From: Brevundimonas sp.
Lineage (GTDB): Bacteria; Pseudomonadota; Alphaproteobacteria; Caulobacterales; Caulobacteraceae
Assembly: GCF_019636155.1 (NCBI RefSeq)
Contig: NZ_JAHBYB010000006.1
Coordinates: 62,001-126,000, forward strand
Reading direction: 5' to 3'
Length of the DNA: 64,000 nucleotides
Position 1 is the first letter of the stretch; the number at the start of each line of letters is the position of its first letter. A program made the position numbers and the translations under genes. The notes beneath the pieces were generated by a model, which saw only the letters and a program-made list of their open reading frames with translations, did no database searches and was not told the origin of the DNA. Below are positions 1-64,000 of this stretch, in pieces.

Positions 1-1
1 C

Positions 2-799
2 GCCCTGTCGGTCGCCCTGGACGACCTGGGCGTCTATTACGATCCGCGCACGCCCAGCCGTCTGGAGGCCCTGATCCAGACCGGCGATCCGACCCCGGAT
101 CAGGCGGCCCGCGCCCGGCGACTGTGCAACCGCGTGGTCGAGGCGGGGGTGTCGAAATACAATCTGGCGGGCGCGCCCATCCCGACCGACTGGCCCGGGG
201 ATCGCGAGCGGGTCCTGGTCGTCGGCCAGGTCGAGAACGACAAGTCCATCCTGACCGGGTGCGAGGCCATCCGCACCAACGCCGGCCTGATCGCCGCCGT
301 CCGCGCCGACCGGCCCGACGCCTTCATGATCTATCGCAACCATCCCGACGTCCTGGCCGGCAACCGGCCGGGGCGGCTGGATGCCGCGGCGCTGGGGGCG
401 GTCGATGCGGTGGCCGACGGCCTGGATGTGATCGACTGCATCCAGGCCTGCGACCGGCTGGCCACCCTGACCAGTCTGGCGGGGTTCGAGGCCCTGTTGC
501 GTGGCAAGGCGGTGTCCACCTATGGGCGGCCCTTCTATGCCGGATGGGGCCTGACCGAGGATCGGCTGACGTTCGCGCGCCGCACGCGCCGGGCCGATCT
601 GGATGCGCTGATCCACGCCGCCCTGATCGCCTATCCGGTCTATGTCGCCCCGACCGGCTGGCCGTGCGAGGCCGAGGATCTGGTCGAGGCCCTGATCGCC
701 GCGCGGGGCCGTCCCGCCGCGGCGCCGCCCAACCAGATCGCCCGCTGGTGGAAGGGAATCCGCTCCAGTCTCGACCGGACGCCTCCGCCGTCCTACTGA
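2..799 (+). CDS. KpsC-like capsule polysaccharide export/Kdo-transferase protein, C-terminal part
   Basis: The gene enters from the left edge; the frame is open from base 2 to the TGA, so about 265 C-terminal residues are visible. The conserved stretches SKYNLAG and VLVVGQVENDKSI match the C-terminal glycosyltransferase domain of KpsC/LipB proteins. In capsule and lipid-linked polysaccharide export systems these proteins build the beta-Kdo linker on a phosphatidylglycerol lipid at the inner face of the cytoplasmic membrane. KpsC normally has two tandem domains; whether both exist here cannot be seen. The tail is basic and proline-rich. No other capsule gene lies in the window, so the rest of any locus would be to the left. 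The family call is confident; the exact substrate is inferred. Confidence 0.8.
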   Translation, partial: ALSVALDDLGVYYDPRTPSRLEALIQTGDPTPDQAARARRLCNRVVEAGVSKYNLAGAPIPTDWPGDRERVLVVGQVENDKSILTGCEAIRTNAGLIAAVRADRPDAFMIYRNHPDVLAGNRPGRLDAAALGAVDAVADGLDVIDCIQACDRLATLTSLAGFEALLRGKAVSTYGRPFYAGWGLTEDRLTFARRTRRADLDALIHAALIAYPVYVAPTGWPCEAEDLVEALIAARGRPAAAPPNQIARWWKGIRSSLDRTPPPSY

Positions 800-825
800 G
801 AAGGTTCGCCAAGAGAACGGACCAC

Positions 826-863
826 CCTCAAGCAGCGAGGCCCCGCGGGCCGAGCGATAGGGA
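826..863. repeat. Dispersed palindromic repeat CTCAAGCAGCGAG...GAGCG, copy A
   Basis: The unit CTCAAGCAGCGAGG, then a CCCCGCGGG palindrome, then CCGAGCGATAGGGA recurs almost unchanged as a tandem pair at 32081-32170. It lies between the KpsC-like gene and the ketoacyl synthase, and its AGGGA end is the only Shine-Dalgarno-like sequence before the synthase ATG at 872. The function of the family is unknown to me. Confidence 0.6.
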
Positions 864-871
864 CTTCAAGA

Positions 872-2011
872 ATGCCGAACGCCGTCATCGCCGCCACGGG
901 TCTGTTCACGCCCGACCAGTCCATCTCGAACGCCGAACTGGTCGGCGCCTACAACGCCTGGGCCGAGCGCTGGAACGCCGAGAACGCCCAGGCCATCGCG
1001 GCGGGCGAGCTGGAGGCGCGCACCCCCTCCTCGACCGAGTTCATCGAGAAGGCCTCGGGCATCAGGTCCCGCTTCGTGCTGGACAAGACCGGGGTGCTGG
1101 ACCCCGCCCGCATGCGGCCGGTCCTGCCCGAGCGCTCCAACGACGAACTGTCGATCCTGGCCGAGATGGCGGTCAAGGCGGCGCAACAGGCGATCGCGGC
1201 CTGGGGCAAGCCGGTCAGCGAGATCGGCGCCGTCCTGTGCGCCGCCTCGAACATGCAGCGCCCCTATCCGGCCATGGCCATCGAGGTGCAGCAGGCCCTG
1301 GGGATCGAGGGGTTCGCCTTCGACATGAACGTGGCCTGCAGCAGCGCCACCTTCGGCATCAAGACGGCGGCGGACTTCATCGCCTCCGGCTCGGTCAAGG
1401 CGGTGCTGATGGTCAATCCGGAGGTCTGTTCGGCCCATCTGAACTACACCGACCGCGACAGCCATTTCATCTTCGGCGACGTGGCCACGGCCGTGATCGT
1501 CGAAGCCGAAGATCAGGCGACCGGCGGCTGGGAGATCCTGGGCTCGCGGCTGAAGACCGTCTTCTCGAACAACATCCGCAACAATTTCGGCTTCCTGAAC
1601 ACCGCCGCCCTGGCCACCGGCGCGGCGCCGGATACGCCCGGCGGACCGACCGACAAGCTGTTCGTCCAGCAGGGCCGGAAGGTGTTCAAGGACGTGGTGC
1701 CCATGGTCGCCGAGATGATCGTGGACCATGCGGCCGAACTGGGCCTGGACCCCGCCGGGCTGAAACGTTTGTGGCTGCACCAGGCCAATATCAACATGAA
1801 CGAGATGATCGGGCGAAAGGTGCTGGGCCGCGACCCAACGCCGGAAGAGAACGTCATCATCCTGGACGACTACGCCAACACCTCCTCGGCCGGGTCGATC
1901 ATCGCCTTCCACCTGCATAACGACGGCTTCGCGCCGGGCGAGGTGGGGCTGATCTGCAGTTTCGGCGCCGGCTATTCGGCCGGAACCGTCTTCGTCAGAA
2001 AGCGCGGCTGA
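872..2011 (+). CDS. Beta-ketoacyl-ACP synthase III (FabH family, long form)
   Basis: This is a thiolase-fold condensing enzyme of the FabH type, 379 residues against about 320 for housekeeping FabH. The catalytic triad is visible: Cys156 in NVACSSATFG, His303 in LHQANINMNEM and Asn336 in YANTSSAGS. The extra length lies near the N-terminus (residues about 25-55) and in the middle. Long FabH-like proteins often act in secondary lipid or polyketide condensations rather than fatty-acid initiation, and here the gene is not beside plsX or other fab genes. It follows a capsule/lipid gene, so a role in making a special acyl chain is possible but only inferred. The ATG at 872 follows AGGGA inside a dispersed repeat. 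The family is sure, the substrate unknown. Confidence 0.85.
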   Translation: MPNAVIAATGLFTPDQSISNAELVGAYNAWAERWNAENAQAIAAGELEARTPSSTEFIEKASGIRSRFVLDKTGVLDPARMRPVLPERSNDELSILAEMAVKAAQQAIAAWGKPVSEIGAVLCAASNMQRPYPAMAIEVQQALGIEGFAFDMNVACSSATFGIKTAADFIASGSVKAVLMVNPEVCSAHLNYTDRDSHFIFGDVATAVIVEAEDQATGGWEILGSRLKTVFSNNIRNNFGFLNTAALATGAAPDTPGGPTDKLFVQQGRKVFKDVVPMVAEMIVDHAAELGLDPAGLKRLWLHQANINMNEMIGRKVLGRDPTPEENVIILDDYANTSSAGSIIAFHLHNDGFAPGEVGLICSFGAGYSAGTVFVRKRG

Positions 2012-2041
2012 GACGCGGGCTCATAACCGAGTCCACACTCC

Positions 2042-2070
2042 GTCACCCTCGGGCTTGTCCCGAGGGTGAC
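2042..2070. repeat. Short perfect hairpin repeat (GTCACCCTCGGG...CCCGAGGGTGAC)
   Basis: A 13-bp perfect inverted repeat closes on a three-base loop in the gap after the ketoacyl synthase stop. Hairpins of this sequence type are common dispersed intergenic repeats in alphaproteobacteria. It lacks a T-run, so it is at best a weak terminator or 3'-end protector for the upstream gene. The rest of the gap to 2193 shows nothing recognisable beyond the leader of the next gene. Confidence 0.6.
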
Positions 2071-2192
2071 GAGATTTATAGGTTCACACTTGGGACCGTC
2101 GAGCGGTTCACGATTGTGCGCTCACGCTTGCATCCCTCGCGAGTCTTTGCGACCCGTTCGGCAAGTGTCGAGACAGAGGGAGACGGGCCCGC

Positions 2193-2474
2193 ATGACTCA
2201 CGCCGATCCGCGAACGCCGGACGCCGGACCCTGGGGCTCCCGACTGGACCCCCTGGCCGCCGATGTGGCCCTGGTGCTGCAACGCATGGGCGGGTCCGCC
2301 CACCAGGCCGTGGTGGTGGACTGCGTCGCCGCCATCAAGCGCCAGCGCGGCGAACAGGTGGCCCAGGACCTGGCCGCCCGCGTCGTCGAGGTGTTCGAGA
2401 AATACCGCGACCTGTTCTTCCGACCGTTCGGCGAAGGCTCCATGCGCTGGGCCCTTCAGCCCGGCGTGGCCTGA
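2193..2474 (+). CDS. Small conserved-looking hypothetical protein
   Basis: This is a 93-residue soluble protein with no signal peptide and no membrane segment. After a disordered N-terminus rich in Pro and Gly it is mostly helical (LAADVALVLQRMGG, VVVDCVAAIKRQRG, VVEVFEKYRDLFF). I do not recognise the family. Support for it being real: a GAGGGAG Shine-Dalgarno about 10 bases before the ATG, typical codon use, and an intrinsic terminator directly after the stop. It stands alone between the ketoacyl synthase and a convergent outer-membrane gene. Confidence 0.6.
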   Translation: MTHADPRTPDAGPWGSRLDPLAADVALVLQRMGGSAHQAVVVDCVAAIKRQRGEQVAQDLAARVVEVFEKYRDLFFRPFGEGSMRWALQPGVA

Positions 2475-2489
2475 CGGCACACGGCCATG

Positions 2490-2525
2490 AAAAAGGGCGC
2501 GCCCGGCAGGCGCGCCCTTTGTTCT
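2490..2525. terminator. Bidirectional intrinsic terminator
   Basis: A GC stem (AAAGGGCGCGCC / GGCGCGCCCTTT, five-base loop) is flanked by A-run and T-run, so it can end transcription of the small gene on the left and of the convergent outer-membrane gene on the right. Confidence 0.85.
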
Positions 2526-2540
2526 TCAGCCGTCGTGCGA

Positions 2541-3062
2541 TCAGAATTTGCGCACGAAGCTCAGCGACCAGACATCGGCGTCGCCATTGCCGTGACGGAA
2601 GTCGCGGCGGGTCCAGTCGGCACGGACGCCGTTCTGGCCGTCCAGCAGATAGTTGGCGCCGAAGCCCCAGTTGACGCTTTCCTCGCTGTCCGAGGCCGAA
2701 ACGCCCGCCACCTCGGCCTTGACCTTGGTCGTGCCGTAGCCGACGCGGCCGAACAGCTCCAGGTTCTGGCTGACCGGCACGGTGCCGGTGACATAGGCGG
2801 CCAGGTCATGCTTCAGCTCGGCCTTGGAGTTGGGGACGCCGGCGATACTGTCGTCGCCGAAGCCCAGCGAGCCTTCGCCTTCGACGCCGATGAAGGGCGT
2901 CAGGCGCGCGCCGATGCGGCCGGTCACGGCGTTCAGGTCGGCGTCGTCCGCCTGGACCCGGCCGTAGCCGAGGGTTCCATACCAGGCCGGGCTGACCGAC
3001 TGGGCCGCCGCAGGGGCGGCGATGGCGGTGATGGCGGCGGTCGCGAGAAGAAGATTACGCAT
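2541..3062 (-). CDS. Outer-membrane beta-barrel protein (small OmpA/opacity-like porin family)
   Basis: A 173-residue exported protein. An N-terminal signal peptide (MRNLLLATAAITAIAAPAAA, cleaved after AAAQ) is followed by alternating-pattern strands suited to an eight-stranded barrel, ending in the terminal aromatic residue (SLSFVRKF) recognised by the BAM complex. Segments such as WYGTLGYGRVQADD, GRIGARLTPFIGVEGEG and LELFGRVGYGTTKVKAE are typical of opacity/OmpW-like barrels. The length fits a small structural or adhesive barrel rather than a trimeric porin. It is monocistronic with its own terminator. The 190 bases upstream hold a GCGGCCGCCTGCGGCCG hairpin and presumably the promoter, which I cannot pin down. 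The ligand is unknown. Confidence 0.8.
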   Translation of the reverse strand: MRNLLLATAAITAIAAPAAAQSVSPAWYGTLGYGRVQADDADLNAVTGRIGARLTPFIGVEGEGSLGFGDDSIAGVPNSKAELKHDLAAYVTGTVPVSQNLELFGRVGYGTTKVKAEVAGVSASDSEESVNWGFGANYLLDGQNGVRADWTRRDFRHGNGDADVWSLSFVRKF

Positions 3063-3251
3063 GTTTGTCTATCCTCTGGATGCAGTGACTTCTGTGGTCA
3101 CCGGCCCCACCCAGCAGAGACACAAATGGGCGGCCGCCTGCGGCCGTTCCATGGCGGAACGATTACAGGCTCGTAACCGTGGAAAACAGGACACACACGC
3201 CGTTCAGCCAAGAATGACTGAAATGCGGCGGCCGAAATCTTGCCTTGGACC

Positions 3252-5942
3252 TTACCGGTCCTTTTCGCGCTCCTGCCCCGTGCGCGCCGCCAGGGCGGCC
3301 TGGGCCGCCGCCAGCCGGGCGATCGGCACGCGGAAGGGCGAGCAGCTGACGTAATCCAGGCCGACGGTTTCGCAGAAGGCGATGGACGACGGGTCGCCGC
3401 CGTGTTCGCCGCAGATGCCCAGCTTGATGCCCGGCTTCGCCGCCCGGCCGCGTTCGGCGGCGATGCGGATCAGGTCGCCGACGCCGTCGCGGTCCAGCCG
3501 CACGAAGGGGTCGGCCTCGAAGATGCCCTTGTCCAGATAGGTCTGGAGGAAGCGGCCGGAGTCGTCGCGGCTGATGCCGAAGGTCGTCTGGGTCAGGTCG
3601 TTGGTGCCGAAGCTGAAGAACTCGGCGCCCTGGGCCAGGTCGGCGGCGCGCAGGGCCGCGCGCGGCAGTTCGATCATGGTGCCGACCATATAGTCCACCC
3701 GGTCGCCCGTGTCGGCGAACACCGCCTGGGCCGTGCGGTCGGTCAGGGCGCGCAGGAAATTCATCTCCCCGCTCAGGGCCACCAGCGGGTGCATGATTTC
3801 CGGGATCGGCGCCTGACCTGTGCGGGCCTTCACCTCCAGCGCCGCCTCCAGAATGGCGCGCACCTGCATCTCGTAGATCTCGGGATAGGCGACGCCCAGG
3901 CGGCAGCCGCGATGGCCCAGCATGGGGTTGGTCTCGTGCAGGTCCGCCGCACGCCGCTTCAGCTTGGCCGCATCCAGCCCCTGCGACGCCGCCAGGGCGT
4001 CCATCTCGGCCTCGGTGTGGGGGATGAACTCGTGCAGTGGCGGGTCCAGCAGGCGGATGGTCACCGGCAGGCCGGCCATGATCTGGAACAGCTCGACGAA
4101 GTCCGCCTTCTGGAACGGGGCGATCTTGGCCAGGGCGGCGCGGCGGCCCGCCTCGTCATCGGCCAGGATCATCTCGCGCACGGCGGCGATCCGGGTGTCG
4201 TCAAAGAACATATGCTCGGTCCGGCACAGCCCCACACCCTCGGCGCCGAATCCGCGCGCCGTCTTGGCGTCGGTCGGGGTCTCGGCGTTGGCCCGCACCT
4301 TCAGACGGCGGATGCCGTCGGCCCAGCCCATCAGGGTCTGGAAGTCGCCGGTCAGCTCCGGCTCGATCATGGCCACGGCGCCCTCGATCACCTCGCCCTT
4401 GGAGCCGTCGATGGTGATGACGTCCCCGGCCTTGAACGTCCGGCCCCTGACGGTGAACAGGCGCGCCTTGTCGTCGATCTGGATGTCCCCGGCGCCCGAG
4501 ACGCAGGGGCGGCCCATGCCGCGCGCCACCACGGCGGCGTGGCTGGTCATGCCGCCGCGCGCCGTGACGATGCCGCGCGCCGCATGCATGCCGTGGATGT
4601 CCTCCGGGCTGGTTTCCGTGCGCACCAGGATGACCGCGTCGCCCAGCTGGCTCATCCGCTCGGCCTCGTCGGCGTCGAAGACGATCTTGCCGGTGGCGGC
4701 GCCGGGGCTGGCGGGCAGGCCGGTGGTGACGACATTGCGCGTCGCCTTGGGGTCCAGCGTGGGGTGCAACAACTGGTCCAGCGCCGCCGGCTCGACCCGG
4801 CTGACGGCCTCTTCCTGCGAGATCACGCCTTCGGCCGCCAGATCGACCGCGATCTTCAGCGCCGACTTGGCCGTGCGCTTGCCGTTGCGGGTCTGCAGCA
4901 TCCACAGACGGCCCTGTTCGACCGTGAACTCGATGTCCTGCATGTCGCGGTAGTGGCTTTCCAGCCGGCCGACGACCTCGACGAACTGGCCGAACACCTC
5001 GGGCATCGCCTCTTCCATCGAGGGCGCCGTTTCGCCCATCTCCTCGCGACCGGCGCGGGTCAGGGACTGCGGCGTGCGGATGCCGGCGACCACGTCCTCG
5101 CCCTGGGCGTTGATCAGGAACTCGCCATACAGCCGCGCCTCGCCCGTCGAGGGGTTGCGGGTGAAGGCCACGCCGGTGGCCGAGGTCTGGCCCATGTTGC
5201 CGAAGACCATCGACTGGACATTGACCGCCGTGCCCCAGCTTTCGGGGATGTCGTGCATGCGGCGATAGAATTTGGCCCGGTCGTTCATCCAGCTGGCGAA
5301 GACGGCGCCGACGGCGCCCCACAGCTGGTCGTTGGGATCCTGGGGGAAGTCGTGACCCAGTTCGCGTTCGACCACGGCCTTGTAGTCGGCGACCACCTGT
5401 TCCCAGTCCGCGGCCTCAAGATCGGTATCGACGCTGACCCCCAGGCGGTCCTTGTGGTCGTCCAGCACCTCCTCGAACAGGTCGTGGCCTAGGCCCAGCA
5501 CCACATTCGAATACATGGTGATGAAGCGGCGATAGGAATCGAAGGCGAAGCGCCGATCGCCCGACAGGGTCGCCAGCCCCTCCACCGTCTGATCGTTCAG
5601 GCCCAGGTTCAGCACCGTGTCCATCATGCCGGGCATGGACGCCCGGGCGCCCGACCGGACCGAGACCAGCAGGGGGTTGGCCGCATCACCGAACCGCTTG
5701 CCCGTGATCCCCTCGACCTTCTCCAGGCCCGCCGCGACCTGTTGCGCCAGGTCGGCCGGATAGGTCTCGGCCTGGGCGTAATAGTGGACGCAGGCCTCGG
5801 TCGTGATGGTGAAGCCTGGCGGCACCGGCAGGCCCAGGGACGACATCTCGGCCAGGTTCGCCCCCTTGCCGCCCAGCAGGTTCTTCATCGAGGCGTCGCC
5901 GTCCGCCGAACCGCCGCCGAAGCCGTAAACCCACTGGGTCAT
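3252..5942 (-). CDS. ppdK: Pyruvate, phosphate dikinase
   Basis: PPDK (896 residues, the usual bacterial length near 880) interconverts pyruvate, ATP and phosphate with PEP, AMP and pyrophosphate in the cytoplasm, linking glycolysis and gluconeogenesis. The N-terminal nucleotide domain starts with GFGGGSADG and NLLGGKGANLAEM. The phosphohistidine swivelling domain carries His468 in GGMTSHAAVVARGMGRP. The C-terminal TIM-barrel PEP/pyruvate domain has the catalytic Cys844 in GICGEHGGDP. All key residues are present. The gene is monocistronic and read leftward. Many such organisms use PPDK in place of, or alongside, PEP synthase. Confidence 0.97.
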   Translation of the reverse strand: MTQWVYGFGGGSADGDASMKNLLGGKGANLAEMSSLGLPVPPGFTITTEACVHYYAQAETYPADLAQQVAAGLEKVEGITGKRFGDAANPLLVSVRSGARASMPGMMDTVLNLGLNDQTVEGLATLSGDRRFAFDSYRRFITMYSNVVLGLGHDLFEEVLDDHKDRLGVSVDTDLEAADWEQVVADYKAVVERELGHDFPQDPNDQLWGAVGAVFASWMNDRAKFYRRMHDIPESWGTAVNVQSMVFGNMGQTSATGVAFTRNPSTGEARLYGEFLINAQGEDVVAGIRTPQSLTRAGREEMGETAPSMEEAMPEVFGQFVEVVGRLESHYRDMQDIEFTVEQGRLWMLQTRNGKRTAKSALKIAVDLAAEGVISQEEAVSRVEPAALDQLLHPTLDPKATRNVVTTGLPASPGAATGKIVFDADEAERMSQLGDAVILVRTETSPEDIHGMHAARGIVTARGGMTSHAAVVARGMGRPCVSGAGDIQIDDKARLFTVRGRTFKAGDVITIDGSKGEVIEGAVAMIEPELTGDFQTLMGWADGIRRLKVRANAETPTDAKTARGFGAEGVGLCRTEHMFFDDTRIAAVREMILADDEAGRRAALAKIAPFQKADFVELFQIMAGLPVTIRLLDPPLHEFIPHTEAEMDALAASQGLDAAKLKRRAADLHETNPMLGHRGCRLGVAYPEIYEMQVRAILEAALEVKARTGQAPIPEIMHPLVALSGEMNFLRALTDRTAQAVFADTGDRVDYMVGTMIELPRAALRAADLAQGAEFFSFGTNDLTQTTFGISRDDSGRFLQTYLDKGIFEADPFVRLDRDGVGDLIRIAAERGRAAKPGIKLGICGEHGGDPSSIAFCETVGLDYVSCSPFRVPIARLAAAQAALAARTGQEREKDR

Positions 5943-6044
5943 ATCCGCCCTGCTCCTGAGTCTGCCGTGATCCCGGTCTGACTAGCGCGCCGCACGGGCG
6001 AAGGCGAGGCCGGCCCCGTAACAAAGCGTGAGCGGGCGTTGCGT

Positions 6045-6404
6045 TCAGTCGTCGGCGCGCGTGATCGGAAAGCGGACCAGACACTGCTCCAGGCGTTCGG
6101 ACAGGACCGCGACGCCCGCCTGCTCGGCCTCGCGCCGGATCTCGTCCGCCTGCTCGGGCGTCACGCTCGCGCCGTCGCCGGGCCGCGCGAACGGCAGGGG
6201 CCAGCCGCCGTGGCGATAGGTGTGGCCGTTGATCGCCGCGATCATCTGGACCTCGTCCATGTAGCGCCGATCAACGCGCGCCGACCGGTTCACCCGCCCA
6301 TCCAGGGCCCGAAGCGTCTGCAGGCACCGCTCCGCCTCCACCGCCTCCGGCGCGGCCTGCAGGCCCAGGGACAGGGACAGGGACAGGATGAGGACGGCGA
6401 ACAT
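6045..6404 (-). CDS. Small secreted hypothetical protein
   Basis: A 119-residue protein with a clear signal peptide (MFAVLILSLSLSLGLQAAP) and a mature domain of about 100 residues holding two cysteines that could form a disulfide in the periplasm (AERCLQTL and LEQCLVRF). It is helical and Arg/Glu-rich and contains the segment GHTYRHGGWPLPF. I do not recognise the family. It sits between ppdK and a repeat element upstream of which lies glyS. The signal peptide and codon use make it a likely real gene; function unknown. Confidence 0.55.
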   Translation of the reverse strand: MFAVLILSLSLSLGLQAAPEAVEAERCLQTLRALDGRVNRSARVDRRYMDEVQMIAAINGHTYRHGGWPLPFARPGDGASVTPEQADEIRREAEQAGVAVLSERLEQCLVRFPITRADD

Positions 6405-6463
6405 GGGGGGCAGGCTAACGGCCGGATCGTGCCGCGCCAGTGATGAGACGTGACGAGCTTCTT

Positions 6464-6611
6464 CCCTTCTCCCCTTGTGGGAGAAGGTGGCCCGCGCAGC
6501 GGGTCGGATGAGGGGTTTCTCAGGCCTTGCCTCACGACCTGCTGATGGGTTCCGCGCGACCCCTCATCCGTCAGCCTTCGGCTGCCACCTTCTCCCACAA
6601 GGGGAGAAGGG
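6464..6611. repeat. 148-bp MITE-like element with 28-bp perfect terminal inverted repeats
   Basis: The two ends (6464-6491 and 6584-6611) are exact reverse complements over 28 bp, and each end is itself a hairpin (CCCTTCTCCCC...GGGAGAAGG). Inside each end comes a sub-terminal block (CGGATGAGGGG / CCCCTCATCCG). The same architecture recurs at 7445-7595, 35192-35349, 50341-50488 and, in diverged form, 32400-32528. This copy fills most of the 213-base gap between the small secreted protein and glyS; its right end lies seven bases beyond the glyS stop. Confidence 0.85.
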
Positions 6612-6617
6612 TCAGGT

Positions 6618-8840
6618 TCAGCCCCCGATCATCCCGAAATCCGCCACCCGGCCCATCACCGACCGCACCTGGCCCAGCAGCTTCAGGCGATTGTCACGCT
6701 CGGCCGGAACGTCGGAGTTGACCATGACGGCGGTGAAGAAGGCGTCCACCGGCGCGCGCAGGCGGGCCAGGGCAGTCATGGCGGCGGCGAAATCCTCGGC
6801 GTCCAGGGCCGCGTCCACGGCGGTCGCGGCGGCGGCGGCGGCGAAGGCCAGGGCGGTCTCTTCCGCCGGCTGGTTCGGCAGGCCGGTCTGGACCATGCCG
6901 GTGGGCAGTTCGCCCTTCTTCTGTTCGGCCCGCAGGATGTTGGAAGCCCGCTTGTAGCCCGCCAGCAGTTCGGCCCCGTCGTCGGTGGCCAGGAAGCTGT
7001 TCAGTGCCTCGACACGTCCGACCAAGAGCGGGAGCACGCTCTTTTCTTGGGCAAATGCAGCTTCGACGACCTCCGCGGCCATTCCTCGATCGCGCAAGGC
7101 GACTCGCGTCCTCTCCTGCATGAAAACAGCAATATCGACGTAGGCGCTATCTAGACGAGCAGCCTCAAGAGCGGATTTGGCGAAGCCCCGGCGCGCGAGA
7201 CCGATCAGCACCGGAAGCTCAACCTTGAGATCGTTTTCGAGCAGAATACGGATCACCCCCAACGCCGCGCGGCGCAGGGCGAACGGGTCCTTCGATCCCG
7301 TGGGCTTCTCGTCGATGGCGAAGAAGCCGACCAGGGCGTCCAGCTTGTCGGCCAGGGCCACCGCCACCGTCAGGGGCGCGGTGGGGACCGTGTCGGTCGG
7401 GCCCTGCGGGCGATAATGGTCGCGCACGGCGTCGGCCAACCGATCCCTTCTCCCCTCGGGGGAGAAGGTGGGCGGCGGAGCCGTCCGGATGAGGGGGCTT
7501 TCGGAGACGGTCGGGGCGGCGGGCAATGAGGGCGATGACACATCCCCCTCATCCGTCTCGCGCTGCGAGACACCTTCTCCCCCAAGGGGAGAAGGAAGGG
7601 CGCGGGCGTAATAGCCACCCATGACGCCCTGCAATTCCGGAAACTCGCCGACCATTCCGCTGGCCAGGTCGGCCTTGGCGTAACGGGCCGCCAGCGCCGC
7701 TTCCTCAGGGTCGGCGCCCACCAGGGGGGCGATCTCGCGGGCCAGGGCGGCGATGCGCTCCACCCGCTCGGCCATGGTCCCCAGCTTGGCGTGATAGGTG
7801 ACGCCTTCCAGCTTCTTCAGCCAGGCGTCGAAGCCGACCTTGCGGTCCTCGTCCCAGAAGAAGCGGGCGTCGTTCAGGCGCGCCGACAGGACGCGGCTGT
7901 TGCCCGCCGCCAGGGCCGCGCCGCCGTCCGTCGCCTCGACATTGGCGACCACCACGAAATGCGGGGCCAGTTTTCTGGAAACGTTCGGGTCGTGTTGCGA
8001 CGGATCGCGCACCGCGAAATATTTCTGGTGCGTCTTCATCGACAGCTGGACCACCTCGGGCGGCAGGTCCAGGAACTGCGGGTCCATGTCGCCCAGGATC
8101 GGCGTCGGCCATTCGGCCAGGCCCGACACCTCGTCCAGCAGGCCGTCGTCATCGACCAGGGCCAGCCCCTTGTCGGAACAGACCTTCTGCGCCGCTTCGA
8201 GGATGCGCAGCCGCCGGTCGGCCGGGTCCAGCAGGACGAAATGCTGTTCCAGCGCCTTCCGATAATCGGCGAAATCCTTGACCGCGAACGGACGGCCCGA
8301 ACCCAGGAAGCGATGCCCCTCGGTCACGTCACCGCTGTCGATGCCTTCGATGGCGAAGGGCACGACGGCGCCGTCGAACAGGCACAGGATACGCTTGATC
8401 GGCCGCACCCAGCGCAGGGTTCCAGAGCCCCAGCGCATCGACTTGGGCCAGGGGAAGCCGCGCACGATCTCTTCGACCATGGCGGGGATCATCTCGGCCG
8501 TATCGCGGCCCTTTTGGCTGATGACGGCGAACAGCACGCCGTCGCGTTCGACCAGTTGATCGCGCGTCAGGCCGGTCTTGCGCAGGAAGCCGTCCAGCGC
8601 CTGTTCCGGCGCCGAGGTTTTCGGCCCCTTGATCTCTTCCTCGCGGTCAGGCGTGGCGGCGGGCAGGCCCTCGACCACCAGCGTCAGGCGCCGCGGCCCG
8701 GCGAAGGTGGTCAGCGCCTCCCACGACAGGCCCGCGGCCTTCAGCCGGTCGGACGCCATCCGCTCCAGATCACGCGCGGCCCCGGCCTGCATGCGGGCGG
8801 GAATTTCTTCGGACAGGATTTCGAGGAGAAGCTGGGGCAT
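6618..8840 (-). CDS. glyS: Glycyl-tRNA synthetase beta subunit
   Basis: The beta subunit of the tetrameric bacterial glycyl-tRNA synthetase; with GlyQ it charges tRNA-Gly in the cytoplasm. I start it at [17 protein letters not shown] (740 residues, E. coli about 689) because this ATG overlaps the stop of the preceding DUF559 gene (TGATG). Conserved blocks include GLAEWPTPILGDMD, MKTHQKYFAV and GRVEALNSFLATDDGAELL. The odd feature is an insertion at about residues 416-466, between GGYYAR and ADAVRDHYRPQGPTD, encoded entirely by a dispersed repeat element that stays in frame. Excluding it, the length matches the family. The insertion falls in an exposed linker near the HD domain, so the enzyme is presumably active, which is inference. 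Confidence 0.95.
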   Translation of the reverse strand: MPQLLLEILSEEIPARMQAGAARDLERMASDRLKAAGLSWEALTTFAGPRRLTLVVEGLPAATPDREEEIKGPKTSAPEQALDGFLRKTGLTRDQLVERDGVLFAVISQKGRDTAEMIPAMVEEIVRGFPWPKSMRWGSGTLRWVRPIKRILCLFDGAVVPFAIEGIDSGDVTEGHRFLGSGRPFAVKDFADYRKALEQHFVLLDPADRRLRILEAAQKVCSDKGLALVDDDGLLDEVSGLAEWPTPILGDMDPQFLDLPPEVVQLSMKTHQKYFAVRDPSQHDPNVSRKLAPHFVVVANVEATDGGAALAAGNSRVLSARLNDARFFWDEDRKVGFDAWLKKLEGVTYHAKLGTMAERVERIAALAREIAPLVGADPEEAALAARYAKADLASGMVGEFPELQGVMGGYYARALPSPLGGEGVSQRETDEGDVSSPSLPAAPTVSESPLIRTAPPPTFSPEGRRDRLADAVRDHYRPQGPTDTVPTAPLTVAVALADKLDALVGFFAIDEKPTGSKDPFALRRAALGVIRILLENDLKVELPVLIGLARRGFAKSALEAARLDSAYVDIAVFMQERTRVALRDRGMAAEVVEAAFAQEKSVLPLLVGRVEALNSFLATDDGAELLAGYKRASNILRAEQKKGELPTGMVQTGLPNQPAEETALAFAAAAAATAVDAALDAEDFAAAMTALARLRAPVDAFFTAVMVNSDVPAERDNRLKLLGQVRSVMGRVADFGMIGG
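7445..7595. repeat. 151-bp repeat element inserted in frame within glyS
   Basis: The element has near-perfect terminal inverted repeats (CCTTCTCCCCTCGGGGGAG at one end, its reverse complement with one mismatch at the other) and the same internal CGGATGAGGGGG blocks as the intergenic copies. It is translated as Pro/Ser/Gly-rich sequence beginning near ALPSPLGGEGVSQRETDEGD. Its length plus target-site change keep the glyS frame open. Confidence 0.9.
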
Positions 8841-9343
8841 CAGAGTTCGTCGTCCCGCACCCATTGATCGCGGGCGCGCCATAGAGCCCTTCCCCGTTGA
8901 TGGGGGAAGGGTTGGGATGGGGGTGAAAGCATGTCCGCCTGGATCGCGGTCAGCACGGCCTCGCGGTCCTCGATCACCTGCCGGACGGTGAAGCGTCGGA
9001 CACGAAAGCCCTGACTTTCCAGCCAGGCCGTGCGGGCGGCGTCTTGGGTTTGCGCCTCTGGCGTCTCGTGGCGCGGCCCATCGACCTCGATCACCAAATG
9101 CCTGTCATGATGAACGAAATCGACGATGAAACGGCCGATAGGCGCCTGGCGACGGATGTTGGTCTTGAGGGTTCGAGGGGCGTCCCAGAGCACTTTTTCG
9201 GGGAAGGTCTGGTCGCGGCGCAGGCGGCGCGCCCGTCCGATGGCGCCGTTCAGATGGCGCGGCCGAACGGCGAGGCCTTCACCCCCAACCCCGGCCCTTC
9301 CCCCATCAAGGGGGAAGGGAGCGCGCGCGGTCTCGTCGCTCAC
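8840..9343 (-). CDS. DUF559 (Vsr-like) endonuclease-domain protein between glyQ and glyS
   Basis: A 167-residue protein whose middle (about residues 31-138) is a DUF559 domain: [19 protein letters not shown], then [20 protein letters not shown] and the final [14 protein letters not shown]. Asp75, Glu86 and Asp88 sit where the Vsr/PD-(D/E)xK fold places its metal ligands, so a DNA nicking or endonuclease activity is expected but not shown. The start is a GTG that overlaps the glyQ stop (GTGA), and the stop overlaps the glyS ATG (TGATG), so the three genes should be coupled. The first 25 and last 28 residues are translations of inverted repeat arms, which suggests the gene came in as part of a repeat-bounded unit. 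No cellular role is known to me. Confidence 0.8.
8887..9319. mobile_element. 433-bp repeat-bounded unit carrying the DUF559 core
   Basis: The left arm (8887-8930, CCCTTCCCCGTTGATGGGGG...) and the right arm (9276-9319) are about 44-bp imperfect inverted repeats, each ending in a CCCTTCCCC..GGGGAAGGG hairpin as in the short dispersed elements. They enclose about 350 bp that encode only the DUF559 domain. The unit sits exactly between the glyQ stop and the glyS start. That it is mobile is an inference from this architecture. Confidence 0.5.
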
Positions 9344-10233
9344 GCCCGCGCCCTTTCCTGTTCGACCCATTCGACAGCGCAGGCCTTACAGAGATCGCGG
9401 ATGCGGCCGATGTAGGCCTGGCGTTCGGCCACGGCGATGGCGCCGCGGGCGTCCATCAGGTTGAACAGGTGGCTGGCCTTCAGCACCTGGTCATAGGCGG
9501 GCAGGACCAGGGCCTGGCCCTGTGGTCCCTTCATGGCCAGGAAGCGCGACACCTCGGCCACCATGTCCTCGAACCGGCGCTTCAGGCCATCGACGTCATA
9601 GCCGTGGAAATTGGCCTCGGACTGCTGGCGCTCGTTCTCCAGGAAGACCTCGCCATAGGTCAGGCCGTCGTTGTTGAAGCGCAGGTCGTAGACGTTATCG
9701 ACGCCCTGGACATACATGGCCAGACGCTCCAACCCATAGGTCAGCTCGCCCGACACCACATCCACCTCGATGCCGCCGACGCCCTGGAAATAGGTGAACT
9801 GGGTCACCTCCATCCCGTCGCACCAGACCTCCCAGCCCAGGCCCCAGGCGCCGACGGTGGGGTTCTCCCAGTCGTCCTCGACGAAGCGAATGTCGTGCAG
9901 TTTCGGGTCGATGCCGATGGCCGCCAGGGAGCCGAGATACAGATCCTGCAGATCGTCCGGGTTCGGCTTCAGGATGACCTGGAATTGGTAGTAGTGCTGG
10001 AGCCGGTTTGGGTTTTCGCCATAGCGGCCGTCGCCGGGGCGGCGGCTGGGCTGGACATAGGCGACCTTCCATGGGCGCGGCCCCAGGGCGCGCAGCACGG
10101 TCGCCGGATGCAGGGTGCCGGCCCCGACCTCGATGTCATAGGGCTGCAGAAGGGCGCAGCCCTGTTCGCCCCAATAGCGTTGCAGGGTCAGGATCAGGTC
10201 CTGGAAGGAAAGGGGTTCGGTCGGTCGGGACAA
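9340..10233 (-). CDS. glyQ: Glycyl-tRNA synthetase alpha subunit
   Basis: The catalytic alpha subunit of class II glycyl-tRNA synthetase. I place the start at a TTG preceded by GGAAA (giving [18 protein letters not shown]), which yields 297 residues against 303 in E. coli; an upstream ATG at 10365 would add 44 residues that run into a repeat and match nothing in the family. Conserved blocks are [50 protein letters not shown] and [20 protein letters not shown]. It is the first gene of a glyQ-DUF559-glyS operon. Confidence 0.95.
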
Positions 10234-10276
10234 GGCGGTTTCCGGCGTTCGCAGGCGCGAAAAAAGGTCGGCGGAC

Positions 10277-10416
10277 CTAGAGCCTGATCCGCTGAGGTGG
10301 AATCGCTTCGCGATTCCGCCGATGCGGTGAATCAGGCTCCAGATATCAGCGAGAGCATGATTCACGCTTCAGCCGGAACCGCGCAGCGGTTTCGTCTAAA
10401 AACGATCATGCTCTAG
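10277..10416. repeat. Two tandem palindromic units (GAGCCTGAT.. and GAGCATGAT.. type)
   Basis: The first unit runs from GAGCCTGATCCGC to GAATCAGGCTC with an inner GGAATCGCTTCGCGATTCC hairpin. The second runs from GAGCATGATTCACG to CGATCATGCTC with an inner GGAACCGCGCAGCGGTTTC hairpin. Such double palindromes starting AGAGCATGAT are common intergenic repeats in alphaproteobacteria. They fill the 229-base gap between the start of glyQ and the end of the next gene upstream. Confidence 0.75.
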
Positions 10417-10462
10417 AAGCCGCCGACCCTTTGTTCAACCGACCAGAGTCCGGTCGCCGGCC

Positions 10463-10930
10463 TTATTTCGGCGCGCGAGGGCCGTCCACGCGGCCGTCCG
10501 TGGGATTGCGGATCGGCGGGGCGCTGACCACGATCACGCCCGAGGCGCGCTGGCCGTTCGGAGCGTTCAGGGTGGTGGGCATGGGCGCGCTTTCGGTGAC
10601 CCCGCCTTCCGCCTGGCCGACCGGGGCCATGGAGGAATCCGTGGGCCGCAGCGGGCCGCGCGCGGAGACGCGGGCGTTTGCGGTGGCGATGGCGCGGGGT
10701 TCGGCCGGGGCGCTGGCGCTCGACGGCGCCGAATGCGGGGCGTGGCCGTCCACCTGACCGTCGGTCGGATTGTGGACGGGCGAGGAGGCGGTGGTCGTGG
10801 CCGTGGCGGCCGGCTGGCCGTTGGGGGCGTTCAGGGTGGTCGGGTGCGGCGCGCTGGTCGACTGGGCGGCGGCGGCGCCGGCCAGGGCCATGGCGGAGAC
10901 GCCGGCGAGGGCGGCGATGACGATGCGCAT
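10463..10930 (-). CDS. Exported low-complexity protein with two repeat modules
   Basis: 155 residues from an ATG with an AAGGAG Shine-Dalgarno. The signal peptide MRIVIAALAGVSAMALAGAA ends at AAAQS. The mature part is disordered, rich in Ala, Pro, Ser and Thr, with two copies of a module reading PTTLNAPNGQ followed some 20 residues later by NPTDGxVDG (first about residues 30-62, second about 117-150). No known domain is visible. It lies 57 bases downstream of ispE on the same strand and may be co-transcribed. It could be a periplasmic spacer or surface protein; the function is unknown. Confidence 0.65.
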   Translation of the reverse strand: MRIVIAALAGVSAMALAGAAAAQSTSAPHPTTLNAPNGQPAATATTTASSPVHNPTDGQVDGHAPHSAPSSASAPAEPRAIATANARVSARGPLRPTDSSMAPVGQAEGGVTESAPMPTTLNAPNGQRASGVIVVSAPPIRNPTDGRVDGPRAPK

Positions 10931-10986
10931 GGGAGGGCTCCTTTCGATCCGTGAAAGGAAGCCCGTTCGGCCGTTCCGGTTCCCTC

Positions 10987-11865
10987 TCAGCCGTTCAGGA
11001 CGCAGGCCCGCACCCACCAGCCGGGATGGGCGGCCGCCAGGGCCGAGGCCGCGTCGCGGGCGGCGGCGGCGTCCGCGCAGAGGCCGATGACCGTCGCCCC
11101 CGAGCCCGACATCCGCGCCAGGGCCACCCCCGGACAGGCCGCGGCGGCGTCCAGGGCCGCGCCTATGGCCGGCGCCAGCCGCAGGGCCGGCGCCTCCAGG
11201 TCGTTGCGCGCTTTCACCAGCCAGTCGATCACCGCCGCCGCCGACCAGTCGGCGGGCGGCGCCGGCCGGTCCGCCTCGCCCGCGGGATCGGCGTCATAGG
11301 CGCGATAGACGGCGCCGGTCGGCGACAGGACGCCGGGATTGACCAGGACGGCGTGCAGGGGCGGCAGGCGCGGTTCGGGCGTCAGCCGTTCGCCCCGCCC
11401 CTCGGCCCAGGCGGCGCGCGGGAACAGGCACAGGGCGCCGTCCGCCCCGGTCCGGGCCGCGATCTCGGCCAGGGCCGCGTCGTCGATGTTCAGCCTCAGC
11501 AGGTCGCGCGCCAGGCGCAGGGCCGCGCCCGCGTCGGACGAGCCGCCGCCCAGGCCGGCCGCGATCGGGAGCTGTTTGTCCAGGGTCAGGGCCAGGGGCG
11601 GCGCCCCCTGCCCTGTGGCCCGCCCCAGGGCCTCCAGGGCGCGCAGGACCAGGTTGTCGTCCTGCCCCGCCAGTTCGCCGCCGAACGGCCCCTGCACCCC
11701 CAGCGACAGCCGGTCGGACACGGTCGCGGTCAGCCGGTCTCCGACATCAGCGAAGACGGCCAGGCTGGCCAGGGGGTGATAGCCGTCCGCCTGAACCGGG
11801 CCGACGTGCAGGAACAGATTGATCTTGGCCGGCGCCACGAGGGCGGCCGAGGCGGAGCCCGTCAC
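10987..11865 (-). CDS. ispE: 4-diphosphocytidyl-2-C-methyl-D-erythritol kinase
   Basis: IspE phosphorylates the 2-hydroxyl of CDP-methylerythritol in the MEP isoprenoid pathway. At 292 residues it is the normal length. The GHMP kinase signatures are present: APAKINLFLHV at residues 11-21 with the substrate-binding Lys14, and the ATP loop PIAAGLGGGSSDAG at 100-113, then ARMSGSGATVIGL near the C-terminus. Its ATG lies five bases after the stop of the TPR protein, so the two form an operon. Confidence 0.93.
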   Translation of the reverse strand: MTGSASAALVAPAKINLFLHVGPVQADGYHPLASLAVFADVGDRLTATVSDRLSLGVQGPFGGELAGQDDNLVLRALEALGRATGQGAPPLALTLDKQLPIAAGLGGGSSDAGAALRLARDLLRLNIDDAALAEIAARTGADGALCLFPRAAWAEGRGERLTPEPRLPPLHAVLVNPGVLSPTGAVYRAYDADPAGEADRPAPPADWSAAAVIDWLVKARNDLEAPALRLAPAIGAALDAAAACPGVALARMSGSGATVIGLCADAAAARDAASALAAAHPGWWVRACVLNG

Positions 11866-11869
11866 GGCG

Positions 11870-13702
11870 TCACGGCTGGGCGCCGACCACGTCCAGCCCC
11901 TGGTCCAGCTTGCGCCGGGCGCGAGCCTCCTGGTCGGCGTCGGGATCGAGGGTCAGCACCCTTTCCCACTGATAGCGCGCCTCGCGCCGGCGTCCGACCT
12001 GCCAGTAGGCGTCGCCGAGGTGGTCATTGATCTCGGGGTTGCCGGGCAGTTTGGACACCGCCATCTCCAGGGTGGTGACGGCTTCGTCGAACCGGCCCTG
12101 GCGATACTGGGCCCAGCCCAGGGAGTCGCGGAAATTGCCGTTTTCCGGCTCCTTGACCAGGGCCTGGGCGATCAGGGACGCGCCCTGTTCCACCCGCTCG
12201 CCGCTGTCGACCCAGAGATAGCCCAGATAGTTCAGGGCCGCGGCGTTGTCCGGCTCTTCCTGCAGGGCGGCCCAGAGTTCGGCCTGAGCCTCCGGCGCCC
12301 GGTCCAGCGCCTCATAGACCGCGCCGCGCAGGAAACGGACGCCGAACGGCTGGTCCGCCGTGTTCAGCAGCGGCCCGTTCAGGACGGCCAGGGCGTCTTC
12401 ATACTGTTCGGCCTGGTTCAGCTGGGCGGCCAGAAGCTGGGCCACCGCCGGGTCGGACGGACTGGCGGCGAGGGCGCGGCGCAGGGCGGCAAGGGCTTCA
12501 TCCGGCTGGCCCGCGTCGTCCAGCAGCCCGGACAGACGCGCCTGGGCGGCGGCGTATACTCCCGGTTCGCGCGACGAAATGCGTTGAAGCTCGCGCCGGG
12601 CGACATCGTTCATCTGGGCCCGGGCCAGGCTTTCGCCCAGGCGCAGCCGGGTCTGATCCGACGGATCAAGCTGGTTCGCCAGCCGCAGGTAGAAGGCCGA
12701 GAATTCGTGCGCCCGGGCCGAGTTGGCCATGGCCGCGGCGCCGATCAGGCTGATCGCGGCCCCCTGGCGGAAATCCGGGGCGGCGGGGGGGCGGCCGCGG
12801 CGCGAGGCGGCGCGTTCGCGCGCCTGGATCAGGAAGACGTTGGAGGCGTCAGCGGTCAGGCCGGCGTCATACAGGGCCACGGCCTCGGCCCTGCGGCCGC
12901 GCCGCTCCAGGAACTCGCCATAGGGCAGACGGAACAGGGCGCCCGACTGGGGCGTCTCCATCAGGGCCTTCAACTCGGCCTCGGCCTCGGCGAACCGGCC
13001 CCTTTTTTCCAGCAGGGCCGCGCGGCTCTGGCGCAGGAACAGGCGGGTCACGGCGTCCGCGTCGGTCGGAATCGGCGCCAGGGCCCGGTCCCAGTCGCCG
13101 GCCGCGGCGGCGGCCCAGGGCGCCAGAAGCAGGCCGGCCCGCGCATGCGACCCTTCGACCGGGGCGCGTTTCAGTTCGGCGTCAGCCTCAGCGGGGCGGT
13201 TGTGGGTCAGGGCCTGGACGGCGCGGGCCAGGCGGCCGCCCTGAACCAGGGTCACGCCCCCCTCTTCGACCAGGGGCGACAGCCGCGCCGCCACATCCAG
13301 ATCGCCGGCCAGAAGGGAGGCGGTCAGGGCCTGGCCGCGAACGCGCGGCTGTTCCGGCGTAAGGTCGGCCGCAGCGGCCACATAGGCGGCGCCGATCTCG
13401 CCCTCGCCCGAGGCCAGGGCGACCCGGCCGGCCAGATAGAGGCCATAGGCGCTGCGGCCCTGGTCGTCGCGCGGCGCGGGCGACCAGACCGCCGGAATGG
13501 CCGGGGTCTCGGCAACGGCCGGAGCCGCGTCCTCGTCCGCGTCGAGCGCGTCGTCGGGAAGAACAGGCTGGGCGTCGTCGTCAGGCTCCGCCGTCTCGGC
13601 CGGCGCGGGCTGCGGGGGCGGGTCCTGGGCCAGGGCCGGACCGGCCAGCAGGGCCGAGGCGGCGACGGACAACAACAGGCGGCGAAGCAGGACGCGGGTC
13701 AT
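11870..13702 (-). CDS. Exported tetratricopeptide-repeat protein
   Basis: 610 residues. A signal peptide (MTRVLLRRLLLSVAASALLA, cleaved near ALAQD) is followed by an acidic Pro/Ala linker (about 27-65) and then a long array of helical TPR pairs to the C-terminus. Clear repeats are ALNYLGYLWVDSGERVEQG, NFRDSLGWAQYRQGRFDEA and EINDHLGDAYWQVGRRREA. Proteins of this layout sit upstream of ispE in many alphaproteobacteria and are presumed periplasmic or outer-membrane-associated scaffolds; no enzymatic motif is seen. The partner is unknown. Confidence 0.85.
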   Translation of the reverse strand: MTRVLLRRLLLSVAASALLAGPALAQDPPPQPAPAETAEPDDDAQPVLPDDALDADEDAAPAVAETPAIPAVWSPAPRDDQGRSAYGLYLAGRVALASGEGEIGAAYVAAAADLTPEQPRVRGQALTASLLAGDLDVAARLSPLVEEGGVTLVQGGRLARAVQALTHNRPAEADAELKRAPVEGSHARAGLLLAPWAAAAAGDWDRALAPIPTDADAVTRLFLRQSRAALLEKRGRFAEAEAELKALMETPQSGALFRLPYGEFLERRGRRAEAVALYDAGLTADASNVFLIQARERAASRRGRPPAAPDFRQGAAISLIGAAAMANSARAHEFSAFYLRLANQLDPSDQTRLRLGESLARAQMNDVARRELQRISSREPGVYAAAQARLSGLLDDAGQPDEALAALRRALAASPSDPAVAQLLAAQLNQAEQYEDALAVLNGPLLNTADQPFGVRFLRGAVYEALDRAPEAQAELWAALQEEPDNAAALNYLGYLWVDSGERVEQGASLIAQALVKEPENGNFRDSLGWAQYRQGRFDEAVTTLEMAVSKLPGNPEINDHLGDAYWQVGRRREARYQWERVLTLDPDADQEARARRKLDQGLDVVGAQP

Positions 13703-13759
13703 GGCGTCACCTTGCCTGATCGCGCCCGCGCCGCAAGGCCGCGCGCGCCACAGCCCCGG

Positions 13760-15517
13760 TCACATGTTCGGATAGTTCGGCCCCCCGCCGCCCTCGGGCG
13801 TCGTCCAGACGATGTTCTGGGAGGGATCCTTGATGTCGCAGGTTTTGCAGTGGACGCAGTTCTGGGCGTTGATGACGAAGCGCGGATCGGCGCGGTTCGC
13901 CTCGTCCGCATAGACCACCTCATAGACCCCCGCCGGACAATACAGCCGCGCCGGCTCGCCGTATTTCGGCAGGTTGACCTGGATCGGCACGGACGAGTCC
14001 AGCAGCTTCAGGTGGGCGGGCTGGTCCTCGGCATGGTTGGTGTTGGAGATGAAGACGCTGGACAGTTTGTCGAACGACAGCTTTCCGTCCGGCTTGGGAT
14101 AGGCGATGGGCGCATGTTTCGACGCCGGCTCGGTGGCCGCCGCGTCGGTCTTGCCGTGCTTCAGAGTCCAGGGGACGTTGACCCGGAACAGGGACGAGAA
14201 CCACATGTCCATGACGCCCAGCGCCCCGCCCAGGGTGGTGCCGAATTTCGACAGATAGGGCTTGGCGTTGCGGACCTGTTTCAGCTCGCGATAGACCCAG
14301 CTCTTCTCATAGGCGGTCTGATACGCCTCCAGCACGTCGCCCGCGCGGCCAGCAACCACGGCGTCATAGGCGGCGTCGGCGGCCAGCATGCCGGTCTTCA
14401 TGGCGTTGTGGCTGCCCTTGATGCGCGGCACGTTCACGAAGCCGGCGGAACAGCCGATCAGCGCCCCGCCCGGGAAGGCCAGTTTGGGCACCGACTGGAA
14501 GCCGCCCTCGGTGATCGCTCGCGCGCCATAGGAGACGCGGGTTCCGCCTTCCAGATGCTCGGCGATGGCCGGGTGGTGCTTGAACCGCTGGAACTCGTCG
14601 AACGGCGACAGGAAGGGGTTCCTGTAGTTCAGGTGCACGACATAGCCGACGGCCACATAGCGGTCGCCGAAGTGGTACAGAAACGACCCGCCGCCGGTGT
14701 TCTCGTCCAGGGGCCAGCCGGTCGAGTGCTGGACCAGACCGGGCCGGTGCTTCTCGGCCGGGATCTGCCACAGCTCCTTCAGGCCGATGCCGAATTTCTG
14801 AGGTTCGGCGCCGTCGCACAGGTTGTGGCGGGCCATGATGGTCTTGGCCAGGGAGCCGCGCACCCCTTCGGCGATGAAGACATATTTGCCGTGCAGTTCG
14901 ATGCCCGGCTGGAACTCTCCGGTCGGCTTGCCCTCCCGGTCGATGCCGAAAACGCCGGCGACCACGCCCTTCACTCGACCCGTCTGATCTTCCCAGACCA
15001 CATGGCTGGCGGCCATGCCGGGATAGACCTCGACCCCCAGCGCCTCGGCCTGCTCGCCCAGCCAGCGGGTTAGATTGCCCAGGGAGGCGATGTAGCAGCC
15101 GTGGTTGTGCATCAGCGGCGGCATCAGGGGCATGGGCAGGCTAAGCTGCCCCTGCGGGCCCAGCAGCAGGAAACGGTCCTTGGTCACCGGCGTTTCCAGC
15201 GGCGCGCCCATGGCCTTCCAGTCGGGGAACAGCTCGTTCAGCGCCTTGGGGTCGATCACCGCGCCCGACAGGATGTGGCCGCCGATCTCGGCCGACTTCT
15301 CCAGCACGGCGACGGAGATCTCCTTGCCGTCCTTTTCCGCCCGTTGCTTCAGGCGGATGGCCGCTGACAGGCCGGCCGGACCGCCGCCGACGATGACGAC
15401 GTCGTATTCCATGACCTCGCGCTCGACCCCCGCCAGGGCCTCGGCGGGGGGCAGGTTGTCGATCACGGCTTCCTGCCAGGCGGACTTGGCGCCGCCTTCA
15501 ATGATATCCTCGGCCAT
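13760..15517 (-). CDS. Electron transfer flavoprotein-ubiquinone oxidoreductase
   Basis: ETF-QO passes electrons from reduced ETF (fed by fatty-acid and amino-acid dehydrogenases) to ubiquinone at the inner membrane. The FAD-binding GxGxxG is VVIVGGGPAGLSAA near residues 40-53. The single 4Fe-4S cluster has its four cysteines at 527 (YCPAGVYE) and 554, 557 and 560 (NCVHCKTCDIKDP). The start at MAEDIIEGG gives 585 residues and follows AGGAAAC; a farther upstream ATG would add 21 residues with no family support. Length and ends (GGGPNYPNM) match the family. Confidence 0.96.
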   Translation of the reverse strand: MAEDIIEGGAKSAWQEAVIDNLPPAEALAGVEREVMEYDVVIVGGGPAGLSAAIRLKQRAEKDGKEISVAVLEKSAEIGGHILSGAVIDPKALNELFPDWKAMGAPLETPVTKDRFLLLGPQGQLSLPMPLMPPLMHNHGCYIASLGNLTRWLGEQAEALGVEVYPGMAASHVVWEDQTGRVKGVVAGVFGIDREGKPTGEFQPGIELHGKYVFIAEGVRGSLAKTIMARHNLCDGAEPQKFGIGLKELWQIPAEKHRPGLVQHSTGWPLDENTGGGSFLYHFGDRYVAVGYVVHLNYRNPFLSPFDEFQRFKHHPAIAEHLEGGTRVSYGARAITEGGFQSVPKLAFPGGALIGCSAGFVNVPRIKGSHNAMKTGMLAADAAYDAVVAGRAGDVLEAYQTAYEKSWVYRELKQVRNAKPYLSKFGTTLGGALGVMDMWFSSLFRVNVPWTLKHGKTDAAATEPASKHAPIAYPKPDGKLSFDKLSSVFISNTNHAEDQPAHLKLLDSSVPIQVNLPKYGEPARLYCPAGVYEVVYADEANRADPRFVINAQNCVHCKTCDIKDPSQNIVWTTPEGGGGPNYPNM

Positions 15518-15603
15518 GGCTGTTTCCTGATCAGCGCTTGTTGTTGTCCGCTTATCGGGACGTGACGCGCGGGCGGTCAAGGCTTATCCCTGAGGCCAAG
15601 CCC

Positions 15604-16413
15604 ATGACCGACGCCGTTCCCGACCCCCGCGCGCTGGAAAGCCTGCTCGCCTTCTGGCGCGATGGGGGGGTCGATGCCTGTTATGGCGACGCCCCGGTGG
15701 ACCACACTCACATCAAGCCGACGCCGGCGCTGAAGGCGGTGGCCCGGGCGACCGCCGCCGTAGCCGCCCCCGCGGCCATGGACGGGGGCGAAGCCGTGGC
15801 CGAGGCGCGACGGCTGGCGGCCGGGGCGGCGACACTGCAGGACCTGGCCGGGGCTGTCGCGGCCTTCGAGGGATGCCCGCTGCGGGGCATGGGCGCGACC
15901 CAGGCCGTCTTCGGGCGCGGCGATCCGAACGCCCCCGTCCTGGTGATCGGCGAGGGTCCGGGCGGTGAAGAGGATCGCGCGGGCCAGCCCTTCGTCGGCA
16001 AGGCGGGCCAGTTGCTGGATCGGATGCTGGCGGCGGCGGGCCTGACCGGAAAGGTCTTCATCACCAACACCGTCTTCTGGCGGCCGCCCGGCAACCGCAC
16101 CCCGACGCCGCAGGAACAGGCCGTCTGCGCGCCGTTCGTGGAGCGGGTCTTCGCCATACTGAAGCCCAGGGCGGTGCTGCTGCTGGGCGCGGCGGCGACC
16201 AAATCCATCCTCCAGACCGAGGAAGGCATCATGCGGACGCGCGGACAATGGCGCGAATGGCGGCTGAACGAGGGGGATGTCTCGGCCCCCGTCATGCCGA
16301 CCCTGCACCCGGCCTTCCTGCTGCGTCAGCCCCTGGCCAAGCGCCAGGCCTGGGCGGACATCTTGTCGCTGGCGGCCCGTCTGGAGACGGCCGAGGTTGA
16401 GATCAAAGGTTAA
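15604..16413 (+). CDS. Family-4-like uracil-DNA glycosylase with an incomplete Fe-S ligand set
   Basis: A 269-residue base-excision repair enzyme. The family-4 signatures are clear: VLVIGEGPGGEEDRAGQPF (motif 1), FVGKAGQLLDRML, the NTVFWRPPGNRTPTPQE stretch, and the C-terminal PTLHPAFLLRQPLAKR. Classical family-4 enzymes bind a 4Fe-4S cluster through four cysteines. Here only two align: Cys91 (GCPLRG) and Cys175 (AVCAPF); the first CxxC position is Phe88 and the ligand in the usual KCRPP is Trp159. The cluster is therefore probably absent or altered. The N-terminal 70 residues are an extra Ala-rich region. It is transcribed divergently from the ETF-QO gene. Confidence 0.85.
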   Translation: MTDAVPDPRALESLLAFWRDGGVDACYGDAPVDHTHIKPTPALKAVARATAAVAAPAAMDGGEAVAEARRLAAGAATLQDLAGAVAAFEGCPLRGMGATQAVFGRGDPNAPVLVIGEGPGGEEDRAGQPFVGKAGQLLDRMLAAAGLTGKVFITNTVFWRPPGNRTPTPQEQAVCAPFVERVFAILKPRAVLLLGAAATKSILQTEEGIMRTRGQWREWRLNEGDVSAPVMPTLHPAFLLRQPLAKRQAWADILSLAARLETAEVEIKG

Positions 16414-16503
16414 TTCCGGCATCCTTCTTGCCTGACGACCGACGCCGAAGACCGCCCTTCCTGAATCGAGACGGGTAGGACGTGACCGAGGGGGCCGCCG
16501 CCT

Positions 16504-18153
16504 ATGACCGATTTCCGACGCGCCATCCTGGCGCCGGCGCTGGCGATTCTGCTGGCTGCGACCGCCGGGGCGGCGCGGGCCGATGACGACGGCCCGGCCG
16601 ACGGACGCCCGCGCGCCCTCTCCAGCGCCGACCGGCTCAGCTACACCACCGCCTTCGACGCCCTGCGGCGCGGTCAGCTGGATCTGGCCCGGGCCTCGGC
16701 GCGCCAGGCCCGCGACCGCATCCTGCTGGGCGAGGTGGAGTTCGAACGGCTGTTCCATCGCGACTACGCCGCCACCTATGACGAGCTGGCGGCCTGGCTG
16801 GATGAATACGCCGACCTGCCGATGGCGCCGCGCGCCTACGCCCTGGCGCTGCGACGCCGCCCCGACGGCGCGCCCGAGCCGCGCCGGCCGTCGCGTCTGA
16901 ACCTGCGCGGCTGGGACAGTGTGGCGACGCCCGTCGATCCGATGAAGGCGGCCCGCATCGCCCTGAACGCCGACGACCTGAGCGGCGCCTACGCCACGGG
17001 CGTCGAGATCGGCGACTGGTGGACGGCGGGCCTGGCGGCCTGGCGGCTGGGTCAGTTCAACGACGCCTATCTGGCCTTCGAACGGGTCGCCTCCGACCCG
17101 ACCGAGGACCCTTGGGTCCGCGCCGGGGCCGCCTACTGGACCGCCCGCGCCGCCGGCCAGAGCGGGCGTCAGGACCGGATCGTCGAACACCTGCATCTGG
17201 CCGCCCGCTGGCCCTCGACCTTCTATGGCCAGATCGCCCTGCGCCAGCTGGGCCGGGAGCCCGAGATCCTGAACCGCGGCCCGCGCCCCTATACGGCCGG
17301 CGCCGCGTCCGAGCCGACCCTGTTCCGCACCGCCTCCACGCCCGTCGATCCGACCGAGATGGCCGGGTTCATCGACCAGAACCTGGAAGCGCGCCGCACC
17401 CTGGCCCTGTTCGAGGTCGGCCGCCGGGCCGAGGCCGAGGAAGCCCTGCGGACCGGTCTGCGATCGGCCGCCGGCGACACGGCGCGGCGGATGTGGACGG
17501 CCATCGCCGAGGCCATCGACCCGCGCCCGGCCGGGACCGCCGACGCCCTGAAGATCGACGCCGACCGCTATCCGATGCCGGTGCTGGAGCCCGAGGGCGG
17601 CTTCACCGTCGAACAGGCCCTGATCTATGCGGTGGCGCGCAAGGAGACCGGCTTCAATCCCGACGCCCGCTCGGGCGCCGGCGCCTATGGGCTGATGCAG
17701 GTCATGCCCGGCACGGCGGCCGAACTGTCCGGCGACAGGGGCTTCGTGACCCAGCCCCAGCGGCTGCTGGAGCCCGCCGTCAACATGCGGCTGGGCCAGG
17801 CCTATCTGAACCGGATGCTGCAGCTGCCGGCGTTCCAGAACGACCTGCTGCGGACGGTCGCCTCCTATAACGCGGGACCGGGACCGATGCTGGCCGCCTT
17901 GCGGAAACTGGGGCCGGACCCCGATCCGCTGCTGCTGATCGAGATCATCGACGTGCCCCAGGCGCGCGACTATGTCGAAAAGGTCGTGGCCGCCTACTGG
18001 ATCTATCAGCGGCTTATGGGCCGGCCGCTGAACACCCTGGACGCCATCGTCGCGGGCCAGACCAACATCAGCATCGGCCTGGACTATGTCCCGCCCCCGC
18101 CGGCGCCGGTCATGGAGGCGGCGTCGCCCGCCACGGCCTCGGGCGCCAACTAG
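16504..18153 (+). CDS. Soluble lytic murein transglycosylase
   Basis: A periplasmic enzyme that cleaves the MurNAc-GlcNAc bond of peptidoglycan with formation of anhydro-muropeptides. The signal peptide is MTDFRRAILAPALAILLAAT. A long helical superhelix domain (about 30-350) precedes the SLT domain, where Glu381 in ARKETGFNPDA is the catalytic acid, followed by GAYGLMQVMPGTA and VASYNAGPG. 549 residues is shorter than E. coli Slt70 but usual for alphaproteobacteria. The last 15 residues are a Pro/Ala tail. The stop overlaps that of a tiny convergent gene. Confidence 0.93.
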   Translation: MTDFRRAILAPALAILLAATAGAARADDDGPADGRPRALSSADRLSYTTAFDALRRGQLDLARASARQARDRILLGEVEFERLFHRDYAATYDELAAWLDEYADLPMAPRAYALALRRRPDGAPEPRRPSRLNLRGWDSVATPVDPMKAARIALNADDLSGAYATGVEIGDWWTAGLAAWRLGQFNDAYLAFERVASDPTEDPWVRAGAAYWTARAAGQSGRQDRIVEHLHLAARWPSTFYGQIALRQLGREPEILNRGPRPYTAGAASEPTLFRTASTPVDPTEMAGFIDQNLEARRTLALFEVGRRAEAEEALRTGLRSAAGDTARRMWTAIAEAIDPRPAGTADALKIDADRYPMPVLEPEGGFTVEQALIYAVARKETGFNPDARSGAGAYGLMQVMPGTAAELSGDRGFVTQPQRLLEPAVNMRLGQAYLNRMLQLPAFQNDLLRTVASYNAGPGPMLAALRKLGPDPDPLLLIEIIDVPQARDYVEKVVAAYWIYQRLMGRPLNTLDAIVAGQTNISIGLDYVPPPPAPVMEAASPATASGAN

Positions 18154-18266
18154 AACAGGCTGGCCGCCAGGATCGCGGTCAGGCAGCCGCCGATCAGCAG
18201 CGCCAGGGCCATGCCGGCCAGGGGCGACAGGGGACGGACGGCGGGATCGATCGGTTCGGGCATCAT
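18150..18266 (-). CDS. 38-residue single-span membrane protein
   Basis: A very short reading frame on the minus strand. It begins with two adjacent ATGs five bases after GGAG and encodes a short polar Pro-rich head (MMPEPIDPAVRPLSPL) followed by one hydrophobic helix (AGMALALLIGGCLTAILAAS) ending LF. The stop shares bases with the transglycosylase stop. The layout resembles small inner-membrane accessory proteins, but I recognise no family. Evidence is the Shine-Dalgarno, the coherent transmembrane segment and the absence of any other content in the gap. Confidence 0.5.
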   Translation of the reverse strand: MMPEPIDPAVRPLSPLAGMALALLIGGCLTAILAASLF

Positions 18267-18341
18267 GCCGCTCCAACGGCCGTTCTGGCCGAATGGATGC
18301 ACGATAACGCGGGTCTCTTAACGTCCGGTCAGCGGGTCCGG

Positions 18342-19004
18342 TTAATCGGCGGCCAGATCGGCCGTCGCCAGGGCTGTCCATTCCAGGAACAGGGGATCGT
18401 TCAGCAGGGCGTCGCGATAGGTGGCCGCGGTCCCATCGACGTCGCCATGAGCCGCCAGATCGACCTGGAAATGCCGCATCCGCGCGGCGACCGGGGTGAA
18501 GAAGGCGTCGGCGATCGACCAGCCGCCGAACATATAGGGGCCGCCGGCCCCGAAGCGCCCACGCATGTCCCGCCACAGCTCGACCATCCGGCCCAGGTCC
18601 GCGTCCAGGGCCGGATCGGCCGGGATTTCGGCGCGCGCCTCGCCGATCATCGGATGGTCCGGCCCCATCCCCATCAGATTGCGCAGGGCGCCGAAGGCCG
18701 AGTGCATCTCGCACACCGCGCTGCGGGCCAGCCAGCGGGCCTTGGGCTCGGCGGGCCAAAGCCCCGCATCAGGCCAGCGCTCGGCGCACCAGACGGCGAT
18801 GGACAGGGAATCCCAGATCACCTCTCCCTCCACCAGCAGGGCCGGAACCTTGCCGTTGGGCGAGACCTTGCGGATTTCGTCGAAGGTGTCGGGCCGGTTC
18901 AGCCGGACGATCTGGGTCTCGAACGCCGCGCCGCAACGCTTCAGCACCAGCCACGGCCGCAGGGACCAGGTCGAATAGGCGGGATCGCCGATCAGCAGCT
19001 TCAT
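18342..19004 (-). CDS. Glutathione S-transferase family protein
   Basis: 220 residues from an ATG preceded by GGAG; a longer upstream frame has no family support. The N-terminal thioredoxin-like half reads MKLLIGDPAYSTWSLRPWL, KVSPNGKVPALLVEG (with the cis-Pro) and DSLSIAVWCAER (glutathione gamma-glutamyl contact). The C-terminal half is all helical with GGWSIADAFFTPV. The family conjugates or reduces electrophiles with glutathione in the cytoplasm; the substrate cannot be told. It is divergent from purB with about 106 bases between the starts. Confidence 0.9.
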   Translation of the reverse strand: MKLLIGDPAYSTWSLRPWLVLKRCGAAFETQIVRLNRPDTFDEIRKVSPNGKVPALLVEGEVIWDSLSIAVWCAERWPDAGLWPAEPKARWLARSAVCEMHSAFGALRNLMGMGPDHPMIGEARAEIPADPALDADLGRMVELWRDMRGRFGAGGPYMFGGWSIADAFFTPVAARMRHFQVDLAAHGDVDGTAATYRDALLNDPLFLEWTALATADLAAD

Positions 19005-19110
19005 GGCCGAATCTCCGAGCTTTGACGTTGGGCCGTTCCTGCCCGGCGCGCGCGACCCCGGCAAGCCGCCGCCTTGACTCCGCCGGCCGCCCGACCGACA
19101 CCCCGCGCCC

Positions 19111-20412
19111 ATGATCAGCCGCTATTCCCGCCCCGAAGCCGTCGCCATCTGGTCGCAGGAGACCAAATATCGGATCTGGTTCGAGATCGAGGCCCATGCG
19201 GCGACCAAGATGGCCGAGCTGGGCGTCATCCCGGTCGAATCCGCCGACGCCATCTGGGCCAAGGGCAAGGACGCGGTGTTCGACGCCGACCGCATCGACG
19301 AGATCGAACGCACGACCAAGCACGACGTCATCGCCTTCCTGACCCATGTGTCGGAAATCGTGGGTGACGAGGCCCGCTTCCTGCACCAGGGGATGACCTC
19401 CTCGGACGTGCTGGACACCTGTTTCGCGGTGCAGCTGGCGCGGTCCACCGACCTGCTGCTGGGCGGCGTCGACCGGGTTCTGGCGGCGCTGGAGACCCGG
19501 GCGAAGGAGCACAAATACACCGTCACCGTGGGCCGCAGCCACGGCATCCACGCCGAGCCGGTGACCTTCGGCCTGAAGCTGGCCGGTTATCATGCCGAGT
19601 TCCAGCGCGCGCGTCGCCGCCTAGTCACGGCGCGCGAGGAGATCGCCACCTGCGCCATCTCGGGCGCGGTCGGCACCTTCGCCAATGTCGATCCGGCGGT
19701 CGAAGCCTATGTGGCCGACCAGATGGGCCTGAGCGTCGAGCCCGTCTCGACCCAGGTGATCCCGCGCGACCGCCACGCGGCCTATTTCGCCGCCCTGGGC
19801 GTGGTGGCCAGCTCGATCGAGCGCCTGGCCACCGAAATGCGCCACCTGCAGCGCACCGAGGTGCTGGAGGCCGAGGAATTCTTCGACAAGGGTCAGAAGG
19901 GCAGTTCGGCCATGCCCCACAAGCGCAACCCGATCCTGACCGAGAACCTGACCGGCCTGGCGCGGCTGGTCCGTTCCGCCGTGACCCCGGCCATGGAAAA
20001 CGTCGCCCTGTGGCACGAGCGGGACATCAGCCATTCCTCGGTCGAGCGCGGCATCGGGCCGGACGCCACCATCCACCTGGACTTCGCCCTGCATAGGCTG
20101 GCGGGCGTGATCGAGCGGCTGAACATCTATCCCGAGAACATGCAGAAGAACCTGGATCGCCTGGGCGGCCTGGTCTTCTCGCAGCGGGTCATGCTGGCCC
20201 TGACCCAGGCCGGGATCAGCCGCGAGGACGCCTATGCGGCGGTCCAGGAGAACGCCATGAAGGTCTGGCGCGGCGAAGGCCGGTTCATCGACTTCCTGAA
20301 GGCCGACGCACGCGTCACCCTGGCCGACGCCGATCTGGAGGCACTGTTCGACCTCGGCTACCACACCAAACACGTGGACACGGTGTTCGACAGAGTGTTC
20401 GGCGCGGCGTGA
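19111..20412 (+). CDS. purB: Adenylosuccinate lyase
   Basis: PurB removes fumarate from SAICAR and from adenylosuccinate, acting twice in purine synthesis. 433 residues, usual for the short alphaproteobacterial/Bacillus type. The fumarase/aspartase signature loop SSAMPHKRNP is intact, as are TSSDVLDTCFAVQL and TVGRSHGIHAEPVTFG (catalytic His). The stop overlaps the GTG of the next gene. It is the first of six pur genes within 18 kb. Confidence 0.97.
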   Translation: MISRYSRPEAVAIWSQETKYRIWFEIEAHAATKMAELGVIPVESADAIWAKGKDAVFDADRIDEIERTTKHDVIAFLTHVSEIVGDEARFLHQGMTSSDVLDTCFAVQLARSTDLLLGGVDRVLAALETRAKEHKYTVTVGRSHGIHAEPVTFGLKLAGYHAEFQRARRRLVTAREEIATCAISGAVGTFANVDPAVEAYVADQMGLSVEPVSTQVIPRDRHAAYFAALGVVASSIERLATEMRHLQRTEVLEAEEFFDKGQKGSSAMPHKRNPILTENLTGLARLVRSAVTPAMENVALWHERDISHSSVERGIGPDATIHLDFALHRLAGVIERLNIYPENMQKNLDRLGGLVFSQRVMLALTQAGISREDAYAAVQENAMKVWRGEGRFIDFLKADARVTLADADLEALFDLGYHTKHVDTVFDRVFGAA

Positions 20413-20897
20413 CGCGCAAGACCCATTTTCCGCCGATTGTCGACGACCGGACCCGGGTCCTGATCCTGGGCAGCCTGCCGGGCGAGGCGTCGCTGAAGGC
20501 AGGGCGGTATTACGCCCATCCGCGCAACGGCTTCTGGCGGCTGACCGGCGCCGTGATCGGGCGGGACCTTCAGGCGATGGACTATGAGGCGCGGCTGGCG
20601 GCCTTGGGCGCGGCCGGGATCGGCCTGTGGGACGTCGTCGCCTCGGCCGAGCGGGCCGGAAGCCTGGACGCCGCCATCCGGTCGCCCCAGGCCGCGGACC
20701 TGCGGGCCCTGGTCGCGGGCCTGCCCGGCCTGCGCGCGGCGGCCTTCAACGGCGGGGCGGCGGCGCGGCTGGGGATGAGGCAGTTGGCCGGGGCCGCGAT
20801 ACCCCTTCTGGCCCTGCCGTCGTCCAGCCCGGCCCACGCCCGTCCGTTCGCCGGAAAATTGGAAGGTTGGAGCGTGCTGAAACCGTTTCTGGACTGA
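20409..20897 (+). CDS. DNA-deoxyinosine glycosylase (hypoxanthine-DNA glycosylase family)
   Basis: 162 residues of the uracil-glycosylase superfamily branch that removes hypoxanthine (deaminated adenine) from DNA. The signature region reads VLILGSLPGEASLKAGRYYA then HPRNGFWRL; the C-terminal motif is PLLALPSSSPAHARPF. The GTG start overlaps the purB stop (GTGA). Coupling with purB is notable because an imbalance in the late purine steps raises dITP and so hypoxanthine in DNA, but a functional link is inference. Confidence 0.88.
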   Translation: MTRKTHFPPIVDDRTRVLILGSLPGEASLKAGRYYAHPRNGFWRLTGAVIGRDLQAMDYEARLAALGAAGIGLWDVVASAERAGSLDAAIRSPQAADLRALVAGLPGLRAAAFNGGAAARLGMRQLAGAAIPLLALPSSSPAHARPFAGKLEGWSVLKPFLD

Positions 20898-21005
20898 GGG
20901 CGCGCGATTCTACGATCGGGCGGGAACCGCCGCGCCCGAGCGCCGTTATCGGATCGCGCACGACGCAGTACCGGACGCGATGATTCCCCCGTCCGTCCGA
21001 TGAAG

Positions 21006-21043
21006 GAAGGGCCGCGCCACCCCCCGGGCGCGGCCCTTTTTTG
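21006..21043. terminator. Intrinsic terminator after the purB-glycosylase operon
   Basis: The stem AGGGCCGCGCC / GGCGCGGCCCT (one small mismatch region in the loop) is followed by seven T on the plus strand and flanked by AAGG on the other side, so it can also serve the convergent DUF1476 gene. The preceding 100 bases hold nothing recognisable. Confidence 0.8.
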
Positions 21044-21058
21044 CTTTCAGCGGCGCGA

Positions 21059-21382
21059 TTATTCGCCGGCGCGGATCTGGTCGCGGGCGATGGAAGCCAG
21101 TTCGTCCATCTTGGAGCGGATTTCGCCTTCGGACAGGGTCAGACCCGCGCCCTTGAAGTCGCCGGCCACCTTGCGGAACACATCTTCCTCGCCCGGCTGT
21201 TCGAAATCGGCGCGCACCACCGCCGAGGCGTATTGTTCGGCGCTGTCGGCGTTCAGGCCCATCTTTTCGGCCGCCCACAGGCCCAGCAGCTTGTTCCGGC
21301 GCGCCACCGCCTTGAACTCCTGTTCCTGATCCAGCGCGAACTTGGACTCGAAGCCCTTTTCCCGTTCGTCGAAGGTCGTCAT
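21059..21382 (-). CDS. DUF1476 protein (alphaproteobacterial F1-ATPase zeta-type inhibitor)
   Basis: 107 residues beginning MTTFDEREKGFESKFALDQE, the conserved N-terminus of the DUF1476 family, in which a member from Paracoccus was characterised as the zeta subunit that blocks ATP hydrolysis by F1FO-ATPase. The rest is a four-helix protein (VARRNKLLGLWAAEKMG, AVVRADFEQPGEEDVFRKVA). The start is chosen by this family N-terminus over a GTG six codons upstream. It is divergent from purC with 247 bases between them, which hold the purC promoter and a GATTC (GANTC methylation) site but nothing else clear. Confidence 0.9.
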   Translation of the reverse strand: MTTFDEREKGFESKFALDQEQEFKAVARRNKLLGLWAAEKMGLNADSAEQYASAVVRADFEQPGEEDVFRKVAGDFKGAGLTLSEGEIRSKMDELASIARDQIRAGE

Positions 21383-21628
21383 AGGCGTCAGAAGCTCCAC
21401 TGGCGGGACCGGTCCCGTTTCGCGCCGTCTATAGCCCGAAGGCGGATGAACGCAACCTGACTTCCGCGCCGCTCCACAGGCGCGGGCGTTTGTGTCGCGC
21501 CCTCGCTTCCGCTAAAGGAGGCGGCGAACACTCCTCCGCCCGACCGATTCCGAAATCGCGCCGTCAGGACTTCGCTCCGGCCGCGCGTTTTTTGTTTTCC
21601 GGCAGGCCAGGCCCGAACGGGACCGACC

Positions 21629-22387
21629 ATGAACGTCAAGCGCAAGAAGCTCTACGAGGGCAAGGCCAAGATCCTGTATGAGGGACCCGAGCCTGGCACC
21701 CTGATCCAGTATTTCAAGGACGACGCCACCGCCTTCAACGCCCAGAAGAAGGCGACGCTGGAGGGCAAGGGCGTCATCAACAACCAGATCAGCGAATTCA
21801 TCATGTCGCGCCTGAACGGCATCGGCGTGACCAACCATTTCATCAAGCGGCTGAACCTGCGCGAGCAGCTGATCCGCGAGGTCGAGATCATCCCTCTGGA
21901 GGTAGTCTGCCGCAACGTGGTGGCCGGTTCGATGAGCCAGCGGCTGGGCATCGAGGAGGGCACGCCCCTGCCCCGCTCGATCATCGAATTCTACTACAAG
22001 AAGGACGAGCTCAACGACCCGATGGTCACCGAGGAGCACATCACGGCCTTCAACTGGGCCACGACCCAGGAGCTGGACGACATCCTGGCCATGACGGTGC
22101 GAGTCAACGACTACCTGTCCGGCCTGTTCGCCGGGGTCGGCATCACCCTGGTGGACTTCAAGATCGAGTTCGGCCGCATCTGGGAGAACGACTACAGCCG
22201 CGTCATCCTGGCCGATGAGATCAGCCCCGACTCCTGCCGCCTGTGGGACATCAACACCGGCGAGAAGCTGGACAAGGACCGCTTCCGCCGCGACCTGGGC
22301 GACGTGATCGAAAGCTATACCGAGGTGGCGCGTCGCCTGGGCATCATGAAGGGCATGCCGACGGTGATTCAGGGGGGACTGCACTGA
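21629..22387 (+). CDS. purC: Phosphoribosylaminoimidazole-succinocarboxamide synthase
   Basis: SAICAR synthetase joins aspartate to CAIR with ATP. 252 residues, normal. The N-terminal [17 protein letters not shown], the central [17 protein letters not shown] and the [10 protein letters not shown] and [12 protein letters not shown] blocks are all family-typical. The stop overlaps the next ATG (TGATG), beginning a run of coupled genes that normally would go straight on to purS but here passes through a VapX/VapD pair. Confidence 0.97.
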
Positions 22388-22578
22388 TGGCCAGCGTCCG
22401 GGAACAGGGACGTGCGTTTGCAGCGGCGCCGGCTATTCGTTTTCGGCGCTTCGGGCTCGACGGACCGGTCTACGAAGTGGAGCGGATTGAAGGGGCGCTC
22501 GCGTTTATCCGTGTGATCGAAAGCGGAGAAACGCTGGAATATCCCGTGGATCGCCTCGAACAGGATCCGGCCGCCTGA
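22387..22578 (+). CDS. VapX-like (DUF5397-type) antitoxin
   Basis: 63 residues, start overlapping the purC stop and stop overlapping the vapD start (both TGATG). It reads IRFRRFGLDGPVYEVERIEG, then IRVIESGETLEYPVDRLEQD, the pattern of the short all-beta proteins encoded just upstream of vapD (VapX in Haemophilus; it also resembles what I recall of DUF5397). Its expected role is to bind and neutralise VapD. Codon use differs from the pur genes around it, with many third-position A/T codons (ATT, TTT, AAA, GGA), which suggests acquisition from elsewhere. Confidence 0.7.
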   Translation: MASVREQGRAFAAAPAIRFRRFGLDGPVYEVERIEGALAFIRVIESGETLEYPVDRLEQDPAA

Positions 22579-22862
22579 TGTTCGCGATCGCGTTCGACCT
22601 CGTGGTGGCGGACACGGCGGCCGTCCATCCCAAAGGCGTCACCCAGGCCTATTCCGATATCGGCGCGACCCTGTCTCGATACGGCTTCCGGCGCATCCAG
22701 GGCAGCGTCTATGTGGTCGAAAATGAAGACCTCGCCAATCTGCTCCAAGCCATGAACGCCCTGCGCGCACTGGTCTGGTTTCCACAATGCGTTCGGGACA
22801 TCCGGGCTTTCCGTATCGAACAGTGGTCTGACTTTACAGATTTCATGAAAGGCAACGCATGA
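22578..22862 (+). CDS. vapD: VapD ribonuclease toxin (Cas2-like fold)
   Basis: 94 residues. It starts MFAIAFDLVV and carries IGATLSRYGFRRIQGSVYVV and VRDIRAFRIEQWSDFTDF, matching VapD proteins of Helicobacter and Haemophilus nearly position by position. VapD is a purine-specific mRNA endoribonuclease with a ferredoxin-like fold related to Cas2, acting in the cytoplasm. The stop overlaps the purS ATG (ATGA), so the toxin is translated as part of the purine operon. The N-terminal Asp of AFD, expected at the active site, is present. No cas genes or CRISPR repeats lie nearby. Confidence 0.9.
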   Translation: MFAIAFDLVVADTAAVHPKGVTQAYSDIGATLSRYGFRRIQGSVYVVENEDLANLLQAMNALRALVWFPQCVRDIRAFRIEQWSDFTDFMKGNA

Positions 22863-23089
22863 AGATCCGTGTCCACGTCTTCCTGAAACCCGGCGTGCTG
22901 GACGTTCAGGGCAAGGCGGTCGAGGGCGCCCTGAACGGCCTGGGCTGGACCGGCGCGTCGAACGTGCGCGTCGGCAAGCTGATCGAGTTCGACTACGCCG
23001 GCGATGACGTCGAGGCCGAGGTCAAGCGCATGTGCGACACCCTCCTGTCCAACACGGTGATCGAATCCTACCGGATCGAGGTCGCGTGA
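22859..23089 (+). CDS. purS: Phosphoribosylformylglycinamidine synthase subunit PurS
   Basis: The 76-residue small subunit of the three-part FGAM synthase (PurS, PurQ, small PurL). MKIRVHVFLKPGVLDVQGKA and the C-terminal LLSNTVIESYRIEV are family-typical. PurS bridges PurL and PurQ and helps channel ammonia. Its ATG overlaps the vapD stop and its TGA overlaps the GTG of the following small gene. Confidence 0.95.
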   Translation: MKIRVHVFLKPGVLDVQGKAVEGALNGLGWTGASNVRVGKLIEFDYAGDDVEAEVKRMCDTLLSNTVIESYRIEVA

Positions 23090-23217
23090 GTCGGATCGGC
23101 AAGGGGCTGCTGGCGGTCTTCATCCTGATCGGCTGCCTGATCTTCGCCTCGGCCCTGTTCGGCGGACTGATGGACGACCGGGCCTTCACTCCCGCGGCCA
23201 AGGAAGCGGCTCACTGA
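23086..23217 (+). CDS. 43-residue single-span membrane protein
   Basis: Starts with a GTG that overlaps the purS stop (GTGA). The sequence is MSRIGKGLLAVFILIGCLIF ASALFG followed by a short charged tail with DDRAFTPAAKEAAH, so one transmembrane helix with a basic N-terminus and a 20-residue tail. I recognise no family. The overlap with purS and coherent topology support a real gene; role unknown. Confidence 0.6.
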   Translation: MSRIGKGLLAVFILIGCLIFASALFGGLMDDRAFTPAAKEAAH

Positions 23218-23267
23218 GGCGATTCGTGCGTTAGGATGGGTCAACCGTCCCCGCACAGGAGCGCGCC

Positions 23268-23732
23268 ATGACCTTCACCCTGACCTCGAACGACATCACC
23301 GACGGCGGCGTCCTGCCCGACGCCCAGGTCAAGGCCGGGGGCAATAGCTCGCCCCATCTGAAATGGTCCGGCGCGCCCGAGGGGACGAAGAGCTACGCCA
23401 TCACCTGCTACGACCCCGACGCGCCCACGGGATCGGGCTTCTGGCACTGGACCGTTGCCAACATCCCGGCGGACGTCGCCGAGATCCCCAGCGGCGGCCC
23501 GGTCCCGGCCGGCGCGGTCGAGGGTCGGACCGACTATGGGGAGCCTGGTTTCGGCGGCGCCGCCCCGCCCCCCGGCCACGGCCCGCACCGCTACATCTTC
23601 ACCGTTTTCGCCGTGGACGTGGAAAGGCTGGACGTCACGCCCGACAACTCCGGCGCCGTCTTCGGCTTCAACCTGCATTTCCACACCCTGGCCAAGGCGA
23701 CGATCACGGCCACCTACGAGAACCGGGGCTAA
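23268..23732 (+). CDS. YbhB/YbcL-type phosphatidylethanolamine-binding (PEBP) family protein
   Basis: 154 residues with the PEBP signatures PHLKWSGAPEGTKSYAITCY, DPDAP, FWHWTVANIPADV and GPHRYIFTVFAVDVERLDV. The bacterial family (also called Raf-kinase-inhibitor-like) has an anion-binding pocket formed by the DPDAP and GPHRY loops; its physiological role in bacteria is not settled. There is no signal peptide. It lies in the purS-purQ interval, oriented with the pur genes. Confidence 0.93.
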   Translation: MTFTLTSNDITDGGVLPDAQVKAGGNSSPHLKWSGAPEGTKSYAITCYDPDAPTGSGFWHWTVANIPADVAEIPSGGPVPAGAVEGRTDYGEPGFGGAAPPPGHGPHRYIFTVFAVDVERLDVTPDNSGAVFGFNLHFHTLAKATITATYENRG

Positions 23733-23736
23733 GGCC

Positions 23737-24885
23737 ATGCGCCGGCGCGTCTTCCTGGCGGGAGCCGGCGGCCTGGTCGCCCTGGGCGCCGTGGGCGGGG
23801 CCGCCAGGCTGGCCTCCCTGCCCGACGCCCCGCCCGTTATCGACCCGCCGGTCGTTCCGGCCGAGGAACAGGCCGCGATCCTGGCCGGGCTGAGGCCGAC
23901 CAAGCGTGCGCGGCCGGTGATCGCCGTGGTCGGGATCAACGACGCCACCGAGACCACCGACTATCTGATGCCCTACGGCGTTCTGAAGCGTTCGGGCGCC
24001 GCCGATGTCTTCGCCCTGACCCCGGAAGACGCGCCGGTCAGCCTGTATCCGGCGCTGAAGGTCCGGCCGGACATGACAATGGCTCGGTTCGACGCCCTTT
24101 ATCCGGACGGCGCCGACCATGTGATCGTGCCGGCCATGAGCCGCGACGACGACCCGGCCGTCCTGGCCTGGCTGGGCGCTCAGGCGGCCAGAGGCGCCGT
24201 CATCATCGGCGTCTGCGCCGGGGCGCGGGTGGTGGCCGAGGCGGGCCTGCTGGATGGCCGGCGGGGCACGACCCACTGGTATTATCTGAAGGGACTGCGG
24301 GCGCGTCACCCGCGCATGACCTATGTCCCCGACCGGCGACTGGTGCTGGACCGGGGCGTGGCGACGACCACCGGGATCACCGCCTCCCTGCCCATGGCTC
24401 TGACGCTGATCGAGGTGATCGCCGGGCGCGCGCGGGCCGAGGCGACGGCGCGCGACCTGGGCCTGGCCGACTGGGACGCCCGTCACGCCAGCGCCATGTT
24501 CCGCTTCAACCGCCCCTTCGCCCTGACGGTTCTGGGCAACCGTCTCAGCCCCTGGCGGCGCGAGCGGCTGGGCCTGCGCCTGACGCCGGGCATGGACGAG
24601 GTGACCCTGGCCCTGACCGCCGACGCCTGGTCCCGCACCTATCGGTCTCAGGCCGTGTCCTGGACGCCGGACGGCGGCGAGATCGTGACGCGTAGCGGCC
24701 TGCGCCTCCTGCCTGACGAGGCCGCGGCCGAATGGCCCGCCGACCGCCGCCTGCCGGACCCGGGCGCCCAGCCGCCGGCGCGGGCCCTGGACCTGACGCT
24801 CCAGGCCATCGCCGACCGTTATGGGCCCCAGACCGCCGACGTCGTGGCCATGCAGTTGGAATATCCGCGCCGCTTCGCGTCCTGA
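23737..24885 (+). CDS. Exported DJ-1/PfpI-like (class I amidotransferase fold) protein
   Basis: 382 residues, starting four bases after the PEBP gene stop. The N-terminus MRRRVFLAGAGGLVALGAVG looks like a Tat-type or membrane-anchor signal (RRR then FLAGAGG). Residues about 55-230 form a DJ-1/PfpI domain with the nucleophile elbow GVCAGARVVAEAGLLDGRR and TTTGITASLPMALTLIEVIA. This resembles the ligand domain of GlxA-type AraC regulators, but no HTH follows; the remaining 150 residues are a domain I do not recognise. A periplasmic sensor or hydrolase is possible. The function is unknown. Confidence 0.8.
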   Translation: MRRRVFLAGAGGLVALGAVGGAARLASLPDAPPVIDPPVVPAEEQAAILAGLRPTKRARPVIAVVGINDATETTDYLMPYGVLKRSGAADVFALTPEDAPVSLYPALKVRPDMTMARFDALYPDGADHVIVPAMSRDDDPAVLAWLGAQAARGAVIIGVCAGARVVAEAGLLDGRRGTTHWYYLKGLRARHPRMTYVPDRRLVLDRGVATTTGITASLPMALTLIEVIAGRARAEATARDLGLADWDARHASAMFRFNRPFALTVLGNRLSPWRRERLGLRLTPGMDEVTLALTADAWSRTYRSQAVSWTPDGGEIVTRSGLRLLPDEAAAEWPADRRLPDPGAQPPARALDLTLQAIADRYGPQTADVVAMQLEYPRRFAS

Positions 24886-24918
24886 CATCAGCGCCGAACC
24901 CTGCTAAACGCCCGCGCC

Positions 24919-25581
24919 ATGAGCGCCGCCGTCATCGTCTTCCCCGGGTCCAACTGCGATCGCGACTGCAGGGTCGCCGTCGAACGCTCGACCGGCGAGC
25001 GGGTCAGCATGGTCTGGCATCAGGAGACGGAACTGCCCCAGGGCCTGGATCTGATCGTCCTGCCGGGCGGCTTTTCCTATGGCGACTATCTGCGCTGCGG
25101 CGCCATGGCGGCCCAGTCGCCGGTGATGCAGGCGGTGAAGCAAGCGGCTGACAATGGCGTGGCCGTGGTCGGCATCTGCAACGGCTTCCAGATCCTGTGC
25201 GAGGCGGGGATGCTGCCGGGCGCCCTGATGCGCAACGCCGGTCTGAAATACGTCTGCAAGCCCATCACCCTGGAAGTGGCCAACGGCCAGACCCGCTTCA
25301 CCTCGGCCTATCAAGGCCGGCGCGAGGTGGTGATGACCCAGGGCAATGGCGACGGAAACTATTTCGCCGACCCCGAGACCCTGGCCCGCATCGAGGGCGA
25401 GGGTCAGGTGGTGTTCCGCTATGTCGACAATCCCAATGGCTCGGTGGCCAACATCGCCGGCCTTCAGAATGCACGCGGAAACGTCCTGGGCATGATGCCC
25501 CACCCGGATCGGGCTTTCGAGGCCGAGCTGGGCTCGGCCGACGGCGCCGACCTGTTCCGCTCGATCTACGCGGCGGCGTGA
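24919..25581 (+). CDS. purQ: Phosphoribosylformylglycinamidine synthase glutaminase subunit
   Basis: PurQ (220 residues) supplies ammonia from glutamine to PurL. The nucleophile is Cys87 in [13 protein letters not shown] and the catalytic His lies in [14 protein letters not shown]. The N-terminal [13 protein letters not shown] is family-typical. It is read with purS, 1.8 kb upstream, and purL, 1.9 kb downstream. Confidence 0.97.
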
Positions 25582-25586
25582 CGCGA

Positions 25587-25620
25587 AAAGGCCGCCGCCC
25601 CGCTCGGCGACGGCCTTCCC
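25587..25620 (+). terminator. Probable terminator after purQ
   Basis: AAGGCCG and CGGCCTT form a stem around a GC-rich loop a few bases after the purQ stop. There is no long T-run, so this is a moderate call. Confidence 0.45.
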
Positions 25621-25636
25621 TTCAGCCCGGACGGGA

Positions 25637-25858
25637 TCAGGCCTGCGGGGCCTGACGTTCGGTGTCGTCCTGATCGGCGCGCTGTTTCTGAAGCTGGGCG
25701 CCGTCTTCCAGGCTTTCGGCGTCGGCCTTTTCGCCCGGATCGCGCTGGGCGTTCAGTTCGCGCGCGCCGACGCCCAGACCCTACTGTTCGGCCTGATTGG
25801 CCTGGACGGTGTCGGTTTCGAACGGGGGCTTTTCCTTGGGTCGGTTCTGGTCGGTCAT
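25637..25858 (-). pseudogene. Small hydrophilic protein gene interrupted by an in-frame amber codon
   Basis: From an ATG with GGAG seven bases upstream the frame encodes 25 residues (MTDQNRPKEKPPFETDTVQA then NQAEQ), then TAG at 25783-25781, and stays open in the same frame for 47 more residues (GLGVGARELNAQRDPGEKAD, ..., DDTERQAPQA) to TGA. Both halves have the same Gln/Asp/Glu/Ala-rich hydrophilic composition, so this looks like one gene of about 72 codons split by a nonsense change. It could be a fresh pseudogene, a sequencing error or readthrough. The family is unknown. Confidence 0.55.
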
Positions 25859-25996
25859 GGCGGTCTCCGAAATCATGCGCTGGTCGCCCCTGACCAACCC
25901 AAGGCGGCCCTGCCCGTTCCCGTCATCACGCAGCCGTGCAACCTCGCCCCGCGCCGGACGTAGATGCGGATAATGCAAAGCCTGACGGGAGCCTCC

Positions 25997-26785
25997 ATGT
26001 CCATCGTCCGCCCTACCTCCGCCCAGATGACGCGGCGACTGGCCGTTCTGGCGGCGGCCCTGTTCGCCATCATCATTCCCCAGGCGCAGTTGTTGCTGGG
26101 CTGGGGCCAGACCCAGGCTGAGTTCGCCGCCGACAGCGACGCGACCTTGCGGGTCGCCGGCTACGCCTTCTCGATCTGGGGCCTCATCTATCTGGGCCTG
26201 CTGGTCTATGCGGTGCGCCAGGCCCTGCCGCGAACGGGCGAGAGCGACATCCTGGGGCGGCTGGGCTGGCCCTCCGTCGTCGCCCTGCTGGGCATCGGCT
26301 GGTGGATCGTGGCGGCGGCGGCGGATTGGGAGTGGGCGACGGTGGTGCTGATCTTCGGCTCGGTCGCCGCCCTGGCGGGCGCGATGCTGGCCAATGCCGA
26401 GACCATCCGCCTGCTGCCGCGCGGCGACGCGGATCGCTGGATGACGGTGCTGCCGCTGAGCCTCCTGGCCGGCTGGCTGACCATCGCCGCACCCCTGAAC
26501 CTGATCACCGTCCTGACCGGGAACGGCCAGTTGCCGGGCGTCCTGCCGCCGACGGCCTGGGCCCTGCTGGTGGGCGTGATGGTGACGGGGATGGGCCTGT
26601 TCGGCGCCTGGCGGATGCGGCTGCTCAGCTATCCCCTGCCTATCGCCTGGGGCCTGCTGGGGGCCTTCGTGGCCGAGCAGGAACGCAATCCCGCCCTGGC
26701 CTTCCCGATCCTGGGCCTGGCCGTCCTGACACTGGTCGGCGGCCTGTGGCTGTCGCTGCGGCTGAAGCCGGGGGTCGAGCGCTGA
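25997..26785 (+). CDS. Multi-span membrane protein, TspO/MBR-related
   Basis: 262 residues from an ATG preceded by GGGAG (an ATG 11 codons upstream has no such site). It has about seven hydrophobic helices. The segment GYAFSIWGLIYLGLLVYAVR and the Trp-rich WWIVAAAADWEWATVV resemble the long tryptophan-rich sensory (TspO/MBR-like) proteins, though the fit is looser than for true 160-residue TspO. It would lie in the inner membrane; ligand unknown. Its stop is seven bases from the convergent vapC stop. Confidence 0.65.
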   Translation: MSIVRPTSAQMTRRLAVLAAALFAIIIPQAQLLLGWGQTQAEFAADSDATLRVAGYAFSIWGLIYLGLLVYAVRQALPRTGESDILGRLGWPSVVALLGIGWWIVAAAADWEWATVVLIFGSVAALAGAMLANAETIRLLPRGDADRWMTVLPLSLLAGWLTIAAPLNLITVLTGNGQLPGVLPPTAWALLVGVMVTGMGLFGAWRMRLLSYPLPIAWGLLGAFVAEQERNPALAFPILGLAVLTLVGGLWLSLRLKPGVER

Positions 26786-26791
26786 TGACCG

Positions 26792-27187
26792 CTAGGTAAC
26801 GGCGGTCTGAACGTCCGTCAGAGCGAAATCCGTCCCCTTGAACATCAGGGGCTGACCCGAAGCCCTGGTCAGGGCGTAGCTGAAACAATCGCCGAAATTC
26901 AGCTGGGCGGGATGGCCGCCCCCTTTGCCGAACCGGGCGAACCCGGCCCAGGCGAGCCGCATCTGACCCTCATCCACCGGCGTCAGTTCAATGCCATACT
27001 CTTGAATCAGATCGTTCACGGCGGCGCTCTGGTCGAACCGGCGTCGCCTGGTGAGAACTATCAGAAGCTCCACCGCGCTCGCCACGCTCATCAACCGCAC
27101 GTCGGCGGAACGCAGCATGGCATCATAAACCTCGGCTTCCGGCTCCAGAAACTCGATGGCGAACAGGATGGAAGTGTCGATCACCAT
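26792..27187 (-). CDS. vapC: VapC-type PIN-domain ribonuclease toxin
   Basis: 131 residues. The acidic PIN residues are in place: Asp4 in [11 protein letters not shown], Glu in SVASAVELLIVL, and Asp in LNFGDCFSYALTRA, with a final DFALTDV. VapC toxins cleave tRNA or rRNA when freed from VapB. The start overlaps the antitoxin stop (TGATG). The length and motifs look intact, so the toxin is probably functional. Confidence 0.93.
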   Translation of the reverse strand: MVIDTSILFAIEFLEPEAEVYDAMLRSADVRLMSVASAVELLIVLTRRRRFDQSAAVNDLIQEYGIELTPVDEGQMRLAWAGFARFGKGGGHPAQLNFGDCFSYALTRASGQPLMFKGTDFALTDVQTAVT

Positions 27188-27450
27188 CAGATCGGCTGGC
27201 CGTCATCGCCATAGACCTCGGCCTCGATCACCTTCAGGTCGCGGCCGTCCCCCGCCCCGCGCGCCCGGATGCGAGCAAAAAGAGCCTCCCGTCGGCGAAG
27301 ACGATCCGCATTCTCGTCCTGGGAGGGGGCCAGTTCCCGCCAGGTCTTGTCCAGGGCGATGTCGATCGCCTCGGTCAGGCTGACGCCCAGACATTCCGCC
27401 ACCGCACGCGCTTTGCGCTCGGTTTCCGCCCGCTTGATGCTGAGACCCAT
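27187..27450 (-). CDS. vapB: VapB-type antitoxin (ribbon/looped-hinge, PSK family)
   Basis: 87 residues. [20 protein letters not shown] and [18 protein letters not shown] form the DNA-binding N-terminus of the PSK-type antitoxins; the acidic C-terminus ([17 protein letters not shown]) would wrap the PIN toxin. The chosen ATG directly abuts a perfect operator-like palindrome; a longer upstream frame would translate through that palindrome and is rejected. Confidence 0.88.
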
Positions 27451-27480
27451 TTCTAGAACTCCGGAAGATCGTTCTAGAAT
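27451..27480 (-). promoter_or_regulatory. vapBC operator and promoter
   Basis: TTCTAGAAC and GTTCTAGAA form a perfect inverted repeat of nine-base arms with a 12-base spacer, immediately before the vapB ATG. On the minus strand TATATT overlaps the distal arm and fits a -10 box. The site would let VapBC block its own promoter. GGAG in the spacer is the likely ribosome-binding site. Confidence 0.8.
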
Positions 27481-27518
27481 ATAGCTTAAACCCACGCCTG
27501 CCGCTAGAAGGCGCCCCC

Positions 27519-29723
27519 ATGAGCGCCCCCCAAAAGACCATGGCCGAACTGGCCGCCGAATACGGCCTGGCCCCCAACGAATATCAGGTCGTCCTCGACC
27601 GACTGGGGCGAGAGCCCAACCAGGTCGAACTGGGCGTCTTCTCGGTCATGTGGTCCGAGCACTGCAGCTACAAGTCATCGAAAATCCACCTGGGCAAATT
27701 CCCGACCAAGGGGCCGCGCGTCATCTGCGGACCGGGCGAGAACGCCGGGGTGATCGACATCGACGACGGCGACGCCTGCATCTTCAAGATGGAGAGCCAC
27801 AACCACCCCAGCTTCATCGAGCCCTATCAGGGCGCGGCGACGGGCGTGGGCGGCATCATGCGCGACGTCTTCACCATGGGCGCGCGGCCGGTGGCCCTGC
27901 TGAACGCCCTGCGGTTCGGCGACGTGAACCACGAGAAGACCCGGCGGCTGGTCTCGGGCGTGGTCTCGGGCATCGGCGGCTATGGCAACTGCGTCGGCGT
28001 GCCGACCGTGGCGGGCGAGACCAATTTCCACGCCGGCTACAACGGAAACATCCTGGTCAACGCCATGTGCGTGGGCCTGGCGAAATCGGACGCCATCTTC
28101 TATTCGGCCGCGCCGGCGGCGGGGCTGTCGGTGGTCTATTTCGGGTCCAAGACCGGCCGCGACGGCATCCACGGGGCCACCATGTCGTCCACCGAGTTCG
28201 ACGACGAGTCCGAGAGCAAGCGCCCGACCGTCCAGGTCGGCGATCCCTTCGCCGAGAAGCTGCTGATCGAGGCGACGCTGGAGCTGATGGCCTCGGGCGC
28301 CGTGGCGGCGATCCAGGACATGGGGGCGGCGGGCCTGACCAGTTCTTCGGTCGAAATGGCCGGCAAGGGCGGCGTCGGCATCGAGCTGAACATGGACGCC
28401 GTGCCCCAGCGCGAAGAGGGCATGACCGCCTATGAGATGATGCTGTCGGAAAGCCAGGAGCGGATGCTGGCCGTCCTGAAGCCCGGCCGCGAGGAAGACG
28501 GATACCGCATCTTCCAGAAGTGGGGCCTGGACGCCGCCGTCATCGGGGTGACCACCGACACCGGCCGACTGGTGCTGAAGCACCACGGTGAGACGGTCTG
28601 CGACGTCCCCCTGGCGCCCCTGTTCGACGATGCGCCCCTGTATGACAGGCCCTGGGTCCAGCCCGCGCTTCAGCCGCGCCTCGACCCGGCGGAAGTCCCC
28701 GCGCCCGACAGCTGGCCCGACGCGGTGCTGAACGTCGTCTGCTGCCCCGACATGGCGTCCAAGCGCTGGATCTGGGAGCAGTATGACCGCCACGTCATGG
28801 CCGACACCCTGCAAGACTCGGCCACCGGCGCCGACGCCGGCGTGATCCGCGTGCACGGCACGGACAAGGGGCTGGCGGTCACGTCGGACTGCACCCCCCG
28901 CTATGTCCAGAACGACCCCTATGAGGGCGGCAAACAGTGCGTGGCCGAGGCCTGGCGCAACCTGACGGCCGTGGGGTCTCGCCCCATCGCCATCACCGAC
29001 AACCTGAATTTCGGCAATCCGCAGCGGCCCGAGATCATGGGTCAGATCGTGCGCGCCATCGACGGCATGGCCGAGGCCTGCGGCGCCCTGGACTTCCCGG
29101 TCGTGAGCGGCAACGTCAGCCTGTATAACGAGACCAACGGCGTCGCCATTCCGCCGACCCCGACGGTGGGGGCGGTCGGCCTTCTGCCCAACTATGACGT
29201 CACGGTCGGCTTCGGCGGCATGGCCGAGGGCGATGTTCTGGTGCTGATCGGCGAGACACACGGCGAACTGGGCGCCAGCCTTTACTTGCGCGAAGTGCTG
29301 GGCCGCGAAGACGGCGCCCCGCCGCCGGTCGACCTGAAGCTGGAACGCAAGACCGGCGACTTCGTGCGCGGCCTGATCGAGGCGGGCGACCTGACCTGCG
29401 TCCACGACCTGTCGGACGGCGGCCTGATCGGCGCGGCGGCGGACATGGCCCTGGCCAGCGACTGCGGGATCGAACTGGACGCCACCAGCGCCGCCCACGC
29501 CCACGTCCTTCTGTTCGCCGAGGACCAGGCCCGCTACCTGACCGCCGTCAACGATCCGGCCGAGCTGATCGCCAGGGCGCAGGGCGCCGGGCTGCACGCC
29601 TCGGTCGTCGGGCGGGCCGTGGGGCGCGACCTTTCGTCCGGCGACCTGTTCCGCATCCCGCTGGACCACCTGCGCGAAATGCACGAGGGCTGGATGCCCA
29701 ACTGGATCGAAGGAAACGCCTGA
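27519..29723 (+). CDS. purL: Phosphoribosylformylglycinamidine synthase, small-type PurL
   Basis: 734 residues, the small PurL that works with PurS and PurQ. It converts FGAR to FGAM with ATP and ammonia. Visible blocks: [12 protein letters not shown] (N-terminal catalytic region), [55 protein letters not shown] and [20 protein letters not shown]. The stop overlaps the start of a lipoprotein gene. It is divergent from vapBC. Confidence 0.98.
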
Positions 29724-30151
29724 TGCGCCGTCTGATCGCCGTTCTGCCCGTCCTCGCCCTGCTGAGCGCCTGCGACGGCGGGGGCGATCCGGTCAACCAG
29801 GCCCTGCGCGACGCCTCGGCCGAGCGGCAGGCGGCCACGGTCGCGGACGGGGCCGTCTCCGGCCCGGCCCATGGCCCGACCCATGAAGCGGCAGGGCCGA
29901 CGCCCGGCGACCGCGCCTTCGCCGCCGCCGAGGCCGAGATGCACCGGGGCATGACCCAGGCCTCGGGCCAGACGGTCGATCAGGCCTATGTCGCCAAGAT
30001 GATCGCCCACCACCAGGGCGCCCTGGCCATGGCCCAGGTGGCGCTGCGCGACAGCCGCGACCCGGAAATCCGCCGCATGGCCCAGGCCGTGGTCGACGCC
30101 CAGACGCGCGAGATCGCCGAGATGCAGGCCTGGAAGCCCGCCGCTCAGTAG
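29723..30151 (+). CDS. DUF305-type lipoprotein
   Basis: 142 residues. A lipoprotein signal ([20 protein letters not shown], lipidated Cys17) is followed by a linker and a four-helix DUF305-like domain with YVAKMIAHHQGALAMAQVAL and the ending AVVDAQTREIAEMQAW. The His-His and Met/Gln pattern is often linked with copper or metal handling, which is inference. The ATG overlaps the purL stop, so it is translationally coupled to purL without an obvious reason. Confidence 0.88.
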   Translation: MRRLIAVLPVLALLSACDGGGDPVNQALRDASAERQAATVADGAVSGPAHGPTHEAAGPTPGDRAFAAAEAEMHRGMTQASGQTVDQAYVAKMIAHHQGALAMAQVALRDSRDPEIRRMAQAVVDAQTREIAEMQAWKPAAQ

Positions 30152-30567
30152 GCCCGTCTTCGGGGCCGCCAGCCCAGGCTCAGAAGGGCGCAGACGGTCG
30201 CCGCCCCGCCGCCGCAGACCACGGTCACCATCAGGCTCTCGCCCAGGTCGGCCAGGCGGTGGACCAGGGCGGTCGTCGCCATGCCGCAGGCCGCGCTGGC
30301 GCCGATCCAGGCCAGGCGGGTTTTCAGCCGATGCGACAAGGCCGCCATCACCACACCGGTCGCCAGCGCCGGGATGAAGCCGATCATCATGCCCAGGACG
30401 GCCGCGAACGGCCACATCAGGACGGTGAGGATCCCGTTCGCCGGATTGGTCATCATCAGGGCCGCCGCCAGCACCAGCAGCACCAGGGTGGTTCCGACCA
30501 GTGGGCCGATCAGGGCGAAGACCGCCGCCACGCCCACCCCGCGTCCGATTGCTCGTCCCATCGTCAC
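30145..30567 (-). CDS. Four-helix integral membrane protein of unknown function
   Basis: 140 residues with four hydrophobic spans (AAVFALIGPLVGTTLVLLVL, ILTVLMWPFAAVLGMMIGFI, LAWIGASAACGMATTALV, LMVTVVCGGGAATVCALLSL) and a basic end (GWRPRRRAY). No family recognised. The stop overlaps that of the DUF305 lipoprotein gene, and the start lies 28 bases after the ymdB stop on the same strand. Confidence 0.65.
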   Translation of the reverse strand: MTMGRAIGRGVGVAAVFALIGPLVGTTLVLLVLAAALMMTNPANGILTVLMWPFAAVLGMMIGFIPALATGVVMAALSHRLKTRLAWIGASAACGMATTALVHRLADLGESLMVTVVCGGGAATVCALLSLGWRPRRRAY

Positions 30568-30594
30568 CCCCTCCGTCCCGAGCCGGGCCGGCGA

Positions 30595-31416
30595 TCAGTT
30601 CGCGGGCACGGCCTGGCTGAGACGCCCGCCGACGCGGATCGGTTCGACCCGCACGGCCAGGCCGCTTCTGTCATCGGTTTCGACATACACGCCGCAGATG
30701 GTCGCAGGGCCTGACGCGGGCTGATAGCGACCGCCGCTGATCCGCGTGGTGAACCGCCGCAGCGGCTCCTCCTTCTCGTTGCCGATGACGGAATCGTAGT
30801 CGCAGCAGCCGCCGGCGTCGGTCTGATAGGCCGTTCCGCCGGGCAGGATCTGGCAATCGGCGGTCGGCACATGGGTATGGGTGCCGACGACCAGCGAGGC
30901 CCGCCCGTCGCAGAAATGGCCCATGGCCATCTTCTCGCTGGTCGCCTCGGCGTGGACGTCCACGATCACCGCATCGGCCGCCAGGCCCAGCGGACAGGCC
31001 GCCAACTCCTTCTCGACCGCGCTGAAGGGATCGTCCATCGGGTCCATATGCACCCGGCCCAGGACGTTCATGACCAGGACGGTCCGCCCGCTCTGGGTCT
31101 CGAACAGATTGGCCCCGGCGCCCGGTGCATCCATCAGGCGCGGATAGTTCAACGGGCGGATCAGCCGCGGCTCGCGCACGATATAGGTCAGGGCCTCGCG
31201 CTGATCCCAGCTATGGTTGCCCAGGGTCAGGCAGTCGGCGCCGGCCATGAACAGTTCGTTGGCCGTCGACTCGGTGATGCCGAAACCGCCCGCCGCGTTC
31301 TCGGCGTTGACCACCACGAAATCCAGCTTCAGGTCGCGCTTCAGTCCCGGCAGGTGGTCGCTGAGACCGTCCCTGCCCGACTTGCCGACCACATCTCCGA
31401 AGAACGCCAGACGCAT
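30595..31416 (-). CDS. ymdB: YmdB-family metallophosphoesterase
   Basis: 273 residues of the TIGR00282/YmdB type, di-metal phosphodiesterases acting on cyclic nucleotides in Bacillus. Metal-binding motifs: FFGDVVGKSGR at the N-terminus, VVNAENAAGGFG, LTLGNHSWDQRE and, later, VDVHAEATSEK and VVGTHTHVPTAD. It is cytoplasmic. Its start follows the cyclo-ligase stop by six bases, so it belongs to the zapA-6S-cyclo-ligase transcription direction. Confidence 0.93.
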   Translation of the reverse strand: MRLAFFGDVVGKSGRDGLSDHLPGLKRDLKLDFVVVNAENAAGGFGITESTANELFMAGADCLTLGNHSWDQREALTYIVREPRLIRPLNYPRLMDAPGAGANLFETQSGRTVLVMNVLGRVHMDPMDDPFSAVEKELAACPLGLAADAVIVDVHAEATSEKMAMGHFCDGRASLVVGTHTHVPTADCQILPGGTAYQTDAGGCCDYDSVIGNEKEEPLRRFTTRISGGRYQPASGPATICGVYVETDDRSGLAVRVEPIRVGGRLSQAVPAN

Positions 31417-31422
31417 GAGGAT

Positions 31423-32025
31423 TCAGACCTTTCGGCAGGCCGTATAGCCGACCTCGGTCAGAACGCCATGCAGGCGGATGTCGTGCCCTTCCATCGGCAG
31501 CCGCTCAGCCTCCTGTCCGGCATAGGCCAGGCCGACGAAGGCGATGCCAGGCCGCGCCGCCAGGGTGCGATCGTAATAGCCCCCGCCCTGGCCCAGCCGC
31601 CCGCCGAAACGATCGAAGGCCAGCAGGGGGCAAAGGATCAGATCGGGCTCGACCCGGGCGGCATCCGCAAGGGGCGCGGGCGAGCCGGCCAGGTCAGGGG
31701 CCAGGGTCTGGCCTGGGGACCAGGCGCGAAAGACCAGGGGCGCATCCAGCACCTCGACCACCGGCAGACACAGGTCGCATGACCGTTGCGCCAGGGCGCG
31801 GGCCAGGGCGGCCGGGTCGATCTCGGCCCCCCGCGCCCGATACAGCGCCACAGTCAGCCGCCGCCCTCGCGCGGCCTCGTCCACCCAGCCCGCCTCGCGT
31901 CCGAACAGGGCGTCCAGCAGGGGGTCGGCATGCGCCGCCAGCCGGTTCGCCGCATCCGGCGTCGCCTCCGCCAGCCGCTTGCGCAGGGCGCGGGCTTCAG
32001 TGCGAAGTTCGGATTTCGAAATCAT
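31423..32025 (-). CDS. ygfA: 5-formyltetrahydrofolate cyclo-ligase
   Basis: 200 residues. Converts 5-formyl-THF to 5,10-methenyl-THF with ATP, returning the storage folate to one-carbon metabolism. MISKSELRTEARALRKRLAE, the ICPLLAFD-like LILCPLLAFDRFGGRLGQGG and GYYDRTLA match the family phosphate-binding loop. It lies downstream of a 6S RNA and zapA, as in most proteobacteria. Confidence 0.93.
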   Translation of the reverse strand: MISKSELRTEARALRKRLAEATPDAANRLAAHADPLLDALFGREAGWVDEAARGRRLTVALYRARGAEIDPAALARALAQRSCDLCLPVVEVLDAPLVFRAWSPGQTLAPDLAGSPAPLADAARVEPDLILCPLLAFDRFGGRLGQGGGYYDRTLAARPGIAFVGLAYAGQEAERLPMEGHDIRLHGVLTEVGYTACRKV

Positions 32026-32080
32026 CGCCCGCCCTCAAGACGCAAGCTCCCATGGGCGTGGACTCGCGTATAGCGGCGCA

Positions 32081-32170
32081 CCTCAAGCAGCGAGGCTCTG
32101 CGAGCCGAGCGTTAGGGGCAAGAAAACCCCTCAAGCAGCGAGCCGCCGCGCGGCGAGCGTTAGGGGCAAG
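32081..32170. repeat. Tandem pair of CTCAAGCAGCGAG repeats, copies B and C
   Basis: Two units of about 43 bases, CTCAAGCAGCGAG - palindrome - GAGCGTTAGGGGCAAG, follow each other directly; the palindromic middles differ (GGCTCTGCGAGCC versus CCGCCGCGCGGCG) while their pairing is preserved. A third copy lies at 826-863. They lie just downstream of the 6S RNA 3' end on the minus strand and before the cyclo-ligase gene, where the hairpins could act in 3'-end formation or processing. Confidence 0.7.
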
Positions 32171-32180
32171 CAAGAAAACT

Positions 32181-32353
32181 TGGCGGCGCCGCGAGAACCG
32201 TGGAGGACTGTTCAATCCTCTCGACCTGGATAACCAGGTGGGCGCCGTGTGCCCAGGCCCTCGAGCCCAAACAGGGACAGCTCCCTTCGAGTGAATTAAG
32301 GTCGCGAGGATAAGTCGCCTCCGACGAGAGCCGCAGCAGGACCCGCCGCCGAT
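32181..32353 (-). ncRNA. ssrS: 6S RNA
   Basis: The position between zapA and the cyclo-ligase gene is the classic one for ssrS. On the minus strand a TATCTT -10 box lies seven bases before a predicted 5' end. The ends pair as a closing stem (GGCGGCG with CGCCGCC). The interior has the alternating short-helix long-hairpin pattern with ACUCGAAGGGAGCUGUCCC, a CACCUGGUUAUCCAGGUCG hairpin and GAACAGUCCUCC on the 3' side. About 170 nt, close to known alphaproteobacterial 6S RNAs. It binds sigma-70 RNA polymerase as an open-promoter mimic. Exact ends are estimates. Confidence 0.75.
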
Positions 32354-32399
32354 CAAGATAGGCCCGGACCGGGGGCGGAACAATGGCGGGGATTGGCGT

Positions 32400-32528
32400 C
32401 TCCTCCCCATGACAATGGGGAGGCGGTTCGGCGGCCCAGCCGACGAGACGGAGGAGTTCTTTTCGTCGTGTCGTGAAGAACCCCTCCACCGCCTGCGGCG
32501 GTCCCCCTCCTCATGGAATGGGGAGGAG
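32400..32528. repeat. Diverged copy of the hairpin-ended repeat element
   Basis: The ends are hairpins (CTCCTCCCCATGACAATGGG GAGG and CCCCTCCTCATGGAATGGGG) that are imperfect inverted repeats of each other. Internal blocks are CGGCGGCCCAGCCGACGAGA and CCACCGCCTGCGGCGG. It occupies the space between the 3' end of zapA and the 6S RNA promoter. Confidence 0.65.
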
Positions 32529-32534
32529 ACGGGA

Positions 32535-32852
32535 TCACAGACTCTGGGCGATCTTCTCGATGCGGGCGGCGACGGCGTTCAGCGCCTCGGCCACTCCCGC
32601 CTCGGCCTCTCCTGTCGGAGGGGCGACCGTTCCGCCGTTCGCCTGGGCCAGGCGCGCCTCCTGCAGTTCATCGGCCAGGACCAGGGCCGCCATCAGGAAT
32701 AGGCGGATGTCGCCGACATGGCCGACGTCGCGGCCGACCTGGCGCACATGGGCGTCGAACTGGCGCGCCAGGACGCGGACCCGCTCCTCCTGCCCGTCCG
32801 CACAGCCGACAGCGTAGGGGCGGCCGTTGATGTCCACCGTGACCGTCGCCAT
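32535..32852 (-). CDS. zapA: Cell-division protein ZapA
   Basis: 105 residues. The N-terminal ZapA domain reads [20 protein letters not shown] and RVRVLARQFDAHV; a C-terminal coiled coil follows (LFLMAALVLADELQEARLAQ, then VAARIEKIAQSL). ZapA bundles FtsZ filaments at the division ring. Its ATG overlaps the stop of the upstream DUF4164 gene. Confidence 0.92.
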   Translation of the reverse strand: MATVTVDINGRPYAVGCADGQEERVRVLARQFDAHVRQVGRDVGHVGDIRLFLMAALVLADELQEARLAQANGGTVAPPTGEAEAGVAEALNAVAARIEKIAQSL

Positions 32853-33097
32853 CAGTCCGCCCCGCTCAGCATGTGGCGCAGTTCGTCGGCGGCGCGCGAC
32901 AGGGCGTCGGACGCCTCGCGCCCCGCGGCCTCCAGTTCGGCGATGCGGGTGGCGGCGGCCGGGTCGTGGGCGGCGAACAGATCGTCTTCCGCCACGGTCG
33001 CGGCGGCGGACCGGGCCTTGATGTCCATCACCCGGCGTTCCAGCGCGGCCAGGGCGCGGTCGATCCTCTGTTTCGCGGCGGTCGTGGCGTCGGCCAT
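32852..33097 (-). CDS. DUF4164-type small coiled-coil protein
   Basis: 81 residues from the ATG of [20 protein letters not shown]. It is one long amphipathic helix ([36 protein letters not shown]), fitting the DUF4164 family found upstream of zapA in alphaproteobacteria; a ZapB-like partner role at the division ring is inferred. The stop overlaps the zapA ATG (TGATG), indicating coupled translation. Confidence 0.8.
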
Positions 33098-33120
33098 CGG
33101 TCGCTTACCTCCAGAATCCG

Positions 33121-33166
33121 TATAGAACCCGCCCGCGCGCCGGGGTAAAGGCGGCGCGCCCCCTTT
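33121..33166 (+). promoter_or_regulatory. Possible tkt promoter with attenuator-like hairpin
   Basis: A TATAGA box at 33121 is followed by GCGCGCC / GGCGCGC pairing around a GGGGTAAA loop and then CCCTTTTT, an intrinsic-terminator shape inside the presumed tkt leader. It would end transcription before the tkt ATG unless melted. Divergent promoter elements of the DUF4164-zapA operon overlap the same stretch. Low confidence. Confidence 0.35.
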
Positions 33167-33192
33167 TTCCGTCGCCGTCCGAAGGTCCAGCC

Positions 33193-35190
33193 ATGACCCA
33201 AGCCGCCCCCGCATCCGAAAAGGCCACTCCGAAACAGATGGCCGACGCGATCCGCGTCCTGGCCATGGACGGGGTCGAAAAGGCCAACAGCGGGCATCCC
33301 GGCATGCCCATGGGCATGGCCGATGTGGCGACGGTGCTGTTCTCGAAATTCCTGAAGTTCGACGCCAGCCGCCCCGACTGGGCCGACCGCGACCGGTTCA
33401 TCCTGTCGGCGGGCCACGGCTCGATGCTGATCTACGCCCTGCTGCATCTGACCGGCTACAAGGCCGCGACCAAGGAACAGCTGTCCAGCTTCCGCCAGTG
33501 GGGATCGAAGACGGCGGGCCACCCGGAATACGGCCACATGCCGGGTGTCGAGACGACCACCGGACCTCTGGGCCAGGGCCTGGCCAACGCTGTCGGCTTC
33601 GCCATAGCCGAGCGGCATCTGGCGGCGCGCTATGGCGCCGATCTGGTCGATCACCGCACCTGGGTCATCGCCGGCGACGGCTGCCTGATGGAAGGGGTCA
33701 GCCAGGAGGCCATCACCCTGGCCGGGCGCTATAAGCTGGACCGGCTGACGGTGCTGTGGGACGACAATTCCATCACCATCGACGGCGCCGTCGGCCTGTC
33801 GGACGCCACCGATCAGAAGATGCGTTTCAAGGCCGCCGGCTGGGCCGTGAAGGCCGTCGACGGCCACGACATGAAGGCCGTCAAATCGGCCCTGCAGTGG
33901 GCGACGAAACAGGACAGGCCGACCCTGATCGCCTGCAAGACCCGCATCGGCCGCGGCGCCGCGACGATGGAAGGCAGCCACAAGACCCACGGCGCCGCCC
34001 TGGGCGCCGCCGAGATCGCCGCCACCCGCCTGGGCCTGGGTTGGACCCACGATCCGTTCGAACTGCCCGAGGCGGTCGAGAAGGCGTGGCGCAAGGTCGG
34101 GCGTCGCGGCGCCAAGCTGCGCAAGGCCTGGGAGGCGCGCCTGGCCGCCAGCGGCCAGGCCGCCGATTTCACCCGCGCCATGAAGGGCGACCTGCCCGCC
34201 GGCGCCTTCGACAGGCTGGACGCCAAGATCGCCGAACTGGTGGAGACGAAGCCGGCCCAGGCCACGCGCCAGTCGTCGGGCGCGGCCCTGGATGAGCTGT
34301 TCAGCGCCATCCCCGAGATGATCGGCGGCTCGGCCGACCTGACCGGCTCGAACAACACCTTCGTCAAGGGGACGCCGATCTTCGACGCGCCCGACTATGC
34401 GGGCCGCTATGTCAACTGGGGCATCCGCGAGCACGGCATGGCGGCGGCCATGAACGGCATGGCCCTGCACGGCGGGATCATCCCCTATGGCGGCACCTTC
34501 ATGGTGTTCTCGGACTACAGCCGTCCCTCGATCCGCCTCGCGGCCCTGATGGGGGTGCGGGCGATCCACGTCCTGACCCACGACAGCATCGGCCTGGGCG
34601 AAGACGGCCCGACGCACCAGCCGGTCGAGCATCTGGCCGCCCTGCGCGCCATTCCGAACCTGCTGGTCTTCCGCCCGGCCGACACGGTCGAGGCCATGGA
34701 GTGCTGGAAGCTGGCGCTGGAACACAAGACCGCGCCCTCGGCCCTGGCCCTGTCGCGCCAGAAGACGGCGGCGGTGCGCACCACGGCGGCGACCGAGAAC
34801 CTGTCGGCCCGCGGCGCCTATGAGCTGAAGGCGGCGTCGGGCGCCGCGAAGGTCACCCTGTTCGCCACCGGCACGGAGGTCCCCGTCGCCCTGAAAGCCG
34901 CCGAGACTCTGGAGGCCGAAGGGACGCCGACCCGCGTCGTCTCGGCCCCCTGCTTCGAACTGTTCGAGCAGCAGACGGCGAAATACCAGGCCAGCGTCAT
35001 CGGGCGCGGCACGGTGCGCGTCGCCGTCGAGGCCGCCATCCGCCAGGGCTGGGACCGTTTCATAGGCGAAGACGGGGGTTTTGTCGGCATGACCGGCTTT
35101 GGCGCCAGCGCCCCGGCCGACGTCCTTTACCGCGAGTTCGGCATCACGGCCGATGCGGTGGTCGCGGCGGCGAAAGCTCGCCTTTCCTGA
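33193..35190 (+). CDS. tkt: Transketolase
   Basis: 665 residues. Transfers two-carbon ketol units in the pentose phosphate pathway using thiamine diphosphate. [20 protein letters not shown], the ThDP motif [13 protein letters not shown]...WDDNSI, and the pyrimidine domain [10 protein letters not shown] and [15 protein letters not shown] are all present. Full length and intact. Divergent from the zapA operon. Confidence 0.98.
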
Positions 35191-35191
35191 A

Positions 35192-35349
35192 CCCTCTCCC
35201 GAGGGGAGAGGGAGGGGCCCGCTCGCGTTAGCGAGTGGGAGGGTGAGGGCGTCCGGCGTTTGACGTTTCGCACCGTAACCCCTCACCCTTTCGCGCAAGA
35301 ACGACGGCTACGCCGCCGTGCGCTCAAGCCCTCTCCCGCCGGGAGAGGG
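35192..35349. repeat. 158-bp hairpin-ended repeat element (CCCTCTCCC..GGGAGAGGG type)
   Basis: The ends are CCCTCTCCCGAGGGGAGAGG and CCCTCTCCCGCCGGGAGAGG, each a hairpin; together they form inverted repeats bracketing GAGGGTGAGGG / CCCTCACCC blocks. It fills the whole gap between tkt and purT, beginning two bases after the tkt stop and supplying the AG-rich leader of purT. Confidence 0.8.
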
Positions 35350-35363
35350 AAGTGGAGACGATG

Positions 35364-36557
35364 ATGAAACTCGGCGCCCCCCTCTCCGACACCGCCGTCC
35401 GCGTCATGCTTCTGGGCGCGGGCGAACTGGGCAAGGAGGTGGCCATCGAGTTGCAGCGCCTGGGCGCCGAGGTGATCGCGGTCGATCGCTACGCCAACGC
35501 CCCAGCCATGCAGGTGGCGCATCGCTGCCATGTCATCCCCATGACCGATCCCCAGGTGCTGAACGGCGTCATCCTGGCCGAGGCGCCGCACATCATCGTG
35601 CCCGAGATCGAGGCCATCGCCACCGAGGTTCTGGCGGGGATCGAGGCGGCCGGGCCGGCCACCGTCATTCCCACTGCCCGGGCGACCCAGCTGACCATGA
35701 ACCGCGAGGGCATCCGTCGTCTGGCGGCGGAAGACCTGGGCCTGCCGACCAGCCCCTATGCCTTCGTCGGCTCGGCCGCCGAACTGGCCGAGGCGGCGCA
35801 GCGGATCGGCCTGCCGGTCTTCGTCAAGCCGGTCATGTCCTCATCGGGCAAGGGCCAGAGCGTCGTCGAGGCTCTGGACGAGGCGCCCAACGCCTGGGCC
35901 TACGCCCAGTCCGGCGGCCGGGTCGAGACGACGCGGGTGATCGTGGAGGGCCGGATCGATTTCGATTTCGAGATCACCCTGCTGACCGTGCGCTCGATGC
36001 GCGACGGCGCGGTGGTCACCGACTTCTGCGACCCCATCGGCCACCGTCAGGAACGCGGCGACTATGTCGAAAGCTGGCAGCCCCAGGCCATGTCAGCCGC
36101 CGCCCTGGCCCGCGCGCAGGAGATCGCCGGAAAGGTCACCGATGCCCTGGGCGGCCTGGGCGTCTTCGGCGTCGAACTGTTCGTGAAGGGCGATGACGTC
36201 TGGTTCTCGGAGGTGTCGCCGCGCCCGCACGACACCGGCCTGGTCACCCTGGCCAGCCAGACGATGAGCGAATTCGCCCTGCACGCCCGCGCCATCCTGG
36301 GCCTGCCCGTCGATGTTGCGCGCCGCGACACAGCCGCCAGCGCCGTCATCTATGGCGGGCTGGAGGGGACGGGCTTCGTCTTCGAGGGCGTGGCCCAGGC
36401 CCTGTCGGTCCCGACCGCCGACCTGCGACTGTTCGGCAAGCCGGAAAGTTTCGAACGCCGCCGCATGGGGGTGGCGACCGCCCGTGGCGACACGGTCGAT
36501 CAGGCGCGCGAGCGGGCGCGCCAGGCGGCCGGGCGGGTGCGGGTCGTCACCGGTTAG
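35364..36557 (+). CDS. purT: Formate-dependent phosphoribosylglycinamide formyltransferase
   Basis: PurT makes FGAR from GAR using formate and ATP, an alternative to folate-dependent PurN. 397 residues from the ATG of [20 protein letters not shown] (adjacent upstream ATG and a GTG are also possible; GGAG lies six bases before the chosen one). Family blocks: [31 protein letters not shown], the ATP-grasp [14 protein letters not shown], and [19 protein letters not shown]. Sixth pur gene of the window. Confidence 0.96.
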
Positions 36558-37777
36558 GAGCGCGCCAGCAGTTCGATCGCCGCTTCCAGCTGCGGATCCC
36601 GACCTTCGCGGCGGTCCTGGATCGAGCGGGGGACCACGGCGTCGGGCGTCACCCCCGTCTTCTCCAGCCGCGCCCCGTCGCGCATCACCAGGTCGGCGCG
36701 GCTGAGCGTCAGCCGCCCGCCGTCCGGCAGGTCGGTGTCCTGCGAGATCAGCACCGCCCCGGCCGTCTTCTCCCCCACCACCACGGCGCGGTTGAACTGT
36801 TGCAGGGCGGCGGGGGTCAGTTCGGCCGCGCTGCGGCTGGCGCCGTCGACCAGGACGGCGAGATCGTTGGTCAGGGGCGCATCACGACCGCCGCAGCCCG
36901 ACTGGGCGCGCAGCACCACGACCCGGCCGTTGCGGCCCGTCCGCCGGGCCCATTCCTGGCCGCGCGGCAGGAAGCAGGCCAGCACCGCCTCCACCTCGTT
37001 CAGCCGCCCGCCGGGGTTGCTGCGCAGGTCCAGGACGATGTCCGTCTCGGGCGCCACGTCGCGCAGCTGTTCGGCCACCCAGCGGCCCAGGCCCGCCTCG
37101 AACCCTTCGGCCCTCAGCACCACCACCCCCGGCCGCGACCGGTCGGCCGAGAAGGCCGGGATCGGCTCCATGACGCGGGGAACGACCACGGTTTCGCGCT
37201 CGGCGCCGGCGTCGTCGATCAGGCTGAGCCGCACCTCCCGCCCCTCGACCACGTCGAAATCCGGCCCCCAGTCCTGGCCGTCGATGGCCCGCAGCCGCCA
37301 GCCCAGGCCGATGCCGGCCTCGTCGGCGGGCGAACCGGCGCGGACCTGTTCGACGCGATAGGTGGCGTCCGCCTCGCGCGCCAGGGTGAAGCCGATCACC
37401 GCCCGGCGCTGGCGCAGCGCCTCCTGACGGCGCACCCCCGCCGGAGGCTGGGCGCCCGCATGGTCGTCGTCCAGAAGATCGAGCATGCCGGACAGGGCGC
37501 GGTACAGCTGGCGCTCGTCCTGGGCGGCCAGGGCCCGGGGCCGCCAGGTCTCGCGCGCGGCGCGCCAGTCCACCCCGTGCAGGCCGGGGTCGTAATAGGC
37601 GCGCCGGACCTCCTCCCAGACGGCGTCGAACACCCGCTGGTTCATCCGCGCCCGGTCGGCGGCGGCGGCGGGCGCGGCGGAAACGGGCGCTTCCGGCGGT
37701 CGGGCCAGGGCGGGGGCGGGGGCGCCCAGGCCCAGAAGAACCAGGGGCAGGACAAGGCTGGACGGCAGGCGGATCAT
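36554..37777 (-). CDS. Exported S41-family peptidase (C-terminal-processing protease type)
   Basis: 407 residues. The signal peptide [20 protein letters not shown] is followed by a helical N-terminal domain ([20 protein letters not shown]), a PDZ domain ([20 protein letters not shown]) and the peptidase core with [17 protein letters not shown]. The catalytic dyad is Ser316 in [13 protein letters not shown] and Lys337 in [11 protein letters not shown]. It acts in the periplasm on exposed C-termini; the substrate is unknown. The stop overlaps the purT stop. Confidence 0.9.
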
Positions 37778-37834
37778 GACCGCCACTAAGGACATCTTTG
37801 CACGGCGCGGCAATTCACGATCACGACGGCCGGG

Positions 37835-38617
37835 TCACCCCAGGGCGATGTCCAGGAACATCATCCCGACCAGGCCGATCATCAGGCCGACCATGGAGCG
37901 TTCGTCCCCGGCGTTGCTGCGGGTCTCGGGAATGATCTCGGCGGCTACGACATAGATCATCGCCCCCGCCGCCAGCCCCAGGCCCCAGGGCAACAGCGCC
38001 GGCAGCAGGGCGACCAGGCCCGCGCCGATCAGCCCCCCCACCGGCTCGACCAGGCCCGAGGCCAGGGCGGCGGCGAAGGCGGCCCGCCGGCCCCAGCCCA
38101 GGGCGCCCATTGCGGCGGCCACGGCCAGGCCCTCGGGCATGTTCTGGATGCCGATGCCCAGGGCCGTCGACAGGCCCTGGCTCATGTCGCCGCCGCCGAA
38201 GGCGAAGCCGACCGCCGCGCCCTCTGGGAAGTTGTGCAGGGTGATGGCGAAGACGAACAGCCAGATGCGCCGGGCCAGATCCTTGGACCCTGCCGGGCCG
38301 ATGGCCAGCATGTCGACCGGGGCGAACCGGTTCAGCAGCCCTACCGCGACGGCGCCCAGCAGCACCGCGACGGCCATGACCCCGGCGGCCATGGCGCGGC
38401 CCGTCCCATGATCTTCCAGCACTCCGACGCCGGGGATGATCAGCGAGAAGAACGAAGCCGCCAGCATGACCCCGGCGGCGAAGCCCAGAAGCACGCTCTC
38501 GGTCTGTTTCGACGGGGTCCGCATGAACAGCAGCGGCAGGGCGCCCACGGCGGTCATCAGACCGGCGACCAGACTGCCCAGGGCGCCGGCGGCGATGGGA
38601 GAGAGTTGATCCAACAT
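37835..38617 (-). CDS. ZIP-family divalent metal transporter
   Basis: 260 residues with about eight hydrophobic spans. The metal-site helices carry [15 protein letters not shown] (TM4) and [18 protein letters not shown] (TM5, where the usual His is Gln-Asn), then [20 protein letters not shown]. This is the ZupT/GufA-like branch, which brings zinc or other divalent metals into the cytoplasm. The start at [14 protein letters not shown] is chosen because upstream codons in the same frame overlap proB and match nothing. It is divergent from proB. Confidence 0.92.
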
Positions 38618-38693
38618 CCCGCCCTGTTTGGAGCGCGGCCGGCGTCCCGGCAAGGCGCTTTCGTTTCCCCGGGCGCGGCCGTATGGAGAAGCC

Positions 38694-39851
38694 GTGTCCG
38701 ACGCCCCTGCCCTCCCCCAGCGGCCCGGCGCCGCTTCGGCCCTGGCCGGGGCGCGGCGCATCGTGGTCAAGATCGGCTCGGCCCTGTTGATCCAGGGCCA
38801 GGCGCGCGGGGTGGCGCGCGACTGGCTGGCCGCCCTGGCCGCCGACATCGCCGCCCTTAGGGCCGAGGGCCGCCAGGTCATCGTCGTCTCGTCCGGCGCC
38901 GTGGCCCTGGGGCGCGGACGGCTGGGCGTCGCCGCAGGAGGCCTGGAGGACAAACAGGCCGCCGCCGCCGTGGGCCAGTCCCTGCTGATGCACGCCTGGG
39001 AAGAGGCGCTGGTGCCACACGGCCTGGTGGCGGCGCAGATCCTGCTGACCCGCGACGATACCGAGCGGCGGCGTCGCTGGCTGAACGCCCGGGCCACGGT
39101 CGACGCCCTGCTGGGGCACGGCGTCGTCCCGGTGGTCAATGAGAACGACACGGTGGCGACCGAGGAAATCCGCTATGGCGACAACGACCGGCTGGCGGCG
39201 CGCGCGGCCCAGTTGGCGCGGGCGGACCTGCTGGTGCTGCTGTCCGACGTGGACGGTCTCTACAGCGCCGATCCGCGCCACGATCCCGCCGCCCGCCATC
39301 TGCCCGTGGTCGAAAGCCTGGGGCCCGAGGTCCTTGCCATGGCCGGCGGGGCGAACGCGGGCGCCGGGGTTGGCACGGGCGGCATGGCGACCAAGCTGGC
39401 GGCGGCCCAGATCGCCCGCTCGGCCGGGTGCGCCACCGTCATCGCCTCGGGCCTGGCGCCCCATCCGTTGAAGGCGGTGGCCGAAGGGGCGGCGGCAACC
39501 CTGATCACCGCCCCGTCCGGCCCGATGCAGGCCTACAAACAGTGGATCGCGGGCAGTCTGGCGCCGGCCGGGACCCTGGTGCTGGACGCCGGCGCCGCCC
39601 AGGCCCTGGCCAGCGGCAAGAGCCTGCTGCCCAGCGGGATCACGGCGGTGCAGGGCGGGTTCGAGAAGGGTGACTGCGTGCGCCTGAGCGGCCCTGACGG
39701 CGCGGCCCTGGGCGTCGGGCTGGCGGCCTATCCGGCCGAGGACATGGCCCGCATACGCGGCCGCCGCAGCGACGAGATCGAGGCGATGCTGGGCTATCGC
39801 GGCCCGGCCGTGGCGATCCACCGCGACGACATGGTTCTGGAGGCCCGATGA
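38694..39851 (+). CDS. proB: Glutamate 5-kinase
   Basis: First step of proline synthesis. 385 residues from a GTG with GGAG six bases before. The amino-acid-kinase domain starts [13 protein letters not shown] and [17 protein letters not shown] and has [20 protein letters not shown]; the C-terminal PUA domain (about 290-385) contains [19 protein letters not shown]. An in-frame ATG further upstream lies before the Shine-Dalgarno and would add unsupported sequence. The stop overlaps the proA ATG (ATGA). Confidence 0.95.
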
Positions 39852-41110
39852 GCGATCTGCACGACCGGATGCTGGACATCGGCCGCCGCGCCCGCGCCGC
39901 CGCCCACGCCCTTGCCCAGGCGCCGGCCCAGGCGCGCACCGAGGCCCTGACGGCCCTGTCCCGGGGTCTGGCCGAGGCCCAGGACGCCATCCTCGCGGCC
40001 AACGCCCGCGACATCGCCGCCGCGCGCGACGCCGGTCTGTCGGAGGCCCTGATCGACCGCCTGGCCCTGACGCCCGCGCGGGTCCAGGCCATGGCCGAGG
40101 CTGTGGCGACCATCGCCGACGTGGCGGACCCCCTGGGCGCCGAACTGGCCCGCTGGACCCCCGCCAACGGCCTGGACATCGCGCGGGTCCGCACCCCCAT
40201 CGGGGTGCTGGGCGTCATTTACGAAAGCCGGCCCAATGTCACCGCCGACGCCGCCGCCCTGTGCATCCGGTCGGGCAACGCGGCCATCCTGCGCTGCGGC
40301 TCGGACTGCCTGCAGTCGTCCCTGGCCATCGCCCAGGTAGTGGGCCAGGCCCTGTCGGCCGCCGGCCTGCCCGCCGATGCAATCCAGCTGATCGCCACGC
40401 CCGACCGCGCCGCCGTGGGCCATCTGCTGTCCGGACTGGAGGGGACGGTGGACCTGCTGATCCCGCGCGGGGGCAAGAGCCTGGTCGCGCGGGTCCAGGC
40501 CGAAGCGCGGGCGCCGGTCCTGGGTCATCTGGAAGGTCTGTGCCACACCTATCTGCACCAGGGCGCCGATCTGGACGTGGCCCGGCAGGTGGTGCTGAAC
40601 GCCAAGATGCGGCGCGTCTCGGTCTGCGGGGCGACCGAGACCCTGCTGGTCGATCGCGCGGGCGCCGAGCGCCTGCTGCCGCCGGTCGCCGCCGACCTGA
40701 TGGCCGCCGGTTGCGAACTGCGCGGCGACCCCGCCGCCCGCGCCCTGGTCCCCGGCATGGCCGAGGCGACCGAGGCCGACTGGACCACCGAATACCTGGC
40801 GCCGATCCTGTCGGTTCGCATCGTCGAGGATCTGAACGGGGCGGTCGATCACATCCGCCGCCATGGTTCGGGCCACACCGAGGCCATCATCACCGCCGAC
40901 GCCGACGCGGCCGAGCGGTTCGCGGCGGTGGTCGACAGCGCCATCGTCCTGGTCAACGCCTCGACCCAGTTCGCCGACGGCGGAGAGTTCGGCTTCGGCG
41001 GCGAGATCGGCATCTCCACCTCGCGCCTGCACGCCCGCGGCCCGGTGGGGGCCGAGCAACTGACCACTTACAAATACGTCGTGCGCGGCCAGGGCCAGAC
41101 GCGGCCCTGA
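39848..41110 (+). CDS. proA: Gamma-glutamyl phosphate reductase
   Basis: 420 residues; NADPH-dependent reduction of gamma-glutamyl phosphate to the semialdehyde, working with ProB on an unstable intermediate, which fits the overlapping genes. Aldehyde-dehydrogenase fold with [40 protein letters not shown], the active-site Cys in [16 protein letters not shown], and [19 protein letters not shown]. Complete. Confidence 0.97.
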
Positions 41111-41148
41111 CAGGCTGAGCCATTCCGCGTCTGGCGCGTTCAGCCGCC

Positions 41149-43698
41149 ATGCGCGGCGAACTGAAGACCTACCAGGCCAAGCGGAATTTCTCCGCCACTC
41201 CGGAGCCGAAGGGCGTCAAGGAGAAGGGCCGCCGGGGCAAGGGCCTGCGCTTCCTGATCCAGCGTCATGCGGCGACGCGGCTGCATTATGATTTCCGCAT
41301 CGAGCATGACGGGGTGCTGAAGTCCTGGGCCATAACCAAGGCGCCGTCGCGCGACCCGGCCGTCAAGCGGCTGGCGGTCGAGGTCGAGGATCACCCGATC
41401 AGCTATGGCGGGTTCGAGGGGACGATCCCCTCCGGCAACTACGGCGCCGGAACGGTGCAGATGTGGGATGCGGGAACCTGGGAGCCGCAGGAGCCCGATC
41501 TCGACGCCGCCTTCGCCCGGGGCCAGATCAAGATGGTCCTGCATGGCGAGAGGCTGCAGGGCAAATGGGCCCTGATCCGCCTGAAGGCCGACCGCGGCAA
41601 GCCGTCCAAGCGTAACAATTGGCTGCTGATCAAGGAGAGGGACGAGCACGCCGTCGCCGGCGAGGGCGACGCGAACATGGAGATCGACGCCTCGGTCACC
41701 ACCGGCCGCACCCTGGCGGAGATCGCCGACGGCAAACGCCAGTGGACCGCCTCCAGGCCCGTCGCCCGCAAGGGGCCCTCCAGGCCGAAGCCGACCAAGG
41801 CCCAGGCCGCGACGGCGAAGAAGCCCCACGCCTTCGTGCCCATCCAGCTGTGCAAGCTGGCCGACCATCCGCCGCCCGGCGCCGGCTGGGCGCACGAGAT
41901 CAAGTTCGACGGCTATCGCATCCAGATCGCGGTCGGCGGCGGCAGGGCGACCCTGCGGACACGCAAGGGGCTGGACTGGTCCGACAAATTCCCGGCCCTG
42001 GCCGAACAGGCCGCGGACTGGCCCGACGCCGTGGTCGACGGCGAACTGTGCGCCCTGAACGCCGACCATGCGCCGGACTTCTCGGCCCTTCAGGCGGCGA
42101 TCTCGGAAGCCCGCACCGAAGACCTGATCTATTTCGCCTTCGACCTTCTGTTCGAGGGCGCCGAGGACCTGCGCGACCTGCCCCTGTCGCATCGCAAGGC
42201 GCGGCTCCAGGCCTGGTGCGATCGCGTCGGCAAGGCCGGCCCCAGCCTGCGCTATGTCGAGCATTTCGCCACCACCGGCCAGGCCGTGCTGGACAGCGCC
42301 TGCCGCATGGACCTGGAAGGCGTCATCTCCAAGAAGCTGGACGCCCCCTATCGCGCCGGTCGCGGCCCGACCTGGATCAAGTCCAAATGCCGGGGCCGGG
42401 ACGAGGTGGTCATCGGAGGCTGGTCATCCGAGGGCGGGGCGCGGCTGCGCTCCCTGCTGGTCGGAGTGCGCGGCAAGGGCGGCCTGACCTATCAGGGCAA
42501 GGTCGGAACCGGCTTCTCGGCGACCCTGGCCAAGCCCCTGATCACGGCGCTGAAGGCCCAGGCCAGCGATGACAATCCCTTCGCCGGCAAGAGCCGGCCG
42601 AAAGGCGGTCGGGACATCCACTGGGTCAGACCCGTCCTGGTGGCCGAGATCGAGCACGCCGGCCTGACCGAGGGCGGCTCGGTCCGGCACGCCGCCTACA
42701 TGGGCCTACGCGAGGACAAGACGGCCGCCGAGGTCACCCAGCCGCCCCAGCCTCCGGCCTCGACGGTCAAGGCGCCGGCACGATCGCCCGACGCCAAGAA
42801 CAAGCTGATCGTCGCCGGGGTCACCCTGTCCAACCCCGACAAGGTGCTGTGGCCGGCCCAGGATGGCCACCCCGCCGTGACCAAGGCCGATCTGGCCCGA
42901 TATTACGAAATGGCCGCGCCGCGCCTGTTGCCTCATGTGGCGGATCGGCCGGTGTCGATCATCCGGGCGCCGGAGGGGATCGGCGGCGAGCGCTTCTTTC
43001 AGCGCCACGCCATGCGGGGCCACAACCCGCGTCTGAAGCTGATCGATGTGAAGGAACGTAAGCCCTATGTCGGGGTCTCGGACGTCGGCGGCCTGGTCGC
43101 CATCGGACAGTCCGGCGGACTGGAGCTGCACCCCTGGGGCGCGCGGCCGGACGATCCGGAAACGCCCGAACAGATCACCTTCGACCTGGACCCGGACGAG
43201 GGCCTGGACTTCGCCGACGTCATCGCCGCGGCCCGGCTGGTGAAGGCCGAACTGGAGGAGCTGGGCCTCAAACCCTTCGTCAAGACGACGGGCGGCAAGG
43301 GGCTGCATGTGGTGGTCCCGATCCGATCCGACGCCCGCAGCCGCATCGAATGGGACCAGGCCAAGGCCTTCGCCAAGGCCGTCTCTGAACGGGTTCGCGT
43401 CGCCCATCCGGACCGGTTCACCACCACCCTGGCCAAGAAGGCGCGGGGCGGGAAGATCTTCCTGGACTATCTGCGCAACGGCCGCATGGCGACGGCCGTC
43501 GCTCCCTGGTCGCCCCGCGCCCGCCCTGGCGCGACCATCGCCTTTCCGCTCAGCTGGACCCAGGTGAAGGCGGGCCTGAACCCCAGGGCCTTCACCGTGC
43601 ACACGGCGCCCGCCCTGCTGAAAAAGCCTGACCCCTGGAAAGATTTCCGCGCCTCGGCCGTCAGCCTGAAGCCCATCCTGAAGACGCTGGGCCTCTAG
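41149..43698 (+). CDS. ligD: ATP-dependent DNA ligase D (non-homologous end joining)
   Basis: 849 residues with the three LigD domains in the order phosphoesterase, ligase, polymerase. The phosphoesterase (about 1-175) has FLIQRHAATRLHYDFRIEHD and EGTIPSGNYGAGTV. The ligase (about 215-535) has the nucleotidyl-lysine Lys252 in HEIKFDGYRIQIA. The polymerase/primase domain (about 550-849) has FDLDPDEGLDFADV and TTGGKGLHVVVPI. It processes and seals double-strand breaks bound by Ku. The ku gene lies 2.5 kb downstream on the other strand, separated by an ABC exporter and a regulator pair. Confidence 0.96.
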   Translation: MRGELKTYQAKRNFSATPEPKGVKEKGRRGKGLRFLIQRHAATRLHYDFRIEHDGVLKSWAITKAPSRDPAVKRLAVEVEDHPISYGGFEGTIPSGNYGAGTVQMWDAGTWEPQEPDLDAAFARGQIKMVLHGERLQGKWALIRLKADRGKPSKRNNWLLIKERDEHAVAGEGDANMEIDASVTTGRTLAEIADGKRQWTASRPVARKGPSRPKPTKAQAATAKKPHAFVPIQLCKLADHPPPGAGWAHEIKFDGYRIQIAVGGGRATLRTRKGLDWSDKFPALAEQAADWPDAVVDGELCALNADHAPDFSALQAAISEARTEDLIYFAFDLLFEGAEDLRDLPLSHRKARLQAWCDRVGKAGPSLRYVEHFATTGQAVLDSACRMDLEGVISKKLDAPYRAGRGPTWIKSKCRGRDEVVIGGWSSEGGARLRSLLVGVRGKGGLTYQGKVGTGFSATLAKPLITALKAQASDDNPFAGKSRPKGGRDIHWVRPVLVAEIEHAGLTEGGSVRHAAYMGLREDKTAAEVTQPPQPPASTVKAPARSPDAKNKLIVAGVTLSNPDKVLWPAQDGHPAVTKADLARYYEMAAPRLLPHVADRPVSIIRAPEGIGGERFFQRHAMRGHNPRLKLIDVKERKPYVGVSDVGGLVAIGQSGGLELHPWGARPDDPETPEQITFDLDPDEGLDFADVIAAARLVKAELEELGLKPFVKTTGGKGLHVVVPIRSDARSRIEWDQAKAFAKAVSERVRVAHPDRFTTTLAKKARGGKIFLDYLRNGRMATAVAPWSPRARPGATIAFPLSWTQVKAGLNPRAFTVHTAPALLKKPDPWKDFRASAVSLKPILKTLGL

Positions 43699-44420
43699 CG
43701 CACCTCTCTGCGGCTCAGGCTGACCAGCATCAGCACCAGGACCGCAAGCCCTCCGACGCAGCCCAGGCCCAGGGCCGTCTGGACGCGCCACGGCTCGGAC
43801 GCAAGCATGTTCACCGGCATCTGCCAGGGCAGGAAGACCCCCTGTTTGGCCGAGGTGGCGACCACGGCGAAGAAGGTCCCGCCGATCCCCACCGACAGCG
43901 CCGGCACGAAGCTGTGGAACCGCAGGGCGACCCACAGCTGGATGGCGATCAGCATCAGGGCCGCCAGATACATCCGCCCCAGCACCCCGGCCTGATGACC
44001 CCAGTCGACGACGCCGGTCGGCCGGATCCCCGGCTGGATCGCGGACCCCGCCTGCAGCGCGGCCCAGCTCAGCGTCGGGACCGCGACGGACATCAGAGCG
44101 ACCAGGGCCAGGACGCCGACCGCCTTGGCCGCATACAGCCGCCAGCGCGGAACCGGCAGGGCCCGCAGATGATCCCAGGTCCGCGGTCCATGCTCCATGT
44201 GCGCGACCAGGGCGGTCAGGGCCGTCACGCTCATGGGCAGCATGAAGAAGGCCCAGATTCCGGCCGAGGACGTCAGCCAGACGTCCCACGATCCGGGCGT
44301 CTTCATCCGCAGGGCGTTGAAAAAGGTGAACAGGGCGATCAGCCCGGGCGCCAGCAGGGCCACGACCAACGCGAGGGACCGCTTCAGCTTGACGAATTCG
44401 ACATGGAGGGGGGCCAGCAT
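43695..44420 (-). CDS. ABC-2 type transporter permease
   Basis: 241 residues with six hydrophobic spans (LALVVALLAPGLIALFTFFN, AGIWAFFMLPMSVTALTALV, VGVLALVALMSVAVPTLSW, LAALMLIAIQLWVALRFH, LSVGIGGTFFAVVATSA, LGCVGGLAVLVLMLVSLS). The LEHGPRTWDHLRALPVPR loop resembles permeases of the lantibiotic-immunity/bacitracin type. Its ATG overlaps the stop of the ATPase gene, so the two form one exporter. The cargo is unknown; there is no peptide gene beside it. Its stop touches the ligD stop. Confidence 0.87.
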   Translation of the reverse strand: MLAPLHVEFVKLKRSLALVVALLAPGLIALFTFFNALRMKTPGSWDVWLTSSAGIWAFFMLPMSVTALTALVAHMEHGPRTWDHLRALPVPRWRLYAAKAVGVLALVALMSVAVPTLSWAALQAGSAIQPGIRPTGVVDWGHQAGVLGRMYLAALMLIAIQLWVALRFHSFVPALSVGIGGTFFAVVATSAKQGVFLPWQMPVNMLASEPWRVQTALGLGCVGGLAVLVLMLVSLSRREVR

Positions 44421-45352
44421 CAGGCGGCCTCCGCCACGGGTTCGACCGCGGTCGCCTGGCGATATAGACCCTCAAGCGTCCGAGCGCGCGGGCCGATGGC
44501 CGTGACCTCTATCCCCGCCTCGACCAGGCTCCGGTTCAGGGTCGCCGAGGCGGCGTCCATCGCCACGCCAGGCTTCAGCCGCACCTCGATGTCCTCCTCC
44601 ATCACCTCCGCCTCCAGACCTCTTGCCCGGATCAGGGCCAGGGCGCGGGCCGGGTCGGTCGTCCGCAGGGCGATCCGCCCCGCCACCCCGGCGCGCAGGG
44701 CCGCCAGTTCGCCTTCCAGCACCAGCCGTCCCTGGTGGATCACCCCGACGTGGCTGGCCGTCTGCTCGATCTCTCCCAGCAGGTGGCTGGACAGCAGGAC
44801 GGTCGCCCCGGTTCGGTCCGGCAGGGACCGCAGGAAGCGGCGCATGTCGGCGATCCCGTCCGGGTCCAGGCCGTTGGTCGGCTCATCCAGGATCAGCACC
44901 GGCGGCGCGCCCAGCATGGCCCGCGCCAGACCCAGCCGCTGGCGCATGCCCAGGGAATAGCCGCCCACCCTGCGGTTGGCGTCGGCGGTCATCTCGACCA
45001 CCGCCAGCACCCGGTCGATCTCGCTGCGGGCAAGGCCCAGCAGCCGCCGGGTCAGATCCAAATTCTCGCGCCCCGTCAGATGACCCTGAAAGCCATGCGC
45101 CTCCAGCAGGGCGCCGACACGCCGCGCCGCGCCGATCCGGTCGGCCGCCACATCGACCCCGTCGATCAGGGCGCGGCCGGCGCTGGGCCTCAGCAGGCCC
45201 AGCAGCATCTTCAAACTGGTCGTCTTGCCCGCACCGTTACGGCCCAGGAAGCCATAGACCGCCTGGCGCGGCACGGTCATGGAAACGGCGTCGACGGCCG
45301 TGACCGCACCGAAACGACGCGTCAGACCCTGGGTTTCTATGGCGGCGGACAT
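44420..45352 (-). CDS. ABC transporter ATP-binding protein
   Basis: 310 residues. Walker A FLGRNGAGKTTSLKMLLG, signature YSLGMRQRLGLARAM, Walker B PVLILDEPTNGLDPDGI, switch His in VLLSSHLLGE. A C-terminal accessory domain of about 90 residues follows, as in exporters of the CcmA/BcrA type. It pairs with the overlapping permease gene. It is divergent from the DUF2975/HTH pair across a shared 96-base promoter region, which suggests the HTH may regulate it. Confidence 0.93.
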   Translation of the reverse strand: MSAAIETQGLTRRFGAVTAVDAVSMTVPRQAVYGFLGRNGAGKTTSLKMLLGLLRPSAGRALIDGVDVAADRIGAARRVGALLEAHGFQGHLTGRENLDLTRRLLGLARSEIDRVLAVVEMTADANRRVGGYSLGMRQRLGLARAMLGAPPVLILDEPTNGLDPDGIADMRRFLRSLPDRTGATVLLSSHLLGEIEQTASHVGVIHQGRLVLEGELAALRAGVAGRIALRTTDPARALALIRARGLEAEVMEEDIEVRLKPGVAMDAASATLNRSLVEAGIEVTAIGPRARTLEGLYRQATAVEPVAEAA

Positions 45353-45372
45353 GGTCCCGGCGCTCCGGCTTG

Positions 45373-45414
45373 TTTAAGTCTTGCATAAAGCTGCAGAGCC
45401 GATATCTTTAAGTC
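45373..45414 (+). promoter_or_regulatory. Promoter with flanking TTTAAGTC direct repeats
   Basis: TTGCAT (45381-45386), a 16-base spacer and TATCTT (45403-45408) form a good sigma-70-type promoter for the DUF2975/HTH pair. The octamer TTTAAGTC occurs twice (45373-45380 and 45407-45414), 34 bases apart, placing one copy just upstream of the -35 and the other over the -10 edge; this suits autoregulation by the HTH protein encoded downstream. Confidence 0.6.
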
Positions 45415-45448
45415 AAGATTAAAACTTCGACAGCTTCGGAGCCCCGCT

Positions 45449-45946
45449 TTGAACCCGGCCGATCTGACGCGTTTCCGTCGCATGTGCCGCCAATACCGAT
45501 GGCTGGCCGTCTTCATGGTCGCCAGCGTGGGCGGCCTGCTGGCCCTGATGTATCTGGTCCTGCCCGTCATCCAGGCCGTGCGGGGCGAGCATGTGCTGGA
45601 CCGGGGTTTCTGGAACGGGCTGATCATGGGCTTTCCCGCCTTCTGCTATCTGATCGGCGTCTGGTCCGTCGGCGCCGCGATGAAGCGGATCGGCGCCGGC
45701 GACCTGTTGCAGCCCGCGATCGCCGACACCCTCCGCCGCGTCGGCCTGGCGCTCGGGATCGGCGGGGTCGCCAGCGTCTTCCTGGTGACCAACATCAGCC
45801 GCCTGATCGGCGTCGGTCGTGGCGCCTATCTGTATTTCGACGTGCCCGGCATGACCCTGGGCATGATCGGCGGCGCCCTGTTCCTGCTGGGCCGAGTAAT
45901 GGAGCAGGCCGCCGCCGCCCAGGCGGAGCTGGACGAGATGATCTGA
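45449..45946 (+). CDS. DUF2975-like four-span membrane protein
   Basis: 165 residues, four hydrophobic spans (WLAVFMVASVGGLLALMYLV, GLIMGFPAFCYLIGVWSVGA, VGLALGIGGVASVFLVTNIS, GMTLGMIGGALFLLGRVM). The layout, length and the directly overlapping small HTH gene match DUF2975 proteins, which typically come as an operon with a YozG-like regulator. It would sit in the inner membrane and may control the regulator; the signal is unknown. Confidence 0.7.
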   Translation: MNPADLTRFRRMCRQYRWLAVFMVASVGGLLALMYLVLPVIQAVRGEHVLDRGFWNGLIMGFPAFCYLIGVWSVGAAMKRIGAGDLLQPAIADTLRRVGLALGIGGVASVFLVTNISRLIGVGRGAYLYFDVPGMTLGMIGGALFLLGRVMEQAAAAQAELDEMI

Positions 45947-46188
45947 TGCCCATCCGCGTCACCCTGGACGAACTGATCGTCCGCAAGGGGATCAAGGCCC
46001 GCGACCTGGCCGCCCAGGTGGGACTGAGCGAGACCCAGTTGTCCCTGTTCCGGTCGGGCAAGGTGAAGGGCATCCGCTTCCGCACCCTGGCCCGACTCTG
46101 CGCCGCCCTGGGCTGCCGGCCGCGGGACCTGTTGGATTACGATTTCGACGCCGCCGACCTGGAGCCGGCCGACAGGGCCGAGGATTGA
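45946..46188 (+). CDS. XRE-family HTH regulator (YozG-like)
   Basis: 80 residues that are almost entirely one HTH domain: VTLDELIVRKGIKARDLAAQ, VGLSETQLSLFRSGKVKG and RFRTLARLCAALGCRPRDLL. The ATG overlaps the end of the membrane gene. It probably binds the TTTAAGTC repeats of its own promoter and may control the divergent ABC exporter. Its stop is three bases from the convergent ku stop. Confidence 0.88.
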   Translation: MPIRVTLDELIVRKGIKARDLAAQVGLSETQLSLFRSGKVKGIRFRTLARLCAALGCRPRDLLDYDFDAADLEPADRAED

Positions 46189-46191
46189 AAC

Positions 46192-47052
46192 CTAGGCCGC
46201 CTTCTTCTTCGTCGCCGTCTTCCTGGCGAGGGTCTTCTTCGCCGCCGCCTTCCTGGCCGGAGCCTTCTTGGCGCCGGAGGCCGAGCCCGTCAGGCTGTCT
46301 CGCAGGGCGGCCATCAGGTCGATGACATTGGTGTCGTCCGGCTCGGGCGCTTCGACGATCTTCCGCCCCTTCTGCTTGGCCCGGATCATCTCGCGCAGAG
46401 CGTCGTCGTAGCGATCCTTGAACTCGCTGGGGTCGAAGTCGGCTTGCTTCTGGGCGATGATCCTTTCGGCGATCTCGACCATGGCCTTGTCCGCCTTGAC
46501 CGAGGGAATGTCGTCGAAGAAGTCGTCGGCGGCGCGCACCTCGTCGTGGGCGCGCAGGGTATAGGCGACCAGCCCCTTGCCGTGCACCTCCAGCGCCAGG
46601 CGCCGCTCCCTGCCGCGCAGCACCAGGCAGCCCAGGGCCACCTTGCCCGCCGCCTTCATGGCCTCGCGGATGACGACGAAGGCGTCGATCCCGACGCCCT
46701 TGTCCGGCACCACATAGAAGGGGTCGTCCCAGTAGAGGCGGTCGATGTCCGCCTCGTCCACGAACTCGCCGATCGAGATGGTGCGGGTGCTTTCCAGCTT
46801 CACCCTGTCGAAGTCGGTCTCGTCGAACAGGACGTATTCGTCCTTGGACACTTCGTAGCCCTTGACCAGGTCCGACCGCTCCACCGGCCCGGCGTCCGGA
46901 TCGGTCGGGACCATGCGGATACGGTTGTTGGTCCTGGGGTTGATCAGGTGGAAGCTGATGTCGTTCGTCTTGGTCGTCGCCGTGTAAAGGGCGACGGGGC
47001 AGGTCACCAGAGAGAGTTTCAGATGTCCCTGCCAGGTCGGGCGCGCGGCCAT
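46192..47052 (-). CDS. ku: Ku DNA end-binding protein
   Basis: 286 residues. The Ku core (about 1-230) has MAARPTWQGHLKLSLVTCPV, ISFHLINPRTNNRIRM and YYDDPFYVVPDK-like LYWDDPFYVVPDKGVG. The C-terminal 35 residues are a Lys/Ala-rich tail (KKAPARKAAAKK and on) that in bacterial Ku proteins aids DNA binding and LigD recruitment. As a homodimer it rings double-strand breaks. Together with ligD it makes a complete two-component NHEJ set in this region. Confidence 0.95.
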   Translation of the reverse strand: MAARPTWQGHLKLSLVTCPVALYTATTKTNDISFHLINPRTNNRIRMVPTDPDAGPVERSDLVKGYEVSKDEYVLFDETDFDRVKLESTRTISIGEFVDEADIDRLYWDDPFYVVPDKGVGIDAFVVIREAMKAAGKVALGCLVLRGRERRLALEVHGKGLVAYTLRAHDEVRAADDFFDDIPSVKADKAMVEIAERIIAQKQADFDPSEFKDRYDDALREMIRAKQKGRKIVEAPEPDDTNVIDLMAALRDSLTGSASGAKKAPARKAAAKKTLARKTATKKKAA

Positions 47053-47168
47053 GTTCGGTCTCCAGATCTTCGCCGTTGAAATGACGCTGGACAGGAGTCC
47101 GTTCCGGGTGTGTCCTGAACGGTCCGGCGCAGATCAAGAGCAACAAACCGGGCATGAGGCAGGAAACC

Positions 47169-48425
47169 ATGTCGTCCAATCGGCCCAGCCATATCCGGCT
47201 GAACTCCCACCCCGGCGCGGGCGCCGCGTCGCGCTTTCCGATCGCCTGGGGCGCGTCCACGGCCAGGGATCGGGGGCCGATCGTGGCGGGGCCTTCGGCC
47301 GGATCGGACCGGAACGCCGTCGGCGCCCACGGCGGGGCGTATTCGCTGTATCGCGCCCTGGCGGTGGCGTCGGGCGCCATGAGCGCGGGCAACCGGCCCG
47401 ACCTGACCAACACCGCCCCGACCGACCCGATGGGGCCGTTCGCCCAGTGGACCGATCCGGGCAAGATCGTCTCCCTGGACCCCTGGGGCGCACGGGTGGC
47501 CGAGGACTTCGCCCCGGAACTGGCCGAGGGCGTCGACATCCGCCCCACCATCGCCGTGACCAAGGCGCGCCTGACCCTGCCCGAGATCGCCGAGGCCATT
47601 TCCGCCGGCCGGCTGAAGGTCGATGGCAAGGTGGTGCACGACAGCGGCGACGTGTCTGTCACCAAGGCGGCGGTTGATCCGGTCTGGTATCTGCCCGGCA
47701 TCGCCGAACGGTTCGGCGTCGGCGAGACGGACCTGCGCCGCACCCTGTTCGAACAGACCGGCGGCATGTACGCCGACCTGGTGACCCGGCCGGACATCAA
47801 GGTCTTCCTGCCGCCCATCGGGGGCATCACCCTGTATATCTTCGGCGACCCGGCGGCGATCGCCGACCCGGCGCGGCGACTGACCTGCCGGGTGCATGAC
47901 GAGTGCAACGGCTCGGACGTGTTCGGATCCGACATCTGCACCTGCCGACCCTATCTGACGCACGGGATCGAGGAGTGCGTAAGGGGCGCTCAGGACGGCG
48001 GCGGCGGCCTGATCGTCTATAACCGCAAGGAGGGCCGGGCCCTGGGCGAGGTGACCAAATTCCTGGTCTACAACGCCCGCAAGCGCCAGCCGGGCGGCGA
48101 CCAGGCGGCCACCTATTTCGAACGCACCGAATGCGTGGCCGGGGTGCAGGACGCGCGGTTCCAGCAGCTGATGCCCGACGTCCTGCACTGGCTGGGGGTG
48201 ACGCGGATCGACCGTTTCGTCTCCATGTCGAACATGAAGCACGACGCCCTGACCGGATCGGGGATCGAGATCGGCGAGCGGGTGCCGATTCCGGATGATC
48301 TGATTCCGCCGGACGCTTCGGTCGAGATGGAGGCCAAGAAGGCGGCGGGCTATTTCGCGCCGGACGGCGCCGCCTCGGCGGACGAACTGACCCGGGTGGT
48401 GGGGCGCGACCTTGGCAAATTCTGA
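47169..48425 (+). CDS. Urc1-type GTP-cyclohydrolase-II-like enzyme of uracil catabolism
   Basis: 418 residues, twice the size of RibA; the extra 190 N-terminal residues are not riboflavin-related. The C-terminal GCH-II domain keeps the zinc cysteines Cys246 (VHDECNG) and Cys257/Cys259 (DICTC) and YNRKEGRALGEV. The segment aligned with the RibA catalytic Arg region (KIRAYALQ) reads KFLVYNAR, so that Arg seems lost. The next genes encode DUF1688 (Urc4) and uracil phosphoribosyltransferase, which together define the URC pathway first described in the yeast Lachancea kluyveri. The probable substrate is thus UMP-derived rather than GTP. The ATG at 47169 follows AGGAAAC; one five codons upstream is possible. 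Divergent from ku. Confidence 0.88.
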   Translation: MSSNRPSHIRLNSHPGAGAASRFPIAWGASTARDRGPIVAGPSAGSDRNAVGAHGGAYSLYRALAVASGAMSAGNRPDLTNTAPTDPMGPFAQWTDPGKIVSLDPWGARVAEDFAPELAEGVDIRPTIAVTKARLTLPEIAEAISAGRLKVDGKVVHDSGDVSVTKAAVDPVWYLPGIAERFGVGETDLRRTLFEQTGGMYADLVTRPDIKVFLPPIGGITLYIFGDPAAIADPARRLTCRVHDECNGSDVFGSDICTCRPYLTHGIEECVRGAQDGGGGLIVYNRKEGRALGEVTKFLVYNARKRQPGGDQAATYFERTECVAGVQDARFQQLMPDVLHWLGVTRIDRFVSMSNMKHDALTGSGIEIGERVPIPDDLIPPDASVEMEAKKAAGYFAPDGAASADELTRVVGRDLGKF

Positions 48426-49653
48426 GGCCGGGCTGGCGAAAGGCCTGCTCACACCCGCCGCCGTGCGACAAACAGCCGAGGCCATGCTGGCGCTCGGGGT
48501 CGCGGGCGAACTGGAGCACTGGCGCGTCGATCTGGACCGCCTGCCCGAGGCGGCCCGCTATGTCGCCGATGTGGCGCGCGAGCGGTATCCGACCCTGGAC
48601 ACGCCGTTCCATGCGCGCTGGCGGCATTTCGAGGTGGAGGGCGTCGACCTGTGGGGGCCGCAGGCCGACGCCGCCGACTGGCCCGACGACGCGACGCGGG
48701 CCCGGGCCGAGTTCGACCTGGCGATGGTCTCGGTGCTGCTGGACGCCGGGGCGGGGCCGGACTGGTCCTATGCCGACGCCGCGACGGGGCGGTCCTACGC
48801 CCGGTCCGAAGGGCTGGCCGTCGCTTCGTTGCGGATGTTCCAGGCGGGCGCATTTTCGGCCGACGAAGACGATCCGTGGCGCGCCGACGCGGTCAGCCTG
48901 ACCCTGCTGTCGGCCGAGGATCTGGCGCGCGGGTTCCAGGTGACGGCGGACAATCCCCTGGTCGGACTGGAGGGGCGGGCCGCCCTTCTGCGGCGGCTGG
49001 GGCGCCAGTGCCTGGCGCGGCCGGACCTGTTCGAGCGGGAGGACGGGCCGCGGCCGGGCGGTCTGGCGGACGTGTTGTTCGCCCGCACCGACAGCGAGGA
49101 CCGCCTGCCGGCGCCGGCGATCCTGGAGCTGTTGCTGGAGGCCCTGGGGCCGATCTGGCAGGACCGGATCAGCCTGGGCGGCGTCGATCTGGGCGACACC
49201 TGGCGGCACCCGGCGATGCGCCGCGAGGGGGCGGCCGACGGCCTGGTTCCGATCCACAAGCTGTCGCAATGGCTGAGCTATTCCCTGGTCGAGCCGCTGC
49301 AGCGGGCGGGGGTGACGGTGACCGATCTGGACGGGCTGACGGGGCTGGCGGAATATCGCAACGGCGGGCTGTTCATGGACCTGGGGGTTCTGAGCCTGGC
49401 CGATCCGGCGGACGCGGCGCGGGAATGGCCGGTGTCGGACCCGCTGGTCGTGGCCTGGCGGTCGATGACCGTGGCCCTTCTGGACCGGATCGCGCCGATG
49501 GTCCGGGCCGAACTGGGGGTGGAGGCGGACCGCCTGCCGCTGGCCAGCGTGCTGGAGGCGGGCACCTGGGCGGCCGGGCGCCGCATCGCCGCCCAGCGCC
49601 GGGCCGGGGGCGGGCCGCCCCTGACCATTCTTTCGGACGGGACCGTATTCTGA
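48412..49653 (+). CDS. Urc4-type DUF1688 protein
   Basis: 413 residues from a TTG that overlaps the end of the Urc1 gene by 14 bases; no nearer conventional start keeps the conserved [20 protein letters not shown] region. Further DUF1688 signatures are [39 protein letters not shown]-like and [14 protein letters not shown]. Urc4 is required for uracil breakdown in the URC pathway but its reaction is not established to my knowledge. The stop overlaps the upp ATG. Confidence 0.88.
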
Positions 49654-50297
49654 TGGACAGGACGATCATGGACGGGGTCACGGTGATCGATCACCCCCTG
49701 GTGCGGCACAAGCTGACGATCATGCGGCGCAAGGAGACCTCGACGGCCCAGTTCCGACGGCTGCTGCGCGAGATCGCCACCCTGCTCTGCTACGAGGTGA
49801 CACGCGACCTGCCGCTTCAGGACACGGCCATGGAGACGCCGGTGGGGCCGATGACGGGCCAGACCATCGAGGGCAAGAAGCTGGTCTTCGTGCCCATACT
49901 GCGCGCCGGCCTGGGGCTGGTGGAGGGGATGCTGGACCTGGTCCCCTCGGCCCGGGTCGGCCATGTGGGCCTGTATCGCGATCCCGAGACCCTGGGCGCC
50001 TTCGAATACTATTTCCGCGCGCCCGAGGACGTGGCGGACCGCCTGTGCGTCGTCATCGACCCGATGCTGGCCACCGCCAACACCGCCGTGGCGGCCCTGG
50101 ACCGGCTGAAGGAGCGGGGGGTGGACCGGCTGAGGTTCGTCTGCCTGGTCGCCTCTCCGGAAGGGATCGAGCGGCTGCGGGCTTTCCATCCTGACGTACC
50201 GATCTGGACCGCGGCGGTGGACGAACGGCTGAACGACCACGGCTACATCGTCCCCGGCCTGGGCGACGCCGGCGACCGCCTGTTCGGAACGCGCTAG
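49653..50297 (+). CDS. upp: Uracil phosphoribosyltransferase
   Basis: 214 residues. Makes UMP from uracil and PRPP, here probably both for salvage and as the entry step of URC catabolism. [34 protein letters not shown], the ending [18 protein letters not shown] are family-typical. The PRPP loop reads [14 protein letters not shown] where many homologues have DPMLATGGS. The ATG overlaps the DUF1688 stop (TGATG); an ATG five codons further in is an alternative start. Confidence 0.95.
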
Positions 50298-50340
50298 GCG
50301 CCGACTCCCCATGGATGGGTAGGAGACGATGCATCGTCGT

Positions 50341-50488
50341 CCTTCTCCCCTCGGGGGAGAAGGTGGCAGGCGAAGCCTGACGGATGAGGGGGCTGGGTCC
50401 GCGCGAAGGTCGTCTGATGATCAGCCTGGATCAGGCCTCCCCCTCATCCGAGCGGCTCCGCCGCCCACCTTCTCCCGCAAGGGGAGAA
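50341..50488. repeat. 148-bp hairpin-ended repeat element
   Basis: CCTTCTCCCCTCGGGGGAGA at the left and its near reverse complement (ACCTTCTCCCGCAAGGGGAG) at the right, with inner CGGATGAGGGGG and CCCCCTCATCCG blocks, as in the copies at 6464 and inside glyS. It lies just after upp, at the outer edge of the integrase island. Confidence 0.85.
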
Positions 50489-50596
50489 CCGTCTGCATCA
50501 TCGACAGAACGACGGCTGTGCCAAAATGATCATAAGCTTCAACGACGTGTGTCATTTTGCGAGCCATTTCAGATCACTAGGCCAGCACGAGCAAAA

Positions 50597-50658
50597 CGGA
50601 CCAAGTAGGACCGGAAGTGACCAATTGAGACCACGGTCGGTGGTTCCTCCGGTGGTTC
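50597..50658. promoter_or_regulatory. Phased GACC repeats and GGTGGTTC direct repeat upstream of the integrase
   Basis: GACC occurs four times at exactly 10-base intervals (GGACC, GGACC, TGACC, AGACC between 50597 and 50632), followed by GGTGGTTC twice (50639-50646 and 50651-50658), 12 bases apart. Helically phased repeats of this kind next to an integrase gene suggest arm-type binding sites or an operator. The rest of the 235 bases between the repeat element and the integrase shows no gene. Confidence 0.4.
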
Positions 50659-50695
50659 GAAATGCATCCGGGCGGCCCATCTGTTGCCTGAACCC

Positions 50696-50714
50696 CTCCG
50701 TTATCATGACGGAG
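50696..50714 (+). promoter_or_regulatory. Inverted repeat enclosing the integrase ribosome-binding site
   Basis: CTCCGT-TATCATG-ACGGAG is a perfect six-base inverted repeat whose right arm is the GGAG that serves the integrase ATG nine bases downstream. In RNA it would hide the Shine-Dalgarno; in DNA it could be a repressor site. Confidence 0.5.
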
Positions 50715-50722
50715 CGAACTAG

Positions 50723-52063
50723 ATGACTACGCCTATCCCTACCCGGCAGAGGTTGACCAATCGCGTCCTCGATGAGGTTTGCGCGCTGCCGCCGGAAGCA
50801 CGCGCCCGCCGCTATTGGGACACGATGGTTCCTGACCTCTGCGTGCAGTTCAATGCGAAGCGCACCGGGACGCCGAGTTTCATGCTGCGCTATACCAAGT
50901 TGGACGGTTCCGACGGCGACTACTCGATCGGCCCCGTCGATAAGGTCGCCATCGACAGCGCGCGGGCCGAAGCGCGCAAAGCCCTCAATGATCTGCATGC
51001 GCACGGGATTGACCCTGTGCAAGCCCGTCGCGACGCTCGCGAGGAAGCCAAGGCGCCGAAGCTGAAGTCATTCGAACAGCTGGCCGAGGCGTTCATCGAG
51101 AGCAAAGCCGCCCAGCGGCCTGGGCTTCCGCCCCTCGAGGAGGTCTACTTTCTCCGCCACTACGTCCTGCCGGTGTTGGGCTCGAGGAAGTTCGACAAGA
51201 TCACCACTCAGTGCGTGATGGACACCGTCACCTCGATCAAGAACGAGGTTGGCGCCCGCCGCCGTCGAAAGGGTGCCAATGGCAAGACGACTGCCAACGC
51301 CTGCCATCGAGCGATCAAGCGGGTTTACAAATGGGCCTGTAACAAGGACCTCGCGATTCGAAACCCTGCCGACTTCGCCCCGCTGTTCGATCTGAAGCGC
51401 GAGAAGCGGCGCGGCCGGCTCTCTGAAGAGAGGTTTGGCCTCTTCTGGGGTGAATTGACGGGGCGCCTCTATGGGATGGCGCGGCCCAAGGCAGGCCTCC
51501 TGGCGATCCTGTTGTTCATGCTCATGCTGCAACGGCCGATCGACGTGGCGCGCGCAAAGCGCGTCCATATCGATCTGACGAAACGCATGTGGGTCATTCC
51601 GGAGGACTACACCAAGACGGGCTATGAGTATCACATCCCATTGTCGGAGCCCGTGGTTCGCCTGTTGCGTGTCGTCATGTCGATGACAGACAGCGAGTTC
51701 CTGTTCCCGAGCGACCGCGAAAACGGACCCTACCTCCATGAGCAGGGCCTAACGGACGGCTGGATTCGAGTCCGCCGGCGGCTGCTGGAGACCGGTCGTC
51801 TCGATGAAAAGGACGTGGAACTGTATGACGCCCGGCGTTTCGGCCGCACTCAGATTCGAGCCAAGCTTGGGTTCTCTAACGATGTCGCCGAGGCCGTGAT
51901 CAATCACGTCGCTCAGCAGCATGAGATGTCCCGGCTCTACGACGTCGAGGAGATGCTGCCCCACATGATCGACGCGCATGCGAAGTGGGCCGAGGAGGTC
52001 GAGGAAATGACGAAGGGCGACCTGTCGCGCTTCATCGAACACCTCGAATCGACCCTCATCTAA
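50723..52063 (+). CDS. Tyrosine-recombinase integrase (P4-like)
   Basis: 446 residues. An N-terminal DUF4102-like arm-binding domain (about 20-105, PSFMLRYTKLDGSDGDYSIG) is followed by a SAM-like core-binding domain and the catalytic domain. Catalytic residues: Arg271 in LQRPIDVARAKRV, a Lys in DYTKTGYEYHIPLS, Arg371 in LYDARRFGRTQ and Tyr406 in MSRLYDVEEML. The usual His of the HxxR motif is Tyr368 here. It integrates and excises the island. The inverted repeat over its ribosome-binding site suggests controlled expression. Confidence 0.9.
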   Translation: MTTPIPTRQRLTNRVLDEVCALPPEARARRYWDTMVPDLCVQFNAKRTGTPSFMLRYTKLDGSDGDYSIGPVDKVAIDSARAEARKALNDLHAHGIDPVQARRDAREEAKAPKLKSFEQLAEAFIESKAAQRPGLPPLEEVYFLRHYVLPVLGSRKFDKITTQCVMDTVTSIKNEVGARRRRKGANGKTTANACHRAIKRVYKWACNKDLAIRNPADFAPLFDLKREKRRGRLSEERFGLFWGELTGRLYGMARPKAGLLAILLFMLMLQRPIDVARAKRVHIDLTKRMWVIPEDYTKTGYEYHIPLSEPVVRLLRVVMSMTDSEFLFPSDRENGPYLHEQGLTDGWIRVRRRLLETGRLDEKDVELYDARRFGRTQIRAKLGFSNDVAEAVINHVAQQHEMSRLYDVEEMLPHMIDAHAKWAEEVEEMTKGDLSRFIEHLESTLI

Positions 52064-52138
52064 CGCGAGGGCCATTCAGCCCTCCGTTGCTTCGCCTGTC
52101 CGCGTGCTCAAGAATGACAGGCAGTATGGGGGGCCGCC

Positions 52139-55100
52139 TTGGCTGATTCGACACTATTCAGCGCGGGCAGTCTGTTCAGCACCGACTACCTCGTCGAGGC
52201 CATCAAGGCGGAGGCGGCCTACAAGGCCGTCGACGCCGGGGCCCTGCGGGCACGGCTCGTAGAGGTAGCCGACGCCTTCCCCAAGAACGCCAAGACCAAC
52301 GAGAGCCAGACCGAGGACGACTTCATCTGGCCGATCCTTGATGCCCTGGGCTGGAAGGACTCGCTGCGCCAGCAGAACCTGACGGTCTCGGGTCGTGACG
52401 ATGTTCCCGATGGCCTGCTCTTCGCCGACGCCGCCGCCAAGGCCGCTGCCAACGCCCTGGACGAGCAGTGGAGACGCTACGCCCACGGACTGGCGGTCGT
52501 TGAAAGCAAACGCTGGGCGCGCCCGCTCGATCGCGCCTCGGGCCGGGACGAGACGACCGCCCCCTCCACCCAGATGCTGCGCTACCTGCGCCGGATCGAC
52601 GACACCAGCCAGGGCAAGCTGCGCTGGGGCATCCTGACCAACGGGACGCGCTGGCGGCTCTACTGGGCCGGGGCGCGGTCCATCTCCGAGGAGTTCCTGG
52701 AGATCGATCTCGGGCGTGTCCTCGGCCTCAACGGCGCAGCCGACCTGTTCATCGACGACGAGACCCGCGACCACTGGCTGCGCGTCTTCGCCTGCATGTT
52801 CGGCCGCGAGGCCTTCCTGCGCACAGGGGTCGACCAGACGTCATTCCACGACCGGGCCCGGGCCGAGGCCGCCTTCTACGAGGAGCGGGTCGCCGCCAGC
52901 CTGTCGCGGCTGGTGTTCGACGAGGTCTTCCCGGCGCTCGCGCGCGCCCTGGCTGCGTCCGCGCCCGAGGCCCCGCTCGACGACGTGCGGGACGCCGCCT
53001 TGATCCTGCTCTACCGGCTGCTGTTCCTGCTCTACGCCGAGGACCGCGACCTGCTGCCGGTCAGCGACGACCGCTATGACGACTACGCCCTGCGGCCCTT
53101 GCGCATCGAGATCGGCGACCGCGTCTCGAACGGCGACACCTTCTCGGGCACAGCCGCCAAGGTCTGGGCGCACCTCTCGGACCTGTCCCGGATCATCGAC
53201 AAGGGCGACGCCTCGGTCGGCATACCGCCCTATAACGGCGGCCTGTTCGCAGGGACCGGCGCGCCCCTGCTGGCCACCGCGCGGATCGCCGACGACGTCA
53301 TGGGCCCGGCGCTGGACGCCCTGTCCTATGAGCGGTCGTCGGGCCAGCGCCGCTATATCAACTACCGCGACCTGTCGGTTCAGCAGCTGGGCTCCATCTA
53401 CGAGCGCCTCCTGGAGTTCGAGGTCGTCCGCGAGGGCGACGCGGGCGATGCCGGGCACCTGACCGTCCGACCCAACCTGTTCGCCCGCAAGAACTCCGGC
53501 AGCTATTACACGCCCGACGAACTGGTCGGCCTGATCCTGGACGAGACGCTGGAGCCTCTGATCGCGGAGCGCCGACACGCCTTCGAGGCGGCGCTGGACG
53601 CGCTGGACACAAACGACACCCCGGAGATGCAGCGCGCGGCGCTGCGCGAGGTCGACCCGGCCGAGGCCATCCTTTCCCTGCGCGTCTGCGATCCGGCGAT
53701 GGGGTCGGGGCACTTCCTTGTCAGCCTGGTCGACACCCTCGCCGACCACGTCCTGGAGGCCATGGCCGAGGCCGCCGCCTTGGGTGCGGAGATGGACTAC
53801 ACCTCGTCCTTGGCTGGCGAGATCGAGAAAATCCGCGCGACCATCCTGCGCAACGCGCGCGCGGCGAAGTGGACGATCGACGAATCGCACCTGGACGACC
53901 GGCACATCGTTCGCCGCATGGTGCTGAAGCGCTGCGTCTATGGCGTCGACAAGAACCCGATGGCCGTCGAACTGGCCAAGGTGGCGCTCTGGCTGCACAC
54001 CTTCACCGTCGGCGCGCCCCTGTCTTTCATCGATCACCACCTGCACGCGGGCGACAGCCTGTTCGGTCTGTGGGTCCGCGACGCCATCGACAAGGCCGGC
54101 AAGCTGGGCGGCGAACTGCTGTGGAACGAGGCGCTGGCCAACGCCCAGCGCCAGGCCCTGGCCATGAAGACGATCGAGATGGCGACGGACGCCGAAATCG
54201 CCGAGGCTCACCGGTCCGCCGAGATGTGGACCGACGTCGAGTTCCAGATTGGGCCGCTCGACAGCTTCGTCAGTTTCATGCACGCGCTGGACTGGCTGAA
54301 CCTGAACAAGGACCAGAAGCGGCTCGTCCGCCTGTGGTTGGACGGGCAGTTCGGCGAGCCCCTGCCCATCGCGCGAGGCAGGGCGACGCCGACCCAGGGC
54401 CGGACCAAGGTCGACGAGATCGAAGGCTTCACGGACATCTGGCAAAGAGCCCGCGATCTGATCGCCGAGGAGCGCTTCCTGAACTGGCAGATCAGCTTCC
54501 CCGGCGTCTGGGACGACTGGGCCGGCAAGGACCGGGTCGGCGGCTTCGACGCCGTCGTCGGCAATCCGCCGTGGGACCGGATCAAGCTGCAACAGGTCGA
54601 GTGGTTCGCGGCGCGGCGTCCGGAGATCGCGCTCGCGCAGCGGGCGTCGGACCGGGCCAGGCTGATCGCCAAGCTGAAGGCGGACGGCGATCCGCTCTTC
54701 CAGGATTACGAGAAGGCCGACGCGCGTGCGGCGGACACGACCCGCATGGCGCGGACCTCGGGGCACTATCCTCAGCTGAGCCGGGGCGACATCAACCTCT
54801 ACAGCCTGTTCGTCGAGAGGGCGCAGGCGCTGGTGAAGCCCGGCGGCATGGTCGGACTGCTGACACCCAGCGGCATCGCGTCCGACCTGTCGGCCAGCAC
54901 CTTCTTCCGCAGCGTGGCGACCGAGGGGCGCTTGAAGGCGCTCTACGACTTCGAAAACCGGAGACCCCGCTACGGCCTGGAGCCCTTCTTCCCGGACGTC
55001 GACAGCCGGTTCAAGTTCTGCGCCTTGATCGCCAGCCCCGGCCGACGGTTCGATGCCGCGACCTGCGGCTTCTTTCTTCAGTCGGTGATAGAGACGCGTG

Positions 55101-56236
55101 ATCCCGATCGAGCCTTTCCCATCACGGCCGCCGACTTCGCGGGCGTGAACCCCAACACCGGCACCGCGCCCATCTTCCGGTCGCGCCGCGACATGGCCCT
55201 TACCACCGCCATCTACTCCCGCCTGCCGGTGATGGTGGATCGATCCAGCGGGGAGCGTGTCGCGGCCTGGCCCGTCCGCTACGCCACCATGTTCCACATG
55301 ACCAACGACAGCCACCTGTTCCGGACACGTGCCGAACTGGAAGGCGCGGAAGGCGCGTGGGCGACTGGGGGCAATAGGTTCCAGTCGGCATCGGGCGAAT
55401 GGGTGCCGCTCTACGAAGGCAAGATGATCCAAGCCTTCGATCACCGCGCCGCGAGCGTCGTCGTGAATGCCGCAAACCTCAATCGCCCAGCACAGCCGCT
55501 GTCGACCACGGTGGAACAGCACGCGGACCCAACATGGATTCCTGATCCGCAGTTCTGGGTCTCGATCGATAGGACTGTCTATCCAGACACCGGTTGGGTT
55601 CTGGGCTTCAAGGAAATCACGGCCCCGAGCAACGTCCGAACGATGATCGCGACGATCCTGCCTGCCGTGGGGTTCGGCAACAAAGTGCCTGTTCTCTTGT
55701 CCACAGGTCCATCGCGGGATGAATGGCTGCTCGGCGCCAACCTGAACTCTACCGTCTTCGACTTTACGACCCGGCAGAAGGTTCAGGGCCAGACGCTGAA
55801 TCTCTTCATCGTCGAGCAGCTGCCCGTCGTCCCGCCCGCCGCCTATGAACGAGCCTTCGGGCTCAAGACCGCCCGCGACATCGTCCGCGAAGCCGTCCTT
55901 GAACTCAGCTACACCGCCCACGACCTCGCCCCGTTCGCGCGCGACCTGGGCCATCTCGATGACGCCGGCGACGTCCTGCCGCCGTTCGTCTGGGACGAGG
56001 AACGCCGCCTGAAGCTGCGGGCCAAGCTGGATGCGCTCTACTTCATCCTCTACGGCGTCTTCGACCCCGCCGACCCGGCCCGGAGCCGCGACGACATCCG
56101 CTACATCTACTCGACCTTCCCCATCGTCGAGCGCGAGGAGATTGCCCGGTGGGGCTCCTACCGGAGCCGGGACCTCGCCCTGGCCTGGATCAACGCCCTG
56201 ATGGCAGGCCAGCCCGACGCCGAGATCGCGCGATGA
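52139..56236 (+). CDS. Single-chain restriction endonuclease-methyltransferase (Eco57I-type, type IIG-like)
   Basis: 1365 residues. The N-terminal region has a PD-(D/E)xK nuclease pattern: an acidic ESQTEDDFIWPILDALGW, Asp91 in DVPDGLLF and Glu122/Lys124 in VVESKRW. A helical linker leads to a gamma/Eco57I-type adenine methyltransferase with motif I at Asp518 (CDPAMGSGHFLVSLVD) and the catalytic NPPW at 809-812 (VVGNPPWDRI). The C-terminal third (about 1000-1365) is probably the target-recognition domain. Cutting and self-methylation in one chain would defend against phage. The start is a TTG after GGGGGGCC; no ATG is suitable. The stop overlaps the next gene (ATGA). Confidence 0.88.
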   Translation: MADSTLFSAGSLFSTDYLVEAIKAEAAYKAVDAGALRARLVEVADAFPKNAKTNESQTEDDFIWPILDALGWKDSLRQQNLTVSGRDDVPDGLLFADAAAKAAANALDEQWRRYAHGLAVVESKRWARPLDRASGRDETTAPSTQMLRYLRRIDDTSQGKLRWGILTNGTRWRLYWAGARSISEEFLEIDLGRVLGLNGAADLFIDDETRDHWLRVFACMFGREAFLRTGVDQTSFHDRARAEAAFYEERVAASLSRLVFDEVFPALARALAASAPEAPLDDVRDAALILLYRLLFLLYAEDRDLLPVSDDRYDDYALRPLRIEIGDRVSNGDTFSGTAAKVWAHLSDLSRIIDKGDASVGIPPYNGGLFAGTGAPLLATARIADDVMGPALDALSYERSSGQRRYINYRDLSVQQLGSIYERLLEFEVVREGDAGDAGHLTVRPNLFARKNSGSYYTPDELVGLILDETLEPLIAERRHAFEAALDALDTNDTPEMQRAALREVDPAEAILSLRVCDPAMGSGHFLVSLVDTLADHVLEAMAEAAALGAEMDYTSSLAGEIEKIRATILRNARAAKWTIDESHLDDRHIVRRMVLKRCVYGVDKNPMAVELAKVALWLHTFTVGAPLSFIDHHLHAGDSLFGLWVRDAIDKAGKLGGELLWNEALANAQRQALAMKTIEMATDAEIAEAHRSAEMWTDVEFQIGPLDSFVSFMHALDWLNLNKDQKRLVRLWLDGQFGEPLPIARGRATPTQGRTKVDEIEGFTDIWQRARDLIAEERFLNWQISFPGVWDDWAGKDRVGGFDAVVGNPPWDRIKLQQVEWFAARRPEIALAQRASDRARLIAKLKADGDPLFQDYEKADARAADTTRMARTSGHYPQLSRGDINLYSLFVERAQALVKPGGMVGLLTPSGIASDLSASTFFRSVATEGRLKALYDFENRRPRYGLEPFFPDVDSRFKFCALIASPGRRFDAATCGFFLQSVIETRDPDRAFPITAADFAGVNPNTGTAPIFRSRRDMALTTAIYSRLPVMVDRSSGERVAAWPVRYATMFHMTNDSHLFRTRAELEGAEGAWATGGNRFQSASGEWVPLYEGKMIQAFDHRAASVVVNAANLNRPAQPLSTTVEQHADPTWIPDPQFWVSIDRTVYPDTGWVLGFKEITAPSNVRTMIATILPAVGFGNKVPVLLSTGPSRDEWLLGANLNSTVFDFTTRQKVQGQTLNLFIVEQLPVVPPAAYERAFGLKTARDIVREAVLELSYTAHDLAPFARDLGHLDDAGDVLPPFVWDEERRLKLRAKLDALYFILYGVFDPADPARSRDDIRYIYSTFPIVEREEIARWGSYRSRDLALAWINALMAGQPDAEIAR

Positions 56237-57528
56237 AGGCGCCCGTGGAACTGCGCGTGCCGCCCGCCGCGCCAGAGCCCGCAGCCGGACCCGAGGCCGC
56301 TCCGGCGCCCGGCCCCCGCGCTCCTGTCCGCCGACGAGGCAACAGCCTTGAGCGATGGGAGATCGCACTGATCAAGGCCATGATCGCCGATGGGCGATGG
56401 CCGAACGATCAGGACATCCTGGCCCACTTCACTCGCCCCACCCGATCGGTCAACCATCGGGCCATCGCCGAAATCAGGACCAGGAAGAAGCACACGGCTG
56501 TAAAGCCGGCGTCGCCCGAGGACCTTGAAGCCTTTCTCGCGTCCTGGCCCGATGTCGACCCTGAGACCGGCCTCAGCCTCCAAGGCGACGAACTGCTGAT
56601 CAAGGCGCGCGAGGCCATGATCGCGGCGGTCCACATCTTCAACGGCGCGGGCCTGACCTTTCGAGCCGAACTGTTCATCGTCACGGCAGTCATCGCGTGG
56701 ACCTACCTGCTGCACGCCTGGTTCAAGCGGGAGGGCATCGATTACCGCCATACCAAGACGGAGAAGGGCGAACGGGTCGGTCTGAAGACGCCCAATGGGG
56801 CCGACAAATACTGGGAACTGGCCCAGTGCCTGAAGCACGCGCGATGCCCGGTCGAGCGCGGGGCGGCCGACAACCTGCTCTATCTCCTCGAACTGCGTCA
56901 CGAGATCGAGCATCGATCGACCAACCGGATCGACGATGCTGTCAGCGCCAAGCTGCAAGCCTGCTGCATCAACTTCAACGACGTCATCAAGGCACAGTTC
57001 GGGGCTCAATACGCCCTAGAGCGTCGCCTTCCGATCGCGCTCCAGTTCGTCACCTTCAGCCCGGATCAGCGGGCGCTGCTCAAGAAGGCGGGCAACCTGC
57101 CCCGCCATATCGAGACGATGATGGAAGGCTTCGAGCAGAAGCTGACGCCCGAGCAACAGGACGACCCCCGCTTCGCCTATCGCGTCTTCATGATCCGCAA
57201 GACGGCGAACCGTGCCCCCGGCGCTGACCTAGCCGTCGAATTGGTGCCGCCCGGCTCCGACGTTGAAGCGAAGTTCAGCATGGCGCTGAAGGAGGTCGAG
57301 AAGCGCAAATATCTACCCGCCGAGGTCGTGGCCAAGGTGCGAGCCGAGGGCTTCAGCCGCTTCACGATGGACAGTCACACGAGGCTTTGGAAGCGCCTCG
57401 ATGCGCGGGACCCTGCCAAAGGATACGGCGCCGTCGCCGTCGGCAAGCAGTGGTGCTGGTATGAAACCTGGGTGAACCGGGTGCTTGAAGAATGCCGAGA
57501 TCACCCGGATCGATACCGGGCTGCCTGA
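56233..57528 (+). CDS. DUF3644 (HEPN-superfamily) protein coupled to the restriction-methylase
   Basis: 431 residues, translationally coupled to the restriction gene by ATGA. After a disordered Pro/Ala N-terminus (1-35) comes a winged-helix-like segment (LERWEIALIKAMIADGRWPN, SVNHRAIAEIRTRK), then the DUF3644 domain with IKAREAMIAAVHIFNGAGLT and FRAELFIVTAVIAWTYLLHA. The stretch LELRHEIEHR contains R222-x4-H227, the HEPN ribonuclease motif. Many HEPN proteins are RNases acting in abortive defence, so an RNA-cleaving back-up to the restriction enzyme is plausible; this is inference. The C-terminal 130 residues are a separate helical domain with no name I can give. Confidence 0.82.
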   Translation: MKAPVELRVPPAAPEPAAGPEAAPAPGPRAPVRRRGNSLERWEIALIKAMIADGRWPNDQDILAHFTRPTRSVNHRAIAEIRTRKKHTAVKPASPEDLEAFLASWPDVDPETGLSLQGDELLIKAREAMIAAVHIFNGAGLTFRAELFIVTAVIAWTYLLHAWFKREGIDYRHTKTEKGERVGLKTPNGADKYWELAQCLKHARCPVERGAADNLLYLLELRHEIEHRSTNRIDDAVSAKLQACCINFNDVIKAQFGAQYALERRLPIALQFVTFSPDQRALLKKAGNLPRHIETMMEGFEQKLTPEQQDDPRFAYRVFMIRKTANRAPGADLAVELVPPGSDVEAKFSMALKEVEKRKYLPAEVVAKVRAEGFSRFTMDSHTRLWKRLDARDPAKGYGAVAVGKQWCWYETWVNRVLEECRDHPDRYRAA

Positions 57529-57532
57529 CCTC

Positions 57533-58000
57533 CTAGTGGAGCGCCATCCGTGGAAGATGGACCAAAGCCCACGAACGGACGACGCCCGCGAAAAACCCCT
57601 TGGGACTTTCCGGCATCTTCATCACGTCCGGCCAGAACACAAAGTTCGTCTGGGCCCCGAGCCAGGCGTTGATCTCACCCCGCACGCGGTCGGCGTAAGG
57701 TCCGAAATCCTCCTCCACGCCTTCACGCCCCAGAAAGAGCGAAACACCAAGGCGCAGTTCGGAGCCCAGCACGGGGCCATGAAGATGCTGGCAGACAGCA
57801 CCTTGCAGATCATCCACCTCGATCTGACGGACCAACGCGGTGCCGGCGGGCAGTCGAACGATGCCGACGTCACCGGGGGCGTGGATGCGAAACTCGTTCC
57901 GCAGCACAACCGCCAGAGAGCCGCCGCCGTCCGGGACGAGGCTCATGTCCTCTTGGAGGCAGGATGTGTGGACCGAGACCGGGTTGAGGTGCGCCTTCAA
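57533..58000 (-). CDS. Unknown protein coupled to the excisionase-like HTH
   Basis: 155 residues from a TTG that overlaps the HTH gene stop (TTGA), which argues for this start and frame over the opposite-strand reading. It appears as a beta-rich first half (LAVVLRNEFRIHAPGDVGIV, RLPAGTALVRQIEVDDLQGA) and a second half with LGVSLFLGREGVEEDFGPYA and TNFVFWPDVMKMPESPKGFF. No known family. It may be a partner or modulator of the HTH protein. Its stop lies four bases from the convergent DUF3644 stop. Confidence 0.5.
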   Translation of the reverse strand: MKAHLNPVSVHTSCLQEDMSLVPDGGGSLAVVLRNEFRIHAPGDVGIVRLPAGTALVRQIEVDDLQGAVCQHLHGPVLGSELRLGVSLFLGREGVEEDFGPYADRVRGEINAWLGAQTNFVFWPDVMKMPESPKGFFAGVVRSWALVHLPRMALH

Positions 58001-58308
58001 GTGCGAGCGCTCCGGGCAGGACGACCCCCGCGACGCATCGTGTAAGGGCCGCCCGCGAAGGACTTGTGCTCGCGCCGCACTGCATTCGCCTCGCGGGTGT
58101 TCGTCGCCATCTTGGTCGCCATGTAATTCAGCAGATCGGACAACCGGTAGCGCGGGTCGCGACCGAGGGCGGCCGAGTAGCAGGGACCCTGTCCGCGCAA
58201 GCGCCATTTCGAGAGAGTGTCGACCTTCACGCCCATGTAGGTCGCGGCTTCCTGGGTCGTCAGCCAGCGGTCATCCAGCAGGCTGAGGTTGTGGCTCGTG
58301 GCAGTCAT
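57997..58308 (-). CDS. Excisionase/AlpA-like helix-turn-helix protein
   Basis: 103 residues from an ATG with a perfect AGGAGG site. The MerR/excisionase-type HTH reads DRWLTTQEAATYMGVKVDTL then SKWRLRGQGPCYSAALGRDP and RYRLSDLLNYMATK. Such small proteins act as recombination directionality factors or island regulators; the integrase lies 6 kb away in the same island. The C-terminal 35 residues are basic. It heads a two-gene unit with the unknown protein. Confidence 0.82.
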   Translation of the reverse strand: MTATSHNLSLLDDRWLTTQEAATYMGVKVDTLSKWRLRGQGPCYSAALGRDPRYRLSDLLNYMATKMATNTREANAVRREHKSFAGGPYTMRRGGRPARSART

Positions 58309-58362
58309 GGGTCCTCCTGTTTCGTTGCACGTCTCCATTGGTCGGTGCGTTGTCGATGCGTT

Positions 58363-58392
58363 CATAAAGGCTTAACCACGTCGCGATGTCAA
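58363..58392 (-). promoter_or_regulatory. Promoter of the excisionase-like gene
   Basis: On the minus strand TTGACA (58392-58387) and TTTATG (58368-58363) are 18 bases apart, 55 bases before the ATG. The 170 bases around it (58310-58480) are the most AT-rich in the window and also hold a GTTA-N9-TAAC inverted repeat near 58425-58441, a possible operator; no gene is seen there. Confidence 0.55.
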
Positions 58393-58481
58393 GCGTTTTC
58401 TGAATTCGTGTCGCCTATTGCATGTTAATACATTGGTAACCAGAACAAACAGTTAAAGTATACTGGCCCAAATGTCATTGA

Positions 58482-59072
58482 TTACTTAGCGAAGCGCTTT
58501 ACGCGACCCGGGTCGTAGCGCTGAAATTTCGCCTCCAGAAAATCGGCGATCTTCGGCCACGGGTTGTTGGGTATGGGGAGAGCGGCCCGCCGCTTCACCT
58601 CGACCAACAGCTTCTCGCGTTCCATATAATCCGCGACGGCGGCGTGTTCGGCTCGCCGAGCGCGCGGCCCCTCCAGCGCCAGCGCCTGAATGCCCGCCAG
58701 CGACCGATCTCCCTTCAGCCGGTTGGCGCGATCGCTGATCACGCGGACATTGCCCGGCACATAACCCCCGCCCGGATCGATCCGGTCGAGGGACGGCGAG
58801 GCATCGGAACGACTGCCACCAACTACCAGCGGAATGCCGAGGACGGGGCAGTGATCAGGAATGACGAGGTCCTGGCGCCGCAGGCCATACGGGACGTCTT
58901 TCCGGCGCGCACGCTGTTTGGCCCGGTCCACAAGGGCCCGCGAAGGCTCGGTGGTCCTCGCCCGGCGTTGCCAGTCACGCATGTAAGCCGCGTTGCAACC
59001 GTGGCAGGATTGGCGATGCGTCGGCTTTCCGTGACGAGGACAAGACGACTGTGCCGGTCTGGGGTAGATCAT
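58482..59072 (-). CDS. HNH-type endonuclease-like protein
   Basis: 196 residues from an ATG four bases after GGAGGT. The N-terminus has clustered Cys/His (SSCPRHGKPTHRQSCHGCN) that could bind zinc. The core HCPVLGIPLVV, PSLDRIDPGGGYVPGNVRVI and SDRANRLKGD is the signature of phage-type HNH-like nucleases. The remaining third is helical (EGPRARRAEHAAVADYMERE). It could be a homing-type or restriction nuclease; no methylase is adjacent. It is divergent from the XRE gene with shared operator half-sites. Confidence 0.72.
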   Translation of the reverse strand: MIYPRPAQSSCPRHGKPTHRQSCHGCNAAYMRDWQRRARTTEPSRALVDRAKQRARRKDVPYGLRRQDLVIPDHCPVLGIPLVVGGSRSDASPSLDRIDPGGGYVPGNVRVISDRANRLKGDRSLAGIQALALEGPRARRAEHAAVADYMEREKLLVEVKRRAALPIPNNPWPKIADFLEAKFQRYDPGRVKRFAK

Positions 59073-59073
59073 A

Positions 59074-59118
59074 AGCACCTCCATTCTAGGAATGGTGCTG
59101 AGTATCAACATTGGTGCT
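59074..59118. promoter_or_regulatory. Operator half-sites between HNH and XRE genes
   Basis: AGCACC (59074-59079) and GGTGCT (59094-59099) form an inverted repeat, and a second GGTGCT lies at 59113-59118 in tandem, 19 bases on. The sites cover both gene starts, fitting repression of the HNH gene and autorepression by the XRE protein. Confidence 0.55.
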
Positions 59119-59120
59119 AA

Positions 59121-59432
59121 ATGTCAATCATGCGCAGTGGACCGGCTGATCCAGAAGTCACGGGTGCCCAGATCAGGGGGGCTCGCGGCCTGCTGAACAT
59201 GTCGGTGGCGGAGTTGTCAGAACGCACCGGGTTGGCGATCAACACGATCCGGAAGGCCGAAAAGACGAACGGCTTGCCTGAAGTGACATCTGGCAACCTT
59301 CGGCTGATCATCACGACGCTCGAACAGGCTGGAATACTCTTCGTCCCTGCTGACCACCTGGGTGCTGGGGTGCGGCTTCGCGACCTTGACCTTCAGCCAC
59401 TCCAGCGGCGTCGGGAAAAATCGGCTGAGTGA
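59121..59432 (+). CDS. XRE-family HTH transcriptional regulator
   Basis: 103 residues; ATG at 59121 (an ATG three codons later is also possible). The Cro/CI-type HTH reads VTGAQIRGARGLLNMSVAEL, SERTGLAINTIRKAEKTNG. The C-terminal part (LRLIITTLEQAGILFVPADH) is typical of short phage-like regulators. It is probably the repressor of the divergent HNH gene. Its stop is 16 bases from the convergent kdpE stop, marking the island edge. Confidence 0.85.
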   Translation: MSIMRSGPADPEVTGAQIRGARGLLNMSVAELSERTGLAINTIRKAEKTNGLPEVTSGNLRLIITTLEQAGILFVPADHLGAGVRLRDLDLQPLQRRREKSAE

Positions 59433-59448
59433 CGCCGGGCGTTTGCTG

Positions 59449-60138
59449 TCAGGTCCGCAGACGATAGCCGACGCCTGGCTCTGTCAGGATCATCTGCGGC
59501 TGGGCGGGATCGTTCTCCAATTTGTGCCGAAGTTGCCCGATCACGACGCGCAGATACTGCGTGTCGGCAGCATGAGACGCACCCCAGACGGCTGTGAGCA
59601 AATCGGCGTGGCCGATTAGCTTGCCGGCGTGACGCGCCAGATGGCCGAGCAGGTCGTATTCCTTGGGGGTCAGCCGCACGGGCCGGCCCTCGCGGGTCAC
59701 CAGCCGATGGTCCAGGTCGATCACCACATCGCCGACGACGATGGGACCCTTGTGAGCCTTGGGGTCCGAAGTCTGGCGAAGGCTCGCGCGAATACGGGCC
59801 AACAGTTCACCGACGCCGAAGGGCTTTTCGACATAGTCATTGGCGCCCAGGTCGAGCGCTTCGATCTTTTCGGCTTCGCGATCACGGGCGGACAGGATGA
59901 TGATCGGGCCGGTGTAGAACTCGCGGGCGCGGACCAGCACGTCCTTGCCGTCCATGTCGGGCAGGCCGAGGTCGAGGACCACGGCGTCAGGACTCCACAG
60001 GGCGATGCCGCGCAGGCCTTCCTGACCGCTGTCGGCCCGCTTCGGCTCGTAGCCGGCGGCGTCCAGCGCGGGCGACAAGAAGCGGTGAATCTGCGGTTCG
60101 TCGTCGATGACGAGGATGCGGGGTCTGGCGGCCGACAT
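59449..60138 (-). CDS. kdpE: Response regulator KdpE
   Basis: 229 residues, OmpR-type. Receiver domain with phospho-acceptor Asp56 in DAVVLDLGLPDMDG and conserved DDEP and Lys in VEKPFG; winged-helix DNA-binding domain with VRLTPKEYDLLGHLARHAGK and TEPGVGYRLRT. Activates the kdp potassium-uptake operon under potassium limitation. Follows kdpD by six bases. Confidence 0.95.
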   Translation of the reverse strand: MSAARPRILVIDDEPQIHRFLSPALDAAGYEPKRADSGQEGLRGIALWSPDAVVLDLGLPDMDGKDVLVRAREFYTGPIIILSARDREAEKIEALDLGANDYVEKPFGVGELLARIRASLRQTSDPKAHKGPIVVGDVVIDLDHRLVTREGRPVRLTPKEYDLLGHLARHAGKLIGHADLLTAVWGASHAADTQYLRVVIGQLRHKLENDPAQPQMILTEPGVGYRLRT

Positions 60139-60144
60139 GGGGCT

Positions 60145-62823
60145 CTATAGCAGGTCCGGATGGGTGCCGATGGACTTGGGCAGGCTGACGAGGACGCGGG
60201 TGCCGTGGTCATCCAGAATGGGGCTGGCGGCGGCGATCCGCCCGTTCATGGCCTCGACGAACCCCTTGGCGATGGCGAGGCCCAGACCGGCTCCTTTGGA
60301 CCGGTCGGGTTGCTCCTCCATGCGGCGGAACTTATCGAACACCCGTTCCAACTCGGCTGTCGGTATGCCCTTGCCTTCGTCCTCAATGCTGATGACCACC
60401 GAGCCCCGGTCCTCATAGGCGGCCAGTTCGATGGTGGAGCCGTCGGGGCTGTAGGCGATCGCGTTCTCCAGGATGTTGACCAGCGCCTGCTCCAGCAGGC
60501 CCTGGTCCACACTGACCATACTGAGCCGGGCCGGAAAGTCGCGCGTGAGACGCCGGGTGCCAAGCCGGCGCGATACGCGCGCGGCGGCCGCGTTCAGGAC
60601 GTCGCGGACGTCGGTCCAGTCGGCCTTGATGTTGAGCGCCCCGCCTTCCAGCCGGGTCATGTCCAGCAGGTCGCCGACGTAGCGGCTGAGGCGCTCGGCC
60701 TCCTCGCGGATGCTGAGCAGCAGGTCCTTGCGCACCCCTGGCTTCAGGGTTGAGCCGTAGTCGATCAGGGTGGTGGCGGCCCCGAGCACGGTTGAGAGCG
60801 GCGTGCGCAGATCGTGGCTGACCGAGTTCATCAGGGCGCTACGGAAGCGATCGGTGCGGCGCAGGGTCTCGGACTCGACGGCGTCGCCGGCCAGTTGCGC
60901 TCGTTCCAGGGCCACGGCGCCTTGGTCAAGAAGAGCCAGCGCCAGCCGCTCCTCGTCCGATCCAGGCGCAAGGGCTTGGGCTTCAATGCCTGCAACGCCG
61001 GCGCGTGAGCGCACGCCTTGCAGAGGACGAAACGTCCAGCCGGTCTGCGGCAAGGTTCCCGTGCCGAAACCCGCCGGTTCGCCGCGCTCCCATGCCCAGC
61101 GCGCGGCGGCCAGAGTTGCGGCGTCGAGGGGTTCGAGGACAGGCGCGCCCGCCACGGGCGTCAGCTCGTCATCGACGGGCAGGAGAACGATCGCCTTGGC
61201 ACCGGCTGCGGCGGCGGTCTGTTCGGCGAGCACTTGGGCGGTCTCCAAGCGATCCTCGGCATCAGCCAAGGCTTGGCTCGCCGCGAGCAGGGCGGAGACG
61301 GCGGAGGCGCGCCGTTGAGCCCGTCGGGCCTGGTCCCGGACCCGGCCCGCCAACCCGCCGGTGACCGAAGCCACCGCCCAGAATACGATCAGGGTCAGGA
61401 TGTCCGTTGGGGACCCGATCAAGAAGGTGTAGCGCGGCTCCAGGAACAGGAAGTTGTAGGTCAGGAAGGCGACCGTCGCTGCCGCAAGCGCAGGTCTCAG
61501 GCCGTAAAGGACACCGGCGGCCAGAACGGCGGACAGGTATACCACCCCGAGATCGACCCGCTCGAACACCTGGTCGAGCCCATAGGCGAGGGCCGTAGCG
61601 GCGCCGATGAAGGCCGCGCCGACCGCATAGCCTCGCCATTGCCCGGGCTGCTGGGTGACAGCGTTCCGGACCGAGCGGTCCCTAGGAAGGTTGCCTGGTT
61701 CGGTGACGATATGCAGGGCGACGCCTTTGGCCGAGCGCAGCAGTTCGGCCGCCAGCGATCGCCCCAGAACCTCGCTGATGCGACTGTCACGGCCCTTGGC
61801 GATCACGATCTGGGTGACGTTGTTGCGATCGGCGTAGTCCATAACCGTGCCGACGACATCGTCACCGGTCAGGACGACCGTGCGCCCACCCAGCTGCTCG
61901 GCCAGTGCGAAGGCCTCGCTGACCTTGCCGCGGCCTTCGGGCTTCGACACCGGCTGATTGGGACGCTCGACATGGGCGACGGTCCAGGGCGCGTCCATGG
62001 TCATGTCGGAAAGCCGTCGGCCGGCGCGAACCAGAGACAAAGCGATCGGATCGCCCCCGACCAGCACGAGAATGCGCTCGCCCGCCGCCCACGGTCCTTC
62101 GACGCCCCGCTCGCGCAGGGTCGCCACAAGTTGATCGTCAATGGTCTGGGCCGCACGCCGCAACGCCATCTCGCGCAAGGCCGTCAGGTTCTCGACCTTG
62201 AAGAAGTTTTCCGAGGCCAGCCGCGCGGTCTCCGGCACATAGACCTTGCCCTCGGCCAGCCGCTTGCGCAGTTCATCGGGCGTGATGTCCACGACCTCGA
62301 TGTCGTCGGCGCCGCTCAGGGCGCTGTCGGGCACGGCCTCGCGCTGGCGCACGCCGGTGATGCGCAACACCACGTCGGACAGACTTTCCAGGTGCTGCAC
62401 GTTGAGCGTGGTCCAGACGTCGATGCCGGCGGACAGGATCTCCTCGACGTCCTGCCAGCGTTTGGGGTGGCGCGAGCCGGGGACGTTGGAATGGGCGTAT
62501 TCATCGACCAGCAACAGGGCGGGCTTGCGCGCCAGCGCCGCGTCGATGTCGAACTCCATCAGGGCGCGGCCCTTGTAGTCGATAGGCCGGCGCGGCATCA
62601 CCTCCATCCCGCGCAGCAGGCTCTCGGTCTCGCGCCGACCGTGGGTCTCGACCACTCCGACAACGACGTCGCCGCCCTCGGCCTTTCGGCGTCGGGCGGC
62701 GCGCAGCATTTCGTAGGTCTTGCCGACCCCCGGCGACATGCCGAGGATCACCTTCAGCCGACCTCGCTTCGGTCGCGTCAGGGCGACCGGCGAGGGTTCG
62801 GGATCGGGCGGCGCGGCGGGCAA
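60145..62823 (-). CDS. kdpD: Osmosensitive K+ channel histidine kinase KdpD
   Basis: 892 residues, normal. The N-terminal KdpD domain has a Walker A (GMSPGVGKT, residues 28-36) and DEYAHSNVPGSRHPKRWQDV; a USP domain follows, then four transmembrane helices (DUF4118 region, about 400-500), a GAF-like region, HisKA with His670 in NSVSHDLRTPLSTVLG, and the HATPase with GAGLGLAIAKG. It senses potassium/turgor and phosphorylates KdpE. Two bases separate it from kdpC. Confidence 0.97.
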   Translation of the reverse strand: MPAAPPDPEPSPVALTRPKRGRLKVILGMSPGVGKTYEMLRAARRRKAEGGDVVVGVVETHGRRETESLLRGMEVMPRRPIDYKGRALMEFDIDAALARKPALLLVDEYAHSNVPGSRHPKRWQDVEEILSAGIDVWTTLNVQHLESLSDVVLRITGVRQREAVPDSALSGADDIEVVDITPDELRKRLAEGKVYVPETARLASENFFKVENLTALREMALRRAAQTIDDQLVATLRERGVEGPWAAGERILVLVGGDPIALSLVRAGRRLSDMTMDAPWTVAHVERPNQPVSKPEGRGKVSEAFALAEQLGGRTVVLTGDDVVGTVMDYADRNNVTQIVIAKGRDSRISEVLGRSLAAELLRSAKGVALHIVTEPGNLPRDRSVRNAVTQQPGQWRGYAVGAAFIGAATALAYGLDQVFERVDLGVVYLSAVLAAGVLYGLRPALAAATVAFLTYNFLFLEPRYTFLIGSPTDILTLIVFWAVASVTGGLAGRVRDQARRAQRRASAVSALLAASQALADAEDRLETAQVLAEQTAAAAGAKAIVLLPVDDELTPVAGAPVLEPLDAATLAAARWAWERGEPAGFGTGTLPQTGWTFRPLQGVRSRAGVAGIEAQALAPGSDEERLALALLDQGAVALERAQLAGDAVESETLRRTDRFRSALMNSVSHDLRTPLSTVLGAATTLIDYGSTLKPGVRKDLLLSIREEAERLSRYVGDLLDMTRLEGGALNIKADWTDVRDVLNAAAARVSRRLGTRRLTRDFPARLSMVSVDQGLLEQALVNILENAIAYSPDGSTIELAAYEDRGSVVISIEDEGKGIPTAELERVFDKFRRMEEQPDRSKGAGLGLAIAKGFVEAMNGRIAAASPILDDHGTRVLVSLPKSIGTHPDLL

Positions 62824-62824
62824 G

Positions 62825-63403
62825 TCAGGTCGCGGCGGGGAAGCGGGCGTCGAGTGCCCGGTTGGTCAGCAGCACGTTGACGCGCGGCTGGCCAATGAAG
62901 CCGAGCAGGGCGCCCTCGGTGTTCGCGTCGATCACCTCCTGCACCACGCCCACATCCACACCTCTCGCCTGCGCCACGCGCGCCGCCTGGAGGCGAGCGT
63001 AGGCCGGCGAGATGTGGGGGTCGAGGCCCGAAGCCGAGGTGGTCACGGCGTCGGCCGGGATGACCGTCGCGCCGGTGTCGGCCCGGATAGCGTCGGCGTC
63101 GGTTTTGATGCGCTCGGCCAAGTCGGCGTTGAGCGGGCCCAGGTTCGAGCCCGACGAGGCCGAGGCGTCATACCCGTCGCCGGCGGCCGAGGGCCGGGGG
63201 TGCAGATAGCGCGCCTCGGCGAACGGCTGGCCGATCAGGGCCGAGCCGACGATCTGACCTTCGGCGTCGCGGATCAAGCTGCCGTCCGCCTGTGACGGGA
63301 AAGCCAGTTGAGCAATGCCCGTGATGCCAAAGGGATACGCGACGCCGAGCAAGAGGGTGAACAGCGCGACCATGACGATCGCGGGGCGGAGTTGGCTGAG
63401 CAT
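62825..63403 (-). CDS. kdpC: Potassium-transporting ATPase subunit C
   Basis: 192 residues. One N-terminal membrane helix (PAIVMVALFTLLLGVAYPFG), then the periplasmic domain with SALIGQPFAEARYLHPRPSA, the SSGSNLGPLNADL and DAVTTSASGLDPHISPAYAR signatures. It stabilises the KdpB pump in the KdpFABC complex. kdpA and kdpB are not in the window and are expected further right, beyond the porin gene. Confidence 0.95.
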   Translation of the reverse strand: MLSQLRPAIVMVALFTLLLGVAYPFGITGIAQLAFPSQADGSLIRDAEGQIVGSALIGQPFAEARYLHPRPSAAGDGYDASASSGSNLGPLNADLAERIKTDADAIRADTGATVIPADAVTTSASGLDPHISPAYARLQAARVAQARGVDVGVVQEVIDANTEGALLGFIGQPRVNVLLTNRALDARFPAAT

Positions 63404-63415
63404 GGGCGTCGTCCT

Positions 63416-64000
63416 CTAGAAGGCCGCCTTCAGCGAGGCCACGGCGCGGCTGCCGTAGATGTCGCCGAAGTCGTGCTCGTCGGTGTCGTGGTAGCGGACG
63501 TCCACGGCAAGGTTGTCGGTCAGCTGCCGGGCCACGCCCAGGTTCCAAGTCGTATAGTCGAAGTCCGACGACAGAAACTGACGTCCGACGGCACCTGAGA
63601 TCGTCCATTTATCGGCCGGCGAGAAGGCGGCGTTGGCCTCGACATAGGTCGCCTCGTCCTCGGCGGCGCCGAAGAAGTCGGGCGACCAGTAAACCGCCGC
63701 GCCGATTGTGGCCGGGCCGATGGCGCGCGAGGCCGCGACCTTGGCCTCGACATAGTCATAGTCCGCGCCGTTCGGCTGGCCGGTGTAGAAATAGCCGACC
63801 GCGCCGAAGTCCCAGTTCCAGCCCGCGAACTCGGACCGGATTCCGGCATAGACATCGATCTCGGCGTTGGTATCCGGATCGCCGGGGAAGGCGACGTTGG
63901 AGGCCCAGGCGCCCGCGTGGAAGGCACCGCTGGTCAGATCGACGCCGCCCGAGATCGCGGCGTCCTCCTCGGTCTGGCTGACGCCCCGGAAGACGTAGTC
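63416..64000 (-). CDS. TorF-family putative porin, C-terminal part
   Basis: The gene runs off the right edge; 194 C-terminal residues are visible. They start within DYVFRGVSQTEEDAAISGGV, the conserved N-terminal barrel motif of TorF/TIGR02001 porins, so only the signal peptide and first strand are missing. Alternating strands (WASNVAFPGDPDTNAEIDVY, WNLGVARQLTDNLAVDVRYH) end in a terminal Phe (SLKAAF). An outer-membrane barrel directly upstream of kdpC, 12 bases apart, suggests it is part of the kdp operon and may admit potassium through the outer membrane; that role is inferred. Confidence 0.88.
   Translation of the reverse strand, partial: DYVFRGVSQTEEDAAISGGVDLTSGAFHAGAWASNVAFPGDPDTNAEIDVYAGIRSEFAGWNWDFGAVGYFYTGQPNGADYDYVEAKVAASRAIGPATIGAAVYWSPDFFGAAEDEATYVEANAAFSPADKWTISGAVGRQFLSSDFDYTTWNLGVARQLTDNLAVDVRYHDTDEHDFGDIYGSRAVASLKAAF

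Follow-up and report, generated by a model that had tools for sequence, protein, structure and literature searches.

A DUF559 nuclease gene between inverted hairpin arms in Brevundimonas: a candidate mobile element with possible miniature derivatives

The DUF559 gene between glyQ and glyS

The window, 64,000 nt of Brevundimonas sp. (GCF_019636155.1, contig NZ_JAHBYB010000006.1, positions 62,001–126,000), contains an open reading frame for a PD-(D/E)XK, Vsr-fold DUF559 nuclease (8840–9343, minus strand, GTG start). As the sequence-only reading of this DNA had stated, the unit lies exactly between glyQ and glyS: the glyQ stop overlaps the DUF559 start codon (GTGA), and the glyS start overlaps the DUF559 stop codon (TGATG). 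The DUF559 Pfam match has an E-value of 1.9e-27 with the longer reading frame 8840–9370 as the query, and the 8840–9343 frame retains all nine residues that are invariant in an alignment of 63 DUF559 sequences. Structural matches of the protein were, in order, 3HRL, I-Bth0305I and Vsr. I-Bth0305I (PDB 3R3P; E = 4.2e-5, TM-score 0.79–0.80 by target) is a proven homing endonuclease that shares its catalytic fold with DUF559. The open reading frame between the arms gave DUF559-type matches only and no transposase, ruling out an ordinary insertion sequence.

The hairpin arms that had been proposed to enclose the gene are real, and we measured them as 37-nt inverted sequences (8887–8923 and 9283–9319; 86% complementary) around the DUF559 core; translation confirms that they encode the first and last parts of the protein. 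Each arm consists of an outer hairpin followed, on the inner side, by a G-rich tail. In the low-coordinate (glyS-side) arm, the hairpin (8887–8911; single-stranded DNA folding z = –3.8) precedes the third-strand tail GGGATGGGGG (8914–8923, plus strand), which mirrors the purine strand of the hairpin with one A to T change. The high-coordinate (glyQ-side) arm has its hairpin at 9295–9319 (z = –2.9) and its tail, GGGTTGGGGG, at 9282–9291 on the minus strand, with two A to T changes. The mirror match of the two window arms is 8/9 and 8/10, and both belong to the CCCTTCCCC type. No Rfam family matched the arms at gathering thresholds. Like the Caulobacter CIR repeats, the arms belong to the dispersed, structured intergenic repeats of alphaproteobacteria, but CIR repeats, as described in the available part of PMC2229807, are ~110 bp long with GANTC sites, and neither window arm contains a GANTC site.

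Short two-arm elements and the triplex rule

All five non-coding elements named by the earlier reading exist in the window. Type A arms form the element downstream of glyS (6465–6610), the one at 7446–7595 and, with a decayed right hairpin, the one at 50341–50488; the element at 32400–32528 has CTCCTCCCC arms (type D-like), and that at 35192–35349 has CCCTCTCCC arms (type C). Their description as non-coding fails for 7446–7595, an in-frame insertion within glyS. The arms of the DUF559 element share the design of the five, as had been claimed, but come from a different sequence family (CCCTTCCCC versus A, A, D-like, C and A).

The genome of the window carries 56 type-A arms, and their elements are, like MITEs, short and non-coding, with terminal inverted repeats and many copies. 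The paired inverted palindromes around a short core also give them a REPIN-like architecture. Among the 22 facing type-A pairs in this genome, core length falls into two states: 20 cores measure 23–51 bp, and the two long ones (329 and 402 bp) both enclose DUF559 genes, with no intermediate length. Type A arms flank these two DUF559 genes, putative autonomous partners, in the same genome as the short type-A elements. Sharing of internal sequence was tested for two short elements, one of which was positive: the short element in glyS of genome G036 and the neighbouring DUF559 element have 41 nt in common beyond the tail (0/1000 shuffles), and the short element of G090 has no core in common with its DUF559 element (96/1000 and 166/1000 shuffles).

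Comparison of occupied with unoccupied sites showed ~28 bp of target replaced by the element at pepA-holC and ~18 bp replaced within glyS (G000 versus G016, by eye), and no target-site duplication was seen. Because several near-identical short elements lie within larger composite repeats, insertion boundaries are unreadable from them.

The relation between tail and hairpin extends beyond the window. Among 171 of 214 arms, those in which a hairpin was found, 59.6% have a third segment mirroring the hairpin purine strand with a match of at least 0.88, compared with 5.7, 9.1 and 5.1% in three controls. The rule is held by at least six arm sequences and, being kept over so many, provides evolutionary evidence for selection on a triplex rather than on a hairpin alone. 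The same three-segment design, also in inverted pairs, characterizes the intrastrand triplex motif (TM/PIT) of Holder et al. 2015, which the available text of PMC4666352 reports from E. coli and more than 260 genomes, with physical triplex formation for the E. coli motif, a link to genome instability, no known mover, and no association found with transposons, phages or plasmids. Type C arms are identical in sequence to TM/PIT (CCCTCTCCC-loop-GGGAGAGGG-loop-GGGTGAGGG), and the other arm families retain the rule with different letters and an additional hairpin. TM/PIT is an orphan repeat in PMC4666352, whereas the motif described here brackets a gene. Copy no. 9 of the E. coli motif (1351239–1351204) has fabI on one side and ycjD, a DUF559 gene, on the other, and the available text of PMC4666352 mentions neither DUF559, endonuclease nor ycjD.

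Bracketing, co-divergence and occupancy of sites

In Brevundimonas and its order, inverted arms bracket 96/135 DUF559 genes, leaving 39/135 with no clear arm pair, compared with 21/1047 control positions (2%); at an inverted-repeat score of at least 30, the counts are 86/135 and 2/1047. Outside the order, 33/47 DUF559 genes are bracketed against 1/91 controls, and a count made without a control set gave 8/12 bracketed loci in the plasmid collection outside E. coli, four of them in Deinococcus. DUF559 genes in relatives are thus mostly armed. Chance or repeat-rich surroundings are ruled out by the position controls and by the small genes without arms (by eye) at the same junctions. The E. coli ycjD gene has triplex motifs on one side only; no clean empty site was found there, and in the three genomes without ycjD that were read, efflux genes stand beside sapF instead.

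Arm similarity correlates with DUF559 protein identity (r = 0.556; maximum of 1000 permutations 0.07, and 0.27 when permuted within genomes), and the correlation persists when each of 47 sites contributes a single element (r = 0.415; maximum after permutation 0.146). Arm sequence goes with the DUF559 protein clade and not with the host genome, also across different sites. Bracketed DUF559 genes with the arm type of the window number 13, all of them in the glyQ/glyS region only.

Empty glyQ-glyS junctions were found in 23 of the 43 Brevundimonas junctions read, and these carry no arm whatever and no bare short element. Where the site is occupied, DUF559 does not follow the inheritance of glyQ: DUF559 and GlyQ identity correlate poorly (Spearman 0.12, 10 genomes), which could partly reflect rapid DUF559 divergence, and in G096 GlyQ is 95.6% identical, yet the DUF559 protein there is 45% identical. 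Vertical fixation of the gene at this junction is thereby contradicted. At pepA-holC, an element is present in G079 and absent from G085, G071 and G091, with flank identities of 94–97%. Unrelated small genes occupy glyQ-glyS, rpsI-argC and gap-pgk in some genomes.

Across 150 Pseudomonadota genomes, the triplex motif occurs in 21/31 with a strong DUF559 match versus 6/119 others (P = 3.6e-13), the opposite of repeats abounding where DUF559 is absent. Counting weak matches gave 22/46 versus 5/104 (P = 1.8e-9), and counting by genus (87 genera) 15/21 versus 4/66. Exceptions exist: G261 has 123 triplex motifs without any DUF559 match, and no type-A DUF559 was found in G003 or G001, despite 57 and 35 type-A arms, respectively. 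The number of type-D arms is unrelated to that of DUF559 genes (Spearman 0.09), and these arms are not clearly commoner where the genome has a type-D DUF559 (P = 0.16).

A proposed homing-like nuclease element and its alternatives

Gene and arms seem to evolve together and to move together, which makes the nuclease the best candidate yet for spreading the repeats. We consider the best explanation, at a probability of about 0.6, to be a homing-like nuclease element, made up of DUF559 and its inverted arms, from which MITE-type elements derive. The idea of an autonomous element with MITE-like derivatives and a Vsr-like nuclease as partner, put forward from the sequence alone, is supported on this evidence, none of the three outcomes named against it having been found, with mobility itself still presumptive.

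DUF559 may instead be a homing nuclease passenger that colonises pre-existing triplex repeats, using them as landing pads, while something else disperses them. We consider this unlikely, although it accommodates the replacement of the short core by DUF559 between the arms, the close structural relationship to a proven homing endonuclease and the motifs in genomes without a strong DUF559 match (6/119). Repeats that pre-date the gene are hard to reconcile with arms that track the DUF559 clade rather than the genome even at different sites, with a motif seldom present without DUF559, or with the wholly armless empty glyQ-glyS junctions. A slightly less probable alternative makes DUF559 a resident host gene for mismatch repair or defence, and the arms abundant intergenic or transcript-level elements that gather at the same permissive spots. 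The model here is Caulobacter VsrA, which carries DUF559 and, in the available text of PMC12907096, shows a phenotype together with a solitary cytosine methyltransferase, and the unrelated small genes at glyQ-glyS, rpsI-argC and gap-pgk would mark such spots; but those genes are armless by eye, arm pairs are rare (2%) at control positions near DUF559, and arms and protein diverge together.

The REPIN/RAYT system, in the accessible parts of PMC3116915 and PMC2817692, likewise combines inverted hairpin pairs as non-autonomous elements with a single-gene partner, a Y1 transposase there and a candidate Vsr-fold nuclease here. It is very improbable that the present repeats are REPINs with a Y1 tyrosine transposase (RAYT) as their mover, despite the shared architecture (inverted hairpin pair, short core, many copies): the genome of the window has 0 Y1_Tnp matches, leading us to reject this reading for that genome, the window arms enclose DUF559 only, and Y1_Tnp presence shows no association with the motif (16/27 versus 71/123 genomes, P = 1.0).

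On the favoured nuclease-element reading, DUF559 would make up one small mobile element together with its inverted arms, which would act as hairpin-plus-third-strand (triplex) motifs. The Vsr-fold nuclease, structurally near I-Bth0305I, would most likely nick or cut the DNA after recognising either the target site or the arms, and repair of the break would copy the element in, so that a short target stretch is replaced rather than duplicated. Solo hairpins and the short two-arm elements, with their cores of ~45 bp, would be internally deleted derivatives that the same enzyme spreads in trans and that may outlive it. The data themselves give the bracketing, the joint divergence of arms and protein, the two states of core length, sites that are empty or re-occupied, and the co-occurrence across genomes; cleavage, arm recognition, trans-mobilisation and the repair route we infer. 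Patchy, non-vertical occupancy of one site is common to homing endonuclease genes and DUF559 at glyQ-glyS, and cutting by DUF559 is predicted. The DUF559 element differs in having inverted triplex arms and putative miniature derivatives and in lying outside any intron or intein, between two genes whose stop and start codons it overlaps. Free-standing homing endonuclease genes also exist.

The PD-(D/E)XK, Vsr-like VsrA and YcjD are presented as repair-type or putative nucleases in the available portions of PMC12907096 and PMC1189080, and that portion of PMC12907096 does not mention palindromes, inverted repeats or transposition. We propose, tentatively and at somewhat short of even odds, a new class of mobile element that ranges over Pseudomonadota and reaches at least Deinococcota. 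Its members would encode a single protein, a Vsr-fold (DUF559) nuclease, and would end in triplex motifs recognised by their structure. Such elements would insert by break repair with neither transposase nor target duplication, move repeats in trans, and have created the orphan triplex/PIT repeats of E. coli and hundreds of genomes. A testable candidate mover, including ycjD of E. coli K-12, can now be named for these repeats. If the proposal is true, a biology would be assigned to the DUF559 family, a nuclease without a transposase could found a MITE-like population, and the phenotype of the Vsr-like VsrA could possibly be put down to a nuclease that is either selfish or domesticated.

The DUF559 gene and its arms

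The DUF559 ORF of the window (8840-9343, minus strand), identified by a profile match, lies between glyQ and glyS, with its GTG start overlapping the glyQ stop and its stop overlapping the glyS ATG. Inverted arms lie within both ends of the ORF, each a hairpin followed by a G-rich tail on its inward side, and folding as good was seen in 0/200 and 2/200 shuffles. The gene bracketed by hairpin arms between glyQ and glyS, as described from sequence alone, is present. The genome containing the window measures 2.79 Mb, and its GlyQ is 88-92% identical to those of named Brevundimonas records. The glyQ ORF as called opens with 30-40 residues (window 10246-10365) that look like a dispersed repeat; a GlyQ query gave seven matches in this genome, and those listed include three short matches to the start of the query. 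A further 45-bp repeat, CCTCAAGCAGCGAG, in part tandem, occurs at 826-870 and 32081-32173, and a 6S RNA gene lies at 32182-32342 (minus strand).

The sequence-only reading raised the question of whether DUF559 flanks carry arms in general. In the same genome, four of six DUF559 matches lie between inverted arms; the other two each adjoin a repeat element. DUF559 was present in 50/61 genomes (37 of the genus and 24 others of the order), with 141 places among the matches listed, the weakest omitted; 139 were obtained, 135 with sufficient flank. Scoring the best inverted repeat between 350-bp flanks, with other positions in the same loci as controls, gave at least 20 for 96/135 DUF559 places vs. 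21/1047 control positions, and at least 30 for 86/135 vs. 2/1047. Outside the order, 33 of 47 loci, taken best matches first from 150 genomes sampled across the phylum, were bracketed (24/34 in Alphaproteobacteria, 9/13 in other classes; control 1/91). A score of at least 20 was reached by 8 of the 12 plasmid loci tested (of 19 non-E. coli records matched; no control positions), including four from Deinococcus, and was not reached by two from Synechocystis, one from Methylobacterium and one from A. brasilense. Bracketing of DUF559 by arms is a rule, not an accident. One locus holds a DUF559 pseudogene (L264, 1947-2459) with two in-frame stops by eye and intact-looking arms around it, and on a Synechocystis plasmid a DUF559 gene adjoins a BREX pglX gene (L387, 1297-3204).

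Across 107 bracketed elements, the more alike the DUF559 proteins, the more alike were their arms (r = 0.556; maximum of 1000 permutations, 0.07). Because permuting arms within genomes only reached at most 0.27, the arms track the DUF559 protein, not the host genome. With one element for each of 47 sites grouped by neighbours, r was 0.415 (permuted maximum 0.146). By this measure, arms and protein appear to travel together.

Predicted triplex design and enzyme fold

In arm families that differ in sequence (the lettered types below), the tail mirrors the hairpin purine strand and does not complement it, most often with a single A-to-T change: GGGAGAAGG/GGATGAGGG, GGGGGAAGG/GGATGGGGG, GGGAGAGGG/GGGTGAGGG, GGGGAGGG/GGGTGGGG, GGGGAAGGG/GGGATGGGG and GGGGAGG/GGAGGGG. 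A mirror match of at least 0.88 was found in 59.6% of 171 arms (those of 214 in which a hairpin was found), vs. 5.7% with another family's mirror and 9.1% and 5.1% in shuffles. In the type-A inner hairpin, across the 31 segments of modal length, pairing reached 97% at four positions vs. 40-75% in shuffles, indicating compensation, and just 58% at one outer pair. Judged by sequence, the arms are putative intrastrand triplex motifs. Holder et al. (PMC4666352) describe this motif, their class II, as an orphan repeat of E. coli and >260 genomes.

Nine residues are invariant across 63 aligned DUF559 sequences. The AlphaFold model (mean pLDDT 80; core mostly >90, arm-coded tails low) matches the predicted fold to 3HRL, itself a DUF559 relative by sequence, to the catalytic domain of the homing endonuclease I-Bth0305I and, more weakly, to Vsr (E 0.005), the last amid Toxoplasma mitoribosome chains. 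YcjD was put near Vsr in 2005 (PMC1189080). Caulobacter has a DUF559 protein, VsrA, that is reported to be required for an SOS response when a cytosine methyltransferase is missing (PMC12907096).

In MG1655, copy 9 of the Holder et al. motif lies between fabI and ycjD, the latter a DUF559 protein in RefSeq naming. In one E. coli record a further, degenerate copy immediately follows ycjD, with no copy on the gene's other side. Counting against the ycjD link, a PF04480 profile search of control genomes gave no E. coli match, though E. coli was included. The ycjD stretch was matched in 3365/5426 complete E. coli genomes; three ycjD-less genomes read had efflux genes in its place beside sapF (ycjD locus L384, L388-L391).

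Occupied sites, empty sites and short elements

The motif reader caught glyQ-glyS junctions in 43 Brevundimonas, seven of them named records that may duplicate others. The empty junctions that the sequence-only reading proposed to look for in relatives proved common: 23/43 (19/36 minus the named records) lack an insert, and there the two genes overlap, in most cases as TGATG. DUF559 occupied 12/43 (10/36); the others comprised one remnant, two with an unrelated 168-bp palindrome and five with other small ORFs without arms. At least two further occupied junctions (G005, G025) were missed by the reader. Ten of the 12 occupied junctions were typed as carrying the window's arm type, and G010 and G067 have an extra or displaced element. 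Arms of this type were found around DUF559 in 13 elements, in the glyQ/glyS region only (107 bracketed elements, 47 sites).

At this junction, GlyQ identity was no guide to DUF559 identity (Spearman 0.12, P 0.44, 10 genomes). GlyQ of G096, of the ten the closest to that of the window's genome (95.6%; 94.0% in a second alignment), accompanies a DUF559 only 45% identical, and G017, with GlyQ at 89%, has one 73% identical; G065, just above G096 in the second alignment (94.6%), has no DUF559 there. At pepA-holC, where the window's genome carries an element, G096 has 19 bp; G079 also carries one, about 511 bp in place of about 28, and G085, G071 and G091 (flanks 94-97% identical) have 30 bp. At gap-pgk, three genomes read have DUF559 and others have only two-arm elements (short pairs of facing arms) of other families. 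A different palindromic repeat of about 150 bp, of the CATCCC..GGGACCCAG type, occurs in other genomes at glyQ-glyS (L072, L078) and gap-pgk (L323).

A scan of the window's whole genome for the exact type-A family found 56 arms (reversed control, 0). Joining each to the next inward-facing arm gave 22 close pairs. Twenty of these enclose 23-51 bp, and the remaining two enclose DUF559 genes, in cores of 329 and 402 bp. Core lengths were also bimodal in the comparison loci, though these were partly selected for DUF559. Larger composite repeats, ordered alike at several places in this genome (L404, L405, L406, L407, L411, L415, L418), run from a D-type remnant through a type-A element to tandem units resembling CCTATGCTCGCGACGCGG.

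One glyS loop measures 24-25 residues in 19 loci of Brevundimonas; nine others (window 7446-7595, L139, L146, L061, L062, L063 and L220-L222) have it enlarged, by our reading including several in-frame two-arm elements, whose arms are of types A, G and E-like. The proposal that short elements derive from the DUF559 element fared unevenly: in G036 the glyS element and the DUF559 element 5' of glyS share 41 nt beyond the tail (0/1000 shuffles), but in G090 the corresponding pair shares no such sequence (96/1000 shuffles).

Genome-level association and candidate mode of movement

Repeats and gene co-occur at genome level: across the 150 genomes sampled phylum-wide, the type-C motif was found in exact form in 21/31 with strong DUF559 (E < 1e-10, our own cut) vs. 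6/119 others (Fisher 3.6e-13), with 13/22 vs. 0/16 in Alphaproteobacteria and 8/9 vs. 6/103 in the remainder. The figures were 22/46 vs. 5/104 for all DUF559 genomes at E ≤ 0.001 (P 1.8e-9) and 15/21 vs. 4/66 per genus. The rival partner, the Y1_Tnp (RAYT) transposase that accompanies REPINs, showed no association, being present in 16/27 genomes with the motif and 71/123 without (P 1.0). Over the 37 genomes of the genus Brevundimonas, type-A arms were more numerous where DUF559 genes were (Spearman 0.50, P 0.002, uncorrected for kinship), with medians of 11.5 arms with and 5 without a type-A DUF559 (P 0.025); type-D arms followed neither trend (Spearman 0.09; P 0.16).

In one open-access library, preprints excluded, no title or abstract opening linked DUF559 or ycjD with these repeats, which is not proof of absence. 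DUF559 and its arms behave as one unit, gained, lost and regained at sites and accompanied by short derivatives. The nuclease may recognise the arms and may move the short derivatives in trans. The fold, site preference and target replacements are most consistent with homing-like break repair, by which the element would be copied into its target and small target stretches would be replaced.
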